The notes: a model not told the origin generated them from the letters alone. Shown: positions 1-64,000, numbered from the stretch's first letter. The stretch: DNA of 64,000 bases from Bdellovibrionia bacterium (GCA_030424715.1 JAUHWH010000005.1:62001-126000); one strand, 5' to 3'. A program made the numbers and translations.

Positions 1-465
1 GCTCGCCTACCCACGACCAATGTGCGCCCGTTTTCATTTATTGGCCCTTTCCAAAAGTTAACAAGTCCTTGGGCAGCAACCAACTTTATCATGGACTCAC
101 TTCAGGACCGCCCGATTCGTATTTTGGGAGACGGCACCACTCTTCGCTCTTTTATGTACGGTAGTGATGCGGCGGTATGGCTTCTCCATATGTTGAGCCG
201 AGGAACCTCGGGAGACATCTTCAACCTGGGCAGCTCAGAGTCTATCGACCTCAAATCATTAGCCCGAAAAATTTCTGAGCAGTTTTCCAACCCTCAGCCT
301 GTTATTCTAAGTGCTGGAGGACCGGAAGCACAAAAAAGATCGGTGTTGGTCCCATCTACAAAAAAGGCAGAAACTCAATTGGGATTATCCCTTAGAATCC
401 CGTTTGACGACGCTGTGAATATGACCGTTAAGTGGTTCAAGAGCCAGCATGGTGGGACCTTGTGA
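1..465 (+). CDS. NAD-dependent epimerase/dehydratase, C-terminal part (cut by window edge)
   Basis: The reading frame is open from base 1, so the gene begins outside the window and only the last 154 codons are seen. The segment matches the C-terminal substrate-binding half of extended short-chain dehydrogenases that act on nucleotide sugars: a conserved R-x-F-x-F-x-G-P-F stretch near residues 9-17, then G-D-G-T-x-x-R-S-F-M-Y with a following S-D-A, and N-L-G-S. It is clearly related to the complete enzyme at 2992-4074, which has the same elements in the same order and the same final G-T-L, so the two are paralogues in one operon. The stop codon overlaps the GTG of the next gene. The NAD-binding and catalytic Y-x-x-x-K parts lie upstream and cannot be checked, so substrate and reaction are unknown; a sugar-nucleotide epimerase, dehydratase or reductase is most likely. 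Confidence 0.85.
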   Translation, partial: ARLPTTNVRPFSFIGPFQKLTSPWAATNFIMDSLQDRPIRILGDGTTLRSFMYGSDAAVWLLHMLSRGTSGDIFNLGSSESIDLKSLARKISEQFSNPQPVILSAGGPEAQKRSVLVPSTKKAETQLGLSLRIPFDDAVNMTVKWFKSQHGGTL

Positions 466-1193
466 GTTACCAATCAATCACCAATAAGCGAAACAAAAAG
501 AAGCAGGTGCTTGGAACCTGGATCACCCTACCCAGTGCCGAAATGTGTGAGGTCCTTGGTCGCAGCGGACTCGACTTTGCTATTTTAGACCTGGAGCATG
601 GGACGTTTGACCTACCGACACTGGGACATTGTATTCGTGCCCTACAATTGACCAACACTTCGCCCATCGTTCGCATACCCGAGATTTCGGGCACCATCGT
701 GCAAAATGTATTGGATCTCGGAGTGGACGGGCTCATTGTCCCACAGGTGCACGGTAACGAAAGTGTCAATGACATCGCAAGGCTGATGAACTACCCACCC
801 CAGGGCGTTCGAGGTTTTAACCCCTTCATCCGCGGTGAACTTTATGGTCCTGACAGAGAAAGAGAAAAACCTTTTCTCTCCGTTATTGTTGAAAACAAGC
901 AGGCCTTTGAAGACCTCGAAGCCATTGCCGCGAATCCGGCTGTCGACATGGTGTACCTTGGTGTTTACGACATGTCCGTACACCTTGGTTGCCCCGGCGA
1001 AGTGGACAATCCCCTTGTAAAAGACTTTGTGAACAACAGTATAAAGGCACTCAAGGCCCAAGGAAAAGCGACGGGATTGATGGTAAAAAATGCCAGTGAA
1101 TATGCTCATTGGAAGTCTGAGGGCATCGAGTTTCTTGTCTATGCCACCGACACATTACTCCTATCGACAGAGCTTAAGGCCCTGCAGAATTAA
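462..1193 (+). CDS. HpcH/HpaI family class II aldolase
   Basis: This is a 243-residue protein of the metal-dependent pyruvate aldolase family (HpaI, GarL, YfaU), which splits or joins pyruvate and an aldehyde. Family residues are at the expected spacing: E-H-G with H46 (proposed catalytic base), R71 in V-R-I-P, metal ligands E144 and D170 (26 apart, as in HpaI), and the Y-L-G-V-Y-D-M-S segment. I chose the GTG at 462 because it overlaps the upstream stop as GTGA, which suggests translational coupling; a GTG at 432 in the same frame would add ten residues. It sits between two sugar-nucleotide SDR genes and a TPP enzyme, so its product probably feeds synthesis of an unusual surface sugar or keto-acid rather than aromatic catabolism. 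The actual aldehyde is not predictable. Confidence 0.88.
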   Translation: MSYQSITNKRNKKKQVLGTWITLPSAEMCEVLGRSGLDFAILDLEHGTFDLPTLGHCIRALQLTNTSPIVRIPEISGTIVQNVLDLGVDGLIVPQVHGNESVNDIARLMNYPPQGVRGFNPFIRGELYGPDREREKPFLSVIVENKQAFEDLEAIAANPAVDMVYLGVYDMSVHLGCPGEVDNPLVKDFVNNSIKALKAQGKATGLMVKNASEYAHWKSEGIEFLVYATDTLLLSTELKALQN

Positions 1194-1208
1194 AAGGACT
1201 CGTTTATT

Positions 1209-3002
1209 ATGAGAGTATCTGACTATATCGTTCGCCATTTAGAATCTTTGGGTATTGATGCCGCATTCATGTTAGCCGGTGGCGGCATGATGCATTTGAT
1301 TGATGCTCTCGGCCGCTCTGAAAAAATAAAGTACTACTGCAATCATCATGAACAAGCTGGAACCATGGCGGCCGATGCCTACGCTCGTGTCTCTGGCAAG
1401 CCCGGCTTGTCTTATGCCACAAGCGGGCCCGGTGGTACCAACACCATCACCGGTATTGTTGGAAGCTATCAGGACTCCACCCCAATGATTGTGATTACTG
1501 GGCAATCAAAAGTCAGCCAGACGATTCGTGGTCGTCACAAAGAAGGCCTGCGCCAGTTCGGGGTTTTTGAAGTCGATATCGTCCCAGTGGTGGAGTCGAT
1601 CACTAAATACTCCGCATTTGTAGAGACCCCAGAGAGCATCCGATACCATCTTGAAAAAGCCTGTTACCTGGCGCAAGAAGGGCGCCCCGGCCCGGTGCTG
1701 CTCGATATTCCGTTGAACGTGCAAGGTGCCCAAGTGGACCCAGAAAAACTTGAGGGGTTTTCAGACTTTACTCCCCCCCCCAATCCCGATGAAAAGGACC
1801 TCGATGAGCTTCTCGCGCTGTTGAGTGCCGCGAAACGCCCCCTTGTCGTTGCTGGAAACGGAGTGCGAGTTTCAGGACAACATGAAGCCTTTTGTCGTTT
1901 TATCGAAAAACTGAACCTGCCAGTGGTAACAACACCTCTCGCCGTTGACCTGCTCACCCACGATTCCTCCAACTACATTGGCCATCCCGGGGTCAAAGGG
2001 GACCGTGCCGGGAACATTGCCATGCAGTCGGCCGATCTTTTGATTTGTCTGGGCGCCAGTCTCCACGTCAGCACAACCGGATACGAATTTGATCTATTTG
2101 CTCCCAATGCCAAAAAAATTATGGTTGATCCAGACCCCTTTGTTTTAGACAGAGAAGAAGTGGGTGTGAATTTAAAGATTCAAAGTCGTTTACAAGAATT
2201 TTTCAAATCCATCGAGCCGAAGTTAGCCAGCATCAATACTGAGAATGGCTCTTGGATGAAACACTGCCACAAATTGAAAGCAGAACTGAGCGTGTACAAT
2301 GAAGTCCATGATTACGCCGGAGACGAGATCAACTACTACGACCTTGTGAAAGCTTTGTCGGATCAATCGAAAGGCGATGAGATCGTGGTTGCCGATGCCG
2401 GAAGCGCCTTTTATGTGGTGGGCCAGGCTTTTCAAGTCAAAGGGAACCAACGGGTGGTGAACTCCGGATCTCTAGGTGCCATGGGCTTCGCTGTCCCTGC
2501 CACAACCGGGGCCTGTGCTGCTGAACCCCAAAAAACTGTGATTTGTGTGACCGGTGAAGGCTCATTGCAAACCAACGTTCATGAACTGGGAGTGATTGCC
2601 AAAAACAAACTCAACGCCAAACTTTTTGTGGTGAATAACAACGGCTATATTTCGATTCGTAACACCCAGAACTCATTTTTCGGTGGTTTTTTGGTGGGAA
2701 CGGACCCTGACTCAGGGGTTATCTTCCCAGATCTCGGAAAGCTCTCGGAGGCTTACGACATCCCCTATGTCTCGGTGAAAGATAAGGCCGATTTGCCTAC
2801 AGTGGTTGCCAGCGTTTTGGAGCGCTCCGGACCGGTCGTCTGCGAAGTCTTTGCTTGTGAGAATCAAAAAATTCTACCCACTGTTTCCAGTGTGAAACTC
2901 GAAGACGGAAGCATGAAGAGTCAACCACTGCAAAATATGGCTCCTTTTTTCTCGGCCGAGAAACTGCAGTCCTATATGGATCCGACTGTGGATGGAGAAT
3001 AA
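1209..3002 (+). CDS. Acetolactate-synthase-like thiamine diphosphate enzyme
   Basis: This 597-residue protein has the three-domain layout of acetohydroxyacid synthases: N-terminal pyrimidine-binding domain with catalytic glutamate E48 in H-H-E-Q-A, a central domain, and a C-terminal diphosphate-binding domain with G-E-G-S at about residues 452-455 followed by N-N-N-G-Y roughly 25 residues later. The opening (S-D-Y-I-V, G-G-G-M-M-H-L-I-D) is the variant I associate with TPP enzymes in polysaccharide loci rather than the biosynthetic IlvB. YerE, a flavin- and TPP-dependent enzyme, adds a two-carbon unit to a keto-sugar to make branched sugars; similar chemistry here is inference from context. 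The gene lies 15 bases after the aldolase and overlaps the next gene by 11 bases. Carboligase versus decarboxylase activity cannot be decided from sequence. Confidence 0.88.
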   Translation: MRVSDYIVRHLESLGIDAAFMLAGGGMMHLIDALGRSEKIKYYCNHHEQAGTMAADAYARVSGKPGLSYATSGPGGTNTITGIVGSYQDSTPMIVITGQSKVSQTIRGRHKEGLRQFGVFEVDIVPVVESITKYSAFVETPESIRYHLEKACYLAQEGRPGPVLLDIPLNVQGAQVDPEKLEGFSDFTPPPNPDEKDLDELLALLSAAKRPLVVAGNGVRVSGQHEAFCRFIEKLNLPVVTTPLAVDLLTHDSSNYIGHPGVKGDRAGNIAMQSADLLICLGASLHVSTTGYEFDLFAPNAKKIMVDPDPFVLDREEVGVNLKIQSRLQEFFKSIEPKLASINTENGSWMKHCHKLKAELSVYNEVHDYAGDEINYYDLVKALSDQSKGDEIVVADAGSAFYVVGQAFQVKGNQRVVNSGSLGAMGFAVPATTGACAAEPQKTVICVTGEGSLQTNVHELGVIAKNKLNAKLFVVNNNGYISIRNTQNSFFGGFLVGTDPDSGVIFPDLGKLSEAYDIPYVSVKDKADLPTVVASVLERSGPVVCEVFACENQKILPTVSSVKLEDGSMKSQPLQNMAPFFSAEKLQSYMDPTVDGE

Positions 3003-4074
3003 AAAAGTGACCGCCTACAAGCCTGGGGTTTTTGAAGAAGATCTACAATACATTTATGACAATGCAACCGCTGTGTTTTCTGCACTGAAGGGCCAGCGAC
3101 TGTTCATCACCGGTGGGACTGGCTTCTTTGGAAAGTGGCTCTTAGAAAGTCTGTTGTGGGCCAATAGCAATAAAGGCCTTAATATCGAGATCTGTGTTCT
3201 CACCCGCTCCATTGATAAGTTTTCTCAGGAGCATCCGCGCTTTGCCACTGCCCCATCGCTTTCTTTTATCGAGGGGGATATCCGAGACTTTTCTTTTCCA
3301 AATAGTCAATTCAGTCACATTATTCACGCTGCCACCGAGGCCAGTGTCTCCCTCAACCAAGAGCAACCCGAGGTCATGTTTGATGTCACAACCCAGGGCA
3401 CACGGCGGGTTCTGGAATTCGCCGAGCAGTGTGGCTGTCAGCGTTTTCTACTGACCAGTTCAGGCGCGGTGTATGGAAAACAGCCCGCCGCGATGACTCA
3501 CGTGAAGGAAGATCATAACGGCGCGCCGGATCCACTGAGCCCAACAAGCGCCTATGGCGAAGGCAAACGCGTGAGTGAATGGTTGTGTGCCACGAAAAAC
3601 CAAACCTCTGATTTGCAGGCGGTGGTCGCGCGCTGCTTTGCTTTTGTTGGTCCCTTTTTACCCCTCGATGGTGCTTTTGCCGTGGGTAATTTCATTAACG
3701 ATGGACTCAATGATGAAACCATCGTGGTTAAGGGTGATGGAACTCCCATGCGGTCTTATTTGTACTCGGCCGACCTGGTTGTCTGGCTGCTAACCTTGCT
3801 TGTAAAGGGCCAACCAGGAGAGGCCTACAATGTGGGATCCGATATAGATCTTTCCATTGCAGAACTGGCTGAAAGAACCAGCCAGGCTTTTGAAAACTGT
3901 GAATTTAAAGTTGTGAGCCAAGCGGAACCGGGAGCTCTCCCCCAACGCTATGTTCCTGACGTCAGTAAAGCAAAAAAGAATTTCGGCTTAACAGTAGGTA
4001 TTGATTTCGACGAGGCCCTAAAGCGCACCATTGCCTGGCACCAATCCTATCCGAGGAGAAGTGGAACGCTCTAG
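2992..4074 (+). CDS. NAD-dependent epimerase/dehydratase (extended SDR)
   Basis: A complete 360-residue extended short-chain dehydrogenase. The Rossmann dinucleotide motif G-G-T-G-F-F-G is at residues 41-47 after L-F-I-T; the catalytic Y-x-x-x-K is Y188 and K192 in S-A-Y-G-E-G-K-R, and a T-S-S-G-A-V-Y-G strand supplies the usual serine. The C-terminal half (G-D-G-T-P-M-R-S-Y-L-Y) is the sugar-nucleotide-binding type and closely resembles the truncated gene at the left edge. About 35 residues precede the Rossmann fold, longer than in GalE. The start overlaps the TPP-enzyme stop by 11 bases, so this is the last gene of the operon. It ends tail to tail with the kamA gene, both stops sharing CTAG. 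Product sugar unknown; reduction of a branched or deoxy keto-sugar would fit the neighbourhood. Confidence 0.9.
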   Translation: MENKKVTAYKPGVFEEDLQYIYDNATAVFSALKGQRLFITGGTGFFGKWLLESLLWANSNKGLNIEICVLTRSIDKFSQEHPRFATAPSLSFIEGDIRDFSFPNSQFSHIIHAATEASVSLNQEQPEVMFDVTTQGTRRVLEFAEQCGCQRFLLTSSGAVYGKQPAAMTHVKEDHNGAPDPLSPTSAYGEGKRVSEWLCATKNQTSDLQAVVARCFAFVGPFLPLDGAFAVGNFINDGLNDETIVVKGDGTPMRSYLYSADLVVWLLTLLVKGQPGEAYNVGSDIDLSIAELAERTSQAFENCEFKVVSQAEPGALPQRYVPDVSKAKKNFGLTVGIDFDEALKRTIAWHQSYPRRSGTL

Positions 4075-5252
4075 CGAAGCCACTCTTGTCGATAACGATC
4101 CTCTACGACAGGCTTTTGGGGTTGGCGTGGAGAGATGTAGTCGGCTTCAACGCCGTCCCACCCTTTGAATGACCATTTACTACCCGACCTCTGGGTGACG
4201 TAGTCCGGAACGAGTGCGGCCTTTCCACCCCCCTCTGGGATATCAACAATAAAACGAGGCATGGCAAGCCCAGAGGCATGTCCCCAGAGCTGTCGCTGAA
4301 TTTGTAGGGACTCTTCAATGGAGGTCCGCAGATGATCGGTGCCCATGGAAGGATCCGCCTGGAACATATAGTGCGGTTTCACCCGCAGGTATAACAGGCG
4401 CCGAGAGAGGGCGTAGATCAAGGCTGCATCGTTGTTGATCCCATTGAGCAACACCAGTTGGTTGAAAACGGGCACCCCGTTGTCGACTAATTTCTCCAGT
4501 GCCATGGCCGAATCGCGAGTGAGTTCATCGGGATGGTTAAAATGACTCATGAAGTAGACCGGCTTAAAGGATTTTAAAAGAGTCACAAGTTCGTCGTCGA
4601 TGCGAAACGGATTCACCGTGGGCATCCGTGAGCCTATCCGAATCAACTCTACATGATCGATATCATAAAAAGCCGACAACATTTTAGCCAGCTTGGAGTT
4701 ACCAATGGTTAAAGGGTCTCCCCCTGAAAAGATAATTTCTTTGATCTCAGGATGAGCTTTCACATAGTTCACCGCTTGCTCTATCTGAGGGTCTGTTGCC
4801 AGCACTTGATCGCTGGCTGTGAAATGTTTGCGAGTGCAATAACGGCAGTAGATTCCACAAAGATCAGTGGCCAAAAACAACGCGCGGTCGGTGTAGCGAT
4901 GGATCAAGCGCGATGTCGCTCGGTTGCTCGCCTTGTTCTCTCCGAGGGGGTCAAGCATCTGTTGAGCTCCAGAGTCGAGCTCTGCCTGTTGCGGTAGAAT
5001 CATTTTTCGTACGGCATTGGTGGTATCAGACGCACTGGACAGGCTGGCGTAGTAGGGCGTGGTTTGCACTCGAAACAGGTTTTCAAGTCCTGCGAACCCG
5101 AGCACTTCCGTATTCGAGAGCTTATAGTAACTGGAAAAATCGTCTTTTGTTTTAAGAGAGTGGCGCATCTGCCACCCCCAAGTTTGCCAATCGGTTGTGG
5201 ACACTCCTGGCCAAGGCTCGACGGTTCTAAAATCAAACACCGATTTTTTCAT
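4071..5252 (-). CDS. kamA: Lysine 2,3-aminomutase (radical SAM, PLP-dependent)
   Basis: This 393-residue protein fits KamA, which converts L-lysine to L-beta-lysine using S-adenosylmethionine, a 4Fe-4S cluster and PLP. The radical-SAM cluster cysteines are C132, C136 and C139 (C-x3-C-x2-C). S-G-G-D-P-L follows at about 176-181. From memory of the Clostridium enzyme, lysine-binding aspartates D293 and D330 and PLP lysine K337 correspond here to D300, D337 and K344, with identical spacing of 37 and 7 residues, and the G-G-G-K motif is intact. This favours a true lysine mutase over the shorter EpmB, which modifies elongation factor P, although no yodA/ablB acetyltransferase gene is adjacent. Monocistronic, convergent with the sugar cluster. 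Upstream 80 bases show no strong promoter. Confidence 0.9.
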   Translation of the reverse strand: MKKSVFDFRTVEPWPGVSTTDWQTWGWQMRHSLKTKDDFSSYYKLSNTEVLGFAGLENLFRVQTTPYYASLSSASDTTNAVRKMILPQQAELDSGAQQMLDPLGENKASNRATSRLIHRYTDRALFLATDLCGIYCRYCTRKHFTASDQVLATDPQIEQAVNYVKAHPEIKEIIFSGGDPLTIGNSKLAKMLSAFYDIDHVELIRIGSRMPTVNPFRIDDELVTLLKSFKPVYFMSHFNHPDELTRDSAMALEKLVDNGVPVFNQLVLLNGINNDAALIYALSRRLLYLRVKPHYMFQADPSMGTDHLRTSIEESLQIQRQLWGHASGLAMPRFIVDIPEGGGKAALVPDYVTQRSGSKWSFKGWDGVEADYISPRQPQKPVVEDRYRQEWLR

Positions 5253-5332
5253 ATTTTCTGTCTACCACCGAAGAAATCGGGCAACAAGAGTTGATCAGAT
5301 TATACTTTTAGAATCGTAGCAGTACCGTTCAA

Positions 5333-5764
5333 TTAGCTATCTTCGGCCAAAGAGCGGGCCTTTACTTTTGGTTGAATGACCTGACTGTCTTTACGATAAA
5401 ACAGATCTCCGTCAAAAGGGATCCAACTTTTCAACAAACCGGGCTCTACTTTCACCAGGGTGACTCGCATGAAACCTTTGGTGATCTGCAATTTATCTTT
5501 TTTAGAGTTGCGCCAACACAGTTGGATGTCTTCACCCTTAATTTTATCGGATCCCCAGCGAATCTCTGTGTTTTGGTCTTTTTTTAAAGCGATATTAAGG
5601 AACACAGGACGTTTCAAAGCGAGCAAAAAACTTTTGTCGTTCTGAACCTCGGTCCACTTTGAGACTCCCTCAAAAAAGAGGGCGAGATCCTGAATTTGGG
5701 GAACCAAACAAGACCAGGCGGAAATCGAAAACATTAGAGAGCCTAAAATCACTAACTGCCTCAT
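5333..5764 (-). CDS. Small secreted protein of unknown function
   Basis: A 143-residue protein I do not recognise. It starts with a short hydrophobic export signal (about residues 3-18, ending I-S-A-W-S-C). The cysteine is not preceded by a good lipobox, so cleavage by signal peptidase I is more likely than lipidation. The rest is rich in beta-prone and lysine residues with a single further cysteine, and the C-terminal 15 residues are polar and probably disordered. It is transcribed alone, downstream of a terminator that closes the porin-like gene, and faces the same way as kamA. Periplasmic location is inferred from the signal only. Confidence 0.65.
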   Translation of the reverse strand: MRQLVILGSLMFSISAWSCLVPQIQDLALFFEGVSKWTEVQNDKSFLLALKRPVFLNIALKKDQNTEIRWGSDKIKGEDIQLCWRNSKKDKLQITKGFMRVTLVKVEPGLLKSWIPFDGDLFYRKDSQVIQPKVKARSLAEDS

Positions 5765-5856
5765 CCTATTATTTTAGCATTCTTCGGGAACCAACAGGCT
5801 GTTCATGCCGTTTTGTTTGATAAATTGACAGGAACTGTCTCAGTTTGACTCAGAAA

Positions 5857-5889
5857 AACAAAAAACCCCGGAGATTTTCACCCCCGGGG
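5857..5889 (-). terminator. Rho-independent terminator after the outer-membrane protein gene
   Basis: Read on the minus strand, CCCCGG and CCGGGG form a GC-rich stem around a 12-base loop, followed by TTTTTTG and more T. It lies about 75 bases after the stop of the 5962-7401 gene, in the right orientation. Confidence 0.85.
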
Positions 5890-5961
5890 CCCCTGCTTCC
5901 GCCAATCGAAAATTCAAGATGCAATATCAAGATGCTAAATCAAAGATGGTTCTAGCTGATA

Positions 5962-7401
5962 TCAAAAGCTGATGGCGGCTTTGGTTTCGAATCCAAAAGC
6001 GTTACTGACTGAGAAATTATTTGTTCCCCCTTCGAACGCCGCACCTGGCATAAAAAGACCGGCGCGATTAATCCACTGAAAACCTTTAAAAGGTTCGTAT
6101 TTCATACTCAAGTCTACTTCAAACCCAACATTTGAGTCCACATTAGAATTTAAAAAAGGTTCTTTATCCAATTGTGCATAAGTCAGACGAGTTTCAAGGT
6201 CGTACTTCTGAGCCCATTTGTAGTGAACCGCTCCGGACACATACATCGTGTTACTAATGGCCTCAGTGTCAAAAGAAGAGGCGGCGTTGGGAACGCTAAC
6301 CGCCGTACCAGCAGCGGTGTTCCGCAGGTAGGCTGTTCTAAAGAAATCTCGAGAACCCGTCGGATGATTAAATAGAATAAAAGCTTTATCGTAGTTTTGG
6401 TCGAAAATATAACCTTCGAAAACCGCATCGGTAGAAGGATCATCACCACTGGCGAAACCAAAATCAAGATTGTAACCCCAGTTTGAGGCCTCGGGATGAT
6501 AGGTCAACTCAAGGACACCACCCATGGCATCATGAGAAACCTCCGCCCCATTTTTACTAAGCCCTGTGTTGCCACTCATAAAACCCACTTCAAAAGCGAC
6601 TTTCACGGCATCCACCCACTGCGAGACAAAGACGTTATAAGAATCCACTTCATAGTTATCAACAAGAGTGGAACCATTACCGATCGGCATCACTGGCGTG
6701 TCGTTGGAGTTGGCATTGCTGGTCGAACGTCGAGCCTGGTAGATAAAACCAACCTCTAATTCCGTTTCTGGGTTTGCATAGTCCACCTGTAAAATATAGT
6801 CATTCACATCGTCTTCTTGGTCTAATAGACCCTCGTAGGACTTAGCCAGAACGGGCATAATACTAAAATTACCCATGACCACTTTATAAGCAATGAGGTC
6901 TCTGTTCTCAAGCCAATGATCGAAGGCGCCGAATCCACCGTTAAAGGCGATCCCTAAACCGAAATGCATGGGTGCGCGCCCCACAGTCAAAACGCCAAAC
7001 TCATGAACCCAATTGGCATAAAGCTCGTTCACTCTTAACAGGTCCGAGCGTTGCTGATCCGAAGTGGTGTTGGCGTTGGTTGAGTTCGTACCAGCACCGG
7101 CAATAATTTCGTTGGCACCGTTCACACCCGATCCAAAAACCTGGCCAATTTGGTCGTTGGGGAAGTTTGAATTGTTCATGATATCAAACCGAGAGTGGAT
7201 GGTCAGACCATCGTAGGCCTGAAACTGAGGTCGTAAAGTCAGATGATGCAGAATATAGGCTTTATTAGTACCGGCGTCGCCCAGGCTGGGATTAAATATC
7301 TTCAGGGCCTCGAAACGATAGTTCCCCTCCCACTTGATATCTCCAGCCACCGCGTTGGCGCCCATCCAGAACATACAGATAACAGAAAGCAATGCCTTCA
7401 C
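5962..7401 (-). CDS. Beta-barrel outer-membrane protein, porin-like
   Basis: A 479-residue exported protein. Residues 1-20 are a signal peptide ending A-V-A-G, and the mature part is a succession of alternating hydrophobic/polar strands separated by N-, G- and D-rich loops. It ends in F (A-A-I-S-F), the C-terminal aromatic that the BAM machinery recognises. Size and strand content suggest a 16-stranded or larger barrel of the general porin/alginate-porin type, but I cannot place it in a named family. The start is GTG with AGGAGG seven bases upstream. It may follow the DUF507 pair (9 bases downstream of it) in the same transcript, and ends at the terminator at 5857-5889. The transported substrate is unknown. 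Confidence 0.8.
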   Translation of the reverse strand: MKALLSVICMFWMGANAVAGDIKWEGNYRFEALKIFNPSLGDAGTNKAYILHHLTLRPQFQAYDGLTIHSRFDIMNNSNFPNDQIGQVFGSGVNGANEIIAGAGTNSTNANTTSDQQRSDLLRVNELYANWVHEFGVLTVGRAPMHFGLGIAFNGGFGAFDHWLENRDLIAYKVVMGNFSIMPVLAKSYEGLLDQEDDVNDYILQVDYANPETELEVGFIYQARRSTSNANSNDTPVMPIGNGSTLVDNYEVDSYNVFVSQWVDAVKVAFEVGFMSGNTGLSKNGAEVSHDAMGGVLELTYHPEASNWGYNLDFGFASGDDPSTDAVFEGYIFDQNYDKAFILFNHPTGSRDFFRTAYLRNTAAGTAVSVPNAASSFDTEAISNTMYVSGAVHYKWAQKYDLETRLTYAQLDKEPFLNSNVDSNVGFEVDLSMKYEPFKGFQWINRAGLFMPGAAFEGGTNNFSVSNAFGFETKAAISF

Positions 7402-7410
7402 GAGAACCTC

Positions 7411-7692
7411 CTACTTGTGTCCGCGACGGGACATTTCTTCTTTATAATATTTGTTGTACATGACCTTCCACTCGGCGCTGCCTTCGGGAACATCTCTTTT
7501 CAGCTTACTTAATTTTTGACGGACCTCGTTGTCGATATCTCCTTGGTCTTTGACCCAGGATTCGATCAAGCGTTTGGCTTCACGGATCACTGTCTCTTCA
7601 GCATCTTCGTCAAAATCGATGATCTCATCGCCCCACAGGCCATCCACCAACAAGTGGGCAAACAGTTTTTGTCGATCTTCACTTAAAATCAT
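7411..7692 (-). CDS. DUF507 family protein (second of a pair)
   Basis: A 93-residue soluble alpha-helical protein of the DUF507 family: opening M-I-L-S-E-D-R, W-G-D-E-I-I-D-F near residues 20-27, and a helical C-terminal half ending in charged residues (S-R-R-G-H-K). No catalytic motif is visible and no function is established for the family. Its ATG overlaps the stop of the preceding DUF507 gene (ATGA), so the two are translationally coupled and probably form a heteromer. The pair points away from the penicillin-binding-protein gene at 7983. Confidence 0.85.
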   Translation of the reverse strand: MILSEDRQKLFAHLLVDGLWGDEIIDFDEDAEETVIREAKRLIESWVKDQGDIDNEVRQKLSKLKRDVPEGSAEWKVMYNKYYKEEMSRRGHK

Positions 7693-7967
7693 AAAATGAT
7701 CCCTCGCTCTTCGGCCACTTTCTTCTTGAGCATCTTAAACATACGATGACGCTCAAACTGATCGGTCTGCTGCTTTTCGATATCGTCAAGCATACGCATG
7801 ATTTCTTGTTCAAGAACCGCCTCTCGCTCGTAATCGGCATTTATGATTTCTTTACCGCGGTTGAGGACAGCCTCTTTGGTTTTATTAAAGGTCACCAGTT
7901 TCTTTTTTTCGAGCTCGAGGAGAACTCTTCGAACCAGGCTCTCTATATGGTTTTGGGTCATCTTCAT
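7689..7967 (-). CDS. DUF507 family protein (first of a pair)
   Basis: A 92-residue helical, charged protein, the paralogous partner of the following DUF507 gene. It opens with M-x-M-T-Q-N-H-I-E-S-L and continues as heptad-like helices rich in K and E, without membrane segments or cysteines. Only 15 bases separate its start from the start of the divergent PBP gene, so the promoters of the two transcripts must overlap the opposite coding regions. Function unknown; tandem DUF507 genes are known from several delta-proteobacterial and Bdellovibrio-type genomes. Confidence 0.82.
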   Translation of the reverse strand: MKMTQNHIESLVRRVLLELEKKKLVTFNKTKEAVLNRGKEIINADYEREAVLEQEIMRMLDDIEKQQTDQFERHRMFKMLKKKVAEERGIIL

Positions 7968-7982
7968 AGGCTTTGACTAAAC

Positions 7983-10277
7983 GTGGGACTGCGCCTAATG
8001 TCAAGGACGATGAAACTCACTGGTAGAAAGCAATTTGGTCTTGGAATTTTGACGCTTTTCATCATCCTGTTCTTAGGATTTTCCTACACCGACTATAAAA
8101 TTCAGAGACTCATTGAAGACAAGCGCTTTCTCGCCCCCACTCGCTATTATTCAAGCCCGGTCAAATTTTATGTGGGACAGGTGCGCAGTCTCTCTAGCCT
8201 TAAAGATTATTTCTCTCGTGAAGAGTATCGCTCTCGCCCCTTTGGTTCTCCGATCCAGGTGGGTGACTACAGCGTGGGTAACAGGGCCGACTGCGGACAG
8301 ATTGTCAAAGGAGAGAACGAGGTGTTCTCCTGTTTATTATTCCGCGCTCGTTACTCTAAAAAGCTCAACCTGATCAACCTCAACGAGCTTGACCAGATCC
8401 ACAGTATTTTCGTGGGCGAGGATCTAGTGCCATCTCTTTACGCAGAGGCCGATGCCCAGATTTTTGCTCAATATCTCGGGAGTCAGCCCACCCAACAAAT
8501 CAAAGTGGAACTGGGAGACATCCCTCGCTACTGTTTAGACGCTGTGCTTGCCATCGAGGACCCGGACTTTCTGGAGCACAGTGGAATCAGCGTCCGAGGA
8601 CTGACTCGAGCGCTGATCGCCAACTTAAAAAATATTCGCTACTCCCAAGGCGGCAGCACCATCACCCAACAACTGGTAAAAAACTATTTTTTAACTCCAG
8701 AAAAAACCATCAAGCGCAAAGTTATTGAGATCGTCATCTCTTTAATTTTTGAGTTCCGAGTTTCAAAAGACGATATCCTGCAAACCTACCTCAACATCAT
8801 TTACCTAGGACAAAGCGGTGTTTTTGAAGTGCGTGGCTACGGTTCGGCATCAGAGTACTATTTTCAAAAAAGTGTGGACCGGCTGAATTTAGGGGAATGT
8901 GCCATGCTCGCCGCCATCGTCAACAACCCAGGCCGCTTCAACCCAGTCCGCAACCCAGAGAATGCAAAACAACGGCGCACTCGGGTGTTGGATAAAATGA
9001 TGGAGCATGATCGCATCACCCGAGAAGAGTACGACCAAGCTCTTCAGTCTCCCCTGCCCCACTCGTTAAAGTCGAATCTTGCTGACTCGGCCCCTTACTA
9101 TGTCGATGCCGTGAATAAAGAACTTAAGAAGTTGGGTATCGAAGAGCGCTCGGGCCTCGACGTCTATACCGCCCTGGAGCCAGAAGCCCAGCAGCTGGCG
9201 GAGAAGGCAGTGACTCAAGGGATAAAATATTTTGAAAACAACTTGGCTTTTATCAAAAAAATTAAAGAGAGCAAAAAGATCGACCTGCAGGCCACTCTGA
9301 TCGCTAGCAATCCTCTCACCGGTGAAGTTGTGGCCATTGTCGGCGGGCGGGATTTTCGAACCTCGCCCTACAATCGAGCCATTGAAAGCCAACGACAAGT
9401 GGGATCGGTATTTAAACCCATCGTTTATTTGACAGCGTTGCGCTCCCGGGCCCCCACAGGTCAGCTCTATACACCACTGACCCTGATCGACAACAGCCCA
9501 CTGAAACTCGAATACGATCGCCAAGTCTGGGAGCCTAAAAATTACGATGGTCAGTTTTCTGCACCCCTCCCGTTATTTTTTGCTCTCAAAGAGTCAAAGA
9601 ATGTTCCCACCGCCCGACTTGCCGTGGCCGTGGGCTTAGATAATGTCATTGCAACGGCCAGAGATCTGGGAGTGACCTCTGAACTCAAAGAATACCCTTC
9701 ACTCTCTCTCGGCGCCTTTGAACTCAAGCCCATGGAAGTGCTGATGGCTTACAACACCATCTCTCAAATGGGATTACGGCAAGACTTGCAGATTGTAAAA
9801 CGAGTGCAAAACAACCGTGGCGACACACTCTATGTTCATGACAACTGGGGCGAGCCCGTCGGCAATGTCGAAGACTTTAATGTGCTCGTTGGGATGATGA
9901 AAGAAACTCTGATTTCAGGCACCGGCGCCTTCTCTCGAGCCATGGGGTTGAAACACGTGGCGGCTGGCAAAACCGGAACCACCTCCGACACTCGCGATGC
10001 CTGGTTCGCCGGGTTCACTCCCTTTCATACGGCCGTCACTTGGGTTGGGTACGATGACGGCACCCCCCATCGCCTCACCGGTGCTTCTGGAGCTCTGCCA
10101 ATATGGACGAACTATATGCGTGAAATCGCCAAACGCTACGCTAACCGCGACTTCGATTTCTCGAAACAGGTCTACGAAGAAACCCTAGACCGTGACAGCC
10201 TCATTGAACGTGGTGTGCCAGAAGAAAAGGCGCGCGACACTCAGTTAATTTTCCGACGAAAAGACGAATCACAATAA
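7983..10277 (+). CDS. mrcB: Class A penicillin-binding protein (PBP1B-like glycosyltransferase/transpeptidase)
   Basis: Bifunctional peptidoglycan polymerase of up to 764 residues, anchored by one N-terminal membrane helix (about 17-36). A region at about 55-170 resembles the UB2H-type linker of PBP1B. The GT51 domain follows: E192 in I-E-D-P-D-F with H199 (E-D-x-x-F-x-x-H), then G-G-S-T-I-T-Q-Q at 223-230. The transpeptidase domain has the serine motif S-V-F-K near 475, S-K-N near 538 and K-T-G near 662. All catalytic motifs are intact. Several starts are possible (7983, 7998, 8010); none has an ideal ribosome-binding site. The gene is monocistronic and divergent from the DUF507 pair. It polymerises and cross-links septal or lateral wall peptidoglycan at the outer face of the inner membrane. 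Confidence 0.93.
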   Translation: MGLRLMSRTMKLTGRKQFGLGILTLFIILFLGFSYTDYKIQRLIEDKRFLAPTRYYSSPVKFYVGQVRSLSSLKDYFSREEYRSRPFGSPIQVGDYSVGNRADCGQIVKGENEVFSCLLFRARYSKKLNLINLNELDQIHSIFVGEDLVPSLYAEADAQIFAQYLGSQPTQQIKVELGDIPRYCLDAVLAIEDPDFLEHSGISVRGLTRALIANLKNIRYSQGGSTITQQLVKNYFLTPEKTIKRKVIEIVISLIFEFRVSKDDILQTYLNIIYLGQSGVFEVRGYGSASEYYFQKSVDRLNLGECAMLAAIVNNPGRFNPVRNPENAKQRRTRVLDKMMEHDRITREEYDQALQSPLPHSLKSNLADSAPYYVDAVNKELKKLGIEERSGLDVYTALEPEAQQLAEKAVTQGIKYFENNLAFIKKIKESKKIDLQATLIASNPLTGEVVAIVGGRDFRTSPYNRAIESQRQVGSVFKPIVYLTALRSRAPTGQLYTPLTLIDNSPLKLEYDRQVWEPKNYDGQFSAPLPLFFALKESKNVPTARLAVAVGLDNVIATARDLGVTSELKEYPSLSLGAFELKPMEVLMAYNTISQMGLRQDLQIVKRVQNNRGDTLYVHDNWGEPVGNVEDFNVLVGMMKETLISGTGAFSRAMGLKHVAAGKTGTTSDTRDAWFAGFTPFHTAVTWVGYDDGTPHRLTGASGALPIWTNYMREIAKRYANRDFDFSKQVYEETLDRDSLIERGVPEEKARDTQLIFRRKDESQ

Positions 10278-10395
10278 CTTTTGTTTTTTAAAACGAATAA
10301 AAAAACCAGCGAAAACAAAACTTCAAGAGGATCGGTTCGACGAGCGGAGTGGGCTCACCTTAACCTCAAGCCATGGACGACTAAAGATCGGCGGG

Positions 10396-10680
10396 TTATC
10401 GCTTTTCTCTGCGGAGTTTGTTGATTTCGTCTCGGGCAAATTGTGAGGATTCATCCCCCAGGTCCCGTTGGGGTTTGGGATTTTTATCGGTGGAACAGGT
10501 GATGGACGAATTTTGCCCTCCCTGTTGATCCACTGTGCAATGCTCGTCGGAGTCAGCAAGGTCTCCCTTGGCTTGCTCTTGCACTTTCTTGTTAAAGATG
10601 GGGAACTCGAACTCCACCATGTTGCCAAAAGCAGGGAAGACGAAAAAAAGACTGATCAGAATTAAAATTGGCTTTTCCAT
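10396..10680 (-). CDS. Small secreted protein of unknown function
   Basis: A 94-residue protein with a clear N-terminal signal sequence (hydrophobic about 4-18, A-F-G-N-M at the likely cleavage site). The mature part is short, polar and very hydrophilic, with two cysteines (one about residue 48, one about 61) that could form a disulphide, and a basic C-terminus. No relatives recognised. It is isolated between the PBP gene and the gene at 10880. The signal sequence is the main reason to believe it is real. Confidence 0.55.
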   Translation of the reverse strand: MEKPILILISLFFVFPAFGNMVEFEFPIFNKKVQEQAKGDLADSDEHCTVDQQGGQNSSITCSTDKNPKPQRDLGDESSQFARDEINKLRREKR

Positions 10681-10879
10681 GAGCTCTGGCTAGCATTTAC
10701 GGACTCCCTCTAGCAACTGTTGCCATCTCTTTAGTAAACTTTTCTGGCGCGACCTCTTCTCCTTCGGCCCGTCAAGCAAAAGGAGCTGCGTAATTGCTGC
10801 TCTTTTTTTGAGCAAAATAAGGCCTTTACGCTTTTCCTATTGATTCTCAGGGGCGCCTTTGGCTAGTATCTCCCTCCTT

Positions 10880-11410
10880 ATGAGTACTGACCTTCCACCC
10901 GAAGCCTATACCCGAGAAACTCTACAAGCCGCTTTCGACTGGCTACAGAGTCAACCCGACCTGGTTCGCACCAGTGTGCACACGCCAGAACGTTTGGTGG
11001 CCCTTTATCAAAAATCTCAGCGACTCAATGACAACGACCGACCCGTCAGCTCAAAGAAATTCATCACCGATCTAAAAAACTTGGCGACCAGCCTGGATGA
11101 ATTTAGTGGCCCCAGTTCGTCACCCATGCCATCTCGACAATTCTCTTCTCCGGTCACCGCTTCCGTCCTTGAATCTGAGCCTGAGCCAAAGCCCGCCCAA
11201 AGCTCAAAAAAAACCACCCAAACGGTGAAAAAAGCGTCTTTTGAGGTGACCACCAACACCACAACGAGTGATGATGACGTCCTCGCCCTGGACAAGATCA
11301 CGCAAGAGCGCATTCAAAAAGTACAACGTCGCTTTAACCTTGGCTCAGAGGCCGAAGCCACCCGTCTTCTGATCTCACTGGGCTATGAAAAATTCTCAAC
11401 TTTCGAATAG
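10880..11410 (+). CDS. Uncharacterised protein with disordered middle and helical C-terminus
   Basis: A 176-residue protein I do not recognise. Residues about 1-70 are helical and polar, 75-125 are a low-complexity S/P/T/K-rich linker, and the last 40 residues (I-T-Q-E-R-I-Q-K-V to the C-terminus) form a compact predicted helical unit with L-G-S-E-A-E-A-T-R-L-L, reminiscent of ribbon-helix-helix or plasmid-partition type DNA-binding tails. I chose the ATG at 10880; a TTG at 10859 would add seven hydrophobic residues. No good Shine-Dalgarno precedes it. It sits immediately before ileS on the same strand. A regulatory role is only a guess. Confidence 0.6.
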   Translation: MSTDLPPEAYTRETLQAAFDWLQSQPDLVRTSVHTPERLVALYQKSQRLNDNDRPVSSKKFITDLKNLATSLDEFSGPSSSPMPSRQFSSPVTASVLESEPEPKPAQSSKKTTQTVKKASFEVTTNTTTSDDDVLALDKITQERIQKVQRRFNLGSEAEATRLLISLGYEKFSTFE

Positions 11411-11473
11411 AATCCGTTGACCTTCACCCCCCCCATGATAAAGCCTAATGGCTTAGGATAAGGGGTGTTTTTA

Positions 11474-14230
11474 GTGTCTGACCATAAGCAAGCCATCAAG
11501 GAATCAATCAATCTTCCGAAAACCAGTTTCCCGATGAAGGCCAATCTCAACCAGCGAGAGCCAGAGATCATCGCCCAGTGGAACAAAAACCAAACCTATC
11601 ATAAAATGGTCAAAGAAAACGAAGGCAAGACGAACTTCACCATGCCCGATGGACCGCCCTACGCCAATGGTCATATCCATATGGGCCACACACTTAATAA
11701 GTGCCTAAAAGATTTTGTCATCAAATATAAAAACATGGCGGGTTTTCACGCCCCTTATATTCCCGGTTGGGATTGTCATGGTCTTCCTATCGAACACAAC
11801 ATCACCAAAAAACTGGGCGGCAAGGTTCGAGAAAAAACACCCCAGGAGCTGCGCTTATTATGCCGAGCCGAGGCCAATAAATGGGTCGACGTGCAAAAAG
11901 AAGAATTTATTCGCTTAGGCATTCTCGGACAGTGGGAGAACCCTTACCTCACCTTGGACCCCGCGTACGAGGCCGAAGAAGTCCGCGAGTTTGCAAGAAA
12001 CTACAAAAATGGTGTTGTTGTGCAAGGACAAAAACCAGTGCACTGGTGCATCCCCTTGCAGACGGCATTGGCAGAAGCGGAAATTGAATATCAAGATCAC
12101 ACGTCGCCTTCTGTCTACGTCAAATTTGATTACAAGCCGAACAGCAAGTTTGGTGAGTTTTCGAAACCCGTGTCATGCGTTATTTGGACCACAACGCCTT
12201 GGACACTACCGGCGAACGTCGCTGTTTGCCTGCATCCCCAGCTAGAATACGGATTCTTTGAAAGTGACGGCGAATACCTTCTTATCGCCAACGGCATTCA
12301 AGAAAAGTTTGAAGAAGCGACGGGCTTAAAACTCACGGCTCCGGAACAACTTTTTCTAGGAAAAGATTTTGAGTTCGAGAAAGCCAAGCATCCCTTTATT
12401 GAAAGAGACTCTCTGTTTGTTCTCGGTGACCATGTCACCTTGGATTCAGGAAGTGGCGTTGTCCACACCGCCCCCGGACATGGTCATGACGATTACCTGG
12501 TGGGACTGAAATATGACCTCCCCATTCTTAGCCCCGTGGGTCCGAACGGTGCCTTCACAGACGAAGTTCCGAAGTATGAAGGACAAAACGTTTTTAAGTC
12601 GAATGAGGGCATCATTGCCGACTTGCAAGACTCGGGACATCTCATCGCTCGTAAAGACATCAAGCATTCCTACCCCCATTGCTGGCGTACCAAAACACCG
12701 TTGATTTTTAGAAACACCTCGCAGTGGTTTATCTCCATGGACAACGAATCTTACAACATTCGTAAAAAGGCCTTGGCTGAATTGGACAACATTCAATTTG
12801 TGCCCGAATGGGGAGTCAAGCGCCTGACGGCGATGATAGAGAACCGCCCCGACTGGTGTATCAGCCGCCAACGCAACTGGGGAGTGCCCTTACCGGTGCT
12901 GTATTGCACGGGCTGCGAACACCCCTTGATCGATGAAGATATCATGGAGAAAATTGCCACCACCATGGAAAATGGTCTCGGCATTGAAGCCTATCATGAC
13001 ATGCCCATCGAAGAGCTCACCCAAGGGCGGGACTGTGCCGAATGCGGACATAAAGTGTTCAAAAAAGGCACCGACATTTTAGACGTTTGGTTCGACAGCG
13101 GTATCTGTCATGCGGCCGTGCAAAAGAAACGCGATGGGCTTGAGTTCCCGGCAGATCTTTATCTTGAAGGCAGTGATCAACACCGTGGTTGGTTCCAAAC
13201 AAGTCTTTTAACCTCCATAGCCTCTAATGGTAAAGCTCCTTACAAAAGCTTACTCACCCACAACTTCGTCAACGACAGTAAAGGTCGAAAAATGTCCAAG
13301 AGTATGGGCAACGTCGTCGATCCGCTCGACCTTATCAAAAAGTCCGGGGCTGAGCTTTTACGATTGTGGGCCGCCTCACAAGATTATGGCCAAGACATGA
13401 ACTATAGCCAAGAGGGCTTCCAGCGAGTCACGGAAACCTATCGGCGCCTGCGCAACACCATGCGCTTTTTACTGGGCAACATCGAAGACTTTAATTTTGC
13501 TAAAGACCAAGTGGCCTACCAAGATATGCAACCACTGGATCAGTGGGCACTCGACAGAACCTACCAATTTATGAACACGGTTGAAGAGCACTACAATCAT
13601 TTTGAATTCTACAAGGTCTACCATGCCCTCAATAATTTTTTTACAGTGGACCTGTCCTCACACTACCTGGATATTATTAAGGATCGCTTGTACACCTGGA
13701 AAACCGATGGACCCGAACGACGGTCCTGCCAAACGGTGGTTTACCTGCTGACCGAGAAGCTCATTAGACTGATGGCTCCGATCACTTCGTTCTTGAGCGA
13801 AGAGGCCTACTCTCACTTTGCCGGCAAGCAAAAAGAGAGCGTGTTTATGGAGTCCTACCCCAAGGCCCCTGAGCAGTGGAAAAACGAGGCCTTGCGCGCC
13901 ACATTTGAGCAACTCTTCGCTGTGCGAAACGATGTCTCCAAACAATTGGAAGAAGCCCGAGCTGCCAAAAGCATAGGGTCGAGCCTTGAAGCCCAAGTCA
14001 CGGTGTCCGTTCCAAAAGACGAAATGACCGCCCTGAGCCAGTTTTCTCAGCAAATGTTACGTGAATTCTTTATCGTGTCCCAGTTCGAAGCCAAAGAAGG
14101 TCCTGAAATTCATGTCTTGGTGCAAAAAGCGGCTGGCGACAAGTGCCCTCGCTGTTGGAATTACGATACACTTGTCGACACCAACAATTATGGACCTGTG
14201 TGTTCAAAGTGTAACAAGGCGCTTGTATGA
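11474..14230 (+). CDS. ileS: Isoleucyl-tRNA synthetase
   Basis: Class Ia aminoacyl-tRNA synthetase that charges tRNA-Ile and edits misactivated valine. The ATP-binding HIGH motif appears as H-M-G-H about residue 70 and K-M-S-K-S at about 606-610; between them is the CP1 editing domain with T-T-P-W-T-L-P-A-N. There are zinc-type cysteine pairs in the middle (C-T-G-C and C-A-E-C) and a C-terminal zinc ribbon (C-P-R-C ... C-S-K-C), as in bacterial-type IleS. The start is the GTG at 11474, eight bases after AAGGGG; the upstream GTG at 11465 overlaps that site. The last bases overlap lspA by ATGA. A small hairpin AAGCC-TAAT-GGCTT precedes the gene, but no T-box features are visible. Confidence 0.97.
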   Translation: MSDHKQAIKESINLPKTSFPMKANLNQREPEIIAQWNKNQTYHKMVKENEGKTNFTMPDGPPYANGHIHMGHTLNKCLKDFVIKYKNMAGFHAPYIPGWDCHGLPIEHNITKKLGGKVREKTPQELRLLCRAEANKWVDVQKEEFIRLGILGQWENPYLTLDPAYEAEEVREFARNYKNGVVVQGQKPVHWCIPLQTALAEAEIEYQDHTSPSVYVKFDYKPNSKFGEFSKPVSCVIWTTTPWTLPANVAVCLHPQLEYGFFESDGEYLLIANGIQEKFEEATGLKLTAPEQLFLGKDFEFEKAKHPFIERDSLFVLGDHVTLDSGSGVVHTAPGHGHDDYLVGLKYDLPILSPVGPNGAFTDEVPKYEGQNVFKSNEGIIADLQDSGHLIARKDIKHSYPHCWRTKTPLIFRNTSQWFISMDNESYNIRKKALAELDNIQFVPEWGVKRLTAMIENRPDWCISRQRNWGVPLPVLYCTGCEHPLIDEDIMEKIATTMENGLGIEAYHDMPIEELTQGRDCAECGHKVFKKGTDILDVWFDSGICHAAVQKKRDGLEFPADLYLEGSDQHRGWFQTSLLTSIASNGKAPYKSLLTHNFVNDSKGRKMSKSMGNVVDPLDLIKKSGAELLRLWAASQDYGQDMNYSQEGFQRVTETYRRLRNTMRFLLGNIEDFNFAKDQVAYQDMQPLDQWALDRTYQFMNTVEEHYNHFEFYKVYHALNNFFTVDLSSHYLDIIKDRLYTWKTDGPERRSCQTVVYLLTEKLIRLMAPITSFLSEEAYSHFAGKQKESVFMESYPKAPEQWKNEALRATFEQLFAVRNDVSKQLEEARAAKSIGSSLEAQVTVSVPKDEMTALSQFSQQMLREFFIVSQFEAKEGPEIHVLVQKAAGDKCPRCWNYDTLVDTNNYGPVCSKCNKALV

Positions 14231-14721
14231 AAAAGAAATTGATTTTACTCACTCTGATCACCGGAGTCATTGTCGCTCTCGACCAGTACACCAAAGACTT
14301 GATCGTTGCCGCCTTTGAATACGGCGAATCCATGGGAGTGATTCAGAATTTTTTTAACATCACCTATGTCAGAAACTATGGTGCGGCTTTTGGAATGCTC
14401 ACCAAAGTCGAACCCCAGATTCGAGACACTTTTTTTCTCTTGATGCCTCCTTTTGCCATGGCCGTCATTTTGTTTATGCTTAAGATGGCCCCGACTGGTG
14501 AAAAACTCCGTAAGATTGCCCTTTGTGCCGTTTTCGCGGGGGCCCTCGGCAACTACATTGATCGTATCCAGTACGGCTATGTGGTGGATTTTTTAGATTT
14601 TCACTATTACGAGGTTTATGCTTGGCCCGCTTTTAATGTCGCCGACATGTCCATCGTCTGTGGCGTGACAGTCTTGATTCTGCTCGAGCTCTTTTCTCCA
14701 ATGCCCGAGACTAAAAAATAA
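14227..14721 (+). CDS. lspA: Lipoprotein signal peptidase (signal peptidase II)
   Basis: A 164-residue inner-membrane aspartyl protease that removes signal peptides from lipidated prolipoproteins. Four membrane helices are evident. The conserved boxes are present: V-A-L-D-Q-Y-T-K near 16-23, N-Y-G-A-A-F-G at 50-56, G-N-Y-I-D-R at 108-113, V-V-D-F-L-D and N-V-A-D. The catalytic aspartates are D121 and D140, 19 apart as in the Pseudomonas enzyme. It overlaps ileS by four bases, the classic ileS-lspA arrangement, and is followed four bases later by an lgt-like gene. It probably acts on the lipoproteins encoded at 17049 and 53781, among others. Confidence 0.96.
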   Translation: MKKKLILLTLITGVIVALDQYTKDLIVAAFEYGESMGVIQNFFNITYVRNYGAAFGMLTKVEPQIRDTFFLLMPPFAMAVILFMLKMAPTGEKLRKIALCAVFAGALGNYIDRIQYGYVVDFLDFHYYEVYAWPAFNVADMSIVCGVTVLILLELFSPMPETKK

Positions 14722-14725
14722 TTTG

Positions 14726-15520
14726 ATGGAAACGGCCCTGCCAAAGTTTTACACCATTGGCCCTTACCCTGAAATTGATCTTGGGTTCACCACCCTCCCG
14801 ACCTACTACACAATGATCAGTCTGGTTTATTGCCTGTGTATCTTTTGGTTTTACAAACGATGCGAAGATCGTAATTTATCACTCGACAAGGCCATGAATA
14901 TCGGACTGATTGTTCTGCTCGGTGGATTTCTTGGGTCCCGGCTTTTCCATATTTTATTCGAACAGCCAAGGCACTACTTACACAGCCCCATCGAAGTTTT
15001 TTATTTTTGGCAAGGTGGTTTTGTGTTTTACGGCGGCTTTATCATCGCCTATGCATCTGCCTTTTTATACATCCGTAAACAAAAGCTGACTTTTTGGTTG
15101 TGGCACGACACCTTCGCGCCGGTGGCCGCCCTCGGATACGCCTTGGGGCGAGTGGCGTGCTTTTTGGTCGGATGCTGCTACGGCAAGGTCTGCTCTCTCC
15201 CGTGGGCAGTTTCCGTCGAGCAAGTTCATATCGCCTCTGAGAATGTCACCCACCTGTGGCGCCACCCCACGCCTCTTTATGCAACAGCCATGGAACTGCT
15301 TATTTTGGCTTTTCTACTGTGGTACGAAAAGCGCCGGCCTGCGGTCGGCCGGGTGTTTTTGATCTGGGTGATCCTGCACTCTTGTGCTCGTATCCTTATG
15401 GAGACTTACAGAGCCGACCCTCGAGGAGTCGAATGGATGGGGCTCTCCCTTTCGACGATGATCTCAATACTCTTGATCGCCGCCGCCTCCACAGCCCTGG
15501 GTCGTCGAAAGACCCTCTAG
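14726..15520 (+). CDS. Prolipoprotein diacylglyceryl transferase family protein (divergent Lgt)
   Basis: A 264-residue polytopic membrane protein of the Lgt family, which adds diacylglycerol from phosphatidylglycerol to the lipobox cysteine. It has about seven helices, G-G-F-V-F-Y-G-G where Lgt usually has a histidine (H103 in E. coli) before G-G, a G-R-V-A-C-F-x-x-G-C-C-Y-G segment where the signature is usually G-R-x-G-N-F, H-P-T-P-L-Y (usual H-P-S-Q-L-Y), and R-I-L-M-E-x-x-R near the C-terminus. Tyrosine for the histidine and cysteine for the asparagine make it a divergent subgroup, so a second canonical Lgt may exist elsewhere. ATG at 14726 follows lspA by four bases; the preceding TTG could add one residue. 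Confidence 0.8.
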   Translation: METALPKFYTIGPYPEIDLGFTTLPTYYTMISLVYCLCIFWFYKRCEDRNLSLDKAMNIGLIVLLGGFLGSRLFHILFEQPRHYLHSPIEVFYFWQGGFVFYGGFIIAYASAFLYIRKQKLTFWLWHDTFAPVAALGYALGRVACFLVGCCYGKVCSLPWAVSVEQVHIASENVTHLWRHPTPLYATAMELLILAFLLWYEKRRPAVGRVFLIWVILHSCARILMETYRADPRGVEWMGLSLSTMISILLIAAASTALGRRKTL

Positions 15521-15532
15521 TTTTTTACATTT

Positions 15533-15561
15533 TTGACAAATCAGGCAATTCCTCTTTAAAT
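15533..15561 (+). promoter_or_regulatory. Sigma-70-type promoter for the ECF sigma/anti-sigma operon
   Basis: A perfect TTGACA (-35) at 15533-15538 is followed after 17 bases by TTAAAT (-10, four of six matches) at 15556-15561. It lies just after the lgt-like stop and about 50 bases before the likely sigma start. Confidence 0.6.
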
Positions 15562-15610
15562 TTGCCGGCTGCCTCTATATAGTTCGACATAGACAAAGGA
15601 CGGGCCGACC

Positions 15611-16189
15611 ATTTCTCAACAAGACCTTAGCACGTTAGATCTGCAAGAACTCGCGCTTCTCTCGCAAGAAGGAGACAAGGCCGCTTACACCCTGTTTTTA
15701 AACAAGCTCACCCCCTATATAAAAGCCGCCGTAAGGAGCAAGCTGGGCGCCTTGGTCGACTGTGACGATATCAGCCAAGAGTGTCTCATGGGGGTCCACA
15801 AAAGCCTGAGCTCGTACCAGCCCGATCAACCCATCAAACCCTGGGTCTCTGCCATCATCCGCTACAAGCTTGCCGATCATTTTAGAAAGCTCTCTAAAAG
15901 AAGAGAGGATTTCATCGGGGAAAATGACCTTCCCGTCACAATCCCGGCAGAAGATACGAATAATGCTTTAGAAGGCTCGGTTCGGGTTCAAGAAGTTTCA
16001 GTGGTGCTCAGCCAGCTCCCCGACAAACTCCGCCAAGCCCTGGAAATGACTCACATAGAGGGCTTATCTTATGCCGACGCTGCCAACCAAGCGGGAGTGT
16101 CCGAGGTGGCCCTTAGAAAAAGAATTTCACGGGCCTTCGTGAAGGTGAAAAAAGAAGTGGAAAGAAATTTGGAGATCAGCATTGAATAA
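15611..16189 (+). CDS. ECF-family RNA polymerase sigma factor, apparent AUU start
   Basis: Sigma-70 family ECF sigma factor of about 192 residues. Region 2 spans about 10-95 (typical opening with S-Q-E-G-D-K-A-A-Y, then D-C-D-D-I-S-Q-E-C and W-V-S-A-I-I-R-Y-K), and region 4 about 130-185 (L-P-D-K-L-R-Q-A-L, helix-turn-helix G-L-S-Y-A-D-A-A, R-K-R-I-S-R-A). The reading frame opens at 15593 and holds no ATG, GTG or TTG until a TTG at 15752, which would delete the first half of region 2. The best start is ATT at 15611, ten bases after AAAGGA. The final codons overlap the NrsF-type gene, so the pair is coupled. It presumably directs an envelope or oxidative-stress regulon when released from its anti-sigma partner. 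Confidence 0.85.
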   Translation: MSQQDLSTLDLQELALLSQEGDKAAYTLFLNKLTPYIKAAVRSKLGALVDCDDISQECLMGVHKSLSSYQPDQPIKPWVSAIIRYKLADHFRKLSKRREDFIGENDLPVTIPAEDTNNALEGSVRVQEVSVVLSQLPDKLRQALEMTHIEGLSYADAANQAGVSEVALRKRISRAFVKVKKEVERNLEISIE

Positions 16190-16820
16190 AAACGAAAGCC
16201 TTTTCATCGACAAGCTGGCCAGCGACCTGAAACCCGGTCGTCAGTGGAGCCCTGTCCAGAGAGCCCTGCTCTTTGTTGCACTGACGTTGCTGTGCAATGT
16301 TGCGGCTTTTTTAGCATACCAAGGGTTTCGACCGGGATGGACCACTCAACTGCTGCAGTATTGGCGATTTTTGCTAGAGTTGATTTGTGCTGCGATCTTT
16401 ACCGGCAGCTTGGTTCTCACTCTTTTTTCAAAAATGGTTCCGGGGCGAAAGATCTCCGTTCTCTTAAAGAATGTTCTTTGGGTCAGCGGATTGGGTTTCG
16501 CGCTTTCGCTACTCCTCTCTTTCGTGGGAGAAAACAGCATGGCGTCTCGAGTGGGTGCCCGCGGCCTTTGTGTTGAAGAAGTTGTGGTTTACGGTTTTAT
16601 TAGTGCATTCGTTTTTCTTTATTTTGCCCGCAAGACGCCCATTGGTTTGCCTCGCCAGCAGTTTTTCATAATGGGAGTTGCGGCCGGCTTAATCCCTGGG
16701 GGCCTCATGCAGCTGGCTTGTATGTACTCGCCCCTCCACAGCCTCCTCCTCCATTATGTACCCGCTCTTGTAATCGGCCTTCTGACCTTCCTTCTCCTTC
16801 CCCTTTTCAAAAGAAGTTAA
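16182..16820 (+). CDS. NrsF/DUF1109-type membrane anti-sigma factor
   Basis: A 212-residue protein with six predicted membrane helices. It has the DUF1109 (NrsF) pattern: a short cytoplasmic start with L-A-S-D-L-K-P near 12-18, F-R-P-G-W between helices 1 and 2, V-P-G-R after helix 2, a cysteine-glutamate pair (C-V-E-E) before helix 4, and C-M-Y-S-P-L-H-S before the last helix, where family members have a cysteine and histidine. NrsF in Caulobacter holds the ECF factor SigF at the membrane and is thought to sense through its cysteines; the same role here is inferred from pairing and homology. The start is a TTG at 16182, seven bases after GGAG and inside the sigma gene end. Confidence 0.85.
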   Translation: MNKNESLFIDKLASDLKPGRQWSPVQRALLFVALTLLCNVAAFLAYQGFRPGWTTQLLQYWRFLLELICAAIFTGSLVLTLFSKMVPGRKISVLLKNVLWVSGLGFALSLLLSFVGENSMASRVGARGLCVEEVVVYGFISAFVFLYFARKTPIGLPRQQFFIMGVAAGLIPGGLMQLACMYSPLHSLLLHYVPALVIGLLTFLLLPLFKRS

Positions 16821-17048
16821 AAAAACCTAGAAATGGATGAAGAGCCTTCTCATTTTTAAAAGAACCTAAAACACCTCAAAAATCCCGTACTTTTTACACA
16901 CCCGGTGACAACTTACGGAAAATCCCGTTTTTTCTTGGCATCGACATTCGTAAGGTACCGAAAATACTGGATTAATATGGGCACATCTTGGCACAGTCTG
17001 TGAATATATAATGGTCGTAACCGTTTAATAACAAAAGTGAGGTATAGA

Positions 17049-17753
17049 ATGCTTAAACGAAAACTAACATTAGGACTGCTTGTCTTTATGGTCGGTGTTT
17101 TGATCACCGCCTGTGGCAGCAAAAAAAATGACAACAGTAGCAAGACCAATATTAACAATGGTGGCGACGTGGTGACCAACGTTCCCCCCACTCTTGAAGA
17201 CAACTACTGCGCCAACTGCACACGCACCATCGATGGCACCTTTTACTTACAAGATGCCAATCTCTATCTTGAAGCCTTTGGCTACTCGAACAGCACGGGC
17301 AATATTTTCCAGAACACTGGATCGGTCTTTCAAAGAATTCTCGGCGAAGTGGCTTATGACGTACTAGAGCCAGCCGTTGGAACTATTGTTTGCGGAAGCC
17401 GCATCTTCTTAACAAAAGAGATCGCTAAAATTTTTGGCGTCAAAGATCTTGATATCAACTGTCGCACTTCAGACTCTGAAGTTTTCACCGACATTATTGG
17501 TGGATCCAACACAGACTACCAATTGAGTTCGTCGTATCCGGCTCAACTTCGGGTGCGTTATGTGAATGGCCGCGCCGAGCAAGTGGACATCGCTGTGAAC
17601 ACACAACTCGAAGGTCGCGCCGATATCGAGTATTTTTACTACAACCAAGCCAACATCTATCTTAACCAAGAACAGTCGTTGCTCTTGCAGAACTCCGATG
17701 GCCGCATTCGCTTTGGTACATCCGCAGGACGCGTGATCGGTGAATTCCAATAA
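17049..17753 (+). CDS. Predicted lipoprotein of unknown function
   Basis: A 234-residue protein whose N-terminus is a lipoprotein signal: basic K-R-K, hydrophobic stretch, lipobox L-I-T-A-C with the lipidated cysteine at about residue 22 from the ATG at 17049. GAGG lies six bases before that ATG; a GTG at 17037 would add M-R-Y-R. After the cysteine comes an N/S/K-rich tether, then a region with C-A-N-C and two more cysteines about residues 117 and 138, which could make disulphides. The fold is unrecognised. It is monocistronic with its own terminator. The residue after the lipid cysteine is G, not D, so sorting to the outer membrane is likely if Lol rules apply. Confidence 0.75.
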   Translation: MLKRKLTLGLLVFMVGVLITACGSKKNDNSSKTNINNGGDVVTNVPPTLEDNYCANCTRTIDGTFYLQDANLYLEAFGYSNSTGNIFQNTGSVFQRILGEVAYDVLEPAVGTIVCGSRIFLTKEIAKIFGVKDLDINCRTSDSEVFTDIIGGSNTDYQLSSSYPAQLRVRYVNGRAEQVDIAVNTQLEGRADIEYFYYNQANIYLNQEQSLLLQNSDGRIRFGTSAGRVIGEFQ

Positions 17754-17787
17754 CAACAATTTTTAATTCGAATATCCTCACTTAAAA

Positions 17788-17818
17788 GGTCCAACCCGGT
17801 AAGGGTTGGGCCTTTTTT
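17788..17818 (+). terminator. Rho-independent terminator after the lipoprotein gene
   Basis: A ten-base stem (GGTCCAACCC with GGGTTGGGCC, one G-T pair) closes a five-base loop and is followed by six T. Confidence 0.93.
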
Positions 17819-17960
17819 AGTTTCTGTCTTTTCCTCATCGCATTCTTGAATTCTGCTTAAAAAAAAAACAAAAAGCCCATCCCGTGCAACAATAATGAAG
17901 AGCAACCGTTCTGTTTTGCCCGAAAATAGGGGAAAATTGTTTTTTTTCAACCTTTTTGCC

Positions 17961-17989
17961 TTGACCCCTATTGGGGCTTAGGATTCAAT
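17961..17989 (+). promoter_or_regulatory. Promoter of the HU gene with a palindrome in the spacer
   Basis: TTGACC at 17961-17966 and TTCAAT at 17984-17989 are 17 bases apart, 49 bases upstream of the HU start codon. The spacer contains CCCC-TATT-GGGG (17965-17976), a perfect inverted repeat that may be an operator. Confidence 0.6.
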
Positions 17990-18037
17990 TTCAGAGTAAG
18001 CATATGACAGCAAACGTAATAACAACAAGGAGACCCC

Positions 18038-18310
18038 ATGAACAAAGCAGAGCTTATCGAGAAAGTTGCAACTACAACTGATTCAACAAAAGCCCACACT
18101 GAGCGCGTATTGGATGCCACTATCGACATCATCCGTCGTTCTGTAAAAAAAGGTGACGAAGTGAAACTCGTTGGTTTTGGTACATTTACAAAACAAAAGA
18201 GAAAAGCTCGTAAAGGGAGAAATCCTCAAACTGGTAAAGAAATCAAAATCCCTGCGGCTTGGTACCCTAAGTTTCGTCCAGGATCTGAATTCAAATCAAT
18301 GCTTAAGTAA
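18038..18310 (+). CDS. hup: HU-family nucleoid DNA-binding protein
   Basis: A 90-residue HU/IHF-fold protein that bends and compacts DNA. It begins M-N-K-A-E-L-I-E-K and has the conserved G-F-G-T-F at about 47-51, followed by the R-K-A-R-K-G-R-N-P-Q-T-G-K-E beta-arm with the intercalating proline, and ends with an F-R-P-G-S-E-F helix. These are the family hallmarks; the C-terminal side (A-A-W-Y-P-K-F-R) departs from the commoner V-P-x-F-K-A-G. AAGGAG lies seven bases upstream. Single gene with its own promoter and terminator. HU rather than IHF is inferred from general similarity only. Confidence 0.95.
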   Translation: MNKAELIEKVATTTDSTKAHTERVLDATIDIIRRSVKKGDEVKLVGFGTFTKQKRKARKGRNPQTGKEIKIPAAWYPKFRPGSEFKSMLK

Positions 18311-18335
18311 TTAAGACTTATTTGAATAAGGCAAA

Positions 18336-18368
18336 AGCCAGTCTCCTCGGGAGTCTGGCTTTTTTTTT
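18336..18368 (+). terminator. Rho-independent terminator after the HU gene
   Basis: AGCCAG and CTGGCT flank an inner CTCC/GGAG stem with one mismatch, followed by at least eight T. Confidence 0.93.
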
Positions 18369-18469
18369 GCCCCCACCCGTCTAACACACCCCGTTAGGCA
18401 CAACGACCCCTGACAGACTCCTGACTATTCGCTAGATTGGCTCCTTTATCCAGATGGGGGCAACGACAG

Positions 18470-19963
18470 ATGATAGGATTCCTTGGTTTCTTTTTAAATC
18501 TCGTACCAATAATTTCCATCAATCAATGGGTCGATGATTTCTTTGGCCACATCAATCACGCCATTGCCTCGGTGTTTTTTTTCGACCTCCTCTTTTTCAC
18601 TGAAGACTACAACCTCCCCCTAACCGTCGTCTGGCTTGTGGTCGGCGCTCTCTTTTTCACTTTTTATTTTCGGTTCATCAATATTCGCGCCCTTAAGCAT
18701 GCCATTGACATCACCAGAGGCTGCTACGACAACCCTAACTCTGAAGGGGAGGTCTCTCACTTCGAAGCTTTAACGACCGCGCTGTCAGCCACCGTGGGAC
18801 TGGGGAACATTGCTGGTGTGGCTATTGCCGTGTCTATAGGCGGACCTGGCGCCACGTTTTGGATGGTGATTGCCGGAGTCTTAGGAATGAGCTCGAAGTT
18901 TACTGAATGCTCCCTGGCCATGCTCTATCGCCAAAAGCGTGGTGATGGCCATATTATGGGTGGCCCCATGGAATATCTCTCGGTGGGATTAGCCGCACAG
19001 GGACGCCCCAAGCTTGGTCGAATATTGGCCGTCCTGTTTTGCTTCTTAACCATCGGTGGGTCCTTTGGTGGCGGTGGGTCTTTTCAAGTGAACCAAGCCC
19101 TCAATGCTATTTCAGAAACAGCCCCTTGGCTCGACAATCATCGCTGGCTCTTCGGCCTCGTTATGGCGACCCTGGTTGGCATCGTCATCATTGGTGGCAT
19201 CAAGAGAATTGCTGGTGTCGCTGAAAAAATTGTCCCTCTGATGTGCGGAGTGTATGTCGCAGCCTGTCTGTATATTTTAGGCACGAATTTCTCCGAGATC
19301 CCCGAGGCCTTCTCAATTATCATCTCCAGCGCCTTTTCGCCTGCCGCCGGATACGGTGGATTTGTGGGCGTCCTTATCACGGGCTTTCGCAGAGCCGCCT
19401 TCTCAAACGAAGCCGGTGTCGGCTCAGCCGCCATTGCCCACTCGGCCGCCAAGTCGGATCACCCCATACAAGAAGGACTTGTGGCACTTCTTGAGCCCTT
19501 TATAGACACAGTTATTATATGCACGATGACAGCTCTCGTGATTGTCATTACCGGCGCCTATAGTAACCCTCTGTATGCGGAGTTGATAACCTTGAATCAA
19601 GGTGCCGCTCTCACTTCGAGAGCCATGGGAGAGGTGATTCCCTGGTTTCCCTACGTGTTGTCTTTCTCGGTCCTTCTTTTTGCATTCTCCACCATTATCT
19701 CTTGGTCTTATTATGGCGAGCGCTGCTTTACTTATCTTTTTTCAGAGAAGTATTCATTTCTTTACAAAATTTCGCTATGCGTGGTGATTTTTCTCGGAGC
19801 CATCACAACCTCAACCAATGTTCTGGAGTTTGGCGACCTTATGATTTTAGGTATGGCCTTTCCAAATATCATGGGTGTCTACTTTCTCGTGCCTCGCGTG
19901 AAAAAAGAGCTCAATGAATATATGGGGAAAGTTCAATCGGGAGTGATCAAAAAGATCAAATAG
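18470..19963 (+). CDS. Alanine/glycine:cation symporter (AGCS family)
   Basis: A polytopic inner-membrane transporter of about 497 residues that takes up alanine or glycine with sodium or protons. Family segments are seen in order: F-R-F-I-N-I-R-A-L-K-H after the first helices, T-A-L-S-A-T-V-G-L-G-N-I-A-G-V, G-G-P-G-A-T-F-W-M, G-G-P-M-E-Y-L, and A-A-F-S-N-E-A-G-V-G-S-A-A-I-A-H in the middle, which contains the signature binding motif. Around eleven helices are predicted. I chose the ATG at 18470; a TTG at 18437 gives eleven extra polar residues and a poor context. It is followed by a convergent gene 10 bases away. Confidence 0.92.
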   Translation: MIGFLGFFLNLVPIISINQWVDDFFGHINHAIASVFFFDLLFFTEDYNLPLTVVWLVVGALFFTFYFRFINIRALKHAIDITRGCYDNPNSEGEVSHFEALTTALSATVGLGNIAGVAIAVSIGGPGATFWMVIAGVLGMSSKFTECSLAMLYRQKRGDGHIMGGPMEYLSVGLAAQGRPKLGRILAVLFCFLTIGGSFGGGGSFQVNQALNAISETAPWLDNHRWLFGLVMATLVGIVIIGGIKRIAGVAEKIVPLMCGVYVAACLYILGTNFSEIPEAFSIIISSAFSPAAGYGGFVGVLITGFRRAAFSNEAGVGSAAIAHSAAKSDHPIQEGLVALLEPFIDTVIICTMTALVIVITGAYSNPLYAELITLNQGAALTSRAMGEVIPWFPYVLSFSVLLFAFSTIISWSYYGERCFTYLFSEKYSFLYKISLCVVIFLGAITTSTNVLEFGDLMILGMAFPNIMGVYFLVPRVKKELNEYMGKVQSGVIKKIK

Positions 19964-19973
19964 AGAATTCTTT

Positions 19974-20447
19974 TTAGCGAATCTGAAAGTTTATGGTGCG
20001 CAGGCTAGCGATGCTCTTGATGTGGTCATTGGAGTCGCGGCCCACAAACTGGACCTTCGAAGTTTCAAAAACCAACAGTTTGAAGTAATAAAAGCCCTTG
20101 TTCCTCTTATTCATCTTTACCAAGGCCGGTTGGTTAGATGCAATCGCACCATAGCTCTCTCCGTCCCAGATAAACTCATTAACTCCCTGCTTGAGCGGGT
20201 GCGCCTTGAGCATCAGCGGGCCCGTCTCATTACCGTCTTGCATGGAGCTACCACTCTTTAACACGATCCCATAAAAAAGATGAGAAGAGGATGTCGCCGC
20301 CTCAAATTGAATCTTCACCGGTTCTCCGACCTTCATATGAAAGCTTTTTAGCGGCCTTAACCACTCCAAGCCAATTTTTGAGCCTTGTGCCTGCAACCCA
20401 ACGGGAAAAAATACGATACAGAAAATAATCTTGTTAAAACATGTCAT
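19974..20447 (-). CDS. Secreted protein of unknown function downstream of flgE
   Basis: A 157-residue protein with a signal peptide (hydrophobic about 5-18, cleavage near G-L-Q-A-Q). The mature region looks like a single beta-sandwich: V-G-E-P-V-K-I-Q-F-E, G-V-N-E-F-I-W-D-G, and F-Y-Y-F-K-L-L-V-F. The F-I-W-D-G phrase resembles the Ig-like half of FlgD, where the corresponding text is L-E-W-N-G, but that is a weak resemblance. It is on the same strand as the flagellar operon but separated from flgE by a terminator, so it is probably expressed separately. No function can be assigned. Confidence 0.65.
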   Translation of the reverse strand: MTCFNKIIFCIVFFPVGLQAQGSKIGLEWLRPLKSFHMKVGEPVKIQFEAATSSSHLFYGIVLKSGSSMQDGNETGPLMLKAHPLKQGVNEFIWDGESYGAIASNQPALVKMNKRNKGFYYFKLLVFETSKVQFVGRDSNDHIKSIASLRTINFQIR

Positions 20448-20464
20448 AGCCCACCGTTAAAACA

Positions 20465-20492
20465 TAAAAAAAGCAGCTCGTCACGAGCTGCT
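20465..20492 (-). terminator. Rho-independent terminator of the flagellar operon, after flgE
   Basis: On the minus strand a nine-base stem (AGCAGCTCG/CGAGCTGCT, perfect) with a three-base loop is followed by seven or more T. It lies 75 bases past the flgE stop. Confidence 0.93.
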
Positions 20493-20566
20493 CTAGGTTT
20501 GGGTTGTTATCGATTTACTGCTTTACGGCGCCTTCAAGAAGCCTCGTCAGACGCCCCAATCAGTTA

Positions 20567-21853
20567 TTAACGCTTGATATTGATCACTTCAGCAAGCATT
20601 TCATCAGCCGTTGAAATTCCCTTGGCGTTGGCCTGGAAGTTTCTTTGGTACTGAATCATGTTGACGAATTCTTTCGCAATATCCGTTGTCGAACGCTCGA
20701 TAGACTTGGCAAAAACCTGTCCACGACCACCCTCTGCCGGTTTACCAAAGGCTGGAGCTCCTGATTCTCGGGATTCTCGCATCTTGTTGGACCCTGACTT
20801 AAAGAGTCCTTCTGGACTTTGGAATTTCGCCAAAGCAATTTGGAACATATCCTGAGTTTCACCATTGGAGTACATCGCAGTCAAAACACCCGTGTCATCG
20901 AAAGACAAGCCGGTTAAGCGACCCGCCGCTGCTCCATCTTGCGACCAAGAGACTAAGTCCGACTTGGCTCCGTACTGCTTAGAAGCCTTTAAGCCCGTTC
21001 CACCATCGGTGGTGATCGACTCACCAAAATCAATAGTGATGTCTTGATTGGCTTTTGCCCCGTTGTTAAAGCTAAAGTTCTTTTCAAGAACCTCTTCGGT
21101 ATTGAGGAGTCCATCGGGCGTGAACGTCAAACGTCCCTTAATCACCTGCTGATACTGGCCAGGGATGCCCGCCTGCACTTCAGATCCATTCGCTAGTCCT
21201 GTGTACTCCCAAACCCCATCAGCAACATGATTGAACGCCATCGTCACGAGGTGCTTCGCACCCTGAGAATCGTAAACCTCGATTCCAGTGGTAAAGTCTG
21301 CCGAATCATAAGGATTCTGCGGATCAAAAACCTTGCCTTTAGGAACCCGAGAATCCAAGTTGATATCCATGCGAACCGTTTTGCTTGGCTTCGCATTCAC
21401 CAAAGCGCTTGGCAACTTGATATCTTCAAGTTTGTTGGTGATTTCTCCACTCGGATCCGCCTCAAAGCCTTTTACCTTATAGTTGTCACTTGTTACCAAA
21501 AAGCCCTCTTTATCAAAGTGGAATTCACCATTTCGACTGTAGGCACGACCATCGTAGCCTTCAACCACGAAGAACCCCTTACCGTTGATGGCCAAGTCAG
21601 TGACTCTTTCAGTGTTGTCCACGTTACCCTGCACGAGAATAGGGTTCACAGCGCCCAACTTAGTCCCTCGACCAATCTGGTTGCCCCCATACGCTCCTTT
21701 TAGACTTCTGGATAAAAGATCTTGGAACTCCGCACGACTGGCTTTAAAACCGTTCGTCGATGCGTTTGCGATATTATCTGCGACTACGCTCAAGCCTTGT
21801 CCATGTGACTTTAACCCCGTCACGCTCGAGTACATCGATGTAAGTACTGCCAT
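20567..21853 (-). CDS. flgE: Flagellar hook protein
   Basis: A 428-residue hook subunit, the polymer joining rod and filament. It has the axial-protein N-terminus (M-Y-S-S-V-T-G-L-K-S, then N-I-A-N-A-S-T-N-G-F-K, residues 7-37), a central D2/D1 region with L-A-I-N-G-K-G-F-F-V at about 85-94, and the C-terminal coiled helix ending Y-Q-R-N-F-Q-A-N-A-K and M-L-A-E-V-I-N-I-K-R. Length is close to the E. coli protein. Export is by the flagellar type III system, without a cleaved signal. It is the last gene of the minus-strand operon, 51 bases after flgD and 75 bases before a terminator. GGGGG precedes the ATG. Confidence 0.95.
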   Translation of the reverse strand: MAVLTSMYSSVTGLKSHGQGLSVVADNIANASTNGFKASRAEFQDLLSRSLKGAYGGNQIGRGTKLGAVNPILVQGNVDNTERVTDLAINGKGFFVVEGYDGRAYSRNGEFHFDKEGFLVTSDNYKVKGFEADPSGEITNKLEDIKLPSALVNAKPSKTVRMDINLDSRVPKGKVFDPQNPYDSADFTTGIEVYDSQGAKHLVTMAFNHVADGVWEYTGLANGSEVQAGIPGQYQQVIKGRLTFTPDGLLNTEEVLEKNFSFNNGAKANQDITIDFGESITTDGGTGLKASKQYGAKSDLVSWSQDGAAAGRLTGLSFDDTGVLTAMYSNGETQDMFQIALAKFQSPEGLFKSGSNKMRESRESGAPAFGKPAEGGRGQVFAKSIERSTTDIAKEFVNMIQYQRNFQANAKGISTADEMLAEVINIKR

Positions 21854-21904
21854 TTTTCCCCCTATAGCAATAACATAATTAATTCAAAAGCATCGTTCTT
21901 CAGA

Positions 21905-22876
21905 TCATTTTAGCGGATCTTTGATTGCTGCCCCTTTAGTCTTACCTGTTAACTGTTGTCTTAGTTCATTGTCCATTTGTGCCGTATTCAAATTTGACAC
22001 ATTCTTTTTCTCTTCCATGGCCCCTTGTGAGACCTTGTCATCGGGTCGCAAACGACGGTTCGCGCTGACGGGGTTGCTTTTCGCAGCCTCTTCGATTTTC
22101 TTGACGTCTCTTAAGTTGAGAGTCTTGCCACCGACCATCAAGACGGGTCCTTTGCCGGTGAACTGAACACCATCAACGGCTCCTGTAAACTGGGTGCTTG
22201 CCGCAACTTTTTCGCCTCTCGACTTGGCTTCGATATGGGCGGAGTACTGACCAATACGAGCGTCTTTGCCATCACTATGCAAACCATTCCACTCAAGTTG
22301 GTTTTTGCCCTGCTTTAGATCTTTCAATTCATAGGTTTTTACGGTGATACCCTTGCTGTCTTTAATCACGACCTTAGCGGTTTCGGCAGCTTTCGATAGA
22401 TTGAATTCAATGTTATGGGTTTTGTCGCCCTTCATTCTGTCGATCATTCCAGAGTCGCCACTCACTTTTTTACCAATCAGACTTAAGACATCATACTTGC
22501 CCTGCTGACTGTCTTTTTGACTCATCTTTTCAAGGGTTTGATTCATATTCGTCAATTGCTCAACAGAGGAGAACTGGGCCAATTGGGCTGCCATTTCATG
22601 AGATTTCAAGGGATTGGTCGGATCCTGCTGCTTCAATTGGGTGAGCATCAATTTAAAAAAGGCGTCTTTTCCCATTTCAGCATTTCCATGCCCCTTAATC
22701 TTTCTTTTGTTATTTTTATAATTGGGATCAGCGACTTGGTTAAGAACATCTTGCAAGCTTTTGTCGCCATACTGCTTTTTCATGGCTAATGGGTCGGTGG
22801 TTTTCACGCCCGTGCTTTTCTCACGAACATTTAAGCCTCGTTGCGGAAATGAATTCACTCCAATTGGTTTATCCAT
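21905..22876 (-). CDS. flgD: Flagellar hook-capping protein
   Basis: A 323-residue scaffold that caps the growing hook. The conserved N-terminal segment is present (D-A-F-F-K-L-M-L-T-Q-L-K-Q-Q-D-P at about 71-86, then A-A-Q-L-A-Q-F-S-S-V-E-Q). The middle has the tudor/Ig-like domain with N-Q-L-E-W-N-G. Compared with the usual 230 residues it has about 65 extra residues at the N-terminus and about 70 at the C-terminus, both polar and probably disordered. It lies between fliK and flgE, the usual FlgD/FliK/FlgE grouping. AAGGAAG precedes the ATG. Confidence 0.92.
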   Translation of the reverse strand: MDKPIGVNSFPQRGLNVREKSTGVKTTDPLAMKKQYGDKSLQDVLNQVADPNYKNNKRKIKGHGNAEMGKDAFFKLMLTQLKQQDPTNPLKSHEMAAQLAQFSSVEQLTNMNQTLEKMSQKDSQQGKYDVLSLIGKKVSGDSGMIDRMKGDKTHNIEFNLSKAAETAKVVIKDSKGITVKTYELKDLKQGKNQLEWNGLHSDGKDARIGQYSAHIEAKSRGEKVAASTQFTGAVDGVQFTGKGPVLMVGGKTLNLRDVKKIEEAAKSNPVSANRRLRPDDKVSQGAMEEKKNVSNLNTAQMDNELRQQLTGKTKGAAIKDPLK

Positions 22877-22889
22877 AGTCTACTTCCTT

Positions 22890-24260
22890 TTAAGCCACTA
22901 AGTTGACAGAGTGCCCCTTACCTTGTTCAAGGTAGGCCTCTTTTCTTAAAGTTAACTCAGGCTCATTATTCATTCTCTTGAAATTGCGAAAACTATCAAA
23001 CATGCCGCCCATCTTAGCTTCACGCTCTTGCTTGAATTGATCTAGAAACTGTTCTGCGAAGTCTCTGTTCGCTTGTTCCTGCATATGTTGCTGTAGATCT
23101 GTAAAATCTTTTTGATAATCTGGAGACATCTCGACTTTCAAAGTCTCAACCAATAGTTTTTGTCCCTCCAGAGCATTCTTAATATCAAACAATCCCTCTT
23201 CTAATGCCTTTTTAGCCGCGAGATTATCCGTCATCATCTCGACATTGACCTGACCATCCTGCACACCAACCTTCAAATGAACTTTACCAAGTCCCTCCGG
23301 CTGCAAATGAATCTCCATAGTGCCACCACCATCATCTACGGCGGCCCGCGCTTGCTTGATAATGGAATGCATGTTTTCAATTTTTTGGGATTTCTCTGAA
23401 TTCTGGGCCAGTTGCATTTCATCGACGAACTGAGTGCCCTCTATCGCATCGCCGTTGGGATCCAACTCGACCTGTTGCCCAAGCAAAGACTCCAGTTGTG
23501 AAGACAGTTGATCGCCGGTCTCGGAGTCTTTTGCTGCAGTCACAGCTTTAAGTGCCTTCGTGCCCTCACCGGAATCTAAAACAAGAGTCTCCCCCCCCTC
23601 GCTTATTTCCATTTTAGGGTCTATTTTAAATTTACCAGCAGCCGCGCCAGCAACTGGCTGCTTAACTGCCATGGCTTGGCCTTTCGCGAGCCCCTTCATC
23701 ACTTGTCCACTTTGTCCCTGAGCTTTTAACTCGCTCATTACCTTTTCAAATGAACTTTCAAGGTTCTGCACAATTTTTTGATTTTCTTGTAAAGTTTTAT
23801 TTTGATCACCCGATAAAGTTAACGAAGCGACCGGTTTTGACTGTTGCATCTCATTAGAAAATAAATTTTCAGCCTTTAGGCCACCTTTAGCACCCATTTC
23901 ACGTTCAACAAGAAATTCCTTACTGGGAGCGGCTTGCAATAAAGTTTCTTTGTCCGCCTGAGAAACTTGTTTTTGAACAGGCTGAGTCTGAAATGGCTTT
24001 TGGGCGGGCGAATCGAACTCTTCTTTCTTTCTCGCCGGGACATCCCGTCTCTGAGTGACCGTTTGGGTGTCATCGACATCAAGACTTTTCGATTTCACAG
24101 GCTTCGACTCTTGCTTTCTAACTTCCTTGTCATTCGACGGCTTCTTCTTTCGAGCACCACTCAAAAGATCTTGAAAACTCTTTGAATCAGACTCTTCGCG
24201 AGACTTCGTCGTCGCTTTGCCCTGACTATTTAAAAAAGTTTTTCCACCTTCAACGATCAA
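22890..24260 (-). CDS. fliK: Flagellar hook-length control protein
   Basis: A 456-residue protein with the FliK plan: a long low-complexity N-terminal ruler (about 1-300, rich in Q, K, S and E) and a compact C-terminal Flg_hook domain at about 310-385, recognised by M-E-I-H-L-Q-P-E-G-L-G-K-V and V-G-V-Q-D-G-Q-V-N-V. FliK measures the hook and switches the export gate from hook to filament substrates. The start is TTG at 24260, preceded by AGGAG six bases upstream. It ends 13 bases before flgD. Sequence conservation outside the C-terminal domain is expected to be low, and I rely on position as well. Confidence 0.88.
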   Translation of the reverse strand: MIVEGGKTFLNSQGKATTKSREESDSKSFQDLLSGARKKKPSNDKEVRKQESKPVKSKSLDVDDTQTVTQRRDVPARKKEEFDSPAQKPFQTQPVQKQVSQADKETLLQAAPSKEFLVEREMGAKGGLKAENLFSNEMQQSKPVASLTLSGDQNKTLQENQKIVQNLESSFEKVMSELKAQGQSGQVMKGLAKGQAMAVKQPVAGAAAGKFKIDPKMEISEGGETLVLDSGEGTKALKAVTAAKDSETGDQLSSQLESLLGQQVELDPNGDAIEGTQFVDEMQLAQNSEKSQKIENMHSIIKQARAAVDDGGGTMEIHLQPEGLGKVHLKVGVQDGQVNVEMMTDNLAAKKALEEGLFDIKNALEGQKLLVETLKVEMSPDYQKDFTDLQQHMQEQANRDFAEQFLDQFKQEREAKMGGMFDSFRNFKRMNNEPELTLRKEAYLEQGKGHSVNLVA

Positions 24261-24269
24261 TTCTATCTC

Positions 24270-25034
24270 CTACTTTTTAAGTCCAGTGAATTTTTCAGAC
24301 AAGGACTGTGCTTTGCTGGGCTCGATATAATTTAAAATAGCCGCAGCATTTTGTTTCTTCATTTTTTCCAAAACCTTCACAGCCAGGTCATCATCAATTT
24401 GGGAAATGATCGTAGCTGCATTTTTTGGTTTCATGTTCGAATACACTCCTACTAGCTTGTCTATACTCTCTTGATCAGCAATCACTTTCTTATCGAGCTT
24501 TGAAGATATATTCCGCCTCATCTCCTGCATCTCTTTAAGTTGCTTTTCAATTTCAATCTTTTGATGATGCAAGTCTTCTTCCAGCTGTGCCAAACGCCTC
24601 TCTTTCTTTTCAAGTTCGCGGCGCTTATCTTTTAAAGCCTTGTAAACATTGGCATTTTTCATCGTCAAATTGTCGCCATCGGACTTCCGTTCAGAAACTT
24701 TACCTACAGGCAAAGGGGCAGACTTTGCCTCTTTGGCCTCACTATCAGGGGTAGATTCTTCCTCATCGGCCGCTTGTGACTGGGTCGACTGGATCTCAAT
24801 TCGGCTGATGAGATCTAAAAAGTCATTGGTGTATGCGAATATATAGAATGACAGCCCGACTCCAAAAGCGCTCAATAAGATATAGGCTGCATTCAGGCGA
24901 AATTCTTTTTTCGGCGTTTTGCTATGAGACCGGGCCTGACTTGGCTTGGCACTGGGTTTGTGACGAACCGGTGTCTTTTTTGACTTCGTCTCAACCTTAT
25001 TTTTCTCATAACGAGTGTAAGGATTTTGCATCAT
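24270..25034 (-). CDS. MotE-like flagellar protein (MgtE-N fold, periplasmic coiled coil)
   Basis: A 254-residue protein with a basic cytoplasmic start, one membrane helix at about 48-72, an acidic linker, a strong coiled coil at about 130-190 and a C-terminal MgtE-N/FliG-N-like helical domain (V-Y-S-N-M-K-P-K-N-A-A-T-I, D-D-D-L-A-V-K-V-L, I-L-N-Y-I-E-P-S-K-A). This is the plan of MotE, the periplasmic chaperone of MotC in alpha-proteobacteria, and of similar proteins placed between fliJ and fliK in many genomes. The N-terminal tail is longer than usual. Two adjacent ATG codons overlap the fliJ stop; the second (25031) is better spaced from AGGGGGG. A stator or export role is inferred. Confidence 0.82.
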   Translation of the reverse strand: MMQNPYTRYEKNKVETKSKKTPVRHKPSAKPSQARSHSKTPKKEFRLNAAYILLSAFGVGLSFYIFAYTNDFLDLISRIEIQSTQSQAADEEESTPDSEAKEAKSAPLPVGKVSERKSDGDNLTMKNANVYKALKDKRRELEKKERRLAQLEEDLHHQKIEIEKQLKEMQEMRRNISSKLDKKVIADQESIDKLVGVYSNMKPKNAATIISQIDDDLAVKVLEKMKKQNAAAILNYIEPSKAQSLSEKFTGLKK

Positions 25035-25471
25035 GCCCCCCTTTTTCGAGTGGAGTTGATTTCATCAGTTAGTTTTTGGGATTTTTTTCGATATTCAGCT
25101 TTAAACTTCTCAAGTTCGGCTTCTTTGTGGAGCTCCATTTTCTTAACCTTGAGCTGTAGCTCAACCAGAGCTTGATATTTCGCTTTGTAGTCTTGTTCTG
25201 CTTGGGCGATTTCATGGGAGAGGTTCTCCATATGTACTTTTAGCTTCACTAGAAATTGATTATTATCATTGATAAAGTGGATATTGCGCCCGCTTTGGCC
25301 GATCTCGCTATTCATTTGATAGGCCTCTCGCATTTGACTCTCCATAAACTCATATTTTTCAACAAGGCTGTCACGATATCGCTCCGCCTTTTTTAGTTCT
25401 TTCAAAGCGCTCTCTCGATTGTACTTTACAAACTTGAGATAAGACTCGATGCGGTACTTAAACTTCTTCAT
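25031..25471 (-). CDS. fliJ: Flagellar export chaperone/ATPase stalk protein
   Basis: A 146-residue protein that is almost entirely an antiparallel coiled coil (continuous K/E/Q heptads, residues about 5-140), like FliJ, which plugs the FliI hexamer and links it to FlhA. Sequence identity in this family is low, so the call rests on length, coiled-coil shape, the opening F-K-Y-R-I-E-S-Y-L-K-F and position directly after fliI, whose end it overlaps by 14 bases. Its stop overlaps the following MotE-like gene. Confidence 0.88.
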   Translation of the reverse strand: MKKFKYRIESYLKFVKYNRESALKELKKAERYRDSLVEKYEFMESQMREAYQMNSEIGQSGRNIHFINDNNQFLVKLKVHMENLSHEIAQAEQDYKAKYQALVELQLKVKKMELHKEAELEKFKAEYRKKSQKLTDEINSTRKRGA

Positions 25472-26786
25472 AACCCATACTCGCAGCCTTCAACTCGTTA
25501 ATCGCTTGCTCAAAGGTCCAATCTTCATCAACGCTTTGACGTAAAAACTTATCTAAATTTTTGTTGATCGCGATGGCCTGATCGAGTTCTTGATCGGTTC
25601 CCATCTGATAGGCCCCTATTCGAATAAGGTCTTCGTTCTCCCGGTAAAGAGCCATCGCGGCCCTCGCCTGCCTGGCAACGTCAGCGTGTTCATCAGTAAT
25701 TATGTTCGACATCACTCGACTGGCCGATTGTAGAACATCCACCGCCGGAAAGTGGCCCTTCTGGGCCAGGCGACGATCCAACACGATATGTCCATCTACA
25801 ATGGACCGAACAGCATCTGCGATAGGATCGTCCATATCATCGCCTTCAACAAGAACAGTATAGAGGCCTGTTATCGAACCATTATTGTCAAAGTGCCCGG
25901 CTCTCTCGAGCAATTTGGGTAGTAGGCCAAACACACTCGGAGTGTAGCCCTTTGTGGTCACTGGCTCACCAGCATTCAAGCCAATTTCCCGCTGGGCCAT
26001 GGCAAATCGGGTTAACGAGTCCATCATCAACATCACATCCATGCCTTGGTCTGAAAAATGTTCGGCAATCGCCGTCGCAACAAAGGCCCCGCGCATTCGC
26101 AACAGAGGACTTTGATCACTGGTCACAGCAACAATCACTGACTTTTTTAATCCCTCTTCACCGAGCACGTTTTCAATAAATTCTCTAACTTCTCGGCCAC
26201 GCTCGCCAATGAGAGCAATCACGTTGACATCTGACTTTGTTGAGCGAGCCATCATTCCCATCAAAACGGATTTTCCCACTCCCGATCCCGCAAGAATACC
26301 CACCCGCTGGCCTTTACCCACTGTCAAAAAAGAGTTGATAGACTTAACCCCGAGATCGAGCGGGCGATCAATGGGTTTGCGTTCAAGGGGGTTCACTGTA
26401 TTTTTGTAAAGATAGGCCTCTTTAGAGAGTTGCAGATCACCCTTGCCATCGATCGGCTGGCCTAGGCCGTCAATCACACGACCTAACAAGTTGTCGCCGA
26501 CCTTGATGCTGGCTGTGGTTCTAAGCAATTCAATACGACTTCCAAAACCAATCGCCGATAGATCGGTCAGGGGCATCATCAGAACTTTTTTGTCTTTAAA
26601 GCCAATGACTTCACTAATGATTGAGGGCCTGCCTGGTGCTGCAATCTCACAGATACTTCCCAACTTGGCTCCGGGCAGATAGGCCTCAATAAGGTGTCCG
26701 ACCACATCGGTGACTTTTCCAATGTCTTTCACAAGAACTCGGCGTTCCAGGGTCTGAATGTAGCGGTCGAAATCGGCAGCACTCAT
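25458..26786 (-). CDS. fliI: Flagellum-specific type III export ATPase
   Basis: A 442-residue F1-beta-like ATPase that powers unloading of export substrates. Walker A is G-S-G-V-G-K-S with K172; Walker B is seen as V-M-L-M-M-D-S-L-T-R; the I-A-L-I-G-E-R-G-R-E-V segment and the D-E-L-D-Q-A-I region near the C-terminus are typical. The N-terminal FliH-binding part is present (residues 1-25). AGGAG lies five bases before the ATG. It is downstream of fliH and overlaps fliJ. Nothing unusual in length or motifs. Confidence 0.97.
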   Translation of the reverse strand: MSAADFDRYIQTLERRVLVKDIGKVTDVVGHLIEAYLPGAKLGSICEIAAPGRPSIISEVIGFKDKKVLMMPLTDLSAIGFGSRIELLRTTASIKVGDNLLGRVIDGLGQPIDGKGDLQLSKEAYLYKNTVNPLERKPIDRPLDLGVKSINSFLTVGKGQRVGILAGSGVGKSVLMGMMARSTKSDVNVIALIGERGREVREFIENVLGEEGLKKSVIVAVTSDQSPLLRMRGAFVATAIAEHFSDQGMDVMLMMDSLTRFAMAQREIGLNAGEPVTTKGYTPSVFGLLPKLLERAGHFDNNGSITGLYTVLVEGDDMDDPIADAVRSIVDGHIVLDRRLAQKGHFPAVDVLQSASRVMSNIITDEHADVARQARAAMALYRENEDLIRIGAYQMGTDQELDQAIAINKNLDKFLRQSVDEDWTFEQAINELKAASMGYEEV

Positions 26787-26794
26787 TCTAGCTC

Positions 26795-27541
26795 CTAGGC
26801 CTGGTTGTCGACTATTGATTCAAGTTTTTCCAGTCTCTGCTCAACTGTGGCATCGATAACCCCGTGGTTGGTCTCGATAATAATTCCTCCGCGGGAAATC
26901 GCATTGTCTTCTTCTATTCGAGTCGAAGGATCAAGGTTGAGTTCTTTGAAAACCGTATCCTTATGTTTCTCGACCCAGATTTTGTCTTGCGGGGAAATAC
27001 GAATGGTGACTTCTTCGTCACTTTGGGCCATTTCCAGAGACTTCTTGATGAGAGTCTGAATATAAGCCTCGTTAACATCGATTTCTTTCATAAGAAGACG
27101 CTTTGCCATATAGAAACACAGCTTTACAATCTGCTTTTCATTATCTTTAAAAAGATCTGTTTTGATTTCTTTGACCTCTTTGATGAGGGTGTTGATGTGC
27201 TCCATCTCTAGTTCGATGCGCTCTTTCTCTTCTTCGTAGGCCTTTTCGGTTCCTTCATTCAGTCCCAGGGCATAGGCCTCTTCGTAGGCTTTTTCTTGCA
27301 CTTCTTTACTTAGATCGAGAGCTTGCTTGGCAACCTCTCGTTGTTGAGTTTCTTTTTCGAGCTCATCAATACCCACATACTCCGCGACAATTTTGTCGAC
27401 CCGGAAATCGCCACGGGAGTTCTCATTTTCGACGTACTCCATGGCCTGCTCACTGATCTGAGAGTCAATGGTCGAGGGCTGATAGTTAATAGCAACCCTT
27501 TCCGCCTTCTCTTTGGCAATGATGTTTTTAGACAAGGGCAT
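26795..27541 (-). CDS. fliH: Flagellar export ATPase regulator
   Basis: A 248-residue protein that binds FliI and docks it to the C ring. The N-terminal 70 residues are variable; a long charged helix follows with Y-A-L-G-L-N-E-G-T-E-K-A-Y-E-E, in place of the usual GxxxG repeats, and the C-terminal domain at about 150-245 has the ATP-synthase-delta-like pattern ending R-G-G-I-I-I-E-T-N-H-G-V-I-D-A (the common G-G-x-x-I-E-T-x-x-G-x-I-D-A motif). I prefer the ATG at 27541, eight bases after GAGGTGG; a GTG at 27553 is the alternative. It overlaps the fliG end by 14 bases. Confidence 0.92.
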   Translation of the reverse strand: MPLSKNIIAKEKAERVAINYQPSTIDSQISEQAMEYVENENSRGDFRVDKIVAEYVGIDELEKETQQREVAKQALDLSKEVQEKAYEEAYALGLNEGTEKAYEEEKERIELEMEHINTLIKEVKEIKTDLFKDNEKQIVKLCFYMAKRLLMKEIDVNEAYIQTLIKKSLEMAQSDEEVTIRISPQDKIWVEKHKDTVFKELNLDPSTRIEEDNAISRGGIIIETNHGVIDATVEQRLEKLESIVDNQA

Positions 27542-28580
27542 CTTCTGCACCACCTCGAGCGATAATGATTCGCCCTTCGTTCTCTAGACGTCGAGCCGTG
27601 TTCACGATCTCCATCTGAGCAGCTTCCACATCGGAGACTCGAGCCGGCCCCATCGTCGCTAGGTCGTCATTAAGAAGGTCGGCCGCACGAGCAGAAAGAT
27701 TCTTAAAGACTTTGTCTCTAATTTCCTGATTCGCAGTTTTAAGAGCCAAGAGCAACTTGTCATTAGCCACTTCCTTGAGAAGGGCCTGAATCCCACGATC
27801 ATCAATTTTGATCAAGTCATCAAAGATGAACATAAGTTTGCGGATTTCTTCGGCAAGTAAGGGATCTTTCTCTTCGACTCGAGACATGATCGCTTTCTCG
27901 GCTCCTTTGTCCATAACGTTGAGCATTTCGGCCACCGTCTGAACACCACCCAATTGAGACTGCTCAACCGTACCAATATTCGCGAGTTCGTCTTTCAAGA
28001 CACGATCCACTTCGCTGATAAGCTCCGGCGCCACATGATCCAGATTCGCCATCCGCAGAACAACCTCAGCTTGCAGTGTCTCAGGCAAGCGCTTTAAGAC
28101 CTCACCCTTCTTCTCTGGCTCTAGGTGAGCCAAAATAACCGACACTGTCTGGGGATGCTCGTTGATCAAAAAGTTAGCCAGAGACTTGGCATCAACCAGC
28201 TCTAAACTCTCGAGAGTTCGAGTCGAGTTAGTTGCAGCATTCAAGTGCCCAAGAATGCTTCGTGCCCGCTCTTCACCAAGCGCATCCATAATGGTTTCTT
28301 TTGAAGCCGAGTCTTCAGAGAAGATATAGTCTTCGGATTCACTGATCAAATCATAGAACTCTTCAAGAACCTTTTTTGTGACTTCAATTGGGATAATGCG
28401 TAGTTTTTGCATCAGCGTGACGAGCTTTCGAATGTCGGCGTCGTCCATCTTAGCCAACAGCTTTTTCGAAGCCTCTGGCCCTAGATAGTTGACCAGGATA
28501 GCCGCCTTTTCGAAGCCTCGGAGCTTATCGTATGTAATGTCTGATATTTTTCTCAGCTTAATCGCATTTGGACTTGCCAT
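27528..28580 (-). CDS. fliG: Flagellar motor switch protein
   Basis: A 350-residue C-ring protein that couples the stator to the rotor. FliG-N, middle and C domains are all present: L-R-G-F-E-K-A-A-I-L at about 20-29, the middle-domain E-H-P-Q-T-V-S-V-I-L-A-H-L at about 137-149 (the E-H-P-Q motif that binds FliM), and the C-terminal torque helix with D-D-L-I-K-I-D-D-R-G-I-Q near 255-266. Its ATG shares one base with the fliF stop (TAATG) and its end overlaps fliH. Confidence 0.97.
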   Translation of the reverse strand: MASPNAIKLRKISDITYDKLRGFEKAAILVNYLGPEASKKLLAKMDDADIRKLVTLMQKLRIIPIEVTKKVLEEFYDLISESEDYIFSEDSASKETIMDALGEERARSILGHLNAATNSTRTLESLELVDAKSLANFLINEHPQTVSVILAHLEPEKKGEVLKRLPETLQAEVVLRMANLDHVAPELISEVDRVLKDELANIGTVEQSQLGGVQTVAEMLNVMDKGAEKAIMSRVEEKDPLLAEEIRKLMFIFDDLIKIDDRGIQALLKEVANDKLLLALKTANQEIRDKVFKNLSARAADLLNDDLATMGPARVSDVEAAQMEIVNTARRLENEGRIIIARGGAEDALV

Positions 28581-30229
28581 TAAAAGTCTCTCCTAATTAG
28601 CCATAGGCTGAATGCACCGGCTGCTTTATCAACATCCTCATCCATAATCGCCATAATTCGTTCTCGTAGAATCTCACTTTCTGCTTTTTCGGGATCCACA
28701 GGTTCTTCTAAAACCGGCATCGCTGATGTCATGCCTGGTAGGGCGCTATCAACACCATGCAGCTCTTCGAGCTCTTCGATGGTCTTGGGCAACATATCCT
28801 CGATAGAATCATGAAAACTGTCTGTCACCCAGCGAACGAATGGTTTTACAAGAAGGAAGAACAATAGAACCAGCCCGAAGCCCGCTAAAGCCCAACTTGC
28901 CAAAAACCTTAATAACTTTTCGCGATGAATTGTTTTCACGAGTTTGTCGGCTTCGACAAAATTTTCTTCTTTGAACTGAAAAGACTCGAGACTGATTGAG
29001 TCCCCTCGCCCTTGTTGAAAACCAATCACATTTTTAATAAGAGTTTCAAATCTTTGTAGCTCTTCTTCTTCTCGCGGCGACCACTCGCGGTTTGGATTGC
29101 CATCGGGGCCATTCACTTCTTTATAAACACCGTCAACCATAACCGCCACCGAAACGCGACTGATGGTTCCGGCGGATTCAACGATATTTTTGACTGTCTT
29201 TGGTACCGCGTAGTTGGTGGTCTTCATCTCTTTATTTACGTCTTGGTTGAATCGAACTTGGCCGGCTTCATCGGCTCCAGGGAGATTGGCACGAGCCCCC
29301 GGCACACCGGTCGGATTGCTGCGATTGCCATTAGCAGTTTCTGCTGAAGTCGAAATACTTCGCACCGCGGTTCGATCCGGATCCACTTCTTCGCTGACCA
29401 TTGAGACTCTTTGTGGGTTCAGAGTGGCATTCACTCGAGCAATCACCTTGCCTTCGCCAACCACTCTCGCCAAAATAGACTCGATTCTCTCCTCTAAATG
29501 AGAATCCACTTTCTTCTTTATATCCATTAACTGGGCCGACCCCGCCACCGAAGGATCATATTTCTTCGACAGAACTCGTCCTCGGGAATCAACCACAGAG
29601 ACACCGCCCTCATCCATCCCCTCAACGGCATTTGTCACCAGGTGAACAATACCGCGCACTTGCTCTTCATTAAGATCGTGCCCAGAATGCAATTCAACCA
29701 CAACCGAAGCCGATGGCTTTGCCCCTTCATCAAAAAAGACCTTCTTTTTAGGCAAAGCGAGAATCACTTTGCTTCGATTGACTGGATCGAGGCTGTTGAT
29801 GGCCCGCGCCAGTTCGCCCTGCAGGGCTCTTTGAAAATTGATTTTTTGTTCATAGGTCGACGCACCGAGATCACTTTTATCAAACAACTCAAGTCCGATA
29901 TTTCCAATTCTTCCTGCCCCCACTTCGGCCATGATCGTCATCTGAGTGGAATGAAGGTAAGAATTGGGAACCAAAATTGTGCCACTGTTGTCCTCAAGCC
30001 GGTGAGGAATGTTTTTGGCTCGTAGTGTGTTTAATACAGTCGACACCTGCTCGGGGGGAACATTTGACAACAGTGGAGAATAATCACTACCGGACGACAT
30101 AAGCAGAATGGTCGCCACGGCTGCCAAACCAACACCCAAACTGGCAACAAGCGACATTCTTTTGATCGGTGTGAGACCGCCAAAAAAATCCTGAATCTGT
30201 GCAAAAAATGTCTTAAAAAAACTCTGCAA
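28580..30229 (-). CDS. fliF: Flagellar MS-ring protein
   Basis: A 549-residue inner-membrane protein forming the MS ring, the base of the motor and export gate. There are two membrane helices, near 24-44 and 443-463, with a large periplasmic region containing the ring-building motifs (Y-E-Q-K-I-N-F-Q-R-A-L-Q-G-E-L at about 126-140, then V-S-V-V-D). The C-terminal cytoplasmic tail should bind FliG, encoded next. The start is TTG at 30229. A small N/P/G-rich loop at about 295-320 is the usual variable part. The fliF stop overlaps fliG. Confidence 0.96.
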   Translation of the reverse strand: MQSFFKTFFAQIQDFFGGLTPIKRMSLVASLGVGLAAVATILLMSSGSDYSPLLSNVPPEQVSTVLNTLRAKNIPHRLEDNSGTILVPNSYLHSTQMTIMAEVGAGRIGNIGLELFDKSDLGASTYEQKINFQRALQGELARAINSLDPVNRSKVILALPKKKVFFDEGAKPSASVVVELHSGHDLNEEQVRGIVHLVTNAVEGMDEGGVSVVDSRGRVLSKKYDPSVAGSAQLMDIKKKVDSHLEERIESILARVVGEGKVIARVNATLNPQRVSMVSEEVDPDRTAVRSISTSAETANGNRSNPTGVPGARANLPGADEAGQVRFNQDVNKEMKTTNYAVPKTVKNIVESAGTISRVSVAVMVDGVYKEVNGPDGNPNREWSPREEEELQRFETLIKNVIGFQQGRGDSISLESFQFKEENFVEADKLVKTIHREKLLRFLASWALAGFGLVLLFFLLVKPFVRWVTDSFHDSIEDMLPKTIEELEELHGVDSALPGMTSAMPVLEEPVDPEKAESEILRERIMAIMDEDVDKAAGAFSLWLIRRDF

Positions 30230-30244
30230 CCTAATCCCCCTCTA

Positions 30245-30571
30245 CTAAACCTGCATCTTCATAACTTCTTGATAGGCATCGATGACTTTATTACGAACGG
30301 TCATCATGAGCTTTAAGGCAATATCTGCTTTTTCAGCAGCAATCATAACTTCTGATATATTGGTTTGCTCACCGGTGGCGACAGCCTGCATCTGCTTATC
30401 AGCCGACTTTTGCATTTCATTCACTTTACCAATGGCTTCGGTGAGGGTGTCACCAAATGAGGTCGTAGAGGTGCTATCGGTTTGAGGCGCAAACTTTTGT
30501 TTGCGAATCTCCGAAAACGTTTTGCCTGTTTCTAGCAAATCTTTTGCTGTACTTATTGTTAAGCCGTCCAT
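30245..30571 (-). CDS. fliE: Flagellar rod-MS-ring junction protein
   Basis: A 108-residue helical protein, the first rod component to be exported, linking FliF to FlgB. It ends in the typical region with S-E-V-M-I-A-A-E-K-A-D-I-A-L-K-L-M at about 73-89 and V-R-N-K-V-I-D-A-Y-Q-E-V-M-K-M-Q-V. Length and position between flgC and fliF are as in other genomes. Confidence 0.95.
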   Translation of the reverse strand: MDGLTISTAKDLLETGKTFSEIRKQKFAPQTDSTSTTSFGDTLTEAIGKVNEMQKSADKQMQAVATGEQTNISEVMIAAEKADIALKLMMTVRNKVIDAYQEVMKMQV

Positions 30572-30625
30572 GGCTAACCTCTCTCTTTGTTATATTCTAC
30601 AATAGTTCTGTCAGTTTTTCTGCCT

Positions 30626-31063
30626 TTATCGACCTATCTCTAGTGCTTTTAATGCCATGTCTTTAGTCGCTGTAAGAGCCGAGACATTGGCATCATAGGT
30701 CCTCTGGGCCTGAATCATGTCGGCCATCTCGACCATCATATTGATATTGGGATAAGCGACGTAACCATTCTCGTCGGCTTCCGGATGATCAGGTTCATAC
30801 TTTAGTAAGGGTGCACTTCGATCAGACACAACATCAACAACCTGTACGCGATTGACATTTTTTTCGGGATTGGTGAGCATCATTTCGGCAAAGGTTTTGG
30901 CATCTGGCATGGCCTCGAGCTGAACACTCTTGCGGCGATAGGGGCCACCTTCCGGGGTTCGCGTCGTGTTTACGTTGGCAATATTGCTCGATATGGCATT
31001 CATTCGCCTTCTTTGAGCGGTCATTCCACTACTGGAAACCCTAAGGCCAGTCATAAAATCCAT
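30626..31063 (-). CDS. flgC: Flagellar proximal rod protein
   Basis: A 145-residue axial protein. The N-terminal helix and motif M-T-A-Q-R-R-R-M-N-A-I-S-S-N-I-A-N-V at about 14-31 are followed by the variant T-R-T-P-E-G-G-P-Y-R-R-K; the C-terminal helix carries M-V-E-M-A-D-M-I-Q-A-Q-R-T-Y-D-A-N. Its ATG overlaps the flgB stop (TAATG). A 54-base gap separates it from fliE. Confidence 0.96.
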   Translation of the reverse strand: MDFMTGLRVSSSGMTAQRRRMNAISSNIANVNTTRTPEGGPYRRKSVQLEAMPDAKTFAEMMLTNPEKNVNRVQVVDVVSDRSAPLLKYEPDHPEADENGYVAYPNINMMVEMADMIQAQRTYDANVSALTATKDMALKALEIGR

Positions 31064-31476
31064 TATCGACCTCCTTCAGTGGCTGCATACTTCAGAGCGG
31101 CTAACTTTTTATTGATAAGTTGAGTGGCCGCATTGTACATGATGGAGTTTTGTAGCTGACTCGCCATCTCTTTTTCCATATCCACTGTGTTGCCATCGTT
31201 TGAGTAATTGATTTCAGGGTTGTCGTAGACATCGGCCTGAACTCGACCAATGGCCCCCTCACCCATCAAAAAGTGATCTTTGTGCTCCACATGCATCTTC
31301 CCTAGACCTTCTCGATCAATGGCATTTGCCAATGCACCTTCGAAATCCATTTTTTTGGCCCGATAACCCGGAGTTTCGGCATTGGCGATGTTTGCATTGA
31401 TCACGTTCTGTCGCAACTGTCGCATCTGCAAGGCAGTGGCGAGTGATTTTATAGTCTTGTCATAAATTTGTCCCAT
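31063..31476 (-). CDS. flgB: Flagellar proximal rod protein
   Basis: A 137-residue axial protein with the characteristic A-N-I-A-N-A-E-T-P-G-Y-R-A-K at about 29-42, and a C-terminal helix (N-S-I-M-Y-N-A-A-T-Q-L-I). FlgB is the first structural rod subunit above FliE. AGGAG is present about ten bases before the ATG. It follows the sigma-54 activator gene by ten bases, so regulator and structure genes share a transcript. Confidence 0.96.
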   Translation of the reverse strand: MGQIYDKTIKSLATALQMRQLRQNVINANIANAETPGYRAKKMDFEGALANAIDREGLGKMHVEHKDHFLMGEGAIGRVQADVYDNPEINYSNDGNTVDMEKEMASQLQNSIMYNAATQLINKKLAALKYAATEGGR

Positions 31477-31486
31477 GACCTATCTC

Positions 31487-32446
31487 CTATAAATTCGTGT
31501 TGGCTGTTGATTTGTATTCATTGAGCTTGTTTCTCAATGTTCGAATGCTTATGCCCAAGATTTTTGCCGCCTGTGTCCTATTCTCACCGGTGTGCTGCAG
31601 GGTTTTCAGGATAAGGCGCCGTTCCGCCTCTTGGATGGTCATCCCTGGCTTGACCAAGCCGGCTTCAGTCGTTGCCTCTTCTGACATGGGTGCCGTTTCA
31701 ATGTTGATATCAGCTGGGGTTAGGCACTCGTTGGACGACATCAAACACGATCTCTCGATCACATTTTGCAACTCGCGAATGTTTCCCGGCCACGACCAGT
31801 TATGAATTTTCTGGAGAGCTTCTATGCTCACCTCTTTAATTCTCATTTTGTTATCAAGAGCGACTTTGTTGAGAAAAAATCCGACCAATGTGTTCAGATC
31901 TTTCTTTCTTTCACGTAAAGCCGGTATTTGTAGAGGAATAACATTGAGACGATAGAAGAGATCCTGGCGAAACTCACCCTTCTGAACCATTTCCGATAGA
32001 CTGCGGTTGGTGGTACAGACAAATCTAACATCAATTTTTTTCACTTGAGTGCCACCCAGACGCTCAATCTCAGATTCTTGAATCACTCGCAACAGCTTTC
32101 CCTGTAGAGCCAGAGGCATCTCACTGATTTCGTCGAGAAGGAAGGTCCCCTTATCGGCAAGCTCAAACTTTCCTGGCTTAGAACCCTGAGCTCCCGTGAA
32201 GGCGCCTTTTTCATAACCGAAAAGTTCACTCTCTAGAAGATTCTCTGGCACAGCGGCACAATTGGTCGCGACGAAGGCTTGCTCGCTCCGGTGAGACATT
32301 TCATGAATATAGCGCGCCATGAGCTCTTTTCCCACGCCACTCTCCCCTGTGATCAGAACAGTGGCTTTGCGAACAGCAATATTGGCTGCCATATCCACAA
32401 CTTTCTTCATCTCAGAGTCTTTTATATTCTTAATCCACTCTTCCAT
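31487..32446 (-). CDS. Sigma-54-dependent transcriptional activator without receiver domain
   Basis: A 319-residue NtrC-superfamily activator: AAA+ domain from about residue 15 to 245 with Walker A G-E-S-G-V-G-K-E, the sigma-54 contact loop G-A-F-T-G-A intact, Walker B F-L-L-D-E-I, sensor R-x-D-L-Y/F-Y-R-L-N-V-I and G-N-I-R-E-L-Q-N; then a Fis-type helix-turn-helix at the C-terminus (T-Q-A-A-K-I-L-G-I-S-I-R-T-L-R). There is no N-terminal receiver or sensory domain. I chose the ATG at 32446 because GAGG lies six bases before it; the GTG at 32458 would overlap that site. It most resembles the AAA+/DNA-binding part of flagellar FlgR, FlrC or FleR and lies within a sigma-54-promoted flagellar operon. 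Activity may be set by dosage or a partner protein. Confidence 0.9.
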   Translation of the reverse strand: MEEWIKNIKDSEMKKVVDMAANIAVRKATVLITGESGVGKELMARYIHEMSHRSEQAFVATNCAAVPENLLESELFGYEKGAFTGAQGSKPGKFELADKGTFLLDEISEMPLALQGKLLRVIQESEIERLGGTQVKKIDVRFVCTTNRSLSEMVQKGEFRQDLFYRLNVIPLQIPALRERKKDLNTLVGFFLNKVALDNKMRIKEVSIEALQKIHNWSWPGNIRELQNVIERSCLMSSNECLTPADINIETAPMSEEATTEAGLVKPGMTIQEAERRLILKTLQHTGENRTQAAKILGISIRTLRNKLNEYKSTANTNL

Positions 32447-32454
32447 AAGTGTCC

Positions 32455-35190
32455 TCACTTTGCCATTGCTGGTATTCGTTCAATCTTTTTATTTGTGTCG
32501 TTTTTCCACTCGCCGCTCACTTGCTTGTTTCTAGCAAGCTCCGACCACATGGACTTCTTGGTCAGGTCTTTCCAGGTTCTCAGTGCTTCTTTTTCATTGT
32601 TGGCATTAAAATGCAGTTCACCAAGATAGTATCTCTCTTTATCTAAGTTGTATTTTCCATCATACTCGGTGATTAGGGTTTCTCCCGTAGAAATCGCCTT
32701 CTCAGTCATTCCCTTGCTGCGATAAAGTTGAAAAAGTCGCGACAAAACATAAACCTGATCTTGCTCGCCTTTGAATTTTTCATAAAACTTCTCAAGAATA
32801 GAGAGCGCCTTATCGAACATCTCGTTTTTCTCATAAACTTCAGATAAAAAGACGTTGAACTTTTCTCTCTTCTCAGGATCTTCGATGGCCGACGAGTCGA
32901 CGAGATTGGCCGTTTTTAGAGCATCGCCGTATTTTTTACTGTCAAAAGAGAGTCTCGAGAGGGTGAAGTGAAAATCAACTTTAGATTGCGGATCAAGAGC
33001 CGAAATATTTTTTATACTTTTTAAGAGGCTGAGAGCCGTTTTCTTCTCGTCTTTCTCGTAGTGAGAGATCGCCTGACGAAGGTTTAATTCATCAAATGTG
33101 GGATAGTATTCAAAAACCTTTCTTTCTTTCTCTTCTTTCGTACCTTGCAAGCCCAGCATTCTCTTTTGAATCCGGCCATAAGACTCCAGCGCCTCATCGT
33201 AGAGATTCATCTTCTCGTAAGCCAGGCCTCTAAAGAATTGCACGTCCACACGACGCGACTTGCTGAGCCAGCTTTTTTGATGGCTTTCGATGATATCGAG
33301 GGCCTCGACGACTTTTCCCTTTTTAAGAAGATGCCTGACCTCGCCGGCGATGGCTCGCGAGATCCGTTTTTCAAACTTCTTGATATTGACTGGTTTAGGA
33401 TTGATTTGAAAATAGTTGATCAAGGTATTGGCCGCTTCAAGATAGTCCCCTCGGCCATAGAAGCCATCGGATATCATAAAAGCCGCAAACTCATCGACCT
33501 GATGCAGATCAATCGCTTTCTCCCGTTCTCGGATCTCTGCAATGGCTGTTTTCAATTCCTGATCTTTCATGTCTTTGAAACGCTGGCTCAGGCTGCGCAT
33601 CCGGGCAATAGTGCCCCCCATGCTGTTTCGAAAGCGAAAGAAACTTTCATTGTAGAAACCTTGGGCCGCCCGTTTGTCGTCTTTCAGCAACGTGATAATT
33701 TCCCCCACGCGAGTCAAAGCATAGGCACTGTAGGGATGGTTCGGGAATTTTTTGAAAAACTTCTTGTAGCTTTCTAGACTGATCGGATACTCGGCGAGGT
33801 TGAACTGCGCCTCAGCCTTGTTAAACAAGGCATTAGGAAAGCGCTCGGCATATCTTGGGTACTTCTCTAGCGCCTCGTTATAGCTGCGCTCTGCTCTTCG
33901 AAAGCTTTGCTTCAAAAAATAGATATCGCCCAGACGATAGGTGGCTTCGGCAGCGGTGTCTCTCTCGTCAGCATCGATCACTTGATCAAAAGCAACTCGA
34001 GCCCCCTCAAAATTGTTTAGATTCGCCAGTGAATCGGCGAGATAGATTTTTATATAGTTGTTAAACGGCGATTTTGGGTAGTTCTTCAAATAACGTCGCA
34101 GCATTTTTGTCGCCACAAAGTACTCACCCACATCATGGGCGAGCAACCCAGCATTGATCAAAGTTCTCTCAGCAATTCTAGAGTTGGGATATCTTTCGAT
34201 CAGCATCTTATATATGTCCATAGCTTTTGTTAAATACTCTGGACGCTTGTTCATCTTCCACAGCTCAACCCAGGTATCAGCCTCGACATAACTGAGAATT
34301 TCATCATAGGTTGAGGTGGGAAAAGTGTTTTTAAATATTTTTTTTGCTTTTATAAAAGCGGCGAAACTCCGCTGATTAAAGAGGTTCAGTAGCAGTCTGG
34401 CCTGTTTGTTCTCATCAGAGAATGATTTTCGAATCACATATTCTGGATGAAAGCTCTGCAACTCTTGCAGATGTGTGTTCTCAAGCTTGAGAAGAGGAAA
34501 GCGCAGGTAGATGTTCCCTTTGGCTTCGATGACTTTGGCCTCGAGGTCTGAATCACTAAAACTAGAGTTCCCGCCCAGGTTGCCGAAATCAAACAGTTGA
34601 TCGATGCTGTACTCTGGAGTGAGTGGAAGTGGCCCCTGATTTTTCGGCTGTTTTGGTGGCTGATTCACCGTTAAAAACTCAGCAAAGGCTGGCTTGCGAT
34701 TACCTTTCGGTGCCGTTTTCGACTTCGGTGGCGCAGCCTTAGCCAATTGCTCTGCTTTTTGCTTCTCTTTAATGTCGGCCAAGATATCGTCGTTCTCGAC
34801 AAATAGGTCCACAACTAAACTGTTTGGATCTTGCGTCAGGTAATCAAAACTCTCCACTCGAGAATCGGTCAGCATAATGACCAAGGTTGTTTTATTGGCG
34901 TGCTCATTATCGACATTTATTTTTTCAATGAGAATGTTTGAAAAACCTTCAATCAATGCCAAGCTGTCCCCACTCAGCTTTGGCAAGGTCAGGGTCATGG
35001 TGTTGTTTTGCTTTTTGAGTTGGTAGTCCCACTGTTTTTGCCCTTGGAACTCGAAATGAGCCATGCCGCCGACTCGCTCCACCTGGACCGAAACTCCATT
35101 GGAACGACGTCCTGTCTCGCCCCAAACGACTGATGGATTTCCGCAAGTGAAACCCACAATAAATAGAATAAAGTAAACCCGTACCTTCAT
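32455..35190 (-). CDS. Large exported tetratricopeptide-repeat protein heading the flagellar operon
   Basis: A 911-residue protein starting with a signal sequence (M-K-V-R-V-Y-F-I-L-F, cleavage near V-V-W-G-E). Residues about 25-130 are a beta-rich domain resembling AMIN-type cell-wall-binding modules (V-E-S-F-D-Y-L-T, L-V-V-D-L-F). A basic/proline linker follows, then about 600 residues of helical repeats with TPR periodicity (A-E-A-T-Y-R-L-G-D-I-Y-F, A-Q-F-N-L-A-E-Y, P-Y-S-A-Y-A-L-T-R-V-G). The ATG at 35190 is preceded by GGAG; a longer frame to 35247 would run through the sigma-54 promoter. It is eight bases before the activator gene. A periplasmic assembly or peptidoglycan scaffold for the flagellum is a reasonable inference, not established. 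Confidence 0.82.
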   Translation of the reverse strand: MKVRVYFILFIVGFTCGNPSVVWGETGRRSNGVSVQVERVGGMAHFEFQGQKQWDYQLKKQNNTMTLTLPKLSGDSLALIEGFSNILIEKINVDNEHANKTTLVIMLTDSRVESFDYLTQDPNSLVVDLFVENDDILADIKEKQKAEQLAKAAPPKSKTAPKGNRKPAFAEFLTVNQPPKQPKNQGPLPLTPEYSIDQLFDFGNLGGNSSFSDSDLEAKVIEAKGNIYLRFPLLKLENTHLQELQSFHPEYVIRKSFSDENKQARLLLNLFNQRSFAAFIKAKKIFKNTFPTSTYDEILSYVEADTWVELWKMNKRPEYLTKAMDIYKMLIERYPNSRIAERTLINAGLLAHDVGEYFVATKMLRRYLKNYPKSPFNNYIKIYLADSLANLNNFEGARVAFDQVIDADERDTAAEATYRLGDIYFLKQSFRRAERSYNEALEKYPRYAERFPNALFNKAEAQFNLAEYPISLESYKKFFKKFPNHPYSAYALTRVGEIITLLKDDKRAAQGFYNESFFRFRNSMGGTIARMRSLSQRFKDMKDQELKTAIAEIREREKAIDLHQVDEFAAFMISDGFYGRGDYLEAANTLINYFQINPKPVNIKKFEKRISRAIAGEVRHLLKKGKVVEALDIIESHQKSWLSKSRRVDVQFFRGLAYEKMNLYDEALESYGRIQKRMLGLQGTKEEKERKVFEYYPTFDELNLRQAISHYEKDEKKTALSLLKSIKNISALDPQSKVDFHFTLSRLSFDSKKYGDALKTANLVDSSAIEDPEKREKFNVFLSEVYEKNEMFDKALSILEKFYEKFKGEQDQVYVLSRLFQLYRSKGMTEKAISTGETLITEYDGKYNLDKERYYLGELHFNANNEKEALRTWKDLTKKSMWSELARNKQVSGEWKNDTNKKIERIPAMAK

Positions 35191-35230
35191 ATGACTCCAG
35201 CTCTTGGTAGAGCAATCCACATCTATATAA

Positions 35231-35247
35231 AGCACAATGGGTGCCAA
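35231..35247 (-). promoter_or_regulatory. Sigma-54 promoter of the flagellar operon
   Basis: On the minus strand the sequence is TTGGCACCCATTGTGCT. It has TGGCAC at -24 and TGC at -12 with exactly ten bases between the GG and GC dinucleotides, as sigma-54 requires. The expected transcript starts near 35221, about 30 bases before the TPR gene. Confidence 0.82.
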
Positions 35248-35367
35248 GAAAGCTGGAACCTATAGCCTTTGAGACGAATCTGGACCTAGAAATAATGGCA
35301 GCACAGTCAGTGATTTGACGATTGAGGAAGAAGCTTCCCTATGACAAAAGCCGAGGATTAAAATAAA

Positions 35368-35679
35368 TCATTCGCTAACAAAGCGAACTTTACGAACCCA
35401 AAGCTGACCCATATGGGTGTTTACCTTGGTGATGATTTCCTCTCTAAAAAATTGTAATTCTGTCAAAAGAGACGCATTGCTGACAGCAATCGTAAGCAGG
35501 CCACTCTGAAAGTCGACAGGTCGCGAGCAACGGCCAATGGCGCCACCAACGACCTCTCCCCACTGTTGCTCGAGACGATACCTCTGAAAGCCTTCCGATA
35601 GCGGTGACTTGCTATTTTCAAAGAGTCCTTGTAGGACTTGGGCCATTGAATCGAAGTTTTTATTTTTCCGTCTCTTCAT
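35368..35679 (-). CDS. DUF721/DciA-like protein
   Basis: A 103-residue protein of the DUF721 family, to which the replicative-helicase loader DciA belongs. Typical features: W-G-E-V-V-G-G-A-I at about 40-48, S-R-P-V-D-F-Q-S-G-L-L-T-I-A-V, then L-L-T-E-L-Q-F-F-R-E-E-I and a basic end (V-R-K-V-R-F). It is a KH-like fold with a helical tail. Its start is only 14 bases from the trmFO start on the other strand. DnaB loading is the known role of some members; for this short form it is inferred. Confidence 0.85.
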   Translation of the reverse strand: MKRRKNKNFDSMAQVLQGLFENSKSPLSEGFQRYRLEQQWGEVVGGAIGRCSRPVDFQSGLLTIAVSNASLLTELQFFREEIITKVNTHMGQLWVRKVRFVSE

Positions 35680-35693
35680 GGGGAAGGTATATC

Positions 35694-37073
35694 ATGGACG
35701 CAGGTAATCAGACAATTTCCATTGTGGGCGCGGGTCTCGCAGGCTCTGAAGCAGCTTTTCAACTCGCACAAATGGGATATCAGGTCGAAATTTATGAGAT
35801 GCGGCCAAAAAAAATGACTCCCGCCCACAAAACCGGAGACCTGGCGGAACTGGTTTGCTCCAATTCGTTTGGCAGCGTGGCCCATCATGCCGTCTCAGGG
35901 CAAATTAAGTGGGAAGCCGAAAAAATGGGCTCGATTATTTTGGAATCCGCGGGTATGGCCCGAGTGCCCGCCGGCCAAGCTTTGGGGATCGATCGGGTTC
36001 AGTTTGCAAAGCGAGTGACTGAAATCATTGCTGAACACCCTAATATCACTATCATCCCGAAAGAGATCCAAACTTTAGACGAGCTTCCACGCCCCGCCTT
36101 AATCGCCACCGGCCCACTGACCGGTGCGGCCTTGTCGACATCTCTGCTCGACCACTTCGGTGATGACTTTCTGTACTTCTTCGATGCCATTGCTCCCATT
36201 ATCGACGCCGATAGCATCGACATGAATACCGCTTGGGTCGGTGACCGCTATGGAAAAGGCAATGGAGACTACATCAATTGCCCTCTCACAAAAGAACAAT
36301 ACTACGAATTCATCACCGCCATCAAAGAGGCCGAGACCACCGAGACAAAAGAGTTCGAAAAAAACACCCCCTACTTTGAGGGTTGCATGCCCATCGAAGA
36401 GATGATTCGACGCGGAGATGAAACTCTGCGCTTTGGTCCCCTTTCTCCGAAAGGTTTAACGAACCAGCACAATCAAGAAAAAGCTTACGCCGTTGTTCAA
36501 CTGCGCAAAGAAAACAAAAACGGCACCTCCTACAACTTGGTTGGTTTTCAGACGAAGATGAAATACGGCGAACAAAAGCGTATCATTCAAATGATCCCTG
36601 GTTTAGAAAATGCCAGCTTTTTCAAACTCGGCAGCATTCATCGCAACCTCTACATCAACCCGACAAAGAAACTTAAAAAAACTTTGTGTAGCATCCACGA
36701 CTCTGAGCTCTTCTTTGCTGGCCAGATCACGGGAGTCGAAGGTTATTTCGAAAGCACCTGTATTGGTCTTCTCTGCGCCCGCTTTATGGACGCTCATTTA
36801 CAGAATCAGACTTTTCTTCCGCCACCTCCAGAAACGGCTCTCGGGGCTCTCTACGGAGCACTCACCAGTGAAGAGAAAGATCACTTTCAGCCCACAAACA
36901 TCAACCTCGGCTTGTTCACTCCGCTGGACAAAAAAGTGAAAAAAAGAGAAAAACGGGACCTTATCGTGCAAAGAGCTCGGCAGTATTTTGATCAGTGGTT
37001 TGTAGAAATACCCAAAACCTATCAAAGCCAAGCCTTTATTGTCGAAATGGCTGATGAACTAAAAAGCCTTTAG
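35694..37073 (+). CDS. trmFO: Methylenetetrahydrofolate-tRNA (uracil-54 C5) methyltransferase
   Basis: A 459-residue flavoenzyme that makes T54 in the tRNA T-loop with methylene-THF as carbon donor. The FAD Rossmann motif G-A-G-L-A-G-S-E-A-A is at 12-21, the conserved E-M-R-P at 35-38, and C55 in V-C-S-N-S-F matches the family cysteine (C53 in B. subtilis); a further conserved N-C-P-L is present. G-C-M-P-I-E-E-M and F-A-G-Q-I-T-G-V-E-G-Y are diagnostic. The start is the ATG at 35694, with GGAAGG six bases upstream; a longer frame to 35604 crosses the divergent dciA-like gene. It converges on glmS, 11 bases apart. Confidence 0.96.
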   Translation: MDAGNQTISIVGAGLAGSEAAFQLAQMGYQVEIYEMRPKKMTPAHKTGDLAELVCSNSFGSVAHHAVSGQIKWEAEKMGSIILESAGMARVPAGQALGIDRVQFAKRVTEIIAEHPNITIIPKEIQTLDELPRPALIATGPLTGAALSTSLLDHFGDDFLYFFDAIAPIIDADSIDMNTAWVGDRYGKGNGDYINCPLTKEQYYEFITAIKEAETTETKEFEKNTPYFEGCMPIEEMIRRGDETLRFGPLSPKGLTNQHNQEKAYAVVQLRKENKNGTSYNLVGFQTKMKYGEQKRIIQMIPGLENASFFKLGSIHRNLYINPTKKLKKTLCSIHDSELFFAGQITGVEGYFESTCIGLLCARFMDAHLQNQTFLPPPPETALGALYGALTSEEKDHFQPTNINLGLFTPLDKKVKKREKRDLIVQRARQYFDQWFVEIPKTYQSQAFIVEMADELKSL

Positions 37074-37084
37074 GGGCAAGTCGG

Positions 37085-38938
37085 TCACTCGACCGTCACC
37101 GACTTTGCCAAATTGCGCGGTTGATCTACATCATGTCCCAGTCGATCAGCCACATGGTAGGCCAAAAGCTGGACAGGTATCACCGACAGTAGACCACTCA
37201 ACATCCAATGACTTTCTGGTATAGACAGGTAGTGTTCGCTCATGGCTTCAAGCTCTTCATCTTGTCCCGTCCCAATAGAAAAAATCACACCGCCACGGGC
37301 CTTCGCCTCTTCGAGATTGCTAATCGTTTTATCGTAGTACTTGTCTTTTGGGCAAATCACCACCGCCACCATCTGGCTATCGACAAGAGCAAGAGGGCCA
37401 TGCTTCATCTCTCCAGCCGGATAGCCTTCGGCGTGCAGATAGGCCAGTTCTTTCATCTTTAAGGCCCCTTCCATGGCGATCGGAAAGTTGTGCCCCCTGC
37501 CAAGGTAAAGAAAGCCTTTGTAGTTCTTAAGAGTCTCTGCTGCTTGATTGAAAAAAGAATCATAGGAGAGCACGCCCTCCATCAAGCTCGGCAGTGAAAG
37601 CAGCGCTTCAACCAGTTGTGCTCTCTCGTCGGCGTTTATTTGATTGCGGCTTTCAGCAAGATAAATAGACAGAGTGTTGAGGACAGCCAGAGTGCTTAGA
37701 AAAGCCTTGGTACTGGCCACACCAACTTCAATTCCGGAGTTCATATACAGATGAAGGTTCGATTCACGATCAATGGTCGACCTTTTGGTGTTACAAAGGC
37801 TCATCGTCGTAAGGCCATTGTCTTTGGCCAGGCGCAAGGCCGCCAAAGTGTCAGCCGTCTCACCACTTTGGGAGATAAAAAGGGCAAAAGACTTTTTATC
37901 AAGGACCGGGTCTCGGTAGCGGAATTCACTGGCCACGTCCACATCCACAGGGATGCGCACCAACTGCTCGATTAAATACTTGGCATAAAGTCCGGCATAA
38001 TAGCTGGTTCCGCAGGCCACAATATAAATACGCTCCGCCCCCTGCAAGGCCTTGAGAGCCTCAATCTCTGTGGCCGCACCATCCAGTCCAAGGCGAGAGA
38101 CATCAATACTTTTTGTTTCAACGTCGATATAGGGGTTAAGAGCATTGGCTACGGCTCTGGGCTGCTCAAACATTTCTTTTAACATGTAATGCTTGAACCC
38201 CTTCTTGTCCGAGGTTGCAACAGAGATATCCACCACTTCCACCGGCTTACTGATCTCGACTCCAAATTGATCATAGAAAGTGAAGGTCGGCCCTTTGACT
38301 TTTACAATCTCAAAGTCATCAAGGTAAACCACTCGATTGGTCTGTTCGACAAAGGCCTGAACATCACTGGCTAGAAATACTTCGCCATCCCCTTGCCCTA
38401 AAATAAGGGGTGGGCCGGCTTTGAAAGCCAAAATGGTATCGGGCTCATTTTCACTCACCACTAAAATGGCATAGGCTCCTCTTAGTTTAGGAATGACTTT
38501 TTGAATGGCCGCCATAAGGTCCGCGCTATCGGCCAAGGCTTGAGCGATCAAATGGGTGACCACTTCGGTATCGGTCTCAGAGGTGAATTGAGCACCATTG
38601 GCGATCAATTCTTTTTTGAGTTCCGCATAGTTCTCGATGATTCCATTTTGTACCAAGCTCACGCCGTTGACTTTATGGGGGTGGGCATTTCTCTCGGTAG
38701 GGAGTCCGTGGGTGGCCCAGCGAGTGTGACCAATACCGATGCGTCCGTCAAAGTCGACTTTTGAAACTTTCTCTTCGAGCTCAGCGAGCTTGCCCGCGGC
38801 CCGATAAACCTTAAACTCACCAGCGTTGTGAATCGCCACACCGGCACTGTCGTAACCTCGGTACTCTAATTTTTTTAATCCGCTCAGCAGAATGTTCTTG
38901 GGGGCTTGGGGGCCAAAATAGCCGACGATACCGCACAT
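37085..38938 (-). CDS. glmS: Glucosamine-6-phosphate synthase (isomerising, glutamine-hydrolysing)
   Basis: A 617-residue enzyme making glucosamine-6-phosphate from fructose-6-phosphate and glutamine. The N-terminal glutaminase uses C2 (M-C-G-I-V-G-Y), with H-T-R-W-A-T-H-G and Y-R-G-Y-D-S-A-G motifs. Two SIS domains follow (from about 290 and 460), with S-Q-S-G-E-T-A-D-T and G-R-G-H-N-F-P-I-A. The C-terminal P-R-N-L-A-K-S-V-T-V-E is the family ending. It shares one base with the glmU stop (TAATG), so the two are an operon for UDP-GlcNAc supply. No glmS ribozyme-like leader is possible, since glmU directly precedes it. Confidence 0.97.
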   Translation of the reverse strand: MCGIVGYFGPQAPKNILLSGLKKLEYRGYDSAGVAIHNAGEFKVYRAAGKLAELEEKVSKVDFDGRIGIGHTRWATHGLPTERNAHPHKVNGVSLVQNGIIENYAELKKELIANGAQFTSETDTEVVTHLIAQALADSADLMAAIQKVIPKLRGAYAILVVSENEPDTILAFKAGPPLILGQGDGEVFLASDVQAFVEQTNRVVYLDDFEIVKVKGPTFTFYDQFGVEISKPVEVVDISVATSDKKGFKHYMLKEMFEQPRAVANALNPYIDVETKSIDVSRLGLDGAATEIEALKALQGAERIYIVACGTSYYAGLYAKYLIEQLVRIPVDVDVASEFRYRDPVLDKKSFALFISQSGETADTLAALRLAKDNGLTTMSLCNTKRSTIDRESNLHLYMNSGIEVGVASTKAFLSTLAVLNTLSIYLAESRNQINADERAQLVEALLSLPSLMEGVLSYDSFFNQAAETLKNYKGFLYLGRGHNFPIAMEGALKMKELAYLHAEGYPAGEMKHGPLALVDSQMVAVVICPKDKYYDKTISNLEEAKARGGVIFSIGTGQDEELEAMSEHYLSIPESHWMLSGLLSVIPVQLLAYHVADRLGHDVDQPRNLAKSVTVE

Positions 38939-40308
38939 TAGTTGTCTCCTCGAAACTTCTTGGCGTAGTCCTCTTTATTGACTTGTTTCGAACGCCCAAT
39001 GGCCAGCGCGCCGGCGGGTACATTTTTATTTATAGTTGAACCCGAAGCGATGATGGCATCATCCGCAATTTCCACGGGGGCCACCATTTGGCTATCACTC
39101 CCCACAAATACATTACTGCCAATTTTGGTTAGGTACTTCTTTTTGTCTGCGGCATAGTTACAAGTGATAACACCACAGCCAATGTTCGTGTTCTCACCCA
39201 CTTCGGCATCACCGAGATAAGCGAGGTGATTGGCTTTTGATTTGGCACCAAACTTTACTTTTTTCATCTCAACAAAGTTGCCAACTCTGGCTTCATTGCC
39301 GATCTCCGTTTCAGGCCGCAAGCGGGCATAGGGACCCAGCACGACCTGATCTCCTACTTTGGCTTTTTCTAAATAGGAGCCTGCTCGCACCTGCACACTC
39401 TGCCCCAATGTGGAATCTTGAATAAAGGCATTGGGCTCAACAACATTAAAAGGACCAAGGACAGAGCGTCCCTTGATAAAGGAGCCCGGATAAAGAATGG
39501 AGCCTGGTCCCACTTCCACATCCGCTTCGACATAAGTGTTTTCGGGGTCGATGATCATCACTCCGGCTTCCATTAACTGAAATGCCTTCTCGCGAAACAA
39601 GGCCTTGCTCGCCAGAGCTAACTCTTTTTGGGTGTTCACTCCAAAAGCCACTGCTGGATTTGAAATTTCAGCCACGACTTTTTCACCGGCTTCAATACAA
39701 AGAGACACCATATCAGTGATGTAGTACTCCCCTTGCTGATTGTTCGGATGAATTTGTAGAAGATATTTCTCCAAAGCGTTACGGGTGACAATGTATATGC
39801 CTGTGTTCACTTCTTTGATTTGCTTGGTCTCAGCTGACGCATCTTTTGATTCAACGATGGCTTTAACACTGCCCCCGTGCCGGACAATCCGACCAAAGCT
39901 ACCGGGGTTATCGAGCTCAGCCGTCAAGACCATCAGTTCGCAATCATTCTCTAGAAATTTTCGGTAAGCCTCTTGCAGATGATTGGAGGTGACCAGGGGA
40001 TGGTCTCCGTTCATGATTAAAATATGATCTCCCATGCTTGCCGGGTCAGCGGCCTTAACGGCATCGGCGGTCCCCTTTTGCTCTTTTTGTTTGCAACAGG
40101 TAATGCCTTGGGGCTCTAGGTACTGGCGCAACAGGGCCTCGCCGTATCCCACAACGACCCGCACCTCTTCGGCGCCACAGCCTCGGACGGCCTGAATCAC
40201 ACGGCTGATCATCGCCCCCCCAGCCACAGGGTGAAGCACCTTGGGCAAAGGCGAGTTCATTCGAGTTCCCTTGCCGGCGGCTAATACAATGGATGACAAT
40301 GTGGCCAT
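38938..40308 (-). CDS. glmU: Bifunctional GlmU: glucosamine-1-phosphate acetyltransferase and GlcNAc-1-phosphate uridyltransferase
   Basis: A 456-residue enzyme making UDP-GlcNAc for peptidoglycan and LPS. The N-terminal uridyltransferase has L-A-A-G-K-G-T-R-M at 10-18 and N-G-D-H-P-L for the usual metal aspartate; the C-terminal left-handed beta helix (from about 250) has hexapeptide repeats and the acetyltransferase region H-L-A-Y-L-G-D-A-E and G-C-G-V-I-T-C-N-Y. GAGGAG precedes the ATG. First gene of glmU-glmS; about 130 bases separate it from the divergent kinase gene. Confidence 0.97.
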   Translation of the reverse strand: MATLSSIVLAAGKGTRMNSPLPKVLHPVAGGAMISRVIQAVRGCGAEEVRVVVGYGEALLRQYLEPQGITCCKQKEQKGTADAVKAADPASMGDHILIMNGDHPLVTSNHLQEAYRKFLENDCELMVLTAELDNPGSFGRIVRHGGSVKAIVESKDASAETKQIKEVNTGIYIVTRNALEKYLLQIHPNNQQGEYYITDMVSLCIEAGEKVVAEISNPAVAFGVNTQKELALASKALFREKAFQLMEAGVMIIDPENTYVEADVEVGPGSILYPGSFIKGRSVLGPFNVVEPNAFIQDSTLGQSVQVRAGSYLEKAKVGDQVVLGPYARLRPETEIGNEARVGNFVEMKKVKFGAKSKANHLAYLGDAEVGENTNIGCGVITCNYAADKKKYLTKIGSNVFVGSDSQMVAPVEIADDAIIASGSTINKNVPAGALAIGRSKQVNKEDYAKKFRGDN

Positions 40309-40443
40309 AAAAGCTCCTCTTAGCAGAATCCCGCAAATCTAAGGTAAACCCCTAAAAAAAGCAACCTTGTGGCCCAGGCAACCCCCTTCTGTTGTTGAAA
40401 AAACACAGTCTCTATGACAGCATCAAATAAGGAGGAATTAAGG

Positions 40444-42339
40444 ATGATTTCTGCCAACGCGGCCTTACTTTCCAACGACCCAGTGGACCTCTCCGCCTTC
40501 GGAATAGATACCATTTCTATCGACAAGGCCGAGGCCTACCTAGAGACCTCCAATGTCTCTGTGCTTGGCGCCCATTGTCGGCCGGGCAACTATCAAGCCA
40601 TCCTCCGCCTTCTGCTCCAAGAGCGACGTAAAAATACCAACAAAAGATTTTTGATTTTCTTTGAGCAACTGTCTTCCAAGCAACTGATTGAAATTAATAA
40701 CGTGTTGGGGCCAAACAAGACCTTACCCTTTTCTGTGGAATTGCCTTTTCACGAGCACTTTCAGGATTGTTTCTCCGACTACTATGAACGCGAGCAAAAC
40801 AAGCAGCTCTTAGAACTCGTCAACGAAAAGAATGACGAACTCAAAAAGTTGACCCTGGACCTTGAGCGGAAGGTGGTCGAAAGACAAAACAGTCTAGAGG
40901 CTTCCCGTCAAAAAAACGCCAATGCCGAAAAGCGTTTGCAGGTATTGAAGAAAACGCTTCTTCAAATTTACCAGGCCAACTCTATTAGCGAAATCGAGCA
41001 CGGGGTTTCCTTCGCCTTAAAAAAAGAGTTCGCGGTGGCCGGGGTGCAAATTCGACGCCCTTCTCAATCCAATTTTTCAGATAAAGATGAAAACATTCGA
41101 TATTACAAAACAGCACTAAAAATTGGATCAAAAGAGCTGGGGCACATTTACTTTTTTAAAAATGGCGACCTTCGCTTCGATGCCCAGGAAAAACGATTTT
41201 TAAAACAAGTGGCCGAAGCAGTCTCACTTTCCATCGAACGAACAGTGCAATACTCAGGCAGCCAGGAGCTCAAAACTCAGTGGGAGAAGACTTTTGACGC
41301 CATCTCTGACCCGATTTGCCTCACTGATGAAAACTACAATATTTTGCGAATCAATGCCGGTTTCTTAAAACAAACCGGAGCCTCTCAGTATCAAGATCAC
41401 ATCGGCGACAAGTGCTATCGCGCCCTATTCAACAGAGACTCGCCCTGCGAAGGCTGCATGCGTGGCCAAATTTTTCAAATCAGGAACCCAGCACAGACCC
41501 CGGCGTCTGAGGTCTACGATGTCTACAGCAACAACCTCGGCGATCAGGGACAAGCTATCTACTTTCAGATGTACCGAGACGTTACAAAAGATCTCAATCT
41601 ACAGAGGCAAGTTATTGAGTCTGCTAAAATGGCTGAACTGGGAACCATCAGTAGTAGCATTGCTCATGAGCTGAATAACCCCATTGGCGGAATGCTCAAC
41701 TTTGCGCAACTGATCAAGATGGACCTGGATGGTGACGAAGACTTCTACGACGATATTTTAGAAATCGAAAAAGGCATTATAAAATGTAAAAACATTGTCA
41801 AAAGTTTACTCGGATTTGCTCGTAAGTCTTTTAACGCGGAAATCACCGAGATCAACCTCGTCGAGGTCATCGAGCAAGCCATTAAAATTACGGAACTGAA
41901 AACGCGCTCTATTGGAATCGTCATCAATTTCCATCACGATCAACCAGAGTATATGTTGAACGGGCGCTTCAATCTCTTGACCCATGCTTTTCGAAACATC
42001 TTACAAAACTCTCAAGAGTCCCTGATCGCTAAACGTCGCAAGAACAAGCATTTTAAAGGACTTATTGAAATCACGATTTCCAACGATGAAAAGGGCACTG
42101 AGATTGTCATTCGCGACAACGGCGATGGTGCTCCAGAAGAAATCATCGGCCATATTTTTGACCCCCTTTTTACGACTAAAGACCCAGAAACCAACTCTGG
42201 TCTGGGTTTGACACTGGCCTTACAAATAGTCAAAGAGCATAACGGGACCATCAAGGTAAGTATCGATAAAGACAAAAAATTGTGCCTTATCACCCGCTTT
42301 TTCAAGTCTGAAGTGCAGTCTGGTCTATCGGAATTTTGA
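40444..42339 (+). CDS. Sensor histidine kinase with GAF and cysteine-rich PAS domains
   Basis: A 631-residue soluble kinase; no membrane segments. Order: an unassigned N-terminal domain (about 1-125), a coiled coil (about 125-175), a GAF-like domain (about 180-275), a PAS domain (about 285-390) carrying the cysteine motif C-Y-R-A-L-F ... P-C-E-G-C-M, then HisKA with H408 in A-H-E-L-N-N-P and HATPase motifs (N-I-L-Q-N-S, D-N-G-D-G, G-L-G-L-T). The ATG at 40444 is eight bases after AAGGAGG. The H-E-L-N-N-P form and the NtrC-type regulator 102 bases downstream indicate a sigma-54 two-component pair. The PAS cysteines might hold a metal or sense redox. The signal is unknown. Confidence 0.9.
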   Translation: MISANAALLSNDPVDLSAFGIDTISIDKAEAYLETSNVSVLGAHCRPGNYQAILRLLLQERRKNTNKRFLIFFEQLSSKQLIEINNVLGPNKTLPFSVELPFHEHFQDCFSDYYEREQNKQLLELVNEKNDELKKLTLDLERKVVERQNSLEASRQKNANAEKRLQVLKKTLLQIYQANSISEIEHGVSFALKKEFAVAGVQIRRPSQSNFSDKDENIRYYKTALKIGSKELGHIYFFKNGDLRFDAQEKRFLKQVAEAVSLSIERTVQYSGSQELKTQWEKTFDAISDPICLTDENYNILRINAGFLKQTGASQYQDHIGDKCYRALFNRDSPCEGCMRGQIFQIRNPAQTPASEVYDVYSNNLGDQGQAIYFQMYRDVTKDLNLQRQVIESAKMAELGTISSSIAHELNNPIGGMLNFAQLIKMDLDGDEDFYDDILEIEKGIIKCKNIVKSLLGFARKSFNAEITEINLVEVIEQAIKITELKTRSIGIVINFHHDQPEYMLNGRFNLLTHAFRNILQNSQESLIAKRRKNKHFKGLIEITISNDEKGTEIVIRDNGDGAPEEIIGHIFDPLFTTKDPETNSGLGLTLALQIVKEHNGTIKVSIDKDKKLCLITRFFKSEVQSGLSEF

Positions 42340-42349
42340 CTTCAAAAAA

Positions 42350-42362
42350 TTGACACTGTCAA
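42350..42362. promoter_or_regulatory. Short inverted repeat between kinase and regulator genes
   Basis: TTGAC-ACT-GTCAA is a perfect five-base dyad just after the kinase stop. It also provides a TTGACA-like -35, but no convincing -10 follows. Operator or chance are both possible. Confidence 0.3.
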
Positions 42363-42441
42363 AATGTTTGCCTAACCTGAAATCAACAACAGCGCTTTTT
42401 CAAGAAGAAGAAGTCTGACTGATCCAAGGAAGGACCCCCCA

Positions 42442-43839
42442 ATGAGCCAAGCTAAGATTCTTGTCGTTGACGATGAACAAACTCTCCGTGCTGCTTTATT
42501 TCGAATTTTTTCACGTCGAAATTATCAAGTCATCACCACTGGTAATATCAGAGAGGCCGAAACGGTAATTACTGCCAACTCTGAGTTGGAACTGGCCATC
42601 GTCGATGTGAAGCTCCCCGATGGAGATGGCATCGAACTTCTCTCCACACTAAAACAGAAATATGGAAACATTCCGATTATTGTCCTGACTGGCTTCGCAA
42701 GTATTGATGTTGCCGTCAAGGCGACAAAAAAAGGCGCCTTCCACTTTATGACGAAGCCCTTTAATATCGAAGAGCTTGCCTCGATCGTTGATAAAGCTTT
42801 GTCACATAAAAAATTGATGTACGAAAACACCGAGTTAAAAACTCAACTGCAAAGCAAATACAAATTCGACAATATTGTGGGCCAGAGTTTACCCATTCGA
42901 AATGTTCTTAACATGATCGAAAAAGTCGCCGACAGCGACTCAACGATTTTGGTCACCGGAGAAAGTGGAACCGGTAAAGAGCTCATCGCGAAAGCCATTC
43001 ACTACAACTCCTCGCGCAGCAACCAGGCGTTTGTGCCGATCAACTGTGGAGCCATACCCAGTGAGTTGCTAGAGAGTGAACTCTTTGGCCATGTGAAAGG
43101 CGCTTTTACTGGGGCTATTAGCAACCGACAGGGGCGCTTCGAACTGGCGAACAAAGGGACACTCTTTCTCGATGAGATTGGCGACCTCAGCCCGAACTTA
43201 CAAGTGAAGTTGTTACGTGTTTTACAAGAAAAAAGGTTTGAACCCGTTGGAAGCGCAAAAACTATTGAGTCGGATGTTCGAATCGTGGCAGCAACCAATG
43301 TGGATTTGGGCAAGGCCGTTAAAGAGGGCCGCTTTCGTGAAGACCTGTACTATCGCTTGAATGTGATTCCCATGAAGATTCCAGCCCTAAGGGAACGTAA
43401 AGACGATATTCCGATTCTTCTTGAGCACTTTATCCAAAAGTTCAATCAGAATGCTGGCATTCAGATCACCGGTATTCATCCCATGGCAATGGATAAGCTG
43501 ATGCATTATGCCTGGCCTGGAAATATCAGGGAACTTGAAAACTTTGTTGAGCGAGTGAGCATCCTACGTAAAGAAGGCATGATTGAAATTTCAGACATTC
43601 CGCAATACTTCCAAGATCACCAGGGCAATCAATTGAATGGCAATCTTGCCATCGACATTCCCGAAAATGGATTGGATTTCAACACAGCCATTGCGTCCTA
43701 TGAGAATCAATTGATCCTGAATGCACTTAACAAGACGGGATGGAACAGAAATCAGGCCGCCATTCTATTACGCCTCAATCGCACAACTCTTGTTGAGAAA
43801 ATCAAAAAGAAAGGGCTTAAACCCGAAGCCACTATTTAG
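42442..43839 (+). CDS. NtrC-family response regulator (sigma-54 activator)
   Basis: A 465-residue regulator: receiver domain 1-120 with acidic pair D10-D11, phosphorylated D55 in I-V-D-V-K-L-P-D and conserved K in M-T-K-P-F; AAA+ domain about 145-380 with G-E-S-G-T-G-K-E, G-A-F-T-G-A and L-D-E-I-G-D; C-terminal Fis-type helix-turn-helix (N-R-N-Q-A-A-I-L-L-R-L-N-R-T). All residues needed for phosphorylation and sigma-54 contact are present. AAGGAAGGA lies six bases before the ATG. It is the cognate regulator of the kinase upstream. Targets are not visible; the sigma-54 flagellar promoter at 35231 is one candidate. Its 3' end overlaps the convergent HAD gene by eight bases. Confidence 0.94.
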   Translation: MSQAKILVVDDEQTLRAALFRIFSRRNYQVITTGNIREAETVITANSELELAIVDVKLPDGDGIELLSTLKQKYGNIPIIVLTGFASIDVAVKATKKGAFHFMTKPFNIEELASIVDKALSHKKLMYENTELKTQLQSKYKFDNIVGQSLPIRNVLNMIEKVADSDSTILVTGESGTGKELIAKAIHYNSSRSNQAFVPINCGAIPSELLESELFGHVKGAFTGAISNRQGRFELANKGTLFLDEIGDLSPNLQVKLLRVLQEKRFEPVGSAKTIESDVRIVAATNVDLGKAVKEGRFREDLYYRLNVIPMKIPALRERKDDIPILLEHFIQKFNQNAGIQITGIHPMAMDKLMHYAWPGNIRELENFVERVSILRKEGMIEISDIPQYFQDHQGNQLNGNLAIDIPENGLDFNTAIASYENQLILNALNKTGWNRNQAAILLRLNRTTLVEKIKKKGLKPEATI

Positions 43840-44479
43840 AAATGGCGAATTGAGTTAAGATCCATTCATGAAAATGTTCCGTAGAGCCAAATGAAAATTT
43901 TGGCTCTACTTTTTTGGGCAGGACATGGGGTATTCTTTTCCACCGGGCATAAACAGAGGTGATCCCTAAATCATTGGCAGGCTCGATATCGTGGTGATGG
44001 TCTCCGATCATCACCATTTCATCGGGAACCGCCTTGTGGTGATCTCGAATTTCAAGCAGGCCATCCATCCCCGGTTTGTTGGTCGGCACGCAAGTTCCAG
44101 AAATGATCTTTTCAAAGAAACCAGTCAAACCGGTTTTTTCAAGAATTCGCAGGGTCGACTCGCGGTCCCGCCCTGTCCAAATAGACAGGCTCACGCGATT
44201 TTTCTCTAGAGTTTTTAGAACTTCAGAAATTCCGGGAAAGGCTTTTACGTTGTTGCTAAGTTCGGCACCAATGACTCGCATACGCTCCATGGCCTGGTCG
44301 GCTTGTTCCTCTGACAAATGGTCCTCAAAAATGCGATGGGGATGCTTATGACGAATCTGTTCCATAAAGTCTTTACCGACATCGACAGAAAAAGGTTCGA
44401 GAGCATGTAGCAATGCCTGGCCAAAGATACCATCGGTATCAACAAGGGTACCGTCAAAATCAAAAATCCAATGTTTCAT
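43832..44479 (-). CDS. HAD-superfamily hydrolase, phosphoglycolate-phosphatase-like
   Basis: A 215-residue subfamily IA HAD phosphatase. Motif I is D-F-D-G-T-L-V-D with nucleophile D7 and acid D9; motif II is S-I-W-T-G-R near 98-103; motif III includes T-N-K-P-G near 133-137 with the conserved lysine; motif IV is M-I-G-D-H-H-H-D near 157-164. A four-helix cap (about 15-85) is inserted after motif I. Motif IV has the unusual D-H-H-H-D run in place of G-D-x-x-x-D, though the aspartates are at the right positions. Small phosphorylated metabolites are the likely substrate, with no closer assignment. Convergent with the response regulator. Confidence 0.88.
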   Translation of the reverse strand: MKHWIFDFDGTLVDTDGIFGQALLHALEPFSVDVGKDFMEQIRHKHPHRIFEDHLSEEQADQAMERMRVIGAELSNNVKAFPGISEVLKTLEKNRVSLSIWTGRDRESTLRILEKTGLTGFFEKIISGTCVPTNKPGMDGLLEIRDHHKAVPDEMVMIGDHHHDIEPANDLGITSVYARWKRIPHVLPKKVEPKFSFGSTEHFHEWILTQFAISK

Positions 44480-44823
44480 ATGTCAGTGATACTGCAAAAC
44501 AGCCAGGATTCTGTCAACTGAGAACTGGCCCCTGAGAGCCAAGAAGCCCCTCCCAACCTCGACTTCAAATCGCAACAACAGGCCCCCTGCTTTCAGTGGT
44601 AACTTTATAGACAGCTCGCTCCTTCGAAAGACCAGAAAAGGCCCTGATTCGAGACCGATTTCATCGGATTTGTCTCAAAATGATACACTAATCTATACAG
44701 AAGTGACCAAGGCAAACAGCTGTCTAAAGACTGGTGGGTTTATCCCATCTAAAGCCCGTGAAATACGAATAAACGCCCGCTCGATGGCCCGCTTCTTGCT
44801 CTTATAAAGGCTAAGAGGACGAT
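44480..44823. other. Intergenic region without a recognisable gene
   Basis: Only short non-coding frames are seen on either strand. It should hold the promoters of the divergent HAD gene and the 44824 gene. I found no convincing -35/-10 pair, tRNA, terminator or repeat. A short dyad CCGATTTCATCGG lies near 44660. Confidence 0.5.
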
Positions 44824-45429
44824 ATGATAATGAAACTGTTTATATGCATTCTAAGCTTCAGCACACTCAGCACAACTTGCTGGGCGAGCAATGCTTTGCG
44901 TGGCAAACAGTTCAATCGCCAGTTCGCCAGCCAACCTCGTGAAGAACTCAAAATCAGCGAGAAAGTTGTTGTTCGCAGTCAGCCGACCATCACCTATGAT
45001 GATGTGGCTCGCATTATGCCTACGGACATTGATCCCAATGCCGACAGCTCCCATGTGACCAACAGAATTTTACAGCGTTCGGCCAGCGCCCTGTTTAACT
45101 CTTCTATTGTCAAAAATAGCTTTTTAATGAAGACCGCAAAAAAAGTAGAAAACACCACCAAGCTTGATGTTGCCATTCAACAAGAGAACACGACTGGTAT
45201 CGACGCTCCTATTGAACACAAATTTAACTTCGATTTTCAAGCCTTCAAAGGCGAAGCGAAGATGACCTACACCGGGTTGATTGATTCTAAAATCGAATAC
45301 CAAGCCCTCAACGACACCCTATCGGTTTCGCTTGAAGAGCAACTTTCCGAAAACTCAAAAATCGCTCTTTCTCACCTAAAAGACCGCGAGCAATCAAGAC
45401 AACTCCTACAATACCAAGTCACTTGGTAG
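44824..45429 (+). CDS. Secreted protein of unknown function
   Basis: A 201-residue protein with a signal peptide (about 3-20, ending C-W-A-S-N). The mature part is basic at first and then mixed helix/strand without cysteines. The last 65 residues (F-N-F-D-F-Q-A-F-K-G-E-A-K-M-T-Y to the end W) show alternating polar/hydrophobic strands ending in an aromatic residue, which could be a few outer-membrane strands. AGAGG lies five bases upstream of the ATG. No family recognised. It is the last ordinary gene before the repeat-rich accessory segment. Confidence 0.65.
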   Translation: MIMKLFICILSFSTLSTTCWASNALRGKQFNRQFASQPREELKISEKVVVRSQPTITYDDVARIMPTDIDPNADSSHVTNRILQRSASALFNSSIVKNSFLMKTAKKVENTTKLDVAIQQENTTGIDAPIEHKFNFDFQAFKGEAKMTYTGLIDSKIEYQALNDTLSVSLEEQLSENSKIALSHLKDREQSRQLLQYQVTW

Positions 45430-45485
45430 TGCTTTTCTAATAATCCCAGTAAAACCTATAACACCGTAACGTCTCAGCAGAGAGC

Positions 45486-45674
45486 CTAAGCTGTCTTCCA
45501 CTAGCGACATCACAGAACTCCAAGCGTGACCCTGAGCTACCTTCCAATCGCTGAATAACAGAACTCCAAGCGTCCTCCTGAGCTATCTTCCAATCGCTGC
45601 ATGACAGAACTCCAAGCGTCATCCTGAGCTATCTTCCAATCGCTGCATGACAGAACTCCAAGCGTCATCCTGAG
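45486..45674. repeat. Tandem array of 46-bp repeats
   Basis: Three full units start at 45512, 45558 and 45604, with a partial unit before (45486) and after (45650). Each begins ACAGAACTCCAAGCGT and contains CCTGAGCTATCTTCCAATCG. Units differ by a few bases. There are no spacers, so this is not CRISPR. Confidence 0.95.
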
Positions 45675-45716
45675 GCGAAGCCGAAGGACCTATCACCGGA
45701 AATAACGTGATGCTAC
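45664..45716 (+). repeat. Dispersed ~50-bp element, copy A
   Basis: Starts GTCATCCTGAGGCGAAGCC, has GAAGGACCTAT in the middle and AATAACGTGATGCTAC at the end. Related copies are at 45756-45805 (same strand) and 47701-47751 (opposite strand). It grows out of the last 46-bp unit. Confidence 0.8.
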
Positions 45717-45755
45717 AGCCCAGTGGTTAAACCGAAATATTGGGACTCAGCTCAT

Positions 45756-45805
45756 GTCGTGCTGAGCGAAGCGAAGTACCTATTTCCACCAAATAACACT
45801 CAAGT
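45756..45805 (+). repeat. Dispersed ~50-bp element, copy B
   Basis: Starts GTCGTGCTGAGCGAAGCGAA, followed by GTACCTATTTCC and AAATAACACTC. Same order of blocks as copy A with several substitutions. Confidence 0.7.
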
Positions 45806-45892
45806 GAGAACGGCATAACAAGTGTAAGTCTGGGATCTTTTTTAAAAGAGGCCAAAGCCTCTGAGTCTGTTTGTTATTCAAAAAAAGTCCGC

Positions 45893-46660
45893 TCATCCTT
45901 TCAGTTGGTTATGACTGGAACATAGTATCTGAAGGTTCTCAGGCCTCTGGTCCCCTCCCGCTCGGACTGGCACAATATGGTCCACTTGTAAGAAATGGCT
46001 TGAGTCACAACCTGGGTACTGACATCGATAGGCTGATTTTTTTAACACAGAGTTTCTCAAGCGCTTAGAGATAAATCTTGGATTCCTTGATTTTGTTGGT
46101 TTAAATTTCGTGTCATCAAAAGCACTCAGCTCCTTTTCTATGAAGTTTCCAAAGAGGCTCTCAAGAGTGTGCTTGTGTGACTTCAGAGCTTTTAGTTTTT
46201 CCAATTTTCTATTTTGTTCATGGCTTAATTCAAGTCTTAGATAAACTCTGTCCTGGTATTCTGTCTTCTGAATCTTAATGGCTTTAAAAGGTTCAGCAAA
46301 CATTTGTTTCACCTCTCGGGTGGACTTATTTTCAATTCTCTTAAGTGTTTGACGCTTTTCCTGGGTGGGCTTACTTCGAATGTGTTTATAGACTGTGGTC
46401 ACAGCCGAGACGCTCAATCTTCCCTGGTCGATTTGTTCTTTAATTTCGGGAACCTCACGAGCCAAGCGCACACAGGCCTGGCGCTGATAGGCAGTGGCCT
46501 CTGAATATTGAAGCCCGCGCACCAGGTAATCAAAGAGAGACGAGTGGCCCAGGTCCAGATAGCCTCGGCAGTCCTCCATTAATTGCAATTTATCTAAAAT
46601 TTCAGAAGTGATTCGTTTTTCCTGTCTCCTCAATTCAAGGAGTTCTTGATGAATTTGCAT
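45893..46660 (-). CDS. HNH endonuclease-domain protein
   Basis: A 255-residue protein. The N-terminal two thirds are helical and charged (R-R-Q-E-K-R-I-T near 10, L-G-H-S-S-L-F-D-Y, A-Y-Q-R-Q-A-C-V-R), resembling the helical regions found in front of HNH domains of the DUF222 kind. The C-terminal HNH nuclease has zinc-type pairs C-Q-Y-P-G-C and C-S-S-H-N, with catalytic D-H-I-V-P and P-E-N-L. It ends directly after H-N-Q-L-K-G, a little shorter than many relatives. The ATG at 46660 follows GAGG by four bases. It lies inside the repeat-flanked segment; such genes are often multicopy and mobile. Whether it is a homing, defensive or housekeeping nuclease is unknown. Confidence 0.85.
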   Translation of the reverse strand: MQIHQELLELRRQEKRITSEILDKLQLMEDCRGYLDLGHSSLFDYLVRGLQYSEATAYQRQACVRLAREVPEIKEQIDQGRLSVSAVTTVYKHIRSKPTQEKRQTLKRIENKSTREVKQMFAEPFKAIKIQKTEYQDRVYLRLELSHEQNRKLEKLKALKSHKHTLESLFGNFIEKELSAFDDTKFKPTKSRNPRFISKRLRNSVLKKSAYRCQYPGCDSSHFLQVDHIVPVRAGGDQRPENLQILCSSHNQLKG

Positions 46661-47070
46661 AAAACCTCTTTCGCCCACGACACTGTTTTCGTGAATGGTA
46701 CTATATCATGGGTTTTCATTTATAGATTTCGGCTTCATATTTGAAGCCTTGGAGGTCCCTTTAACTTTGATGAGGTCGATGATAAAACAAAGGTAAGTTC
46801 TCTGCAGGATGCAACCTTGCTGTCTTGAGAGGTTGTCGCGCTTGATTGTCACCAACAAACACAAGTCAGTTTTTCGCTCAAAAGAGTCGTCAAATAGAAA
46901 ACAATAAAATATCAAAAATGCTGCAATGCTTAGTGGGCGTCTAGAATCAAAGGCTCTTCATCTTTCACGTGTCTGAGTCTCAACATCTTCTTTTGGTAAT
47001 TCTAAAATGGGACTTTTTTCGCATCGACTTTAATCTAGACTCACACATGTTCTTCCGCTTAAAATAAAGG
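46661..47070. other. Intergenic region with a perfect inverted repeat
   Basis: No credible gene is seen; a 69-codon minus-strand frame at 46706-46915 lacks a ribosome-binding site and looks non-coding. GGCTTCA-TATT-TGAAGCC (46731-46748) is a perfect seven-base dyad with no T run after it. A TATAGT-like -10 for the HNH gene lies at about 46700. The right half is AT-rich. Confidence 0.5.
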
Positions 47071-47610
47071 ATGTCTTTTCAAGTAGAAGCAGCACATTTT
47101 GAAAACATCGAATTTGACAATCTAAATCGTTGGATTGATGAGCTTGATAAGTTCCTAAAACGTGAGTTGACTGATTATATATGCTTCATCCATACCCATG
47201 GCGCTTTTCCTGACCCCAATATCCCTGATGGAATTGTACAAATATCAAAGGGTCGGAGGTCTTTCTTAATCTTTGGTAATCAAAATCAATTCTACAAGCT
47301 TGGGCAGAATGTATCTTTAAATAAAGCAATAGATTCTGTTGGTGCTTACGGTTTTGTGAAGCTTTATATTGTGAGCAAAGCTGATGAGCAATTAGTTACT
47401 GAGGCGATTAAAAGGAAAAAACTTGGTTTTTATTCTGATACTCAAGAGCTAGATGAAGCCTTTATGAGTGCTTTGTTAGGTTTGGAAAATGGATTTATAG
47501 AAATTGAAACTTGGACAGAATGTACACCTGATGGCAAAGGCGGAGAATGGACTTATCTCAAGACTTTTAGAGCAGATAATCTGCCAAACTTGCCAACAGT
47601 TTTTGCCTGA
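47071..47610 (+). CDS. Uncharacterised AT-rich orphan gene
   Basis: A 179-residue soluble protein without signal, membrane helix or recognised motif. It is acidic and mixed alpha/beta: F-D-N-L-N-R-W-I-D-E-L near 16-26, S-F-L-I-F-G-N-Q-N near 69-77, and two tryptophans near the C-terminus (T-W-T-E-C, G-E-W-T-Y). Codon use is strongly A/T-ending, unlike the flanking housekeeping genes, which suggests acquisition. The only purine tract upstream (AAAGG) abuts the ATG. Size and setting recall immunity or DUF1963-like proteins, but there is no specific evidence. It stands alone in the repeat-bounded accessory segment. Confidence 0.6.
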   Translation: MSFQVEAAHFENIEFDNLNRWIDELDKFLKRELTDYICFIHTHGAFPDPNIPDGIVQISKGRRSFLIFGNQNQFYKLGQNVSLNKAIDSVGAYGFVKLYIVSKADEQLVTEAIKRKKLGFYSDTQELDEAFMSALLGLENGFIEIETWTECTPDGKGGEWTYLKTFRADNLPNLPTVFA

Positions 47611-47700
47611 ATCGAGTCGCCTAACAACTAGACCTTTTCATAAGAACATGAATAGCATTTCCTGTTTATGAATTATGTGAATGGCCAATATTTCAAGATT

Positions 47701-47751
47701 GTTACTGAAACGTTATCCCGTTAATAGGTCCTTCCCTTTGGTCAGGACGAC
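47701..47751 (-). repeat. Dispersed ~50-bp element, inverted copy C
   Basis: On the minus strand it reads GTCGTCCTGACC, then GGAAGGACCTATTAACGGG and ATAACGTTTCAGTAAC. The blocks match copy A in order, so copies A and C are inverted around the accessory genes. Confidence 0.75.
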
Positions 47752-47820
47752 AGCGGTTGGTCAAGACGGCAGCTATAGATCAGGACGACAGCGGATGGTC
47801 AGGGCGGCAGCTATAGATCA
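47740..47820. repeat. Tandem array of 19-bp repeats
   Basis: Four 19-base units (47740, 47759, 47778, 47797) and a partial fifth. Consensus is G-R-TCARGRCGRCAGC with alternating ends GGTT/GGAT and TATA, so the array also reads as two 38-bp units. It overlaps the start of copy C. Confidence 0.9.
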
Positions 47821-47873
47821 GGGGGACATTGTTTAAGGGTGTGGCCGATCACTCTACTTAAATACGTCTGGCT

Positions 47874-49133
47874 TTATTTTGGTTGTGGGCTTTTCTTGCC
47901 GATGTCGGTGCGTTTCTGTAGGCCCGGCCACTTTACTTTTTTGGACTGCTCATAAGCACGCTCTATGGCCTGGGCGAGACTGTCTCCCATCCCAATCGCG
48001 TTAAGAACACGACCGCCATTGACCAACCAGCCCTCCGAGGATTTTTCTGTTCCGGCGTGTAGAAAATATTGGTTCTCAGAATCAGCAAGGCTGCCCTCGA
48101 TTGCCACTCCTTTTACTGGAGTGCCGGGATAGTTCTGCGCCGCTAACACGACACATGCGGCATGGGCATCCTTCCAATTGAGAGACGGCACTTCACCAGA
48201 GGCAATGGCTTTCAAGGCCTCCCCCCAGTCTCCGTCTAACAAAGGCAGTAGAACCTGAGTCTCCGGGTCGCCAAAGCGTACATTGTACTCAAGCACTTGC
48301 GGCCCTTCGTCGGTCATCATAATTCCAATAAAAACCACCCCACGATACACAAACCCCTCTGACGCCAGTCCTTGAACTGTGGGATTGACCACTTGGTCAA
48401 TAATGGCTTGGTGGTTCTCAGGAGCAATTGTCATGGGAGCCACTGTGCCCATCCCCCCAGTGTTTGGTCCTTCATCGTTATCTTGTAATCTTTTATGGTC
48501 TTGAGCCATCGGTAGACTCACGAAATCAGTGCCGTTTGTTAAAACAAAGAAACTCAGCTCGTAACCGGGCTGAAATTGTTCGAGCAAGGCACGGGCTCCG
48601 GCCTCTCCTAAGATCTTATCATTAAACAGCTGATCCGCCGCCTCAAGCAACTCATCTAGGGTTCGACAAATAAAAACACCTTTGCCACCGGCCAACCCAT
48701 CGGCTTTGAGCACGTAGGGAGGCTCAAACTGAGGAGCGAACTCCTTTACTTGCTCTAGACTTGTGACAACTTGAAATCGAGCCGTCGGCACATTGTATTT
48801 CTCCATGAACTCTTTTGAAAATATTTTGCTGCCCTCTAGCTGTGCTCCTTGCTGGTCCGGCCCAAAGACGAGCGCTCCATCCTCTCTCAGCCGATCGGCC
48901 ACACCATTGACCAAAGGCACTTCTGGCCCGACGACAACAAGATCAAAAGCATGCTCTGTGTGGGCTTCAGCAAGGCGCTCAGGCGTCTCCGGCCCAGCGA
49001 GGAGTCGAACACTCTCCCCCATGCCTGCGCTGCCTGGGAGGGCATAGACTTGGCTGACACTGGGACTACTCAACAAGGCTCGAGTGAATGCGTGCTCACG
49101 CCCCCCTTTTCCAACCACCAATACCTTCATCAT
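47874..49133 (-). CDS. purD: Phosphoribosylamine-glycine ligase
   Basis: A 419-residue ATP-grasp enzyme of purine synthesis. It begins M-K-V-L-V-V-G-K-G-G-R-E-H-A (usual G-x-G-G-R-E-H-A), and has P-Y-V-L-K-A-D-G-L-A-G-G-K-G-V in the ATP-grasp domain, D-H-K-R-L near 215, G-P-N-T-G-G-M-G near 226-233, and the metal-binding E-Y-N-V-R-F-G-D-P-E-T-Q at about 285-296. All signature parts are intact. Two consecutive ATG codons follow AGGAG; the second (49130) is better spaced. Single gene, divergent from the outer-membrane protein gene at 49236; its 3' end borders the repeat-rich segment. Confidence 0.97.
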   Translation of the reverse strand: MMKVLVVGKGGREHAFTRALLSSPSVSQVYALPGSAGMGESVRLLAGPETPERLAEAHTEHAFDLVVVGPEVPLVNGVADRLREDGALVFGPDQQGAQLEGSKIFSKEFMEKYNVPTARFQVVTSLEQVKEFAPQFEPPYVLKADGLAGGKGVFICRTLDELLEAADQLFNDKILGEAGARALLEQFQPGYELSFFVLTNGTDFVSLPMAQDHKRLQDNDEGPNTGGMGTVAPMTIAPENHQAIIDQVVNPTVQGLASEGFVYRGVVFIGIMMTDEGPQVLEYNVRFGDPETQVLLPLLDGDWGEALKAIASGEVPSLNWKDAHAACVVLAAQNYPGTPVKGVAIEGSLADSENQYFLHAGTEKSSEGWLVNGGRVLNAIGMGDSLAQAIERAYEQSKKVKWPGLQKRTDIGKKSPQPK

Positions 49134-49235
49134 CGCTCCTCGCTAAAAGAATGTTCTGGTTTTGCTAACTCTAATTTACCCGGGGGTCAACTTTGAGAGG
49201 TGACAGGCTACAGCCCAAATTGTAATAATCGGGGT

Positions 49236-49946
49236 ATGGTTTCATTCATTGCCCTGATCTTTTCAATGGGATTCGCTCTCGAAATCCCCACAGGCCTGTC
49301 TCGCCCCGATCAGGCACGGGCTATGGAAGTTGTGGGCCTAGGGACCAGCTCTAAGTTTCTCTCCAATGCGTACCCGCTGGGTGGCTACAGTGGGCTTGAA
49401 GTGAGCCTGACCATGGAGTCGCTAAACACCTCGGACCTGTCACAACTGGGTAACACCACATCGGCGGATAAAGAGTTCCTATATCCCAACATTACCGTGG
49501 GCAAAGGAATCTACAACGACAGCGACCTGTTTTTGCACTTCACACCCCCAACCAAAACCCAAGAAATGACAAAGTTTGGGGCGAGCTATCGCTGGGGATT
49601 TTACCAAGCCCTCTTCTTACCCCTGAACTTTTCATTGGTGCTCAACGCTGACATGGCCAATATCAAAAACCAATTCACCACTAAAAACATTGGTGCTGAT
49701 CTTTTGATCGGCATGAATGTTTCAGAATTCTCGTTTTTTATTGGCGGGGGTTACGCCAACTCTTCGGGGCAGTTCTCAGGCGGCATTGCGGGAGTCACAG
49801 CCTCGCAAGCCAGTGAAAGCCAAAAGGTCGAATCGTCTCACTTCACTTTCGGCGGCCTCTACAACTTTGACCCTTTCTTTGCTGGACTGGCAATCAATCG
49901 CTATGTTGAATCGGTTTACAGCTTAAAAGTAGGATTGCTGTTTTAA
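49236..49946 (+). CDS. Predicted beta-barrel outer-membrane protein
   Basis: A 236-residue protein with a short signal ([14 protein letters not shown]). The mature part alternates hydrophobic and polar residues with many G, N and S and ends K-V-G-L-L-F; the terminal F is the usual outer-membrane signal. An 8-stranded barrel would fit the size. The ATG at 49236 is chosen because it places the signal at the N-terminus; the frame extends to 49200. No family recognised. The last four bases overlap the convergent adenylyltransferase gene. Confidence 0.7.
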
Positions 49947-50413
49947 GACGGCGGATCCTGCATCTTTTCGACCACACGAGTGGTGGAACGGCCGTCAACA
50001 AACTGCAGAGACTTGACCTCTCCGCCCTGTTGCAAAACGAAATCCGAACCCACGATCTCATCAATCGCCCAGTCACCACCCTTGACCAAAACATCTGGAT
50101 TAAGGGCTTCGATGGCTTTTAAAGGGGTGCTTTCGTCGAAAATAAAGGTGTAGTCCACAGACGCCAGAGCAGCCAGAATTTCGGCACGGTCTTGCTCCGT
50201 TTGTAAAGGGCGCGTCGGCCCCTTCAACTCTCTAACGCTTCGGTCTGAATTTAAAGCGACGACAAGAAGGTCGCCACAGGATCGAGCCTCTTGTAGATAA
50301 CGAACATGTCCAACATGAAGAATATCAAAGCAGCCATTGGTAAAAACTAATTTTTTACCGTTACGGTCGTTGGCTACTTTTTCTAAAAGTGAATCGAAGG
50401 TCGGGTAAAACAT
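49943..50413 (-). CDS. D-glycero-beta-D-manno-heptose 1-phosphate adenylyltransferase-type nucleotidyltransferase
   Basis: A 156-residue cytidylyltransferase-fold protein equivalent to the C-terminal half of HldE (RfaE2), which makes ADP-heptose for the LPS core. [12 protein letters not shown] at about 24-35 is the nucleotide-binding HxGH motif; G-P-T-R-P-L near 64-69 and V-K-G-G-D-W, then G-R-S-T-T at the C-terminus, are typical. The sugar-kinase half is absent here, so a separate hldA-type gene would be needed. Last gene of a five-gene minus-strand group beginning at 53487. Flavin or other nucleotidyl-transfer roles are less likely. Confidence 0.88.
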
Positions 50414-50421
50414 CGCGCGAA

Positions 50422-51291
50422 CTAGTACTGACGGCTGTAAAGCTTAAGGCCTGAAAAGTAGTAGCCCAAATCTTTACCAAATCCAAGAGACGCCAGGGGC
50501 ACAACAATCACGCCCGTCACCATAATTAAAAAGGTGCGGAATAAAACTTGAAAGGGGTACATGATTGTCGACTGCTCTTCGCGAGAGCCCAACTGAACAT
50601 CAAAAGCCCACTCCCCAACTGTGCTTCCAAGCAGACCACGAGAAAGCATATAATAGAACAGGTTGACCCCTGCGCAGAGAGCTCCCAACTCTAAAAGAGT
50701 GCGCATAGCAAAGCGCGAATGAGTCAAGAGCGATGGCAAGTTGACGCCGCTAAAATAAGTCAAAAGCACAACAAAAGCCGACGCCAAACAAACAATAAAT
50801 ACGATATCTAAAATACCGGACGCGAAATTGACCGCCACCTCTTTGTATTGCGGGATGGGCGTGACCGTTTGATGGTAAAACTTTTTACTCACTTCTTCTT
50901 TCGGAAAAGCCTGAGACAAGCTGTTGTTAAGGGTCACATCAAATGCATTGCCCCCCACCTTCGGCTCGACCGCTGGTCGGTAAACAGGAGTCTCCACTTC
51001 ACGCACAGGCGCCAAAGGCCCCTTTAAGGTCAATTCACGATCTTTATCCTGCGAGAAGTCCACGGAAGGTGGTAAGGAGTCCAACATTTTTTTCAAGGAA
51101 CGACTGACGGGTGCAGGGTTCACCGCTGAGACAAAATCCTTTTTAGGCATATTGAAAGTGGCAGAATCCACCACAGTGGTTTTTTCAGGCGTAGGTGTTT
51201 TGGCAGTGATTTTTTTCTCGGAATTTTCGGTGGTTTTATCAAACCCCAACCCATCTGTCAGAGGTCGAAATTCAAAATTATCCAAATCCAT
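50422..51291 (-). CDS. RDD-family membrane protein with long cytoplasmic N-terminus
   Basis: A 289-residue protein. Residues 1-145 are polar, P/K/T-rich and probably disordered; the remaining 140 form the RDD domain with helices near 152-175, 190-215 and 245-268, and the family phrases A-S-G-I-L-D-I (for R-x-x-D) and [13 protein letters not shown]. The usual arginine of the first RDD motif seems replaced. No function is established for the family; some members are ion exchangers. It lies between rsmE and the heptose adenylyltransferase with small gaps. Confidence 0.75.
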
Positions 51292-51301
51292 CTCCTGCTC
51301 C

Positions 51302-52045
51302 TTAGTAGTGCCCTATTACATACTTTAAAATGCTCACGATTGTCACGCAAGCCGTTTCAACCCGTAAAACCTGGTCTCCGAGGGTCATTGGTAAGACCTT
51401 ATAATTGCTGATCAATTCGAGGTCCTTTTGAGAGAAGCCCCCTTCACTCCCGACAAAAATCCAGATCTCACTGGGCCAATCTCCCTTGTTTTTCAGGACC
51501 TGGTCGAGGGACTCAACCCCTTGCCCCTCATAAGCCAAAAGACCTAAGCGCTCGGCAGACGGGAAATTCTCTTCTAATAAGACACTGAGAGGCTGAATCT
51601 CGGTTAACTCCATAATCTCGCCACGACCGGTTTGCTGGGTCGCTCCCTGGATGATTTTCTGCCAGCGCGAATGTTTTTTTTCCAAGTCACTGGGCCGAGG
51701 CTTTTTAAAACTGTAATCCGATGAGAAAAGGTGAACCGTCGCAACCCCGAGCTCGACCATCTTTTCAATGGTGCGATCCAAAGTCGCAAACTTTGGTAGA
51801 GACAAAGCCAGGTGAATATGGGGCTTCGGTAGCGGAGGAATCTCGCGCGTTTCTAAAATCACTGCCACCGCCGTCTTCTTGGCAACGGATTCGATCTCTA
51901 CGAAAAATGCTTTCTGCTGACAGATCACTTCAAATCGATCACCGAGGCCTTGCCGACAGACGACACATATATGATGGAACAAATCACCTTTTAAAACGAC
52001 ATGCTCTGGACCGAGACAAGATTCTGGAATCCAGTACCGCCTCAC
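51302..52045 (-). CDS. rsmE: 16S rRNA (uracil-1498 N3) methyltransferase
   Basis: A 247-residue SPOUT methyltransferase acting on the 30S subunit. It begins R-R-Y-W-I-P, then G-D-L-F-H-H-I-C-V-V-C-R of the PUA-like domain, and the knotted SAM site is seen in V-G-S-E-G-G-F-S at about 191-198 and L-G-D-Q-V-L-R-V-E-T-A near the end. I chose the GTG at 52045, which overlaps the prmA stop as GTGA with GAGG upstream; the longer frame to 52075 adds ten residues. Function is well defined for the family. Confidence 0.94.
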   Translation of the reverse strand: MRRYWIPESCLGPEHVVLKGDLFHHICVVCRQGLGDRFEVICQQKAFFVEIESVAKKTAVAVILETREIPPLPKPHIHLALSLPKFATLDRTIEKMVELGVATVHLFSSDYSFKKPRPSDLEKKHSRWQKIIQGATQQTGRGEIMELTEIQPLSVLLEENFPSAERLGLLAYEGQGVESLDQVLKNKGDWPSEIWIFVGSEGGFSQKDLELISNYKVLPMTLGDQVLRVETACVTIVSILKYVIGHY

Positions 52046-52932
52046 GATGGGGCCTCGAACAAAAATCCCACCCACTCATCTTTTTCAACTCTTTGCAGCT
52101 GAACGAGAGGCCAATCTTGTTGCATCTCCTCGAGAAAAGCGGCCTCGCGCTCTACCAAAATGCCCGTGAAAATGTAAAAGCGACTTTGCATTTTTTGAAA
52201 CTCAGATTTCAAATCTAACAAAACGCCGTCAATAATATTGGCCATCGTAAGATCCACAGTACCACTCAATTCGCTGGACCAATTCTCGACCCAAGTGACA
52301 TCCGCTCCGGGATTCTTTTCTTGATTCTCTAAGAACACTCGCTTTGACTCACCATCATTGTCGTAGGCAAACAGCTTGACCACTCCCTTGAGAGCGGCCA
52401 ACCAAATCAAAATGCCGGACCCCGTCCCCACATCAAGCAATGCCTTCACTTGTTTCTGAGTGAGCAGACTGATGAGCAGCTGCGAGGCCAGTTGCGTGGT
52501 GGCATGGGTTCCTGTGCCAAAAGCCATCCCCGGCTCAATGAAAATACACTGCCCCTCGGCCGGCTTAAAGCTCTCGCGATGCCAGTCCGGCACTATCCAT
52601 ACCCCAGCAACGAGTTCAAAAGGTTTCCACTGCTCTTTCCACAATGAGAGCCAATCCACGGAGTCGTGCTCCTGAACTCGTACTCTGAGAGAGGGGAACT
52701 CAGCCATCAAGGTTTCAACAGCATCTGGTGCCGGAGGGCACTCAAAGTAAACGGTCAAAGTTTTAATGTCAGCTTCGACCACCTCGGGCTGATAGCCGCG
52801 GTCTTTTTGCACGAACTCCAGGTTTTCTTGAACGCCGGCCGCGCCCGCCTCAAAAAGGTGATGGGTGATTAGATCTTCTTGTGAGGCAGAAACACCCTGA
52901 ACTTCTAAGGTAAAATATTTCGGAGAATCCAT
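52042..52932 (-). CDS. prmA: Ribosomal protein L11 methyltransferase
   Basis: A 296-residue SAM-dependent methyltransferase. The N-terminal L11-recognition domain includes W-x-x-x-W-K-E-Q-W-K-P-F near 95-105, followed by I-E-P-G-M-A-F-G-T-G-T-H-A-T-T at about 133-147 and the SAM loop L-L-D-V-G-T-G-S-G-I-L at about 165-175; A-N-I-I-D-G is the catalytic N-I motif. It is coupled to rsmE by a GTGA overlap, giving a ribosome-modification pair. Confidence 0.94.
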   Translation of the reverse strand: MDSPKYFTLEVQGVSASQEDLITHHLFEAGAAGVQENLEFVQKDRGYQPEVVEADIKTLTVYFECPPAPDAVETLMAEFPSLRVRVQEHDSVDWLSLWKEQWKPFELVAGVWIVPDWHRESFKPAEGQCIFIEPGMAFGTGTHATTQLASQLLISLLTQKQVKALLDVGTGSGILIWLAALKGVVKLFAYDNDGESKRVFLENQEKNPGADVTWVENWSSELSGTVDLTMANIIDGVLLDLKSEFQKMQSRFYIFTGILVEREAAFLEEMQQDWPLVQLQRVEKDEWVGFLFEAPS

Positions 52933-52953
52933 AGGGGGATTCTTCGGTGAGTG

Positions 52954-53487
52954 CTAGGGATTTGTCAACTCAGGTGAATTATTTTCCAGTCCGTCTGGCC
53001 CTGGAGAGTCTTGGTTTTGCAACGGAGTCACGCTGGCTGGCATACGAGGATTGTCAAACACGCTTTGTGGGGCGGGTCGATAGCTGACCTTTGCCCGCAT
53101 CGAGTTCAGATCCAAACGATCTCCAATCATTATGGCGTCATAAGCGACCATGGGCCGTGCCTGCCGTCGATCAATTTCAACCAAACGACCAATACTTTTT
53201 TTCGAATCAGAGGCAATAATCTCGATATCGGCAACTTTCACGTGGAAGTCACCGACGGAAGCGTTTTCAAAGGGGTCGTGCACTGGCACTCGACGCATAA
53301 CAGACACCAAAACACCCTTACTTAAACCCAGCTTCGACCCGCCTCGTATGAAATAGTCAGCATAAGTGCGCTCCATATCGTGAAGTTTAATTTTCTTTCG
53401 AACCTCAATGACGACAGCCTCATCTTGTGCCGACCAGGCGGCTAGCCCTACCACGAGAGTAAAAATAGAAACAAAAATTCGGTACAT
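52954..53487 (-). CDS. Secreted or periplasmic protein of unknown function
   Basis: A 177-residue protein with a signal sequence (hydrophobic about 4-17, cleavage near A-W-S-A-Q). Residues 25-130 form a compact beta-rich region (I-R-G-G-S-K-L-G-L-S-K-G-V-L-V-S-V), a pattern seen in small domains that recur in Bdellovibrio-type secreted proteins and in some flagellar assembly factors; the tail is P/N/D-rich and disordered. No name can be given. It is the first gene of the prmA-rsmE operon, 22 bases upstream of prmA. Confidence 0.65.
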   Translation of the reverse strand: MYRIFVSIFTLVVGLAAWSAQDEAVVIEVRKKIKLHDMERTYADYFIRGGSKLGLSKGVLVSVMRRVPVHDPFENASVGDFHVKVADIEIIASDSKKSIGRLVEIDRRQARPMVAYDAIMIGDRLDLNSMRAKVSYRPAPQSVFDNPRMPASVTPLQNQDSPGPDGLENNSPELTNP

Positions 53488-53746
53488 AGACTCGTCCTTT
53501 TTAATGGTGAAAGACTCTTTCGCTGGAGAAAGAATGCCCTCTTGTATCTCCCGATCGGATCAATATGAGATCGCCTCAAGTCCAGTTTCGGAAAAATTTG
53601 CCTAGACTTTTCCCAAAAAGAGGCAAAATCCTCCCCTTTTCGTCAATCTTGAGTTCGTAACTCCCTCACATCTCTGAACTTTTCAGAGGCTCCAAAAAGC
53701 GTCTCATTCTGGCTATTTAACTCGTCATTTTCTTGCTGAAGGGGGC

Positions 53747-53773
53747 TAAAGTTTAGTTTTGATAGGCCGATAA
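53747..53773 (+). promoter_or_regulatory. Sigma-28 (FliA-type) promoter
   Basis: TAAAGTTT (53747-53754), 11 bases, then GCCGATAA (53766-53773): identical to the flagellar sigma-28 consensus. The transcript should begin within about 8 bases, at or next to the ATG at 53781. Confidence 0.88.
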
Positions 53774-53780
53774 ATAGAGC

Positions 53781-54353
53781 ATGAAGTTGTTGAACGTTTT
53801 AGTACCATTAGTATTGGCCCTTTTCTTAGCCAACTGTTCGATTGATGTCGCCATCGAAGACATTACCGGTGACGATTTTTTAAAATCGACGATTCTCGCC
53901 ACATCTCGCGGTGTGGGTGACGGTCAAACTAGCGCGACTGTGGTTGTGCTACTAAAGAACTCCGATGATTCGACAGTCACCGACTACAAGCCGGCCTTTA
54001 ACTTCGTGGACAATACAGGTTCAGCAATAACAGGCAACGGCATTACCTTTTCGAACTGTTCGGTCTCTAACTCTCAGGGTATTTCCACCTGTTCTTTCAA
54101 ATCTATAGAGGTCGGTGCTCGCCGAGTGCTTTTTAATAACATTATCGTTGAGCTGGTCGGAGAAGTGTTTTTCGATGCTCCCAGCCGCAAAGGAACCTTC
54201 ACCCAAATCGTAAATGCGGGTCAGATTGACCAAGATGCCTCTGGATATTCGGTGACATCCTTCATCGGTGCCCCTTTCAAAGGTTTAAAACAAGAGGTCA
54301 ATGGCTACGTGATCTTCACCAACACCACAGGTGGAATCACCCCTATCGAATAA
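53781..54353 (+). CDS. Lipoprotein with an Ig-like domain, under sigma-28 control
   Basis: A 190-residue lipoprotein: hydrophobic signal and lipobox F-L-A-N-C with lipid cysteine at 19. The mature part is beta-rich and resembles a bacterial Ig-like (Big-1/invasin) domain: A-T-S-R-G-V-G-D-G-Q-T-S-A-T-V-V-V near 42-58, two cysteines about 94 and 103, and V-G-A-R-R-V. It lies eight bases after a perfect sigma-28 promoter, so the mRNA is leaderless or nearly so. A cell-surface adhesin or stabiliser used by flagellated cells is an inference. The next gene starts 58 bases later on the same strand without a terminator between. Confidence 0.78.
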   Translation: MKLLNVLVPLVLALFLANCSIDVAIEDITGDDFLKSTILATSRGVGDGQTSATVVVLLKNSDDSTVTDYKPAFNFVDNTGSAITGNGITFSNCSVSNSQGISTCSFKSIEVGARRVLFNNIIVELVGEVFFDAPSRKGTFTQIVNAGQIDQDASGYSVTSFIGAPFKGLKQEVNGYVIFTNTTGGITPIE

Positions 54354-54377
54354 TTCACCCAATTGACATGATGTTTC

Positions 54378-54412
54378 TAGCTCATTAGCTCTCTATAGCG
54401 AACAATGAGCTA
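54378..54412 (+). promoter_or_regulatory. Inverted repeat covering the start of the pentapeptide gene
   Basis: TAGCTCATT (54378-54386) and AATGAGCTA (54404-54412) are perfect nine-base arms around a 17-base loop. The right arm contains the weak ribosome-binding site and the first base of the ATG at 54412. It could hide the start in the mRNA or bind a regulator. Confidence 0.55.
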
Positions 54413-55032
54413 TGGTCTACACAGTTCTTTTCTCGATTCTATGCCTGTCTTTTTCGAGTCACGCCATAGATCTCAATTTTCGATTTGAAAACGGCTATTG
54501 CCAAAAAGGCAAAGTCCCAGGAACCAATCCAAATTTTTTTGGTGAATGTGGCAACCTCACTAAAACTCGCATTATCAACCGCAAAGAACGCAACCTAAAT
54601 TTAGTGGGTGCCAATCTGAATGGTACCTACACCTACGTCACCGACTACGCTGAAAGCGACCTTAGCCATGTCGCGATGAAACGAGCGGTCCTCCTACAGA
54701 CAAACTTCACCGATTCAAAAGCAAAGTCCATTGATTTTAGGGCTGGTCAAATGAAGGGTGTGACTTTTCAAAATGTAGACCTTGAAAAGCTGCTGGCCAC
54801 AGGCGCTCGAATTTCAAAAACCAGCTTTGTTAATTGCAACCTGCAGGGAGCAGACTTCTGGGGCACCCTCCTCTTACAGGTGAGCTTCGAGGGCAGCGAC
54901 CTCCGAGGCGCTAACTTCTCGAACACTTTCACTCTCTTGTCTAATTTTCAAGGTGCTAAGTTTAATAGTAAAACGCAGCTGCCTTTCTCGAAAGAGAAAG
55001 CACTGCAACGGGGAATGGTTGAAGTTGATTAA
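54412..55032 (+). CDS. Exported pentapeptide-repeat protein
   Basis: A 206-residue protein with a signal peptide (about 1-18, F-S-S-H-A) and then a cysteine pair region (N-G-Y-C ... G-E-C-G). From about residue 60 it is a pentapeptide-repeat right-handed beta helix: L-V-G-A-N-L-N-G, A-E-S-D-L-S-H-V, L-L-Q-T-N-F-T-D, L-Q-G-A-D-F-W-G, L-R-G-A-N-F-S-N, F-Q-G-A-K-F. This suggests a rigid periplasmic rod or binding platform, not a DNA gyrase mimic, since it is exported. It overlaps the HTTM-like gene, so the products are likely made together. Confidence 0.82.
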   Translation: MVYTVLFSILCLSFSSHAIDLNFRFENGYCQKGKVPGTNPNFFGECGNLTKTRIINRKERNLNLVGANLNGTYTYVTDYAESDLSHVAMKRAVLLQTNFTDSKAKSIDFRAGQMKGVTFQNVDLEKLLATGARISKTSFVNCNLQGADFWGTLLLQVSFEGSDLRGANFSNTFTLLSNFQGAKFNSKTQLPFSKEKALQRGMVEVD

Positions 55033-56248
55033 GTTTATTGGATTGCAAATTGAACAGATCAGGAACGATTTCACGCTGCGATTGTATGGTGCTCTTTTGG
55101 CTCTCACTCATTTGTGGACTTTTTTTTATTGGAATCGAAATCAGTTTTTTATTAACAGTCAGTCCAGCATCAATGCCGAGCCCATCTGTTTTCCCTTTTT
55201 CCCAAACTGCGACCTGTTTCGGCAATCGATCAGTGTGGATGCCTGGGCCCATACCCTCACCTTCTATCTCGGATTCACGATTCTCACAGTTGTTTTTTTC
55301 GCCTTTCGGCGAACCACGACGCCTGCCTTTTTCTCTCTGCTTTTTTTGACACTGATGAAGTTCTTTCTTCATATGAGCAACTATAACTTCATGGGCAACT
55401 ATCACTATATGGTGTACATCGTCACGGCTCTCTTGCTGTTTGCCCCTCGTAGAAGAGAGAGCCTGAAAGTCATGATTGTTGGGTTTTACGTTGCTGCTGG
55501 CCTCCTGAAAATTAATATCGACTGGCTTAGTGGAGCGGCCATGATTCGCACGCCCGCACTCGGCGGAGACCTTTTGGTGACCTCTCTTTTCTACGTGGTA
55601 TTTTTAGAGCTGGTGTTGGTCTTTGGGCTCTTGCACCATAAACGATGGGTTCGAGCGATCACCCTTTTACAACTGCTTTGTTTTCACGCCTTTTCTTGGC
55701 ACATTGTCGGTTTTTTCTATCCCATGATGATGTTTTCAGTACTTTCTCTTTTTGTCTTGGACGAATTCATTTTTAATAGCAAACGTGAACAAAGCGAAAA
55801 CATTCTGTTGCACTTGTTCTCCGGTCGTCTTGGCCGTTCCACCTATGTTGTCCTTATTGTGTTCTGGTTGTGCCAAGTCATCCCCTTTGGTCTCACCACA
55901 GACCCCTCTCTCAGTGGCGCGCTCCGCCTGTCGTCCCTGAATATGTTTGATTCGAAAACACAATGCCACAGCCTACTTGTTGCAAAAACTGAACAAGGAA
56001 CGGTGCACTTGCAGAAACCCATGAAAAACTTGGGAACGCGCTTGAGCTGCGATCCACTGATTTATTTGAATCAAGCCCATCAACTGTGCCGCGCCAACAG
56101 AGACTCAAAAGAGATCAAGCAACTCAGCCTCACCCTTTTTGCGAAACGAGTGACTGAACAACATTATAAAAAGTCGATCGACATCAAAAATGTTTGTGAA
56201 CTCTCAAACCCCTTATGGGCTGAGCTCTATTCCGGAGAATCCTCATGA
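55019..56248 (+). CDS. HTTM-like membrane protein related to vitamin-K-dependent gamma-carboxylase
   Basis: A polytopic protein of about 409 residues with about nine membrane helices (first near 22-38) and a polar C-terminal 120 residues. Helix-edge motifs fit HTTM: N-Y-N-F-M-G-N-Y-H-Y in the middle and A-G-L-L-K-I-N-I-D-W-L-S-G. In human GGCX the second motif is A-G-V-K-K-L-D-A-D-W, and its second lysine is K218, the base thought to deprotonate vitamin K; the matching lysine here is encoded at 55508-55510. Start is uncertain: TTG at 55019 or 55025 (overlapping the previous gene), or further upstream at 54953. It may oxidise a quinol or modify a partner. The family alignment is from memory. 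Confidence 0.72.
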   Translation: MKLIKFIGLQIEQIRNDFTLRLYGALLALTHLWTFFYWNRNQFFINSQSSINAEPICFPFFPNCDLFRQSISVDAWAHTLTFYLGFTILTVVFFAFRRTTTPAFFSLLFLTLMKFFLHMSNYNFMGNYHYMVYIVTALLLFAPRRRESLKVMIVGFYVAAGLLKINIDWLSGAAMIRTPALGGDLLVTSLFYVVFLELVLVFGLLHHKRWVRAITLLQLLCFHAFSWHIVGFFYPMMMFSVLSLFVLDEFIFNSKREQSENILLHLFSGRLGRSTYVVLIVFWLCQVIPFGLTTDPSLSGALRLSSLNMFDSKTQCHSLLVAKTEQGTVHLQKPMKNLGTRLSCDPLIYLNQAHQLCRANRDSKEIKQLSLTLFAKRVTEQHYKKSIDIKNVCELSNPLWAELYSGESS

Positions 56249-57519
56249 AACAGCAAGCTCTCTACGCCGGCGTTGCCGCGGTCTCAGTCATTGTTGCTGT
56301 CCTTGGGTTTCGAGCCAACCCCCAACTATTGTCGTACCGCCAAAGCTATTACAAAATTGTCGAGGCGCCACCGGTCGCCTCGGCAACAGTTTACAAAGAG
56401 CTTCAATCCTCTTGTCAGGCGACAGCGCAATATCGTTACGATGAGCGACGCACAGGGGTCGCACCTGGCACCGCCAGACCAAACAGCACCGTCAGTATCA
56501 TCAAACAGATTTTCCCATTGAATGTGGATATTCACAGTGCCTCGAAGTCATCACCCACCGTCGACGACACCGGAGTCTATATCGGCAGCGACACCGGTTG
56601 GTTTTTCAAGATGGATCACGATGGAAACATCCTGTGGCGATTTTACCTTCCCGGTTCTGGCAACGGCATTCATGGCTCCGCCGCCCTCGACGACAAAAAG
56701 GTCTACATTGGTGCTTACAACGGTTTTATGTACGCCCTTGATAAAAACAATGGCGACTTGGTTTGGGCCAATCCTGTGGCACAATTTATTGGCGCTTCCC
56801 CCCTGTTGGCTGATGGCGCTCTTTTTATTTCTGGAGAAACACGCCACCCCGACGGCCTGGTGGCAAAGTTGGACTGCAATACCGGAGCCACCCTCTGGGT
56901 TTCAAAATGGCTGGGGGGACACTCTCACTCGTCACCCACGTTCGATGTAAAAAATGATCTTATCTTAGTCGGTGCCAACAGTGGGCGCTTTTTCGCATTT
57001 GATGCAAAAACGGGGGAAACTCGTTGGCAGCAACAACTGAAGGGACAGATTAAGGGAACACCCATGATCTGGGACGGCACCGCCTACTTCGGATCTTGGG
57101 ACCGAAACTACCACGCCTATGATTTAAAAACGGGCCGATCACGATGGAAAACCTTTATGGGTGGCCGCATTCAAACCAGCCTTACCCTGGTTCCTAACAG
57201 TGGAATCGGCGTTACAAACACAAAGGTGGGAGATATTGTCGGAATCAAACTCGCCGATGGTGAAATCCTTTGGCGATTGCGCCACGGTGACCGCAATCAC
57301 CAATTTAGCATTCTGGTTACTGAAGATCCCAGCCGGCCCAATGAGTACCTGGCCTGGAGCCGCTGCAAAAAGTTTCAACTCTGCACGCTGGACGCAAAAA
57401 CCGGTAAGCTTCTCAACAACATTGATTTGCCGGGATCATTCACTAGCGTGCCCTTCGCGTGGCAAGACAAAATATATATTAGCTTAGACAAAAACCAAGG
57501 GCTGGTCGTATTACAATAG
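56245..57519 (+). CDS. Membrane-anchored PQQ-like beta-propeller protein
   Basis: A 424-residue protein with one N-terminal membrane anchor (about 7-22) and a PQQ/Kelch-type propeller in the rest. At least six blade repeats are visible, with recurring Y-I-G-S-D-T-G, Y-A-L-D-K-N-N-G-D-L-V-W, F-A-F-D-A-K-T-G-E-T-R-W, Y-D-L-K-T-G-R-S-R-W and L-D-A-K-T-G-K-L elements. W-x-x blade closures are as in the BamB and PQQ-dehydrogenase folds. Cofactor-binding residues of PQQ enzymes were not found, so a binding role is likelier than catalysis. The ATG overlaps the HTTM-like stop (ATGA). The propeller probably faces the periplasm. Confidence 0.85.
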   Translation: MKQQALYAGVAAVSVIVAVLGFRANPQLLSYRQSYYKIVEAPPVASATVYKELQSSCQATAQYRYDERRTGVAPGTARPNSTVSIIKQIFPLNVDIHSASKSSPTVDDTGVYIGSDTGWFFKMDHDGNILWRFYLPGSGNGIHGSAALDDKKVYIGAYNGFMYALDKNNGDLVWANPVAQFIGASPLLADGALFISGETRHPDGLVAKLDCNTGATLWVSKWLGGHSHSSPTFDVKNDLILVGANSGRFFAFDAKTGETRWQQQLKGQIKGTPMIWDGTAYFGSWDRNYHAYDLKTGRSRWKTFMGGRIQTSLTLVPNSGIGVTNTKVGDIVGIKLADGEILWRLRHGDRNHQFSILVTEDPSRPNEYLAWSRCKKFQLCTLDAKTGKLLNNIDLPGSFTSVPFAWQDKIYISLDKNQGLVVLQ

Positions 57520-57530
57520 TCGGTTGGCTG

Positions 57531-58073
57531 TTATAGTCCGACTTCAGGATCTCGTTTTTTAGGAGCTTCTTTTAAGCGAACGGCCACTCCCCAATCAGAA
57601 ACCTGACTTTTTATGGAGTCGGGATTGTGAGTCACCACACGTTGCTGCAGCTTTGCGAAAATGGGTTCACGAATTTCTAACTTATTATTTTGTAGAACAC
57701 ATTGTCGAGCGATCCGCTTCGCGATGTTGACCACCACTGGCGCTTTTAAGTTAGCCGTCATCCGCGCCGGGTCTTCTGGGATTGTGATAATACAAAAAGA
57801 GCGTAGCGAAGTTTCATCGGTGGCCTCTAAGCTTTGCAGGTCAGATTTCGTCATCTGAAGGGCGTAGTTTTCTTCAAAAAGCTCTGGCTCTAACACCGGA
57901 AAGGCAATGCTGGGTTCGTCACAGCTCTGCAACCAAGCAAAAATCTCGTCATTTGGATCATCAAGAAGTACGAACTGGCCCAAGTCGTTAAAGCCCAAAA
58001 GCCCCTCCGAAAAGGTCAAAATATCATCATTCGAAATTTCAATAGGTCCGAATCTCGTCGTATTGACTACCAT
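57531..58073 (-). CDS. fliW: Flagellar assembly factor FliW
   Basis: A 180-residue FliW. It opens with the family pattern T-R-F-G-P-I-E-I, L-T-F-S-E-G-L-L-G-F near 20-29, and W-L-Q-S-C-D-E-P-S-I-A-F-P-V at about 47-60; the C-terminal 25 residues are an added basic extension. FliW binds flagellin and antagonises CsrA, releasing flagellin translation. Here it follows csrA on the same strand (118 bases apart), as expected for this pair. A dyad AGTCGG/CCGACT (57518-57543) lies between its stop and the convergent propeller gene. Confidence 0.94.
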   Translation of the reverse strand: MVVNTTRFGPIEISNDDILTFSEGLLGFNDLGQFVLLDDPNDEIFAWLQSCDEPSIAFPVLEPELFEENYALQMTKSDLQSLEATDETSLRSFCIITIPEDPARMTANLKAPVVVNIAKRIARQCVLQNNKLEIREPIFAKLQQRVVTHNPDSIKSQVSDWGVAVRLKEAPKKRDPEVGL

Positions 58074-58191
58074 AGGCCCCCCCTACAAAGTTTAGACGAC
58101 TCATCCCCCACTGTGGGTTAATAACATCGATAGTATTCTGGACCTTTTGCTTAGTGCAAGGTCAAAATTCCAAGGATTTTAATGCTTTGAG

Positions 58192-58422
58192 TTATTTCTT
58201 TTTTAAGAGGCTCGCTAGCTCTTGAACCTTTTCGGCTGATGTCTCGGTGGACGCTTTATTTTGATCCTGAATAGAAACGTAGACCTCTTCGCGATGAATC
58301 TTGGTGTCTCGAGGGGCCTCGATCCCAAGCCGCACTTGCTTTCCTTTGATCTGAACCACACGAATCTTTATGTGGTCGTCTATAGCTATGCTCTCGCCAA
58401 GTTTTCTAGTTAGGACTAGCAC
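58192..58422 (-). CDS. csrA: Carbon-storage/flagellin translation regulator CsrA
   Basis: A 76-residue RNA-binding protein. It starts M-L-V-L-T-R-K-L-G-E-S-I and has the RNA-contact R in V-R-L-G-I-E-A-P, and H-R-E-E-V-Y. Compared with the 61-residue E. coli protein it has an added K/S/T tail of about 15 residues. Together with FliW it should control flagellin mRNA, which is not in this window. It lies 70 bases after flgL. Confidence 0.96.
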   Translation of the reverse strand: MLVLTRKLGESIAIDDHIKIRVVQIKGKQVRLGIEAPRDTKIHREEVYVSIQDQNKASTETSAEKVQELASLLKKK

Positions 58423-58492
58423 AATTGTTCTCCTTCAACATCCTCGTCAAAGTATTCTCGTATCAATAGAGGAAGGGAGATTGCTAAACTCG

Positions 58493-59539
58493 CTAGCGTA
58501 GAAAGTCAAGAAGACTGTTCTGGATCATTTTACCAGAGGTGGCCAATGAGGCCTCCAGTTGGTTTTGTGTGCGGTTCAAATTGTTAACCAACTCATACAT
58601 ATCCACGTCTTCAATCTGGGATTCCATAATTTTTGAATCCACTTGTAATTTTTGTATGGTGTCTAAGCCCGTGTTTAACACCGAAATCCGGGACCCCAGA
58701 TCTGCCCTTGCCAGGTTCACCTGACTGAGAGCATCGTCCAAAAAATCTAATGAGTTTTGAATCACATGTTTGTCATTAGTGTTGAGACCAATTTCCAATG
58801 CCCGAATTGTGGAGAAGATATTTACCGACTTCGGCCCCCAATAGCCCTGGCTATTGATGGTCGGATCATCCACTAATGAGCCCGAAAGGGTACTCGCCGG
58901 CCCCCGCATTTCTGGCGGCGGTGTCACCGGGGAGTCGTCCTCGCGCAGTGACGGATCAATTTCACGGGTCGATGTGACCGGATCATTCACACGCTTGCCG
59001 AGAAAAACTTTGCTCCCGGGGATGTTCATGGTCATCTTGGCATCTTTATCAATAGGAACTTCTATTTCAGCATCGTCGCCATAGTAGTTCCCCTTCATAT
59101 CGAAGGGCGCTTGGGTGGTTTTGTAGCCACCAAAAAGATAGCGGTCACCAAACTTACGGTTGCCCACGTTCACCATCTGCTCGAAGATCTGACGCATCTC
59201 CATACCCACCATACGACGGGTTTCAGGCCCGGAGGCGCCATCACTGGCCTGCTGCACGGCCAACTCCTTGGCTCGAATCAACAGATCACCCATTTCACCC
59301 AGGGATTGCTCCGAGAACTCAACGAAGCCTTTGGTAGATATAATGTTTTTTTCAAACTGATCGAAGCCTTGCAGCTCGGTGCGAGACTCTAAAATGCGTG
59401 CGGCACCCAAAGGATCATCAGACGGCTTGGTAATGCGCTTCTGTAACGCCGCTTGGTTTTGAAAGCGAGACAGCTCCGAACGGTTTTTGTTTAAGTTTGA
59501 AACCACTTGAGTGTGGTTCATCTTGTCAGCAACACGCAT
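58493..59539 (-). CDS. flgL: Flagellar hook-filament junction protein 2
   Basis: A 348-residue flagellin-like axial protein. It begins with the D0 helix (M-R-V-A-D-K-M-N-H-T-Q, N-L-N-K-N-R-S-E-L-S-R), has L-A-V-Q-Q-A-S-D-G-A-S near 89-99, a variable middle, and the C-terminal D0 helix (E-D-V-D-M-Y-E-L-V-N-N-L-N-R-T-Q-N-Q-L-E-A-S-L). Follows flgK by eight bases. Confidence 0.93.
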   Translation of the reverse strand: MRVADKMNHTQVVSNLNKNRSELSRFQNQAALQKRITKPSDDPLGAARILESRTELQGFDQFEKNIISTKGFVEFSEQSLGEMGDLLIRAKELAVQQASDGASGPETRRMVGMEMRQIFEQMVNVGNRKFGDRYLFGGYKTTQAPFDMKGNYYGDDAEIEVPIDKDAKMTMNIPGSKVFLGKRVNDPVTSTREIDPSLREDDSPVTPPPEMRGPASTLSGSLVDDPTINSQGYWGPKSVNIFSTIRALEIGLNTNDKHVIQNSLDFLDDALSQVNLARADLGSRISVLNTGLDTIQKLQVDSKIMESQIEDVDMYELVNNLNRTQNQLEASLATSGKMIQNSLLDFLR

Positions 59540-59546
59540 AACCTAT

Positions 59547-60974
59547 TTAGTACCTCTTTATATTGATGACTGTTTCTAAAACTTCATCGGCCGTTCGAAT
59601 AAGGCGAGCGGCCGCATCAAAATGTTTTTGCATTTCGATCATCTTAGCCGCCTCTTCGTCGAGACTCACTCCACTGATGCTCTCTCGCACATTATTCAAT
59701 TGATTCACAATATTACTTTGCACTTCGGCTTGGCGGTTGGCCGCCTGGGTCTTGATACCCAGCGCGCCGACCATACCATTGTAAAATTCATCTAAGGTTA
59801 GGGTGCCGCCAAAAACGGGTTTGCCGTATTGTAGCTCGGCAATCTCAATGGCAACCCTGTTGTCTCCTGGCCGGTTGGGATCCCTTCCTACCGCGATACG
59901 AGCAGAATCCACTTTGATGTCAGAATTCAAACTGAGGTATTCGGCCGCCCCGTTGGCACTAGCCATAGGGTCAAAAAAGCTCACCCCCGTCTGATTGTAG
60001 GCGTTGAAACCTTTGGCGTGCATTCCGTTGACTTCCTTAGCTATGGTGAACGCTAAGTTGTCCATATCGTGTTTCATACCACTCAGCTCGTTTCGGCGAA
60101 CGCTGAGGAGGCCTCCGAGCTTTCCGCCCTCAATCCGATCCGTTAAGACCAGAGGTTCGGCATAGTCGTGATGGTAATAGACAATGTCGTAGTCACCTTC
60201 GTTTTTGCCCTCGCGAGCCGGCGTCGGCACGGCATCAACATGATTGGCTACACCGCCCACAACAAGTAAAGCGTCTTTTGCCGTTGAAACCGTGACACTT
60301 GAGTCCTCACCTTCGGCCCATTTGATATCAACGATTTCTCCCACTTTTTTAAGCAAGTGCTCTCGACGATCTCTTTCGTCGTTAGCCCAGCCACCGGTGA
60401 GCTCGATTTCTTGAATTTGATTATTTAGTTTTGCAATTTCTTCGGTCATCGAGTTGAGGTCGTGAACGCTGATTTGAAGTTGCGAATTAATATCTCCTGA
60501 AACCTCTGAGAGCTGCGAATTAATATTATGAAAGTCATTGACCAAGGTCTCCGCAGCCGCCCGAACTGCCGTTCGTCTCGGCATGCTCTCTGGGTTGGTT
60601 GATAGCTCACGAAAAGAGTTGAAAAACGATGTTAGTGACGAGTTAAAACCCTCGACTGTTTGCTCATTGTAAATTTGCTCAAGGCGGCTTAACCCCTGTT
60701 GGCGACCCTGGGCCGTGGCCAACTCTGAAGACTCATTACCGATTTGCTTTTCAAGATAAGGATTGTTCACGCGGCGGACCACAGCAGCTGTTGCCCCCAT
60801 ACCGATACGACGACGCCCACTACCCTGAGCACCATTGGCATAGGTCTCCGTTCTCTGACGAGAGTAGCCCTCTGTTTCTTTATTGGCGATGTTGTGCCCG
60901 ACAGTATGCAAGCCTGTTTGGCTGTTCATCATTGACCGTCGACCGACGGTCATTAAACTGGATACTCGGCCCAT
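59547..60974 (-). CDS. flgK: Flagellar hook-filament junction protein 1
   Basis: A 475-residue axial protein. N-terminal motif: S-Q-T-G-L-H-T-V-G-H-N-I-A-N (about 18-31), then T-E-G-Y-S-R-Q-R; C-terminal: S-G-V-S-L-D-E-E-A-A, M-I-E-M-Q-K-H-F-D-A-A-A-R and V-L-E-T-V-I-N-I-K-R-Y. It forms the ring between the hook and FlgL. Shorter than the 547-residue enterobacterial form. Confidence 0.95.
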   Translation of the reverse strand: MGRVSSLMTVGRRSMMNSQTGLHTVGHNIANKETEGYSRQRTETYANGAQGSGRRRIGMGATAAVVRRVNNPYLEKQIGNESSELATAQGRQQGLSRLEQIYNEQTVEGFNSSLTSFFNSFRELSTNPESMPRRTAVRAAAETLVNDFHNINSQLSEVSGDINSQLQISVHDLNSMTEEIAKLNNQIQEIELTGGWANDERDRREHLLKKVGEIVDIKWAEGEDSSVTVSTAKDALLVVGGVANHVDAVPTPAREGKNEGDYDIVYYHHDYAEPLVLTDRIEGGKLGGLLSVRRNELSGMKHDMDNLAFTIAKEVNGMHAKGFNAYNQTGVSFFDPMASANGAAEYLSLNSDIKVDSARIAVGRDPNRPGDNRVAIEIAELQYGKPVFGGTLTLDEFYNGMVGALGIKTQAANRQAEVQSNIVNQLNNVRESISGVSLDEEAAKMIEMQKHFDAAARLIRTADEVLETVINIKRY

Positions 60975-61087
60975 CCTAAACCTTTCATTGCAAGAACCTC
61001 ATGTTCTCTCTCTGACTCTTTAACCCCATGGCTCAAAAGTCTTTTTTCTATCTGCCCATCGGACTCCAGGAACAACTTCGATTCCTG

Positions 61088-61591
61088 TTAAGCCTCTTTG
61101 ACAACAAGACGCCCCTGGGCATCTTGATTTTTCCCCTCCATGTTGCCACTGCTTTTATATGTCGGATTTTCGTTCAAAGTGGCTGTTATCGAGTCCATAG
61201 CTCCTGTAATATGAGCCAAGGCGGCATGTACTAGAATTTCATTTTTTTTGTTGAGCTCCGATATTCTATTCACAAGCATATTTAATACCGAGTGTAATTG
61301 CTCAAGTTTAGTTTTTTCTTCGCCTTTGAAGTGACACGACAATTCGAGAAGCGTCGGCTGGCTGTTCTCAAGCTTTAATTGACCGGCCAATTTCGTCGCT
61401 GAAGTTTGCCACTTGGCATCGAGTTCACGCACTTTTGCAACCATCTTCTCTTTCGATTCGTTCACCTGTAAAATTTCACCCATTTCGACCTTCACCAGAA
61501 CTTCGTTCTCTTTACGAACAATATCAAGCAAATGACGGTACACAGTCACAAGTTGATCTAAAGATTTTACTAGTTCTTTATAGGCTTTCAT
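61088..61591 (-). CDS. flgN: FlgN-family flagellar export chaperone
   Basis: A 167-residue helical protein, coiled coil through about 5-135, with a disordered N/Q-rich end. It fits FlgN, the chaperone of FlgK and FlgL, by the helical pattern (L-V-K-S-L-D-Q-L, N-E-V-L-V-K) and by its position between flgM and flgK. Sequence signatures are weak in this family. A 113-base gap separates it from flgK. Confidence 0.82.
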   Translation of the reverse strand: MKAYKELVKSLDQLVTVYRHLLDIVRKENEVLVKVEMGEILQVNESKEKMVAKVRELDAKWQTSATKLAGQLKLENSQPTLLELSCHFKGEEKTKLEQLHSVLNMLVNRISELNKKNEILVHAALAHITGAMDSITATLNENPTYKSSGNMEGKNQDAQGRLVVKEA

Positions 61592-61602
61592 ATCAGGTCA
61601 CC

Positions 61603-61914
61603 TTAAGTTGGCATCTTCATGTGATCATCAATAAGGGAATCAGCCACTTTTGATGAGTCGACCTGATACTTGCCGTTATCAATGAGATTTTGAAAGAAGG
61701 CCACTTTCTTTTCGTCGACCGTGTCTTGCTTCGCAATGTCCGTGGCCTTTTTTATCTGCTGGGCTTGCTGCGAAAGACTCACTTGTGCCGACAAACCGGG
61801 ATTGACACCGCCAGCCTCTTTTTGCTGCTTGAGCTTGCCGCCTTTTACATTTTTAGCATCGGCTTGCGCTTGTGCTTGCTGAAGCGTGTTTGATGCTCCT
61901 CTAGAAACTTTCAT
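61603..61914 (-). CDS. flgM: Anti-sigma-28 factor FlgM
   Basis: A 103-residue protein. N-terminal half is low-complexity (Q/A/K) and disordered; the C-terminal part has the FlgM pattern: V-D-E-K-K-V-A-F-F-Q-N-L-I-D-N-G-K-Y-Q near 70-88, then A-D-S-L-I-D-D. It binds sigma-28 until the hook is complete and is then exported. The ATG at 61914 follows AAGGAGGG; the upstream frame to 61959 is not needed. A sigma-28 promoter at 53747 is a likely target of this control. Confidence 0.9.
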   Translation of the reverse strand: MKVSRGASNTLQQAQAQADAKNVKGGKLKQQKEAGGVNPGLSAQVSLSQQAQQIKKATDIAKQDTVDEKKVAFFQNLIDNGKYQVDSSKVADSLIDDHMKMPT

Positions 61915-61962
61915 GCAACCCTCCTTGGTCAATAATATTTTAACACAGCCTTTGAACAATAT

Positions 61963-62655
61963 TTAATTAAAACTGGTCTTTTTCAATTCAGACGGGTCTT
62001 TTCGCGAGTTGGCATGCTCGATTTGCCATGTCATGTTCTGTGAACCTGGACCTAACTCGGCAAAATTTTCCCCTTCGCCTAAAGTTTTATTCAAAAGTCC
62101 TGGATTCAAGGTCCCCTGAAAAACAAAAGTCGACTTCAACCCGAAGGGATGTGAGATCATGGCCACTTTCTCGCCACTCTCTAGTTCAAACTGCTTCTCA
62201 AAGGTGCCTTGCCATGGGAGTTGCAAATAGCTTTTGGATTGCCCCTGTGGCGCCATTTGAATATTGAAGGTGTGCTTCTTATGCGCCTTGTTGGTTATCG
62301 ACCGACTGATTCCTTGATAGCGGTCACTCAAATTCATAGGACGCAACTGTTTTGGTTTTTGATTTCCCAGTTGTGGATAAAACTTGTCGACGAGCTCTTG
62401 ATAGATCATGTCGCCAAAGCCGGTGCCTCCGCGCTCCACCCAACTGTCGACGTATTTGTCATCCAACTGTTCGCGGTAGATGCTTTCAGCCATCCCTGGC
62501 TTGGTCAGGCCGCTATGGCTGACCGACTGTCGCATGGCCTTAACCATCTGCCTTAAAAATTGCTTCTCGTACATGTCAGACGCTTCACGCAGCTTACCAT
62601 CTAACTTGCGTAGCTGGGGATGCATCTGTTTTTGTGGTGTCTTTGATACTTTCAT
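61963..62655 (-). CDS. flgJ: FlgJ-type rod-binding protein, without muramidase domain
   Basis: A 230-residue protein with the FlgJ rod-binding domain at about 20-95 (Y-E-K-Q-F-L-R-Q-M-V-K-A-M-R, then D-K-Y-V-D-S-W-V-E-R-G-G, G-F-G-D-M-I-Y-Q-E-L). The C-terminal 130 residues are not a peptidoglycan hydrolase and are unrecognised, so another enzyme must open the wall. Ordering after flgI is standard. The 217 bases upstream (62656-62872) hold no gene and no convincing promoter. Confidence 0.88.
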   Translation of the reverse strand: MKVSKTPQKQMHPQLRKLDGKLREASDMYEKQFLRQMVKAMRQSVSHSGLTKPGMAESIYREQLDDKYVDSWVERGGTGFGDMIYQELVDKFYPQLGNQKPKQLRPMNLSDRYQGISRSITNKAHKKHTFNIQMAPQGQSKSYLQLPWQGTFEKQFELESGEKVAMISHPFGLKSTFVFQGTLNPGLLNKTLGEGENFAELGPGSQNMTWQIEHANSRKDPSELKKTSFN

Positions 62656-62872
62656 AACACGCGATAAGAAAAAAAGGGGAGGAAGCGAGACCTCGACAAA
62701 TCCATTTGTCTTAAGAGTTTAGGTCCTGCAACAAATGCCGCTATTAGACCTCATATCCTGCTCACTCTTGAACCGTCCTGGCTACGGTCTCTTACCTTCA
62801 CCCCCCGAGAGACAACATCCTGTCATCCCAAACTATAGTTTAACTCAGTTCGTTTTATCTTTCTAACAACAA

Positions 62873-63907
62873 TCACAATATTTCTAGGTCACCTTGTAAG
62901 GCACCAGAAGCTTTAATGTTTTGTAAAATCACAATCAGGTCTTTAGGTTTAACGCCCATTCGATTCAAACTTTGAACCAGTTCTCCAACGTTAACTCGCC
63001 CTTGATCGCCCTCAAGAACGTGCACCACCTCTTGTTTGCCACTGGACTTAGACGCAGGACCACGACCACGCGCCGGAGGAGCTCCCCCAACATTTACAGT
63101 GATATCCCCGTGACTAATAGCCACCTTGTCGATTTTTACATTCTCCCCGATCACTACCGTCCCTGTCTTTTCATTGACAATAACTTTGGCTTTCTGATCG
63201 GGATAAATTTTCAGAGACTCGATGATGGAAAGCAACTCAACCCCTTTTCCCTCGTAGGCAAAGGGAACAATAAAGTCGATAGTCCCAGGATCCACAGCTG
63301 TGGCGTACTTCCCACCCAAGTCCATATTGATGGTTTTCGCCATGCGAGCGGCCGTGGTGAGATCAGGATTGTTTAAAGTGAAACGGTACATCTTGCGATG
63401 AGAGAACTCTGCATCCATGTCGCGTTCGACCATGGCACCATTGGGAATCTTAGCAACCGTGAGATGCCCCGCACTGGCGAGCATGCCCCCTTGGGCCACA
63501 GCATAGACATTCTTGTCAGCGGCTCGTAGAGGCGTCTGTATGAGCGTTCCGCCTTTTAGACTGGAGGCATCACCAACAGAGTTGACCGTAACATCAAGCT
63601 TATTACCGGCGCGAGAAAACGGCGGCAAGGTTGCTGTCACAATCACAGCCGCAACATTCTGACTGGAGACTTCGTTACCGTCGAGTTTCATACCCATTTT
63701 ATCGAGCATTCTTTTCATACTTTTTGAGGTGAATTCGAGAGCCGAGTCACCCGTTCCGTTAAGCCCCACCACTAATCCGTAGCCACGCAATTGATTGGTG
63801 CGCACCCCTCTTAAGTTGGCCACATCTTTGATTCGGACGCCGGAAGCATGTAAGCCTTCGCTAACGAACAAGGTAAAGAGCATTAAAAAAATTATGGAAT
63901 ACTTCAT
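62873..63907 (-). CDS. flgI: Flagellar P-ring protein
   Basis: A 344-residue exported protein forming the periplasmic P ring. Signal peptide at about 1-21 (S-E-G-L-H-A-S-G). Signature parts: I-K-D-V-A-N-L-R-G-V-R-x-N-Q-L-x-G-Y-G-L-V-V-G-L-N-G-T-G at about 25-52, M-L-A-S-A-G, and the C-terminal P-K-D-L-I-V-I-L-Q-N-I-K-A-S-G-A-L. A G/P/R/S-rich stretch at about 277-292 is the only odd insertion. The upstream gene ends four bases before its ATG. Confidence 0.96.
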   Translation of the reverse strand: MKYSIIFLMLFTLFVSEGLHASGVRIKDVANLRGVRTNQLRGYGLVVGLNGTGDSALEFTSKSMKRMLDKMGMKLDGNEVSSQNVAAVIVTATLPPFSRAGNKLDVTVNSVGDASSLKGGTLIQTPLRAADKNVYAVAQGGMLASAGHLTVAKIPNGAMVERDMDAEFSHRKMYRFTLNNPDLTTAARMAKTINMDLGGKYATAVDPGTIDFIVPFAYEGKGVELLSIIESLKIYPDQKAKVIVNEKTGTVVIGENVKIDKVAISHGDITVNVGGAPPARGRGPASKSSGKQEVVHVLEGDQGRVNVGELVQSLNRMGVKPKDLIVILQNIKASGALQGDLEIL

Positions 63908-63911
63908 AGAG

Positions 63912-64000
63912 CTACCTTTTCTTTCGATTCGTCACAATATCAAATTTGGGGTCCAAAAGGGTTTCAGCACTGATCCCTTGGTCATCAAAGTCCTCTTGTC
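63912..64000 (-). CDS. C-terminal end of a gene upstream of flgI, possibly flgH
   Basis: Only the last 29 codons are in the window; the frame runs to a TAG at 63912-63914, four bases before flgI. The end includes L-L-D-P-K-F-D-I-V. In most genomes flgH (L ring) precedes flgI, but this short polar tail is not diagnostic. Confidence 0.5.
   Translation of the reverse strand, partial: QEDFDDQGISAETLLDPKFDIVTNRKKR

What the first reader, a model, noticed from the sequence alone, without database searches (positions are those of the whole stretch)
54412..57519. Three-gene envelope locus: exported pentapeptide protein, HTTM/carboxylase-like membrane protein, PQQ-type propeller
The three genes overlap or nearly overlap, so they are likely co-translated. 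The combination of a periplasmic pentapeptide helix, a polytopic HTTM protein and a membrane-tethered propeller is not one I know. HTTM proteins related to vitamin-K-dependent carboxylase are usually orphans in bacteria; here it has two exported partners that could be substrate, scaffold or docking platform. A quinol-driven modification of a surface protein is a reasonable hypothesis. The order and overlap are seen directly; the chemistry is inference.
Basis: partly seen in the sequence, partly recalled or inferred. Interest (0 to 1): 0.75.

Follow-up and report, generated by a model that had tools for sequence, protein, structure and literature searches.

The report
Membrane enzyme trio beside adhesin genes
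In Bdellovibrio-like bacteria, a divergent membrane relative of the vitamin-K-dependent carboxylase is kept together with a pentapeptide-helix protein and a beta-propeller, and related copies sit beside genes for surface adhesins and pilus proteins, often with odd Asp/Gly-rich ends, which suggests an undescribed system that finishes surface proteins.

Summary
The three overlapping genes are real and are not a local accident. The same set (PENTA, HTTM-like, propeller), or HTTM-propeller fusions, recur across Bdellovibrionales genomes in several gene orders. The middle protein misses the Pfam HTTM model directly. A profile-profile comparison with canonical HTTM proteins (96%, E 1.5e-9) and the conserved Lys164, Trp169 and Phe222-His223 place it in that superfamily; Lys164 matches GGCX catalytic Lys218. 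The His matching GGCX His160 lies one residue off, and a side clade has lost the Lys/His set. The propeller is BamB-like, not a PQQ enzyme.

The unexpected result is what the copies sit beside: MAT-type fibres, Big_1 adhesin lipoproteins and minor-pilin operons whose C-termini are often short Asp/Gly(/Cys) tails such as CDGDGDGF. Such tails lie near 12 of 26 independent copies with an intact Lys/His set, against 1 of 38 random regions. The window's own copy has a Big_1-like lipoprotein in front (53781-54353) but no such tail nearby, and tail-motif searches of its genome found none.

Best reading: a membrane enzyme (menaquinol use inferred) with two periplasmic partners that modifies exported adhesins. 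The partnership is well supported; chemistry and exact substrate are not shown.

The parts
53781..54353 (+). Big_1-like lipoprotein (190 aa), conserved neighbour of the trio; single-domain relative of long adhesin lipoproteins beside the trio in sister lineages
   Evidence: ORF; HMM of its family hits the 2286-aa adhesin of L182 (11 domains, E 2e-63) and the 1359-aa one of L055 (7 domains, E 2e-34); L055 protein is PF02369 Big_1
54412..55032 (+). PENTA: exported pentapeptide-repeat protein with N-terminal signal sequence and a C-terminal cap (T-x-LPFS-x-E-x-A-x-x-x-GM type)
   Evidence: PF00805 52 bits; alignment of 25 partners; signal sequence read by eye
55025..56248 (+). HTTM-like polytopic membrane protein (about 9 TM, N-in/C-out by hydropathy), C-terminal periplasmic domain with four invariant Cys; TTG start 55025 or 55019
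55403..55405 (+). His129 codon (GNYHY motif; numbering from TTG 55019), one residue after the GGCX His160 position
55508..55510 (+). Lys164 codon (AGLLKIN), equivalent of GGCX catalytic Lys218
55523..55525 (+). Trp169 codon, invariant in 47 of 47 aligned relatives and in canonical HTTM
56245..57519 (+). PROP: membrane-anchored periplasmic BamB-like beta-propeller with an invariant Cys pair (C374/C380)

Best explanation
The locus encodes an inner-membrane/periplasmic protein-maturation unit. The HTTM-like protein is the catalytic core. By analogy with GGCX it would take reduced menaquinone from the membrane, and Lys164 at the periplasmic face would start the reaction on an exported protein. The propeller, tethered by its N-terminal helix or fused directly to the HTTM C-terminus in relatives, and the pentapeptide helix would be non-catalytic docking parts. 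The clients are surface adhesins encoded beside the system: in the window probably the Big_1-like lipoprotein, or a client elsewhere in the genome; in relatives MAT-type fibres, Big_1 adhesins and minor pilins, many ending in a short Asp/Gly(/Cys) tail that is the best candidate for the recognised or modified site. Shown: trio and fusions, superfamily membership, conserved Lys/Trp/His, linkage to adhesin genes and tails. Inferred: enzyme activity, quinol use, tail as substrate. My split: co-functioning unit acting on surface proteins about 0.65; enzymatic and tail-directed about 0.35; carboxylation specifically about 0.1.
For: Trio conserved with changed gene order and HTTM-PROP fusions on several branches; fusions begin after PROP's membrane anchor, as expected if the HTTM C-terminus is periplasmic. 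HTTM superfamily: hhalign 96.3%, E 1.5e-9; Lys164 = GGCX K218 through L110. Of 26 lineage clusters with Lys and His, 12 have an Asp/Gly-tailed gene within 8 kb against 1 of 38 random 20-kb regions (p 3e-5); loci found after the idea was formed: 4 of 9 against 0 of 18 random regions from the same five genomes (p 0.007); Lys/His-degenerate clade 0 of 14. DGDGDG[FY]-stop occurs 8 times in 99 genomes, once in each of the 8 genomes with the second PENTA-HTTM pair, directly upstream of it; the last 8 residues are identical in 8 fibres while the adjoining tip is poorly conserved. The window HTTM groups with L182 and L055, whose trios lie beside Big_1 adhesins with Gly/Asp tails. menB present.
Against: No Asp/Gly tail near the window trio, and tail-motif searches of its genome found none at a C-terminus. 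The clade with propeller but without Lys/His shows that the pair can persist without the GGCX-like residues. The GGCX His160 position is not exactly kept. No Glu-rich (Gla-like) target seen. Asp/Gly stretches also occur as internal linkers (L074, L078). A distant full-length relative in an Agrobacterium NRPS cluster lacks the partners. Structure prediction of the HTTM protein failed (pLDDT 50). Within Bdellovibrio the tail and HTTM copy 2 share descent, so those cases are not independent.
Confidence: 0.35

Rival explanations
1. Non-enzymatic assembly or export scaffold: HTTM-like protein, BamB-like propeller and pentapeptide helix form a chaperone or anchoring platform that hands adhesins, fibres and minor pilins to the outer membrane; Lys/His/Trp are fold residues.
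For: The propeller is closest to BamB, an outer-membrane assembly factor; the propeller pair persists where Lys/His are lost; linkage to surface-protein genes.
Against: Lys, Phe-His and Asn-x-His-Tyr are strongly kept in the clade linked to tailed clients and often lost in the clade without them (0 of 14), which suggests chemistry; K and H are also invariant in the canonical HTTM set.
Confidence: 0.3
2. Disulfide or redox maturation: the six conserved Cys and quinone coupling make the unit a DsbB/VKOR-like oxidant for Cys-containing adhesin tails (many tails contain Cys).
For: C57, C64, C316, C344, C357, C393 conserved in HTTM and C374/C380 in PROP; many tails carry Cys; weak MauE and DoxX Pfam hits among relatives.
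Against: No CxxC motif; C57/C64 are lost together in three of 47 relatives, as structural disulfides would be; several tails lack Cys (DGDGDGDGN, GGGDGGGDGGA).
Confidence: 0.12
3. True carboxylase: Asp (or Glu) residues of the clients become carboxylated, giving calcium-binding clusters on adhesins, the bacterial counterpart of Gla formation.
For: GGCX K218 equivalent; Asp-rich tails; vitamin K2 pathway gene menB. From memory, not checked: GGCX was reported to carboxylate Asp in synthetic peptides.
Against: His160 offset; similarity covers only the 161-column membrane core, not the GGCX luminal domain; no precedent known to me for Asp as the natural target.
Confidence: 0.1
4. Chance or linker: Asp/Gly tails are just flexible ends common in secreted proteins of this lineage, and HTTM loci happen to lie among envelope genes.
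For: Internal Gly/Asp linkers occur in lipoproteins L074, L077, L078; random background regions are not restricted to secreted proteins, so they may understate the background.
Against: 1 of 38 random regions against 12 of 26 clusters; exact conservation of CDGDGDGF; pattern confined to copy-2 genomes.
Confidence: 0.15

Closest known systems
Vitamin K-dependent gamma-glutamyl carboxylase (GGCX; PDB 9bum, 9bvk, 9l1y and others)
   Same: HTTM membrane core with Lys218 equivalent, Trp and Phe-His motif; about 9 TM; active face outside the cytoplasm
   Different: Only about 160 core columns align; His160 position offset; small four-Cys C-terminal domain instead of the large luminal domain; partners PENTA and propeller; no known Gla substrate
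Canonical bacterial HTTM proteins (PF05090, SdpB-like; L110-L138)
   Same: Superfamily, motif pattern K-W-H
   Different: Window protein falls below Pfam detection; canonical copies sit elsewhere (own genome C8:228815, L133)
BamB / PQQ_2 propellers
   Same: Fold (Foldseek E 2e-22) and repeat family
   Different: Membrane-anchored by an N-terminal helix, beside or fused to HTTM, extra conserved His/Ser/Lys patch and Cys pair; below BamB equivalog cut-offs
MAT fibres of Bdellovibrio bacteriovorus (PMC10769870)
   Same: Copy-2 loci encode MAT-like fibres (N-terminal QGRI...PLED domain, repeats) directly upstream of PENTA-HTTM
   Different: The passages of the paper read here do not mention an HTTM partner or the CDGDGDGF end; Bd2872 (626 aa, needed for predation in a screen) may be this fibre, by length only

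Membership tests
HTTM superfamily (PF05090) | Pfam HTTM model over gathering score | tested here: not met
   No hit at E<1 for the window protein; 8 of 46 relatives hit, best E 2e-4; relatives at about 20 bits, under the 27.7 cut-off
HTTM superfamily (PF05090) | Profile-profile relationship to canonical HTTM | tested here: met
   hhalign 96.3%, E 1.5e-9, 161 columns
HTTM superfamily (PF05090) | Invariant Lys, Trp and Phe-His motif | tested here: met
   K164 40/47, W169 47/47, H223 36/47, all three present in the window protein; K165, W170, H235 invariant in canonical set A6
HTTM superfamily (PF05090) | Predicted fold like GGCX membrane core | tested here: inconclusive
   AlphaFold2 model with four sequences, pLDDT 50, not searchable
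GGCX (vitamin K carboxylase) | Catalytic Lys218 | tested here: met
   K164 aligns with L110 K165, which aligns with GGCX K218
GGCX (vitamin K carboxylase) | His160 | tested here: not met
   Window has N-Y-H-Y where GGCX has N-H-S-Y: His one residue later
GGCX (vitamin K carboxylase) | Luminal C-terminal domain | tested here: not met
   No alignment beyond the membrane core; no GGCX hit with profile A4
GGCX (vitamin K carboxylase) | Carboxylation of Glu with reduced vitamin K | not testable with these tools
   Needs biochemistry
PQQ-dependent dehydrogenases | Curated family cut-off | tested here: not met
   TIGR03075 67.7 of 480 bits; TIGR03074 17.7 of 833
BamB | Equivalog cut-off | tested here: not met
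   TIGR03300 108.5 of 285 bits
BamB-like / PQQ_2 propeller | Fold and PF13360 repeats | tested here: met
   121 bits, cut-off 27.6; model pLDDT 80, top PDB matches BamB
Pentapeptide repeat proteins | PF00805 repeats | tested here: met
   52 bits, cut-off 20.2

The most novel reading that the evidence does not exclude
A new protein-maturation system of predatory-type bacteria: a GGCX-like, menaquinol-driven membrane enzyme with a dedicated propeller and pentapeptide partner that modifies Asp/Gly-rich C-terminal tails of fibres, adhesins and pilus-tip proteins, giving bacterial adhesins a post-translational end group such as carboxy-aspartate.
Probability: 0.2. Interest if true: 0.9.

Novelty: new variant of a known kind. 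Interest (0 to 1): 0.68.

Why it matters
Bacterial HTTM proteins related to the blood-clotting carboxylase mostly lack a known substrate. This locus type gives a divergent member two fixed partners and, in relatives, an adjacent client with a short conserved end, so substrate and chemistry become directly testable in a genetically tractable predator. If the clients are modified, it would add a new layer to how predatory bacteria build prey-recognising fibres and pili.

Tried and rejected
HMM search of the PDB with the HTTM profile: no GGCX hit. Futalosine pathway marker in own genome: absent; menB: present. Tail-motif searches of the own genome gave only internal linkers or chance frames. The GenBank accession tried for HD100 was not in the collections. 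'PLuB' NCBIfam hit: weak (E 0.01 for the window propeller, best 5e-7 in one fusion) and no literature found. Literature searches on bacterial HTTM function found nothing relevant. Exact identity of Bd2872 with the copy-2 fibre was not tested. Considered and rejected: PENTA as the modified substrate (it is absent beside several fusions and in the Lys/His-degenerate clade, and its sequence is poorly conserved outside the C-cap).

Full report
Observation. The window holds three overlapping + strand genes: PENTA 54412-55032, an HTTM-like gene ending at 56248 and PROP 56245-57519. The HTTM gene most likely starts at TTG 55025 (GGGGA 10 nt upstream; the start aligns with the ATG of orthologue L031), so it overlaps PENTA by 8 nt; HTTM and PROP overlap by ATGA. 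Residue numbers below count from TTG 55019. A fourth gene, a 190-aa lipoprotein (53781-54353), ends 58 nt before PENTA on the same strand.

Conservation. A search of 99 relatives found the middle protein's family in 40 genomes. Reading the neighbourhoods showed PENTA-HTTM-PROP in the same order in many genera, PROP-PENTA-HTTM in L073, fusion-then-PENTA in L068, and HTTM-PROP fusions in L043, L057/L059, L060, L068, L072 and L186. In the fusions the match to PROP begins after its membrane anchor and no hydrophobic segment lies between the two parts, which places the HTTM C-terminus and the propeller on the same, periplasmic side. Fused genes fall on several branches of the tree. Across the phylum the family is almost confined to this order: 43 of 291 genomes, one of them outside the order. 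A full-length distant relative occurs on an Agrobacterium plasmid inside an NRPS-type cluster, without the partners.

Identity of the middle protein. The window protein has no Pfam or NCBIfam match, but 8 of 46 relatives touch PF05090 HTTM weakly, and some touch MauE or DoxX. Canonical HTTM proteins were collected from the same genomes and aligned; the profile-profile comparison gives 96.3%, E 1.5e-9 over 161 columns. Lys164, Trp169 and His223 fall on the invariant Lys, Trp and His of canonical HTTM. L110, a bacterial protein close to the vitamin K carboxylase, links these to GGCX (E 7e-42): Lys164 corresponds to Lys218, the reported base for vitamin K hydroquinone (PMC9146348), and Trp169 to Trp223. 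GGCX His160 sits in N-H-S-Y, whereas this family has N-Y-H-Y, so the histidine is one residue later. Family-mean hydropathy suggests about nine TM segments, N-in and C-out, with Lys164 and the N-x-H-Y motif at the periplasmic face (my reading). Six cysteines are conserved: C57/C64 in a loop, lost together in three relatives, and four invariant ones in the C-terminal domain.

Two clades. The tree separates a clade of 15 sequences with PROP but without PENTA, most of them in a housekeeping neighbourhood (genes that look like glpX and pgsA), many of which lost Lys, His or both, from a clade with the Lys/His set.

PROP and PENTA. PROP is a BamB-like propeller: PF13360 well above cut-off, PQQ-dehydrogenase and BamB equivalog cut-offs missed, AlphaFold2 model pLDDT 80 with BamB structures as top matches. 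PENTA has pentapeptide repeats and in most partners a C-terminal cap of the T-x-LPFS type.

What the systems sit beside. In Bdellovibrio genomes a second PENTA-HTTM pair without PROP follows directly after a MAT-type fibre gene. All eight such fibres aligned end in CDGDGDGF, while the preceding tip is poorly conserved. A DNA pattern for DGDGDG[FY]-stop occurs eight times in 99 genomes: once in each genome with that second pair, always just upstream of it; two further genomes agree. Elsewhere the neighbours are minor-pilin operons (prepilin motif by eye, PF07963 confirmed in two proteins), Big_1 adhesin lipoproteins (L055, L182) and a coiled-coil protein (L068), many ending in Asp/Gly(/Cys) tails. 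With a fixed rule (last 25 residues: at least 8 G or D, at least 3 of each; within 8 kb), 12 of 26 lineage clusters with Lys and His are positive against 1 of 38 random 20-kb regions (p 3e-5); loci fetched after the idea was formed give 4 of 9 against 0 of 18 random regions of the same genomes (p 0.007); the Lys/His-degenerate clade gives 0 of 14. The clusters were drawn by me from the tree, random regions are not a secretome-only control, and relatives are not independent, so the p-values are guides.

The window's own copy. No Asp/Gly-tailed gene lies near it, and motif searches of the whole genome found only internal linkers. Its nearest relatives in the tree, apart from the congener, are L182 and L055, whose trios adjoin long Big_1 adhesins with Gly/Asp-rich ends. 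The lipoprotein before the window's PENTA belongs to the same domain family: its HMM hits those adhesins with 11 and 7 domains, and its orthologue also flanks the first Bdellovibrio trio in another orientation. This makes it the likeliest local client.

Mechanism. I favour a membrane enzyme working on exported adhesins, with propeller and pentapeptide helix as docking parts. Menaquinol as reductant is plausible because menB is present above its cut-off. The chemistry is not shown; carboxylation is one option among several. A non-enzymatic assembly scaffold is the main rival, supported by the BamB likeness and by survival of the HTTM-PROP pair without Lys/His.

Links to known work. The MAT family was described with 21 members in strain HD100; two deletions there slowed predation slightly (PMC10769870). 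The paper mentions Bd2872, 626 aa, found in a predation screen; Bd2872 is also listed as required for predation in PMC6561027. Two copy-2 fibres here are 626 aa long, but I could not confirm that Bd2872 is one of them.

Verdict.

Noticed in passing
L275 (NZ_CP115844.1, Agrobacterium plasmid), 8905-10221: Distant full-length relative of the HTTM-like protein in an NRPS/PABA-synthase cluster near a DCC1-like thiol-disulfide oxidoreductase.
   Followed up: partly
L110 (G077:C1:417455), L111 (G029): Strong bacterial relatives of vitamin K-dependent carboxylase (L110 E 7e-42 to GGCX) in Bdellovibrionales genomes; possible substrates not examined.
   Followed up: no
L246, L259, L260, L270 (own genome): Family of Gly-rich secreted proteins, most with an APTWKKVSVGAGG start and an end like APVC(I/L)L; a conserved Cys-containing C-terminus.
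   Followed up: no
L070 10067-13073: Second trio beside an intact one in G078 whose HTTM copy has lost Lys and His: a possible pseudoenzyme paralogue.
   Followed up: no
L035 11898-13362: SdpB-like HTTM gene paired with a short protein of SdpA/DUF5819 look (judged by eye), close to the trio.
   Followed up: no
L078 / G000:C15:237759 and L077: Lipoprotein with GDGGGDGGGDGG linker and EF-hand-like domain in the own genus; a similar arrangement beside the HTTM-PROP fusion in L072/L074.
   Followed up: partly
L055 and L182 adhesin C-termini: Thrombospondin type-1-like Cys/Trp repeats (by eye) directly before the Gly/Asp tail of the Big_1 adhesins.
   Followed up: no
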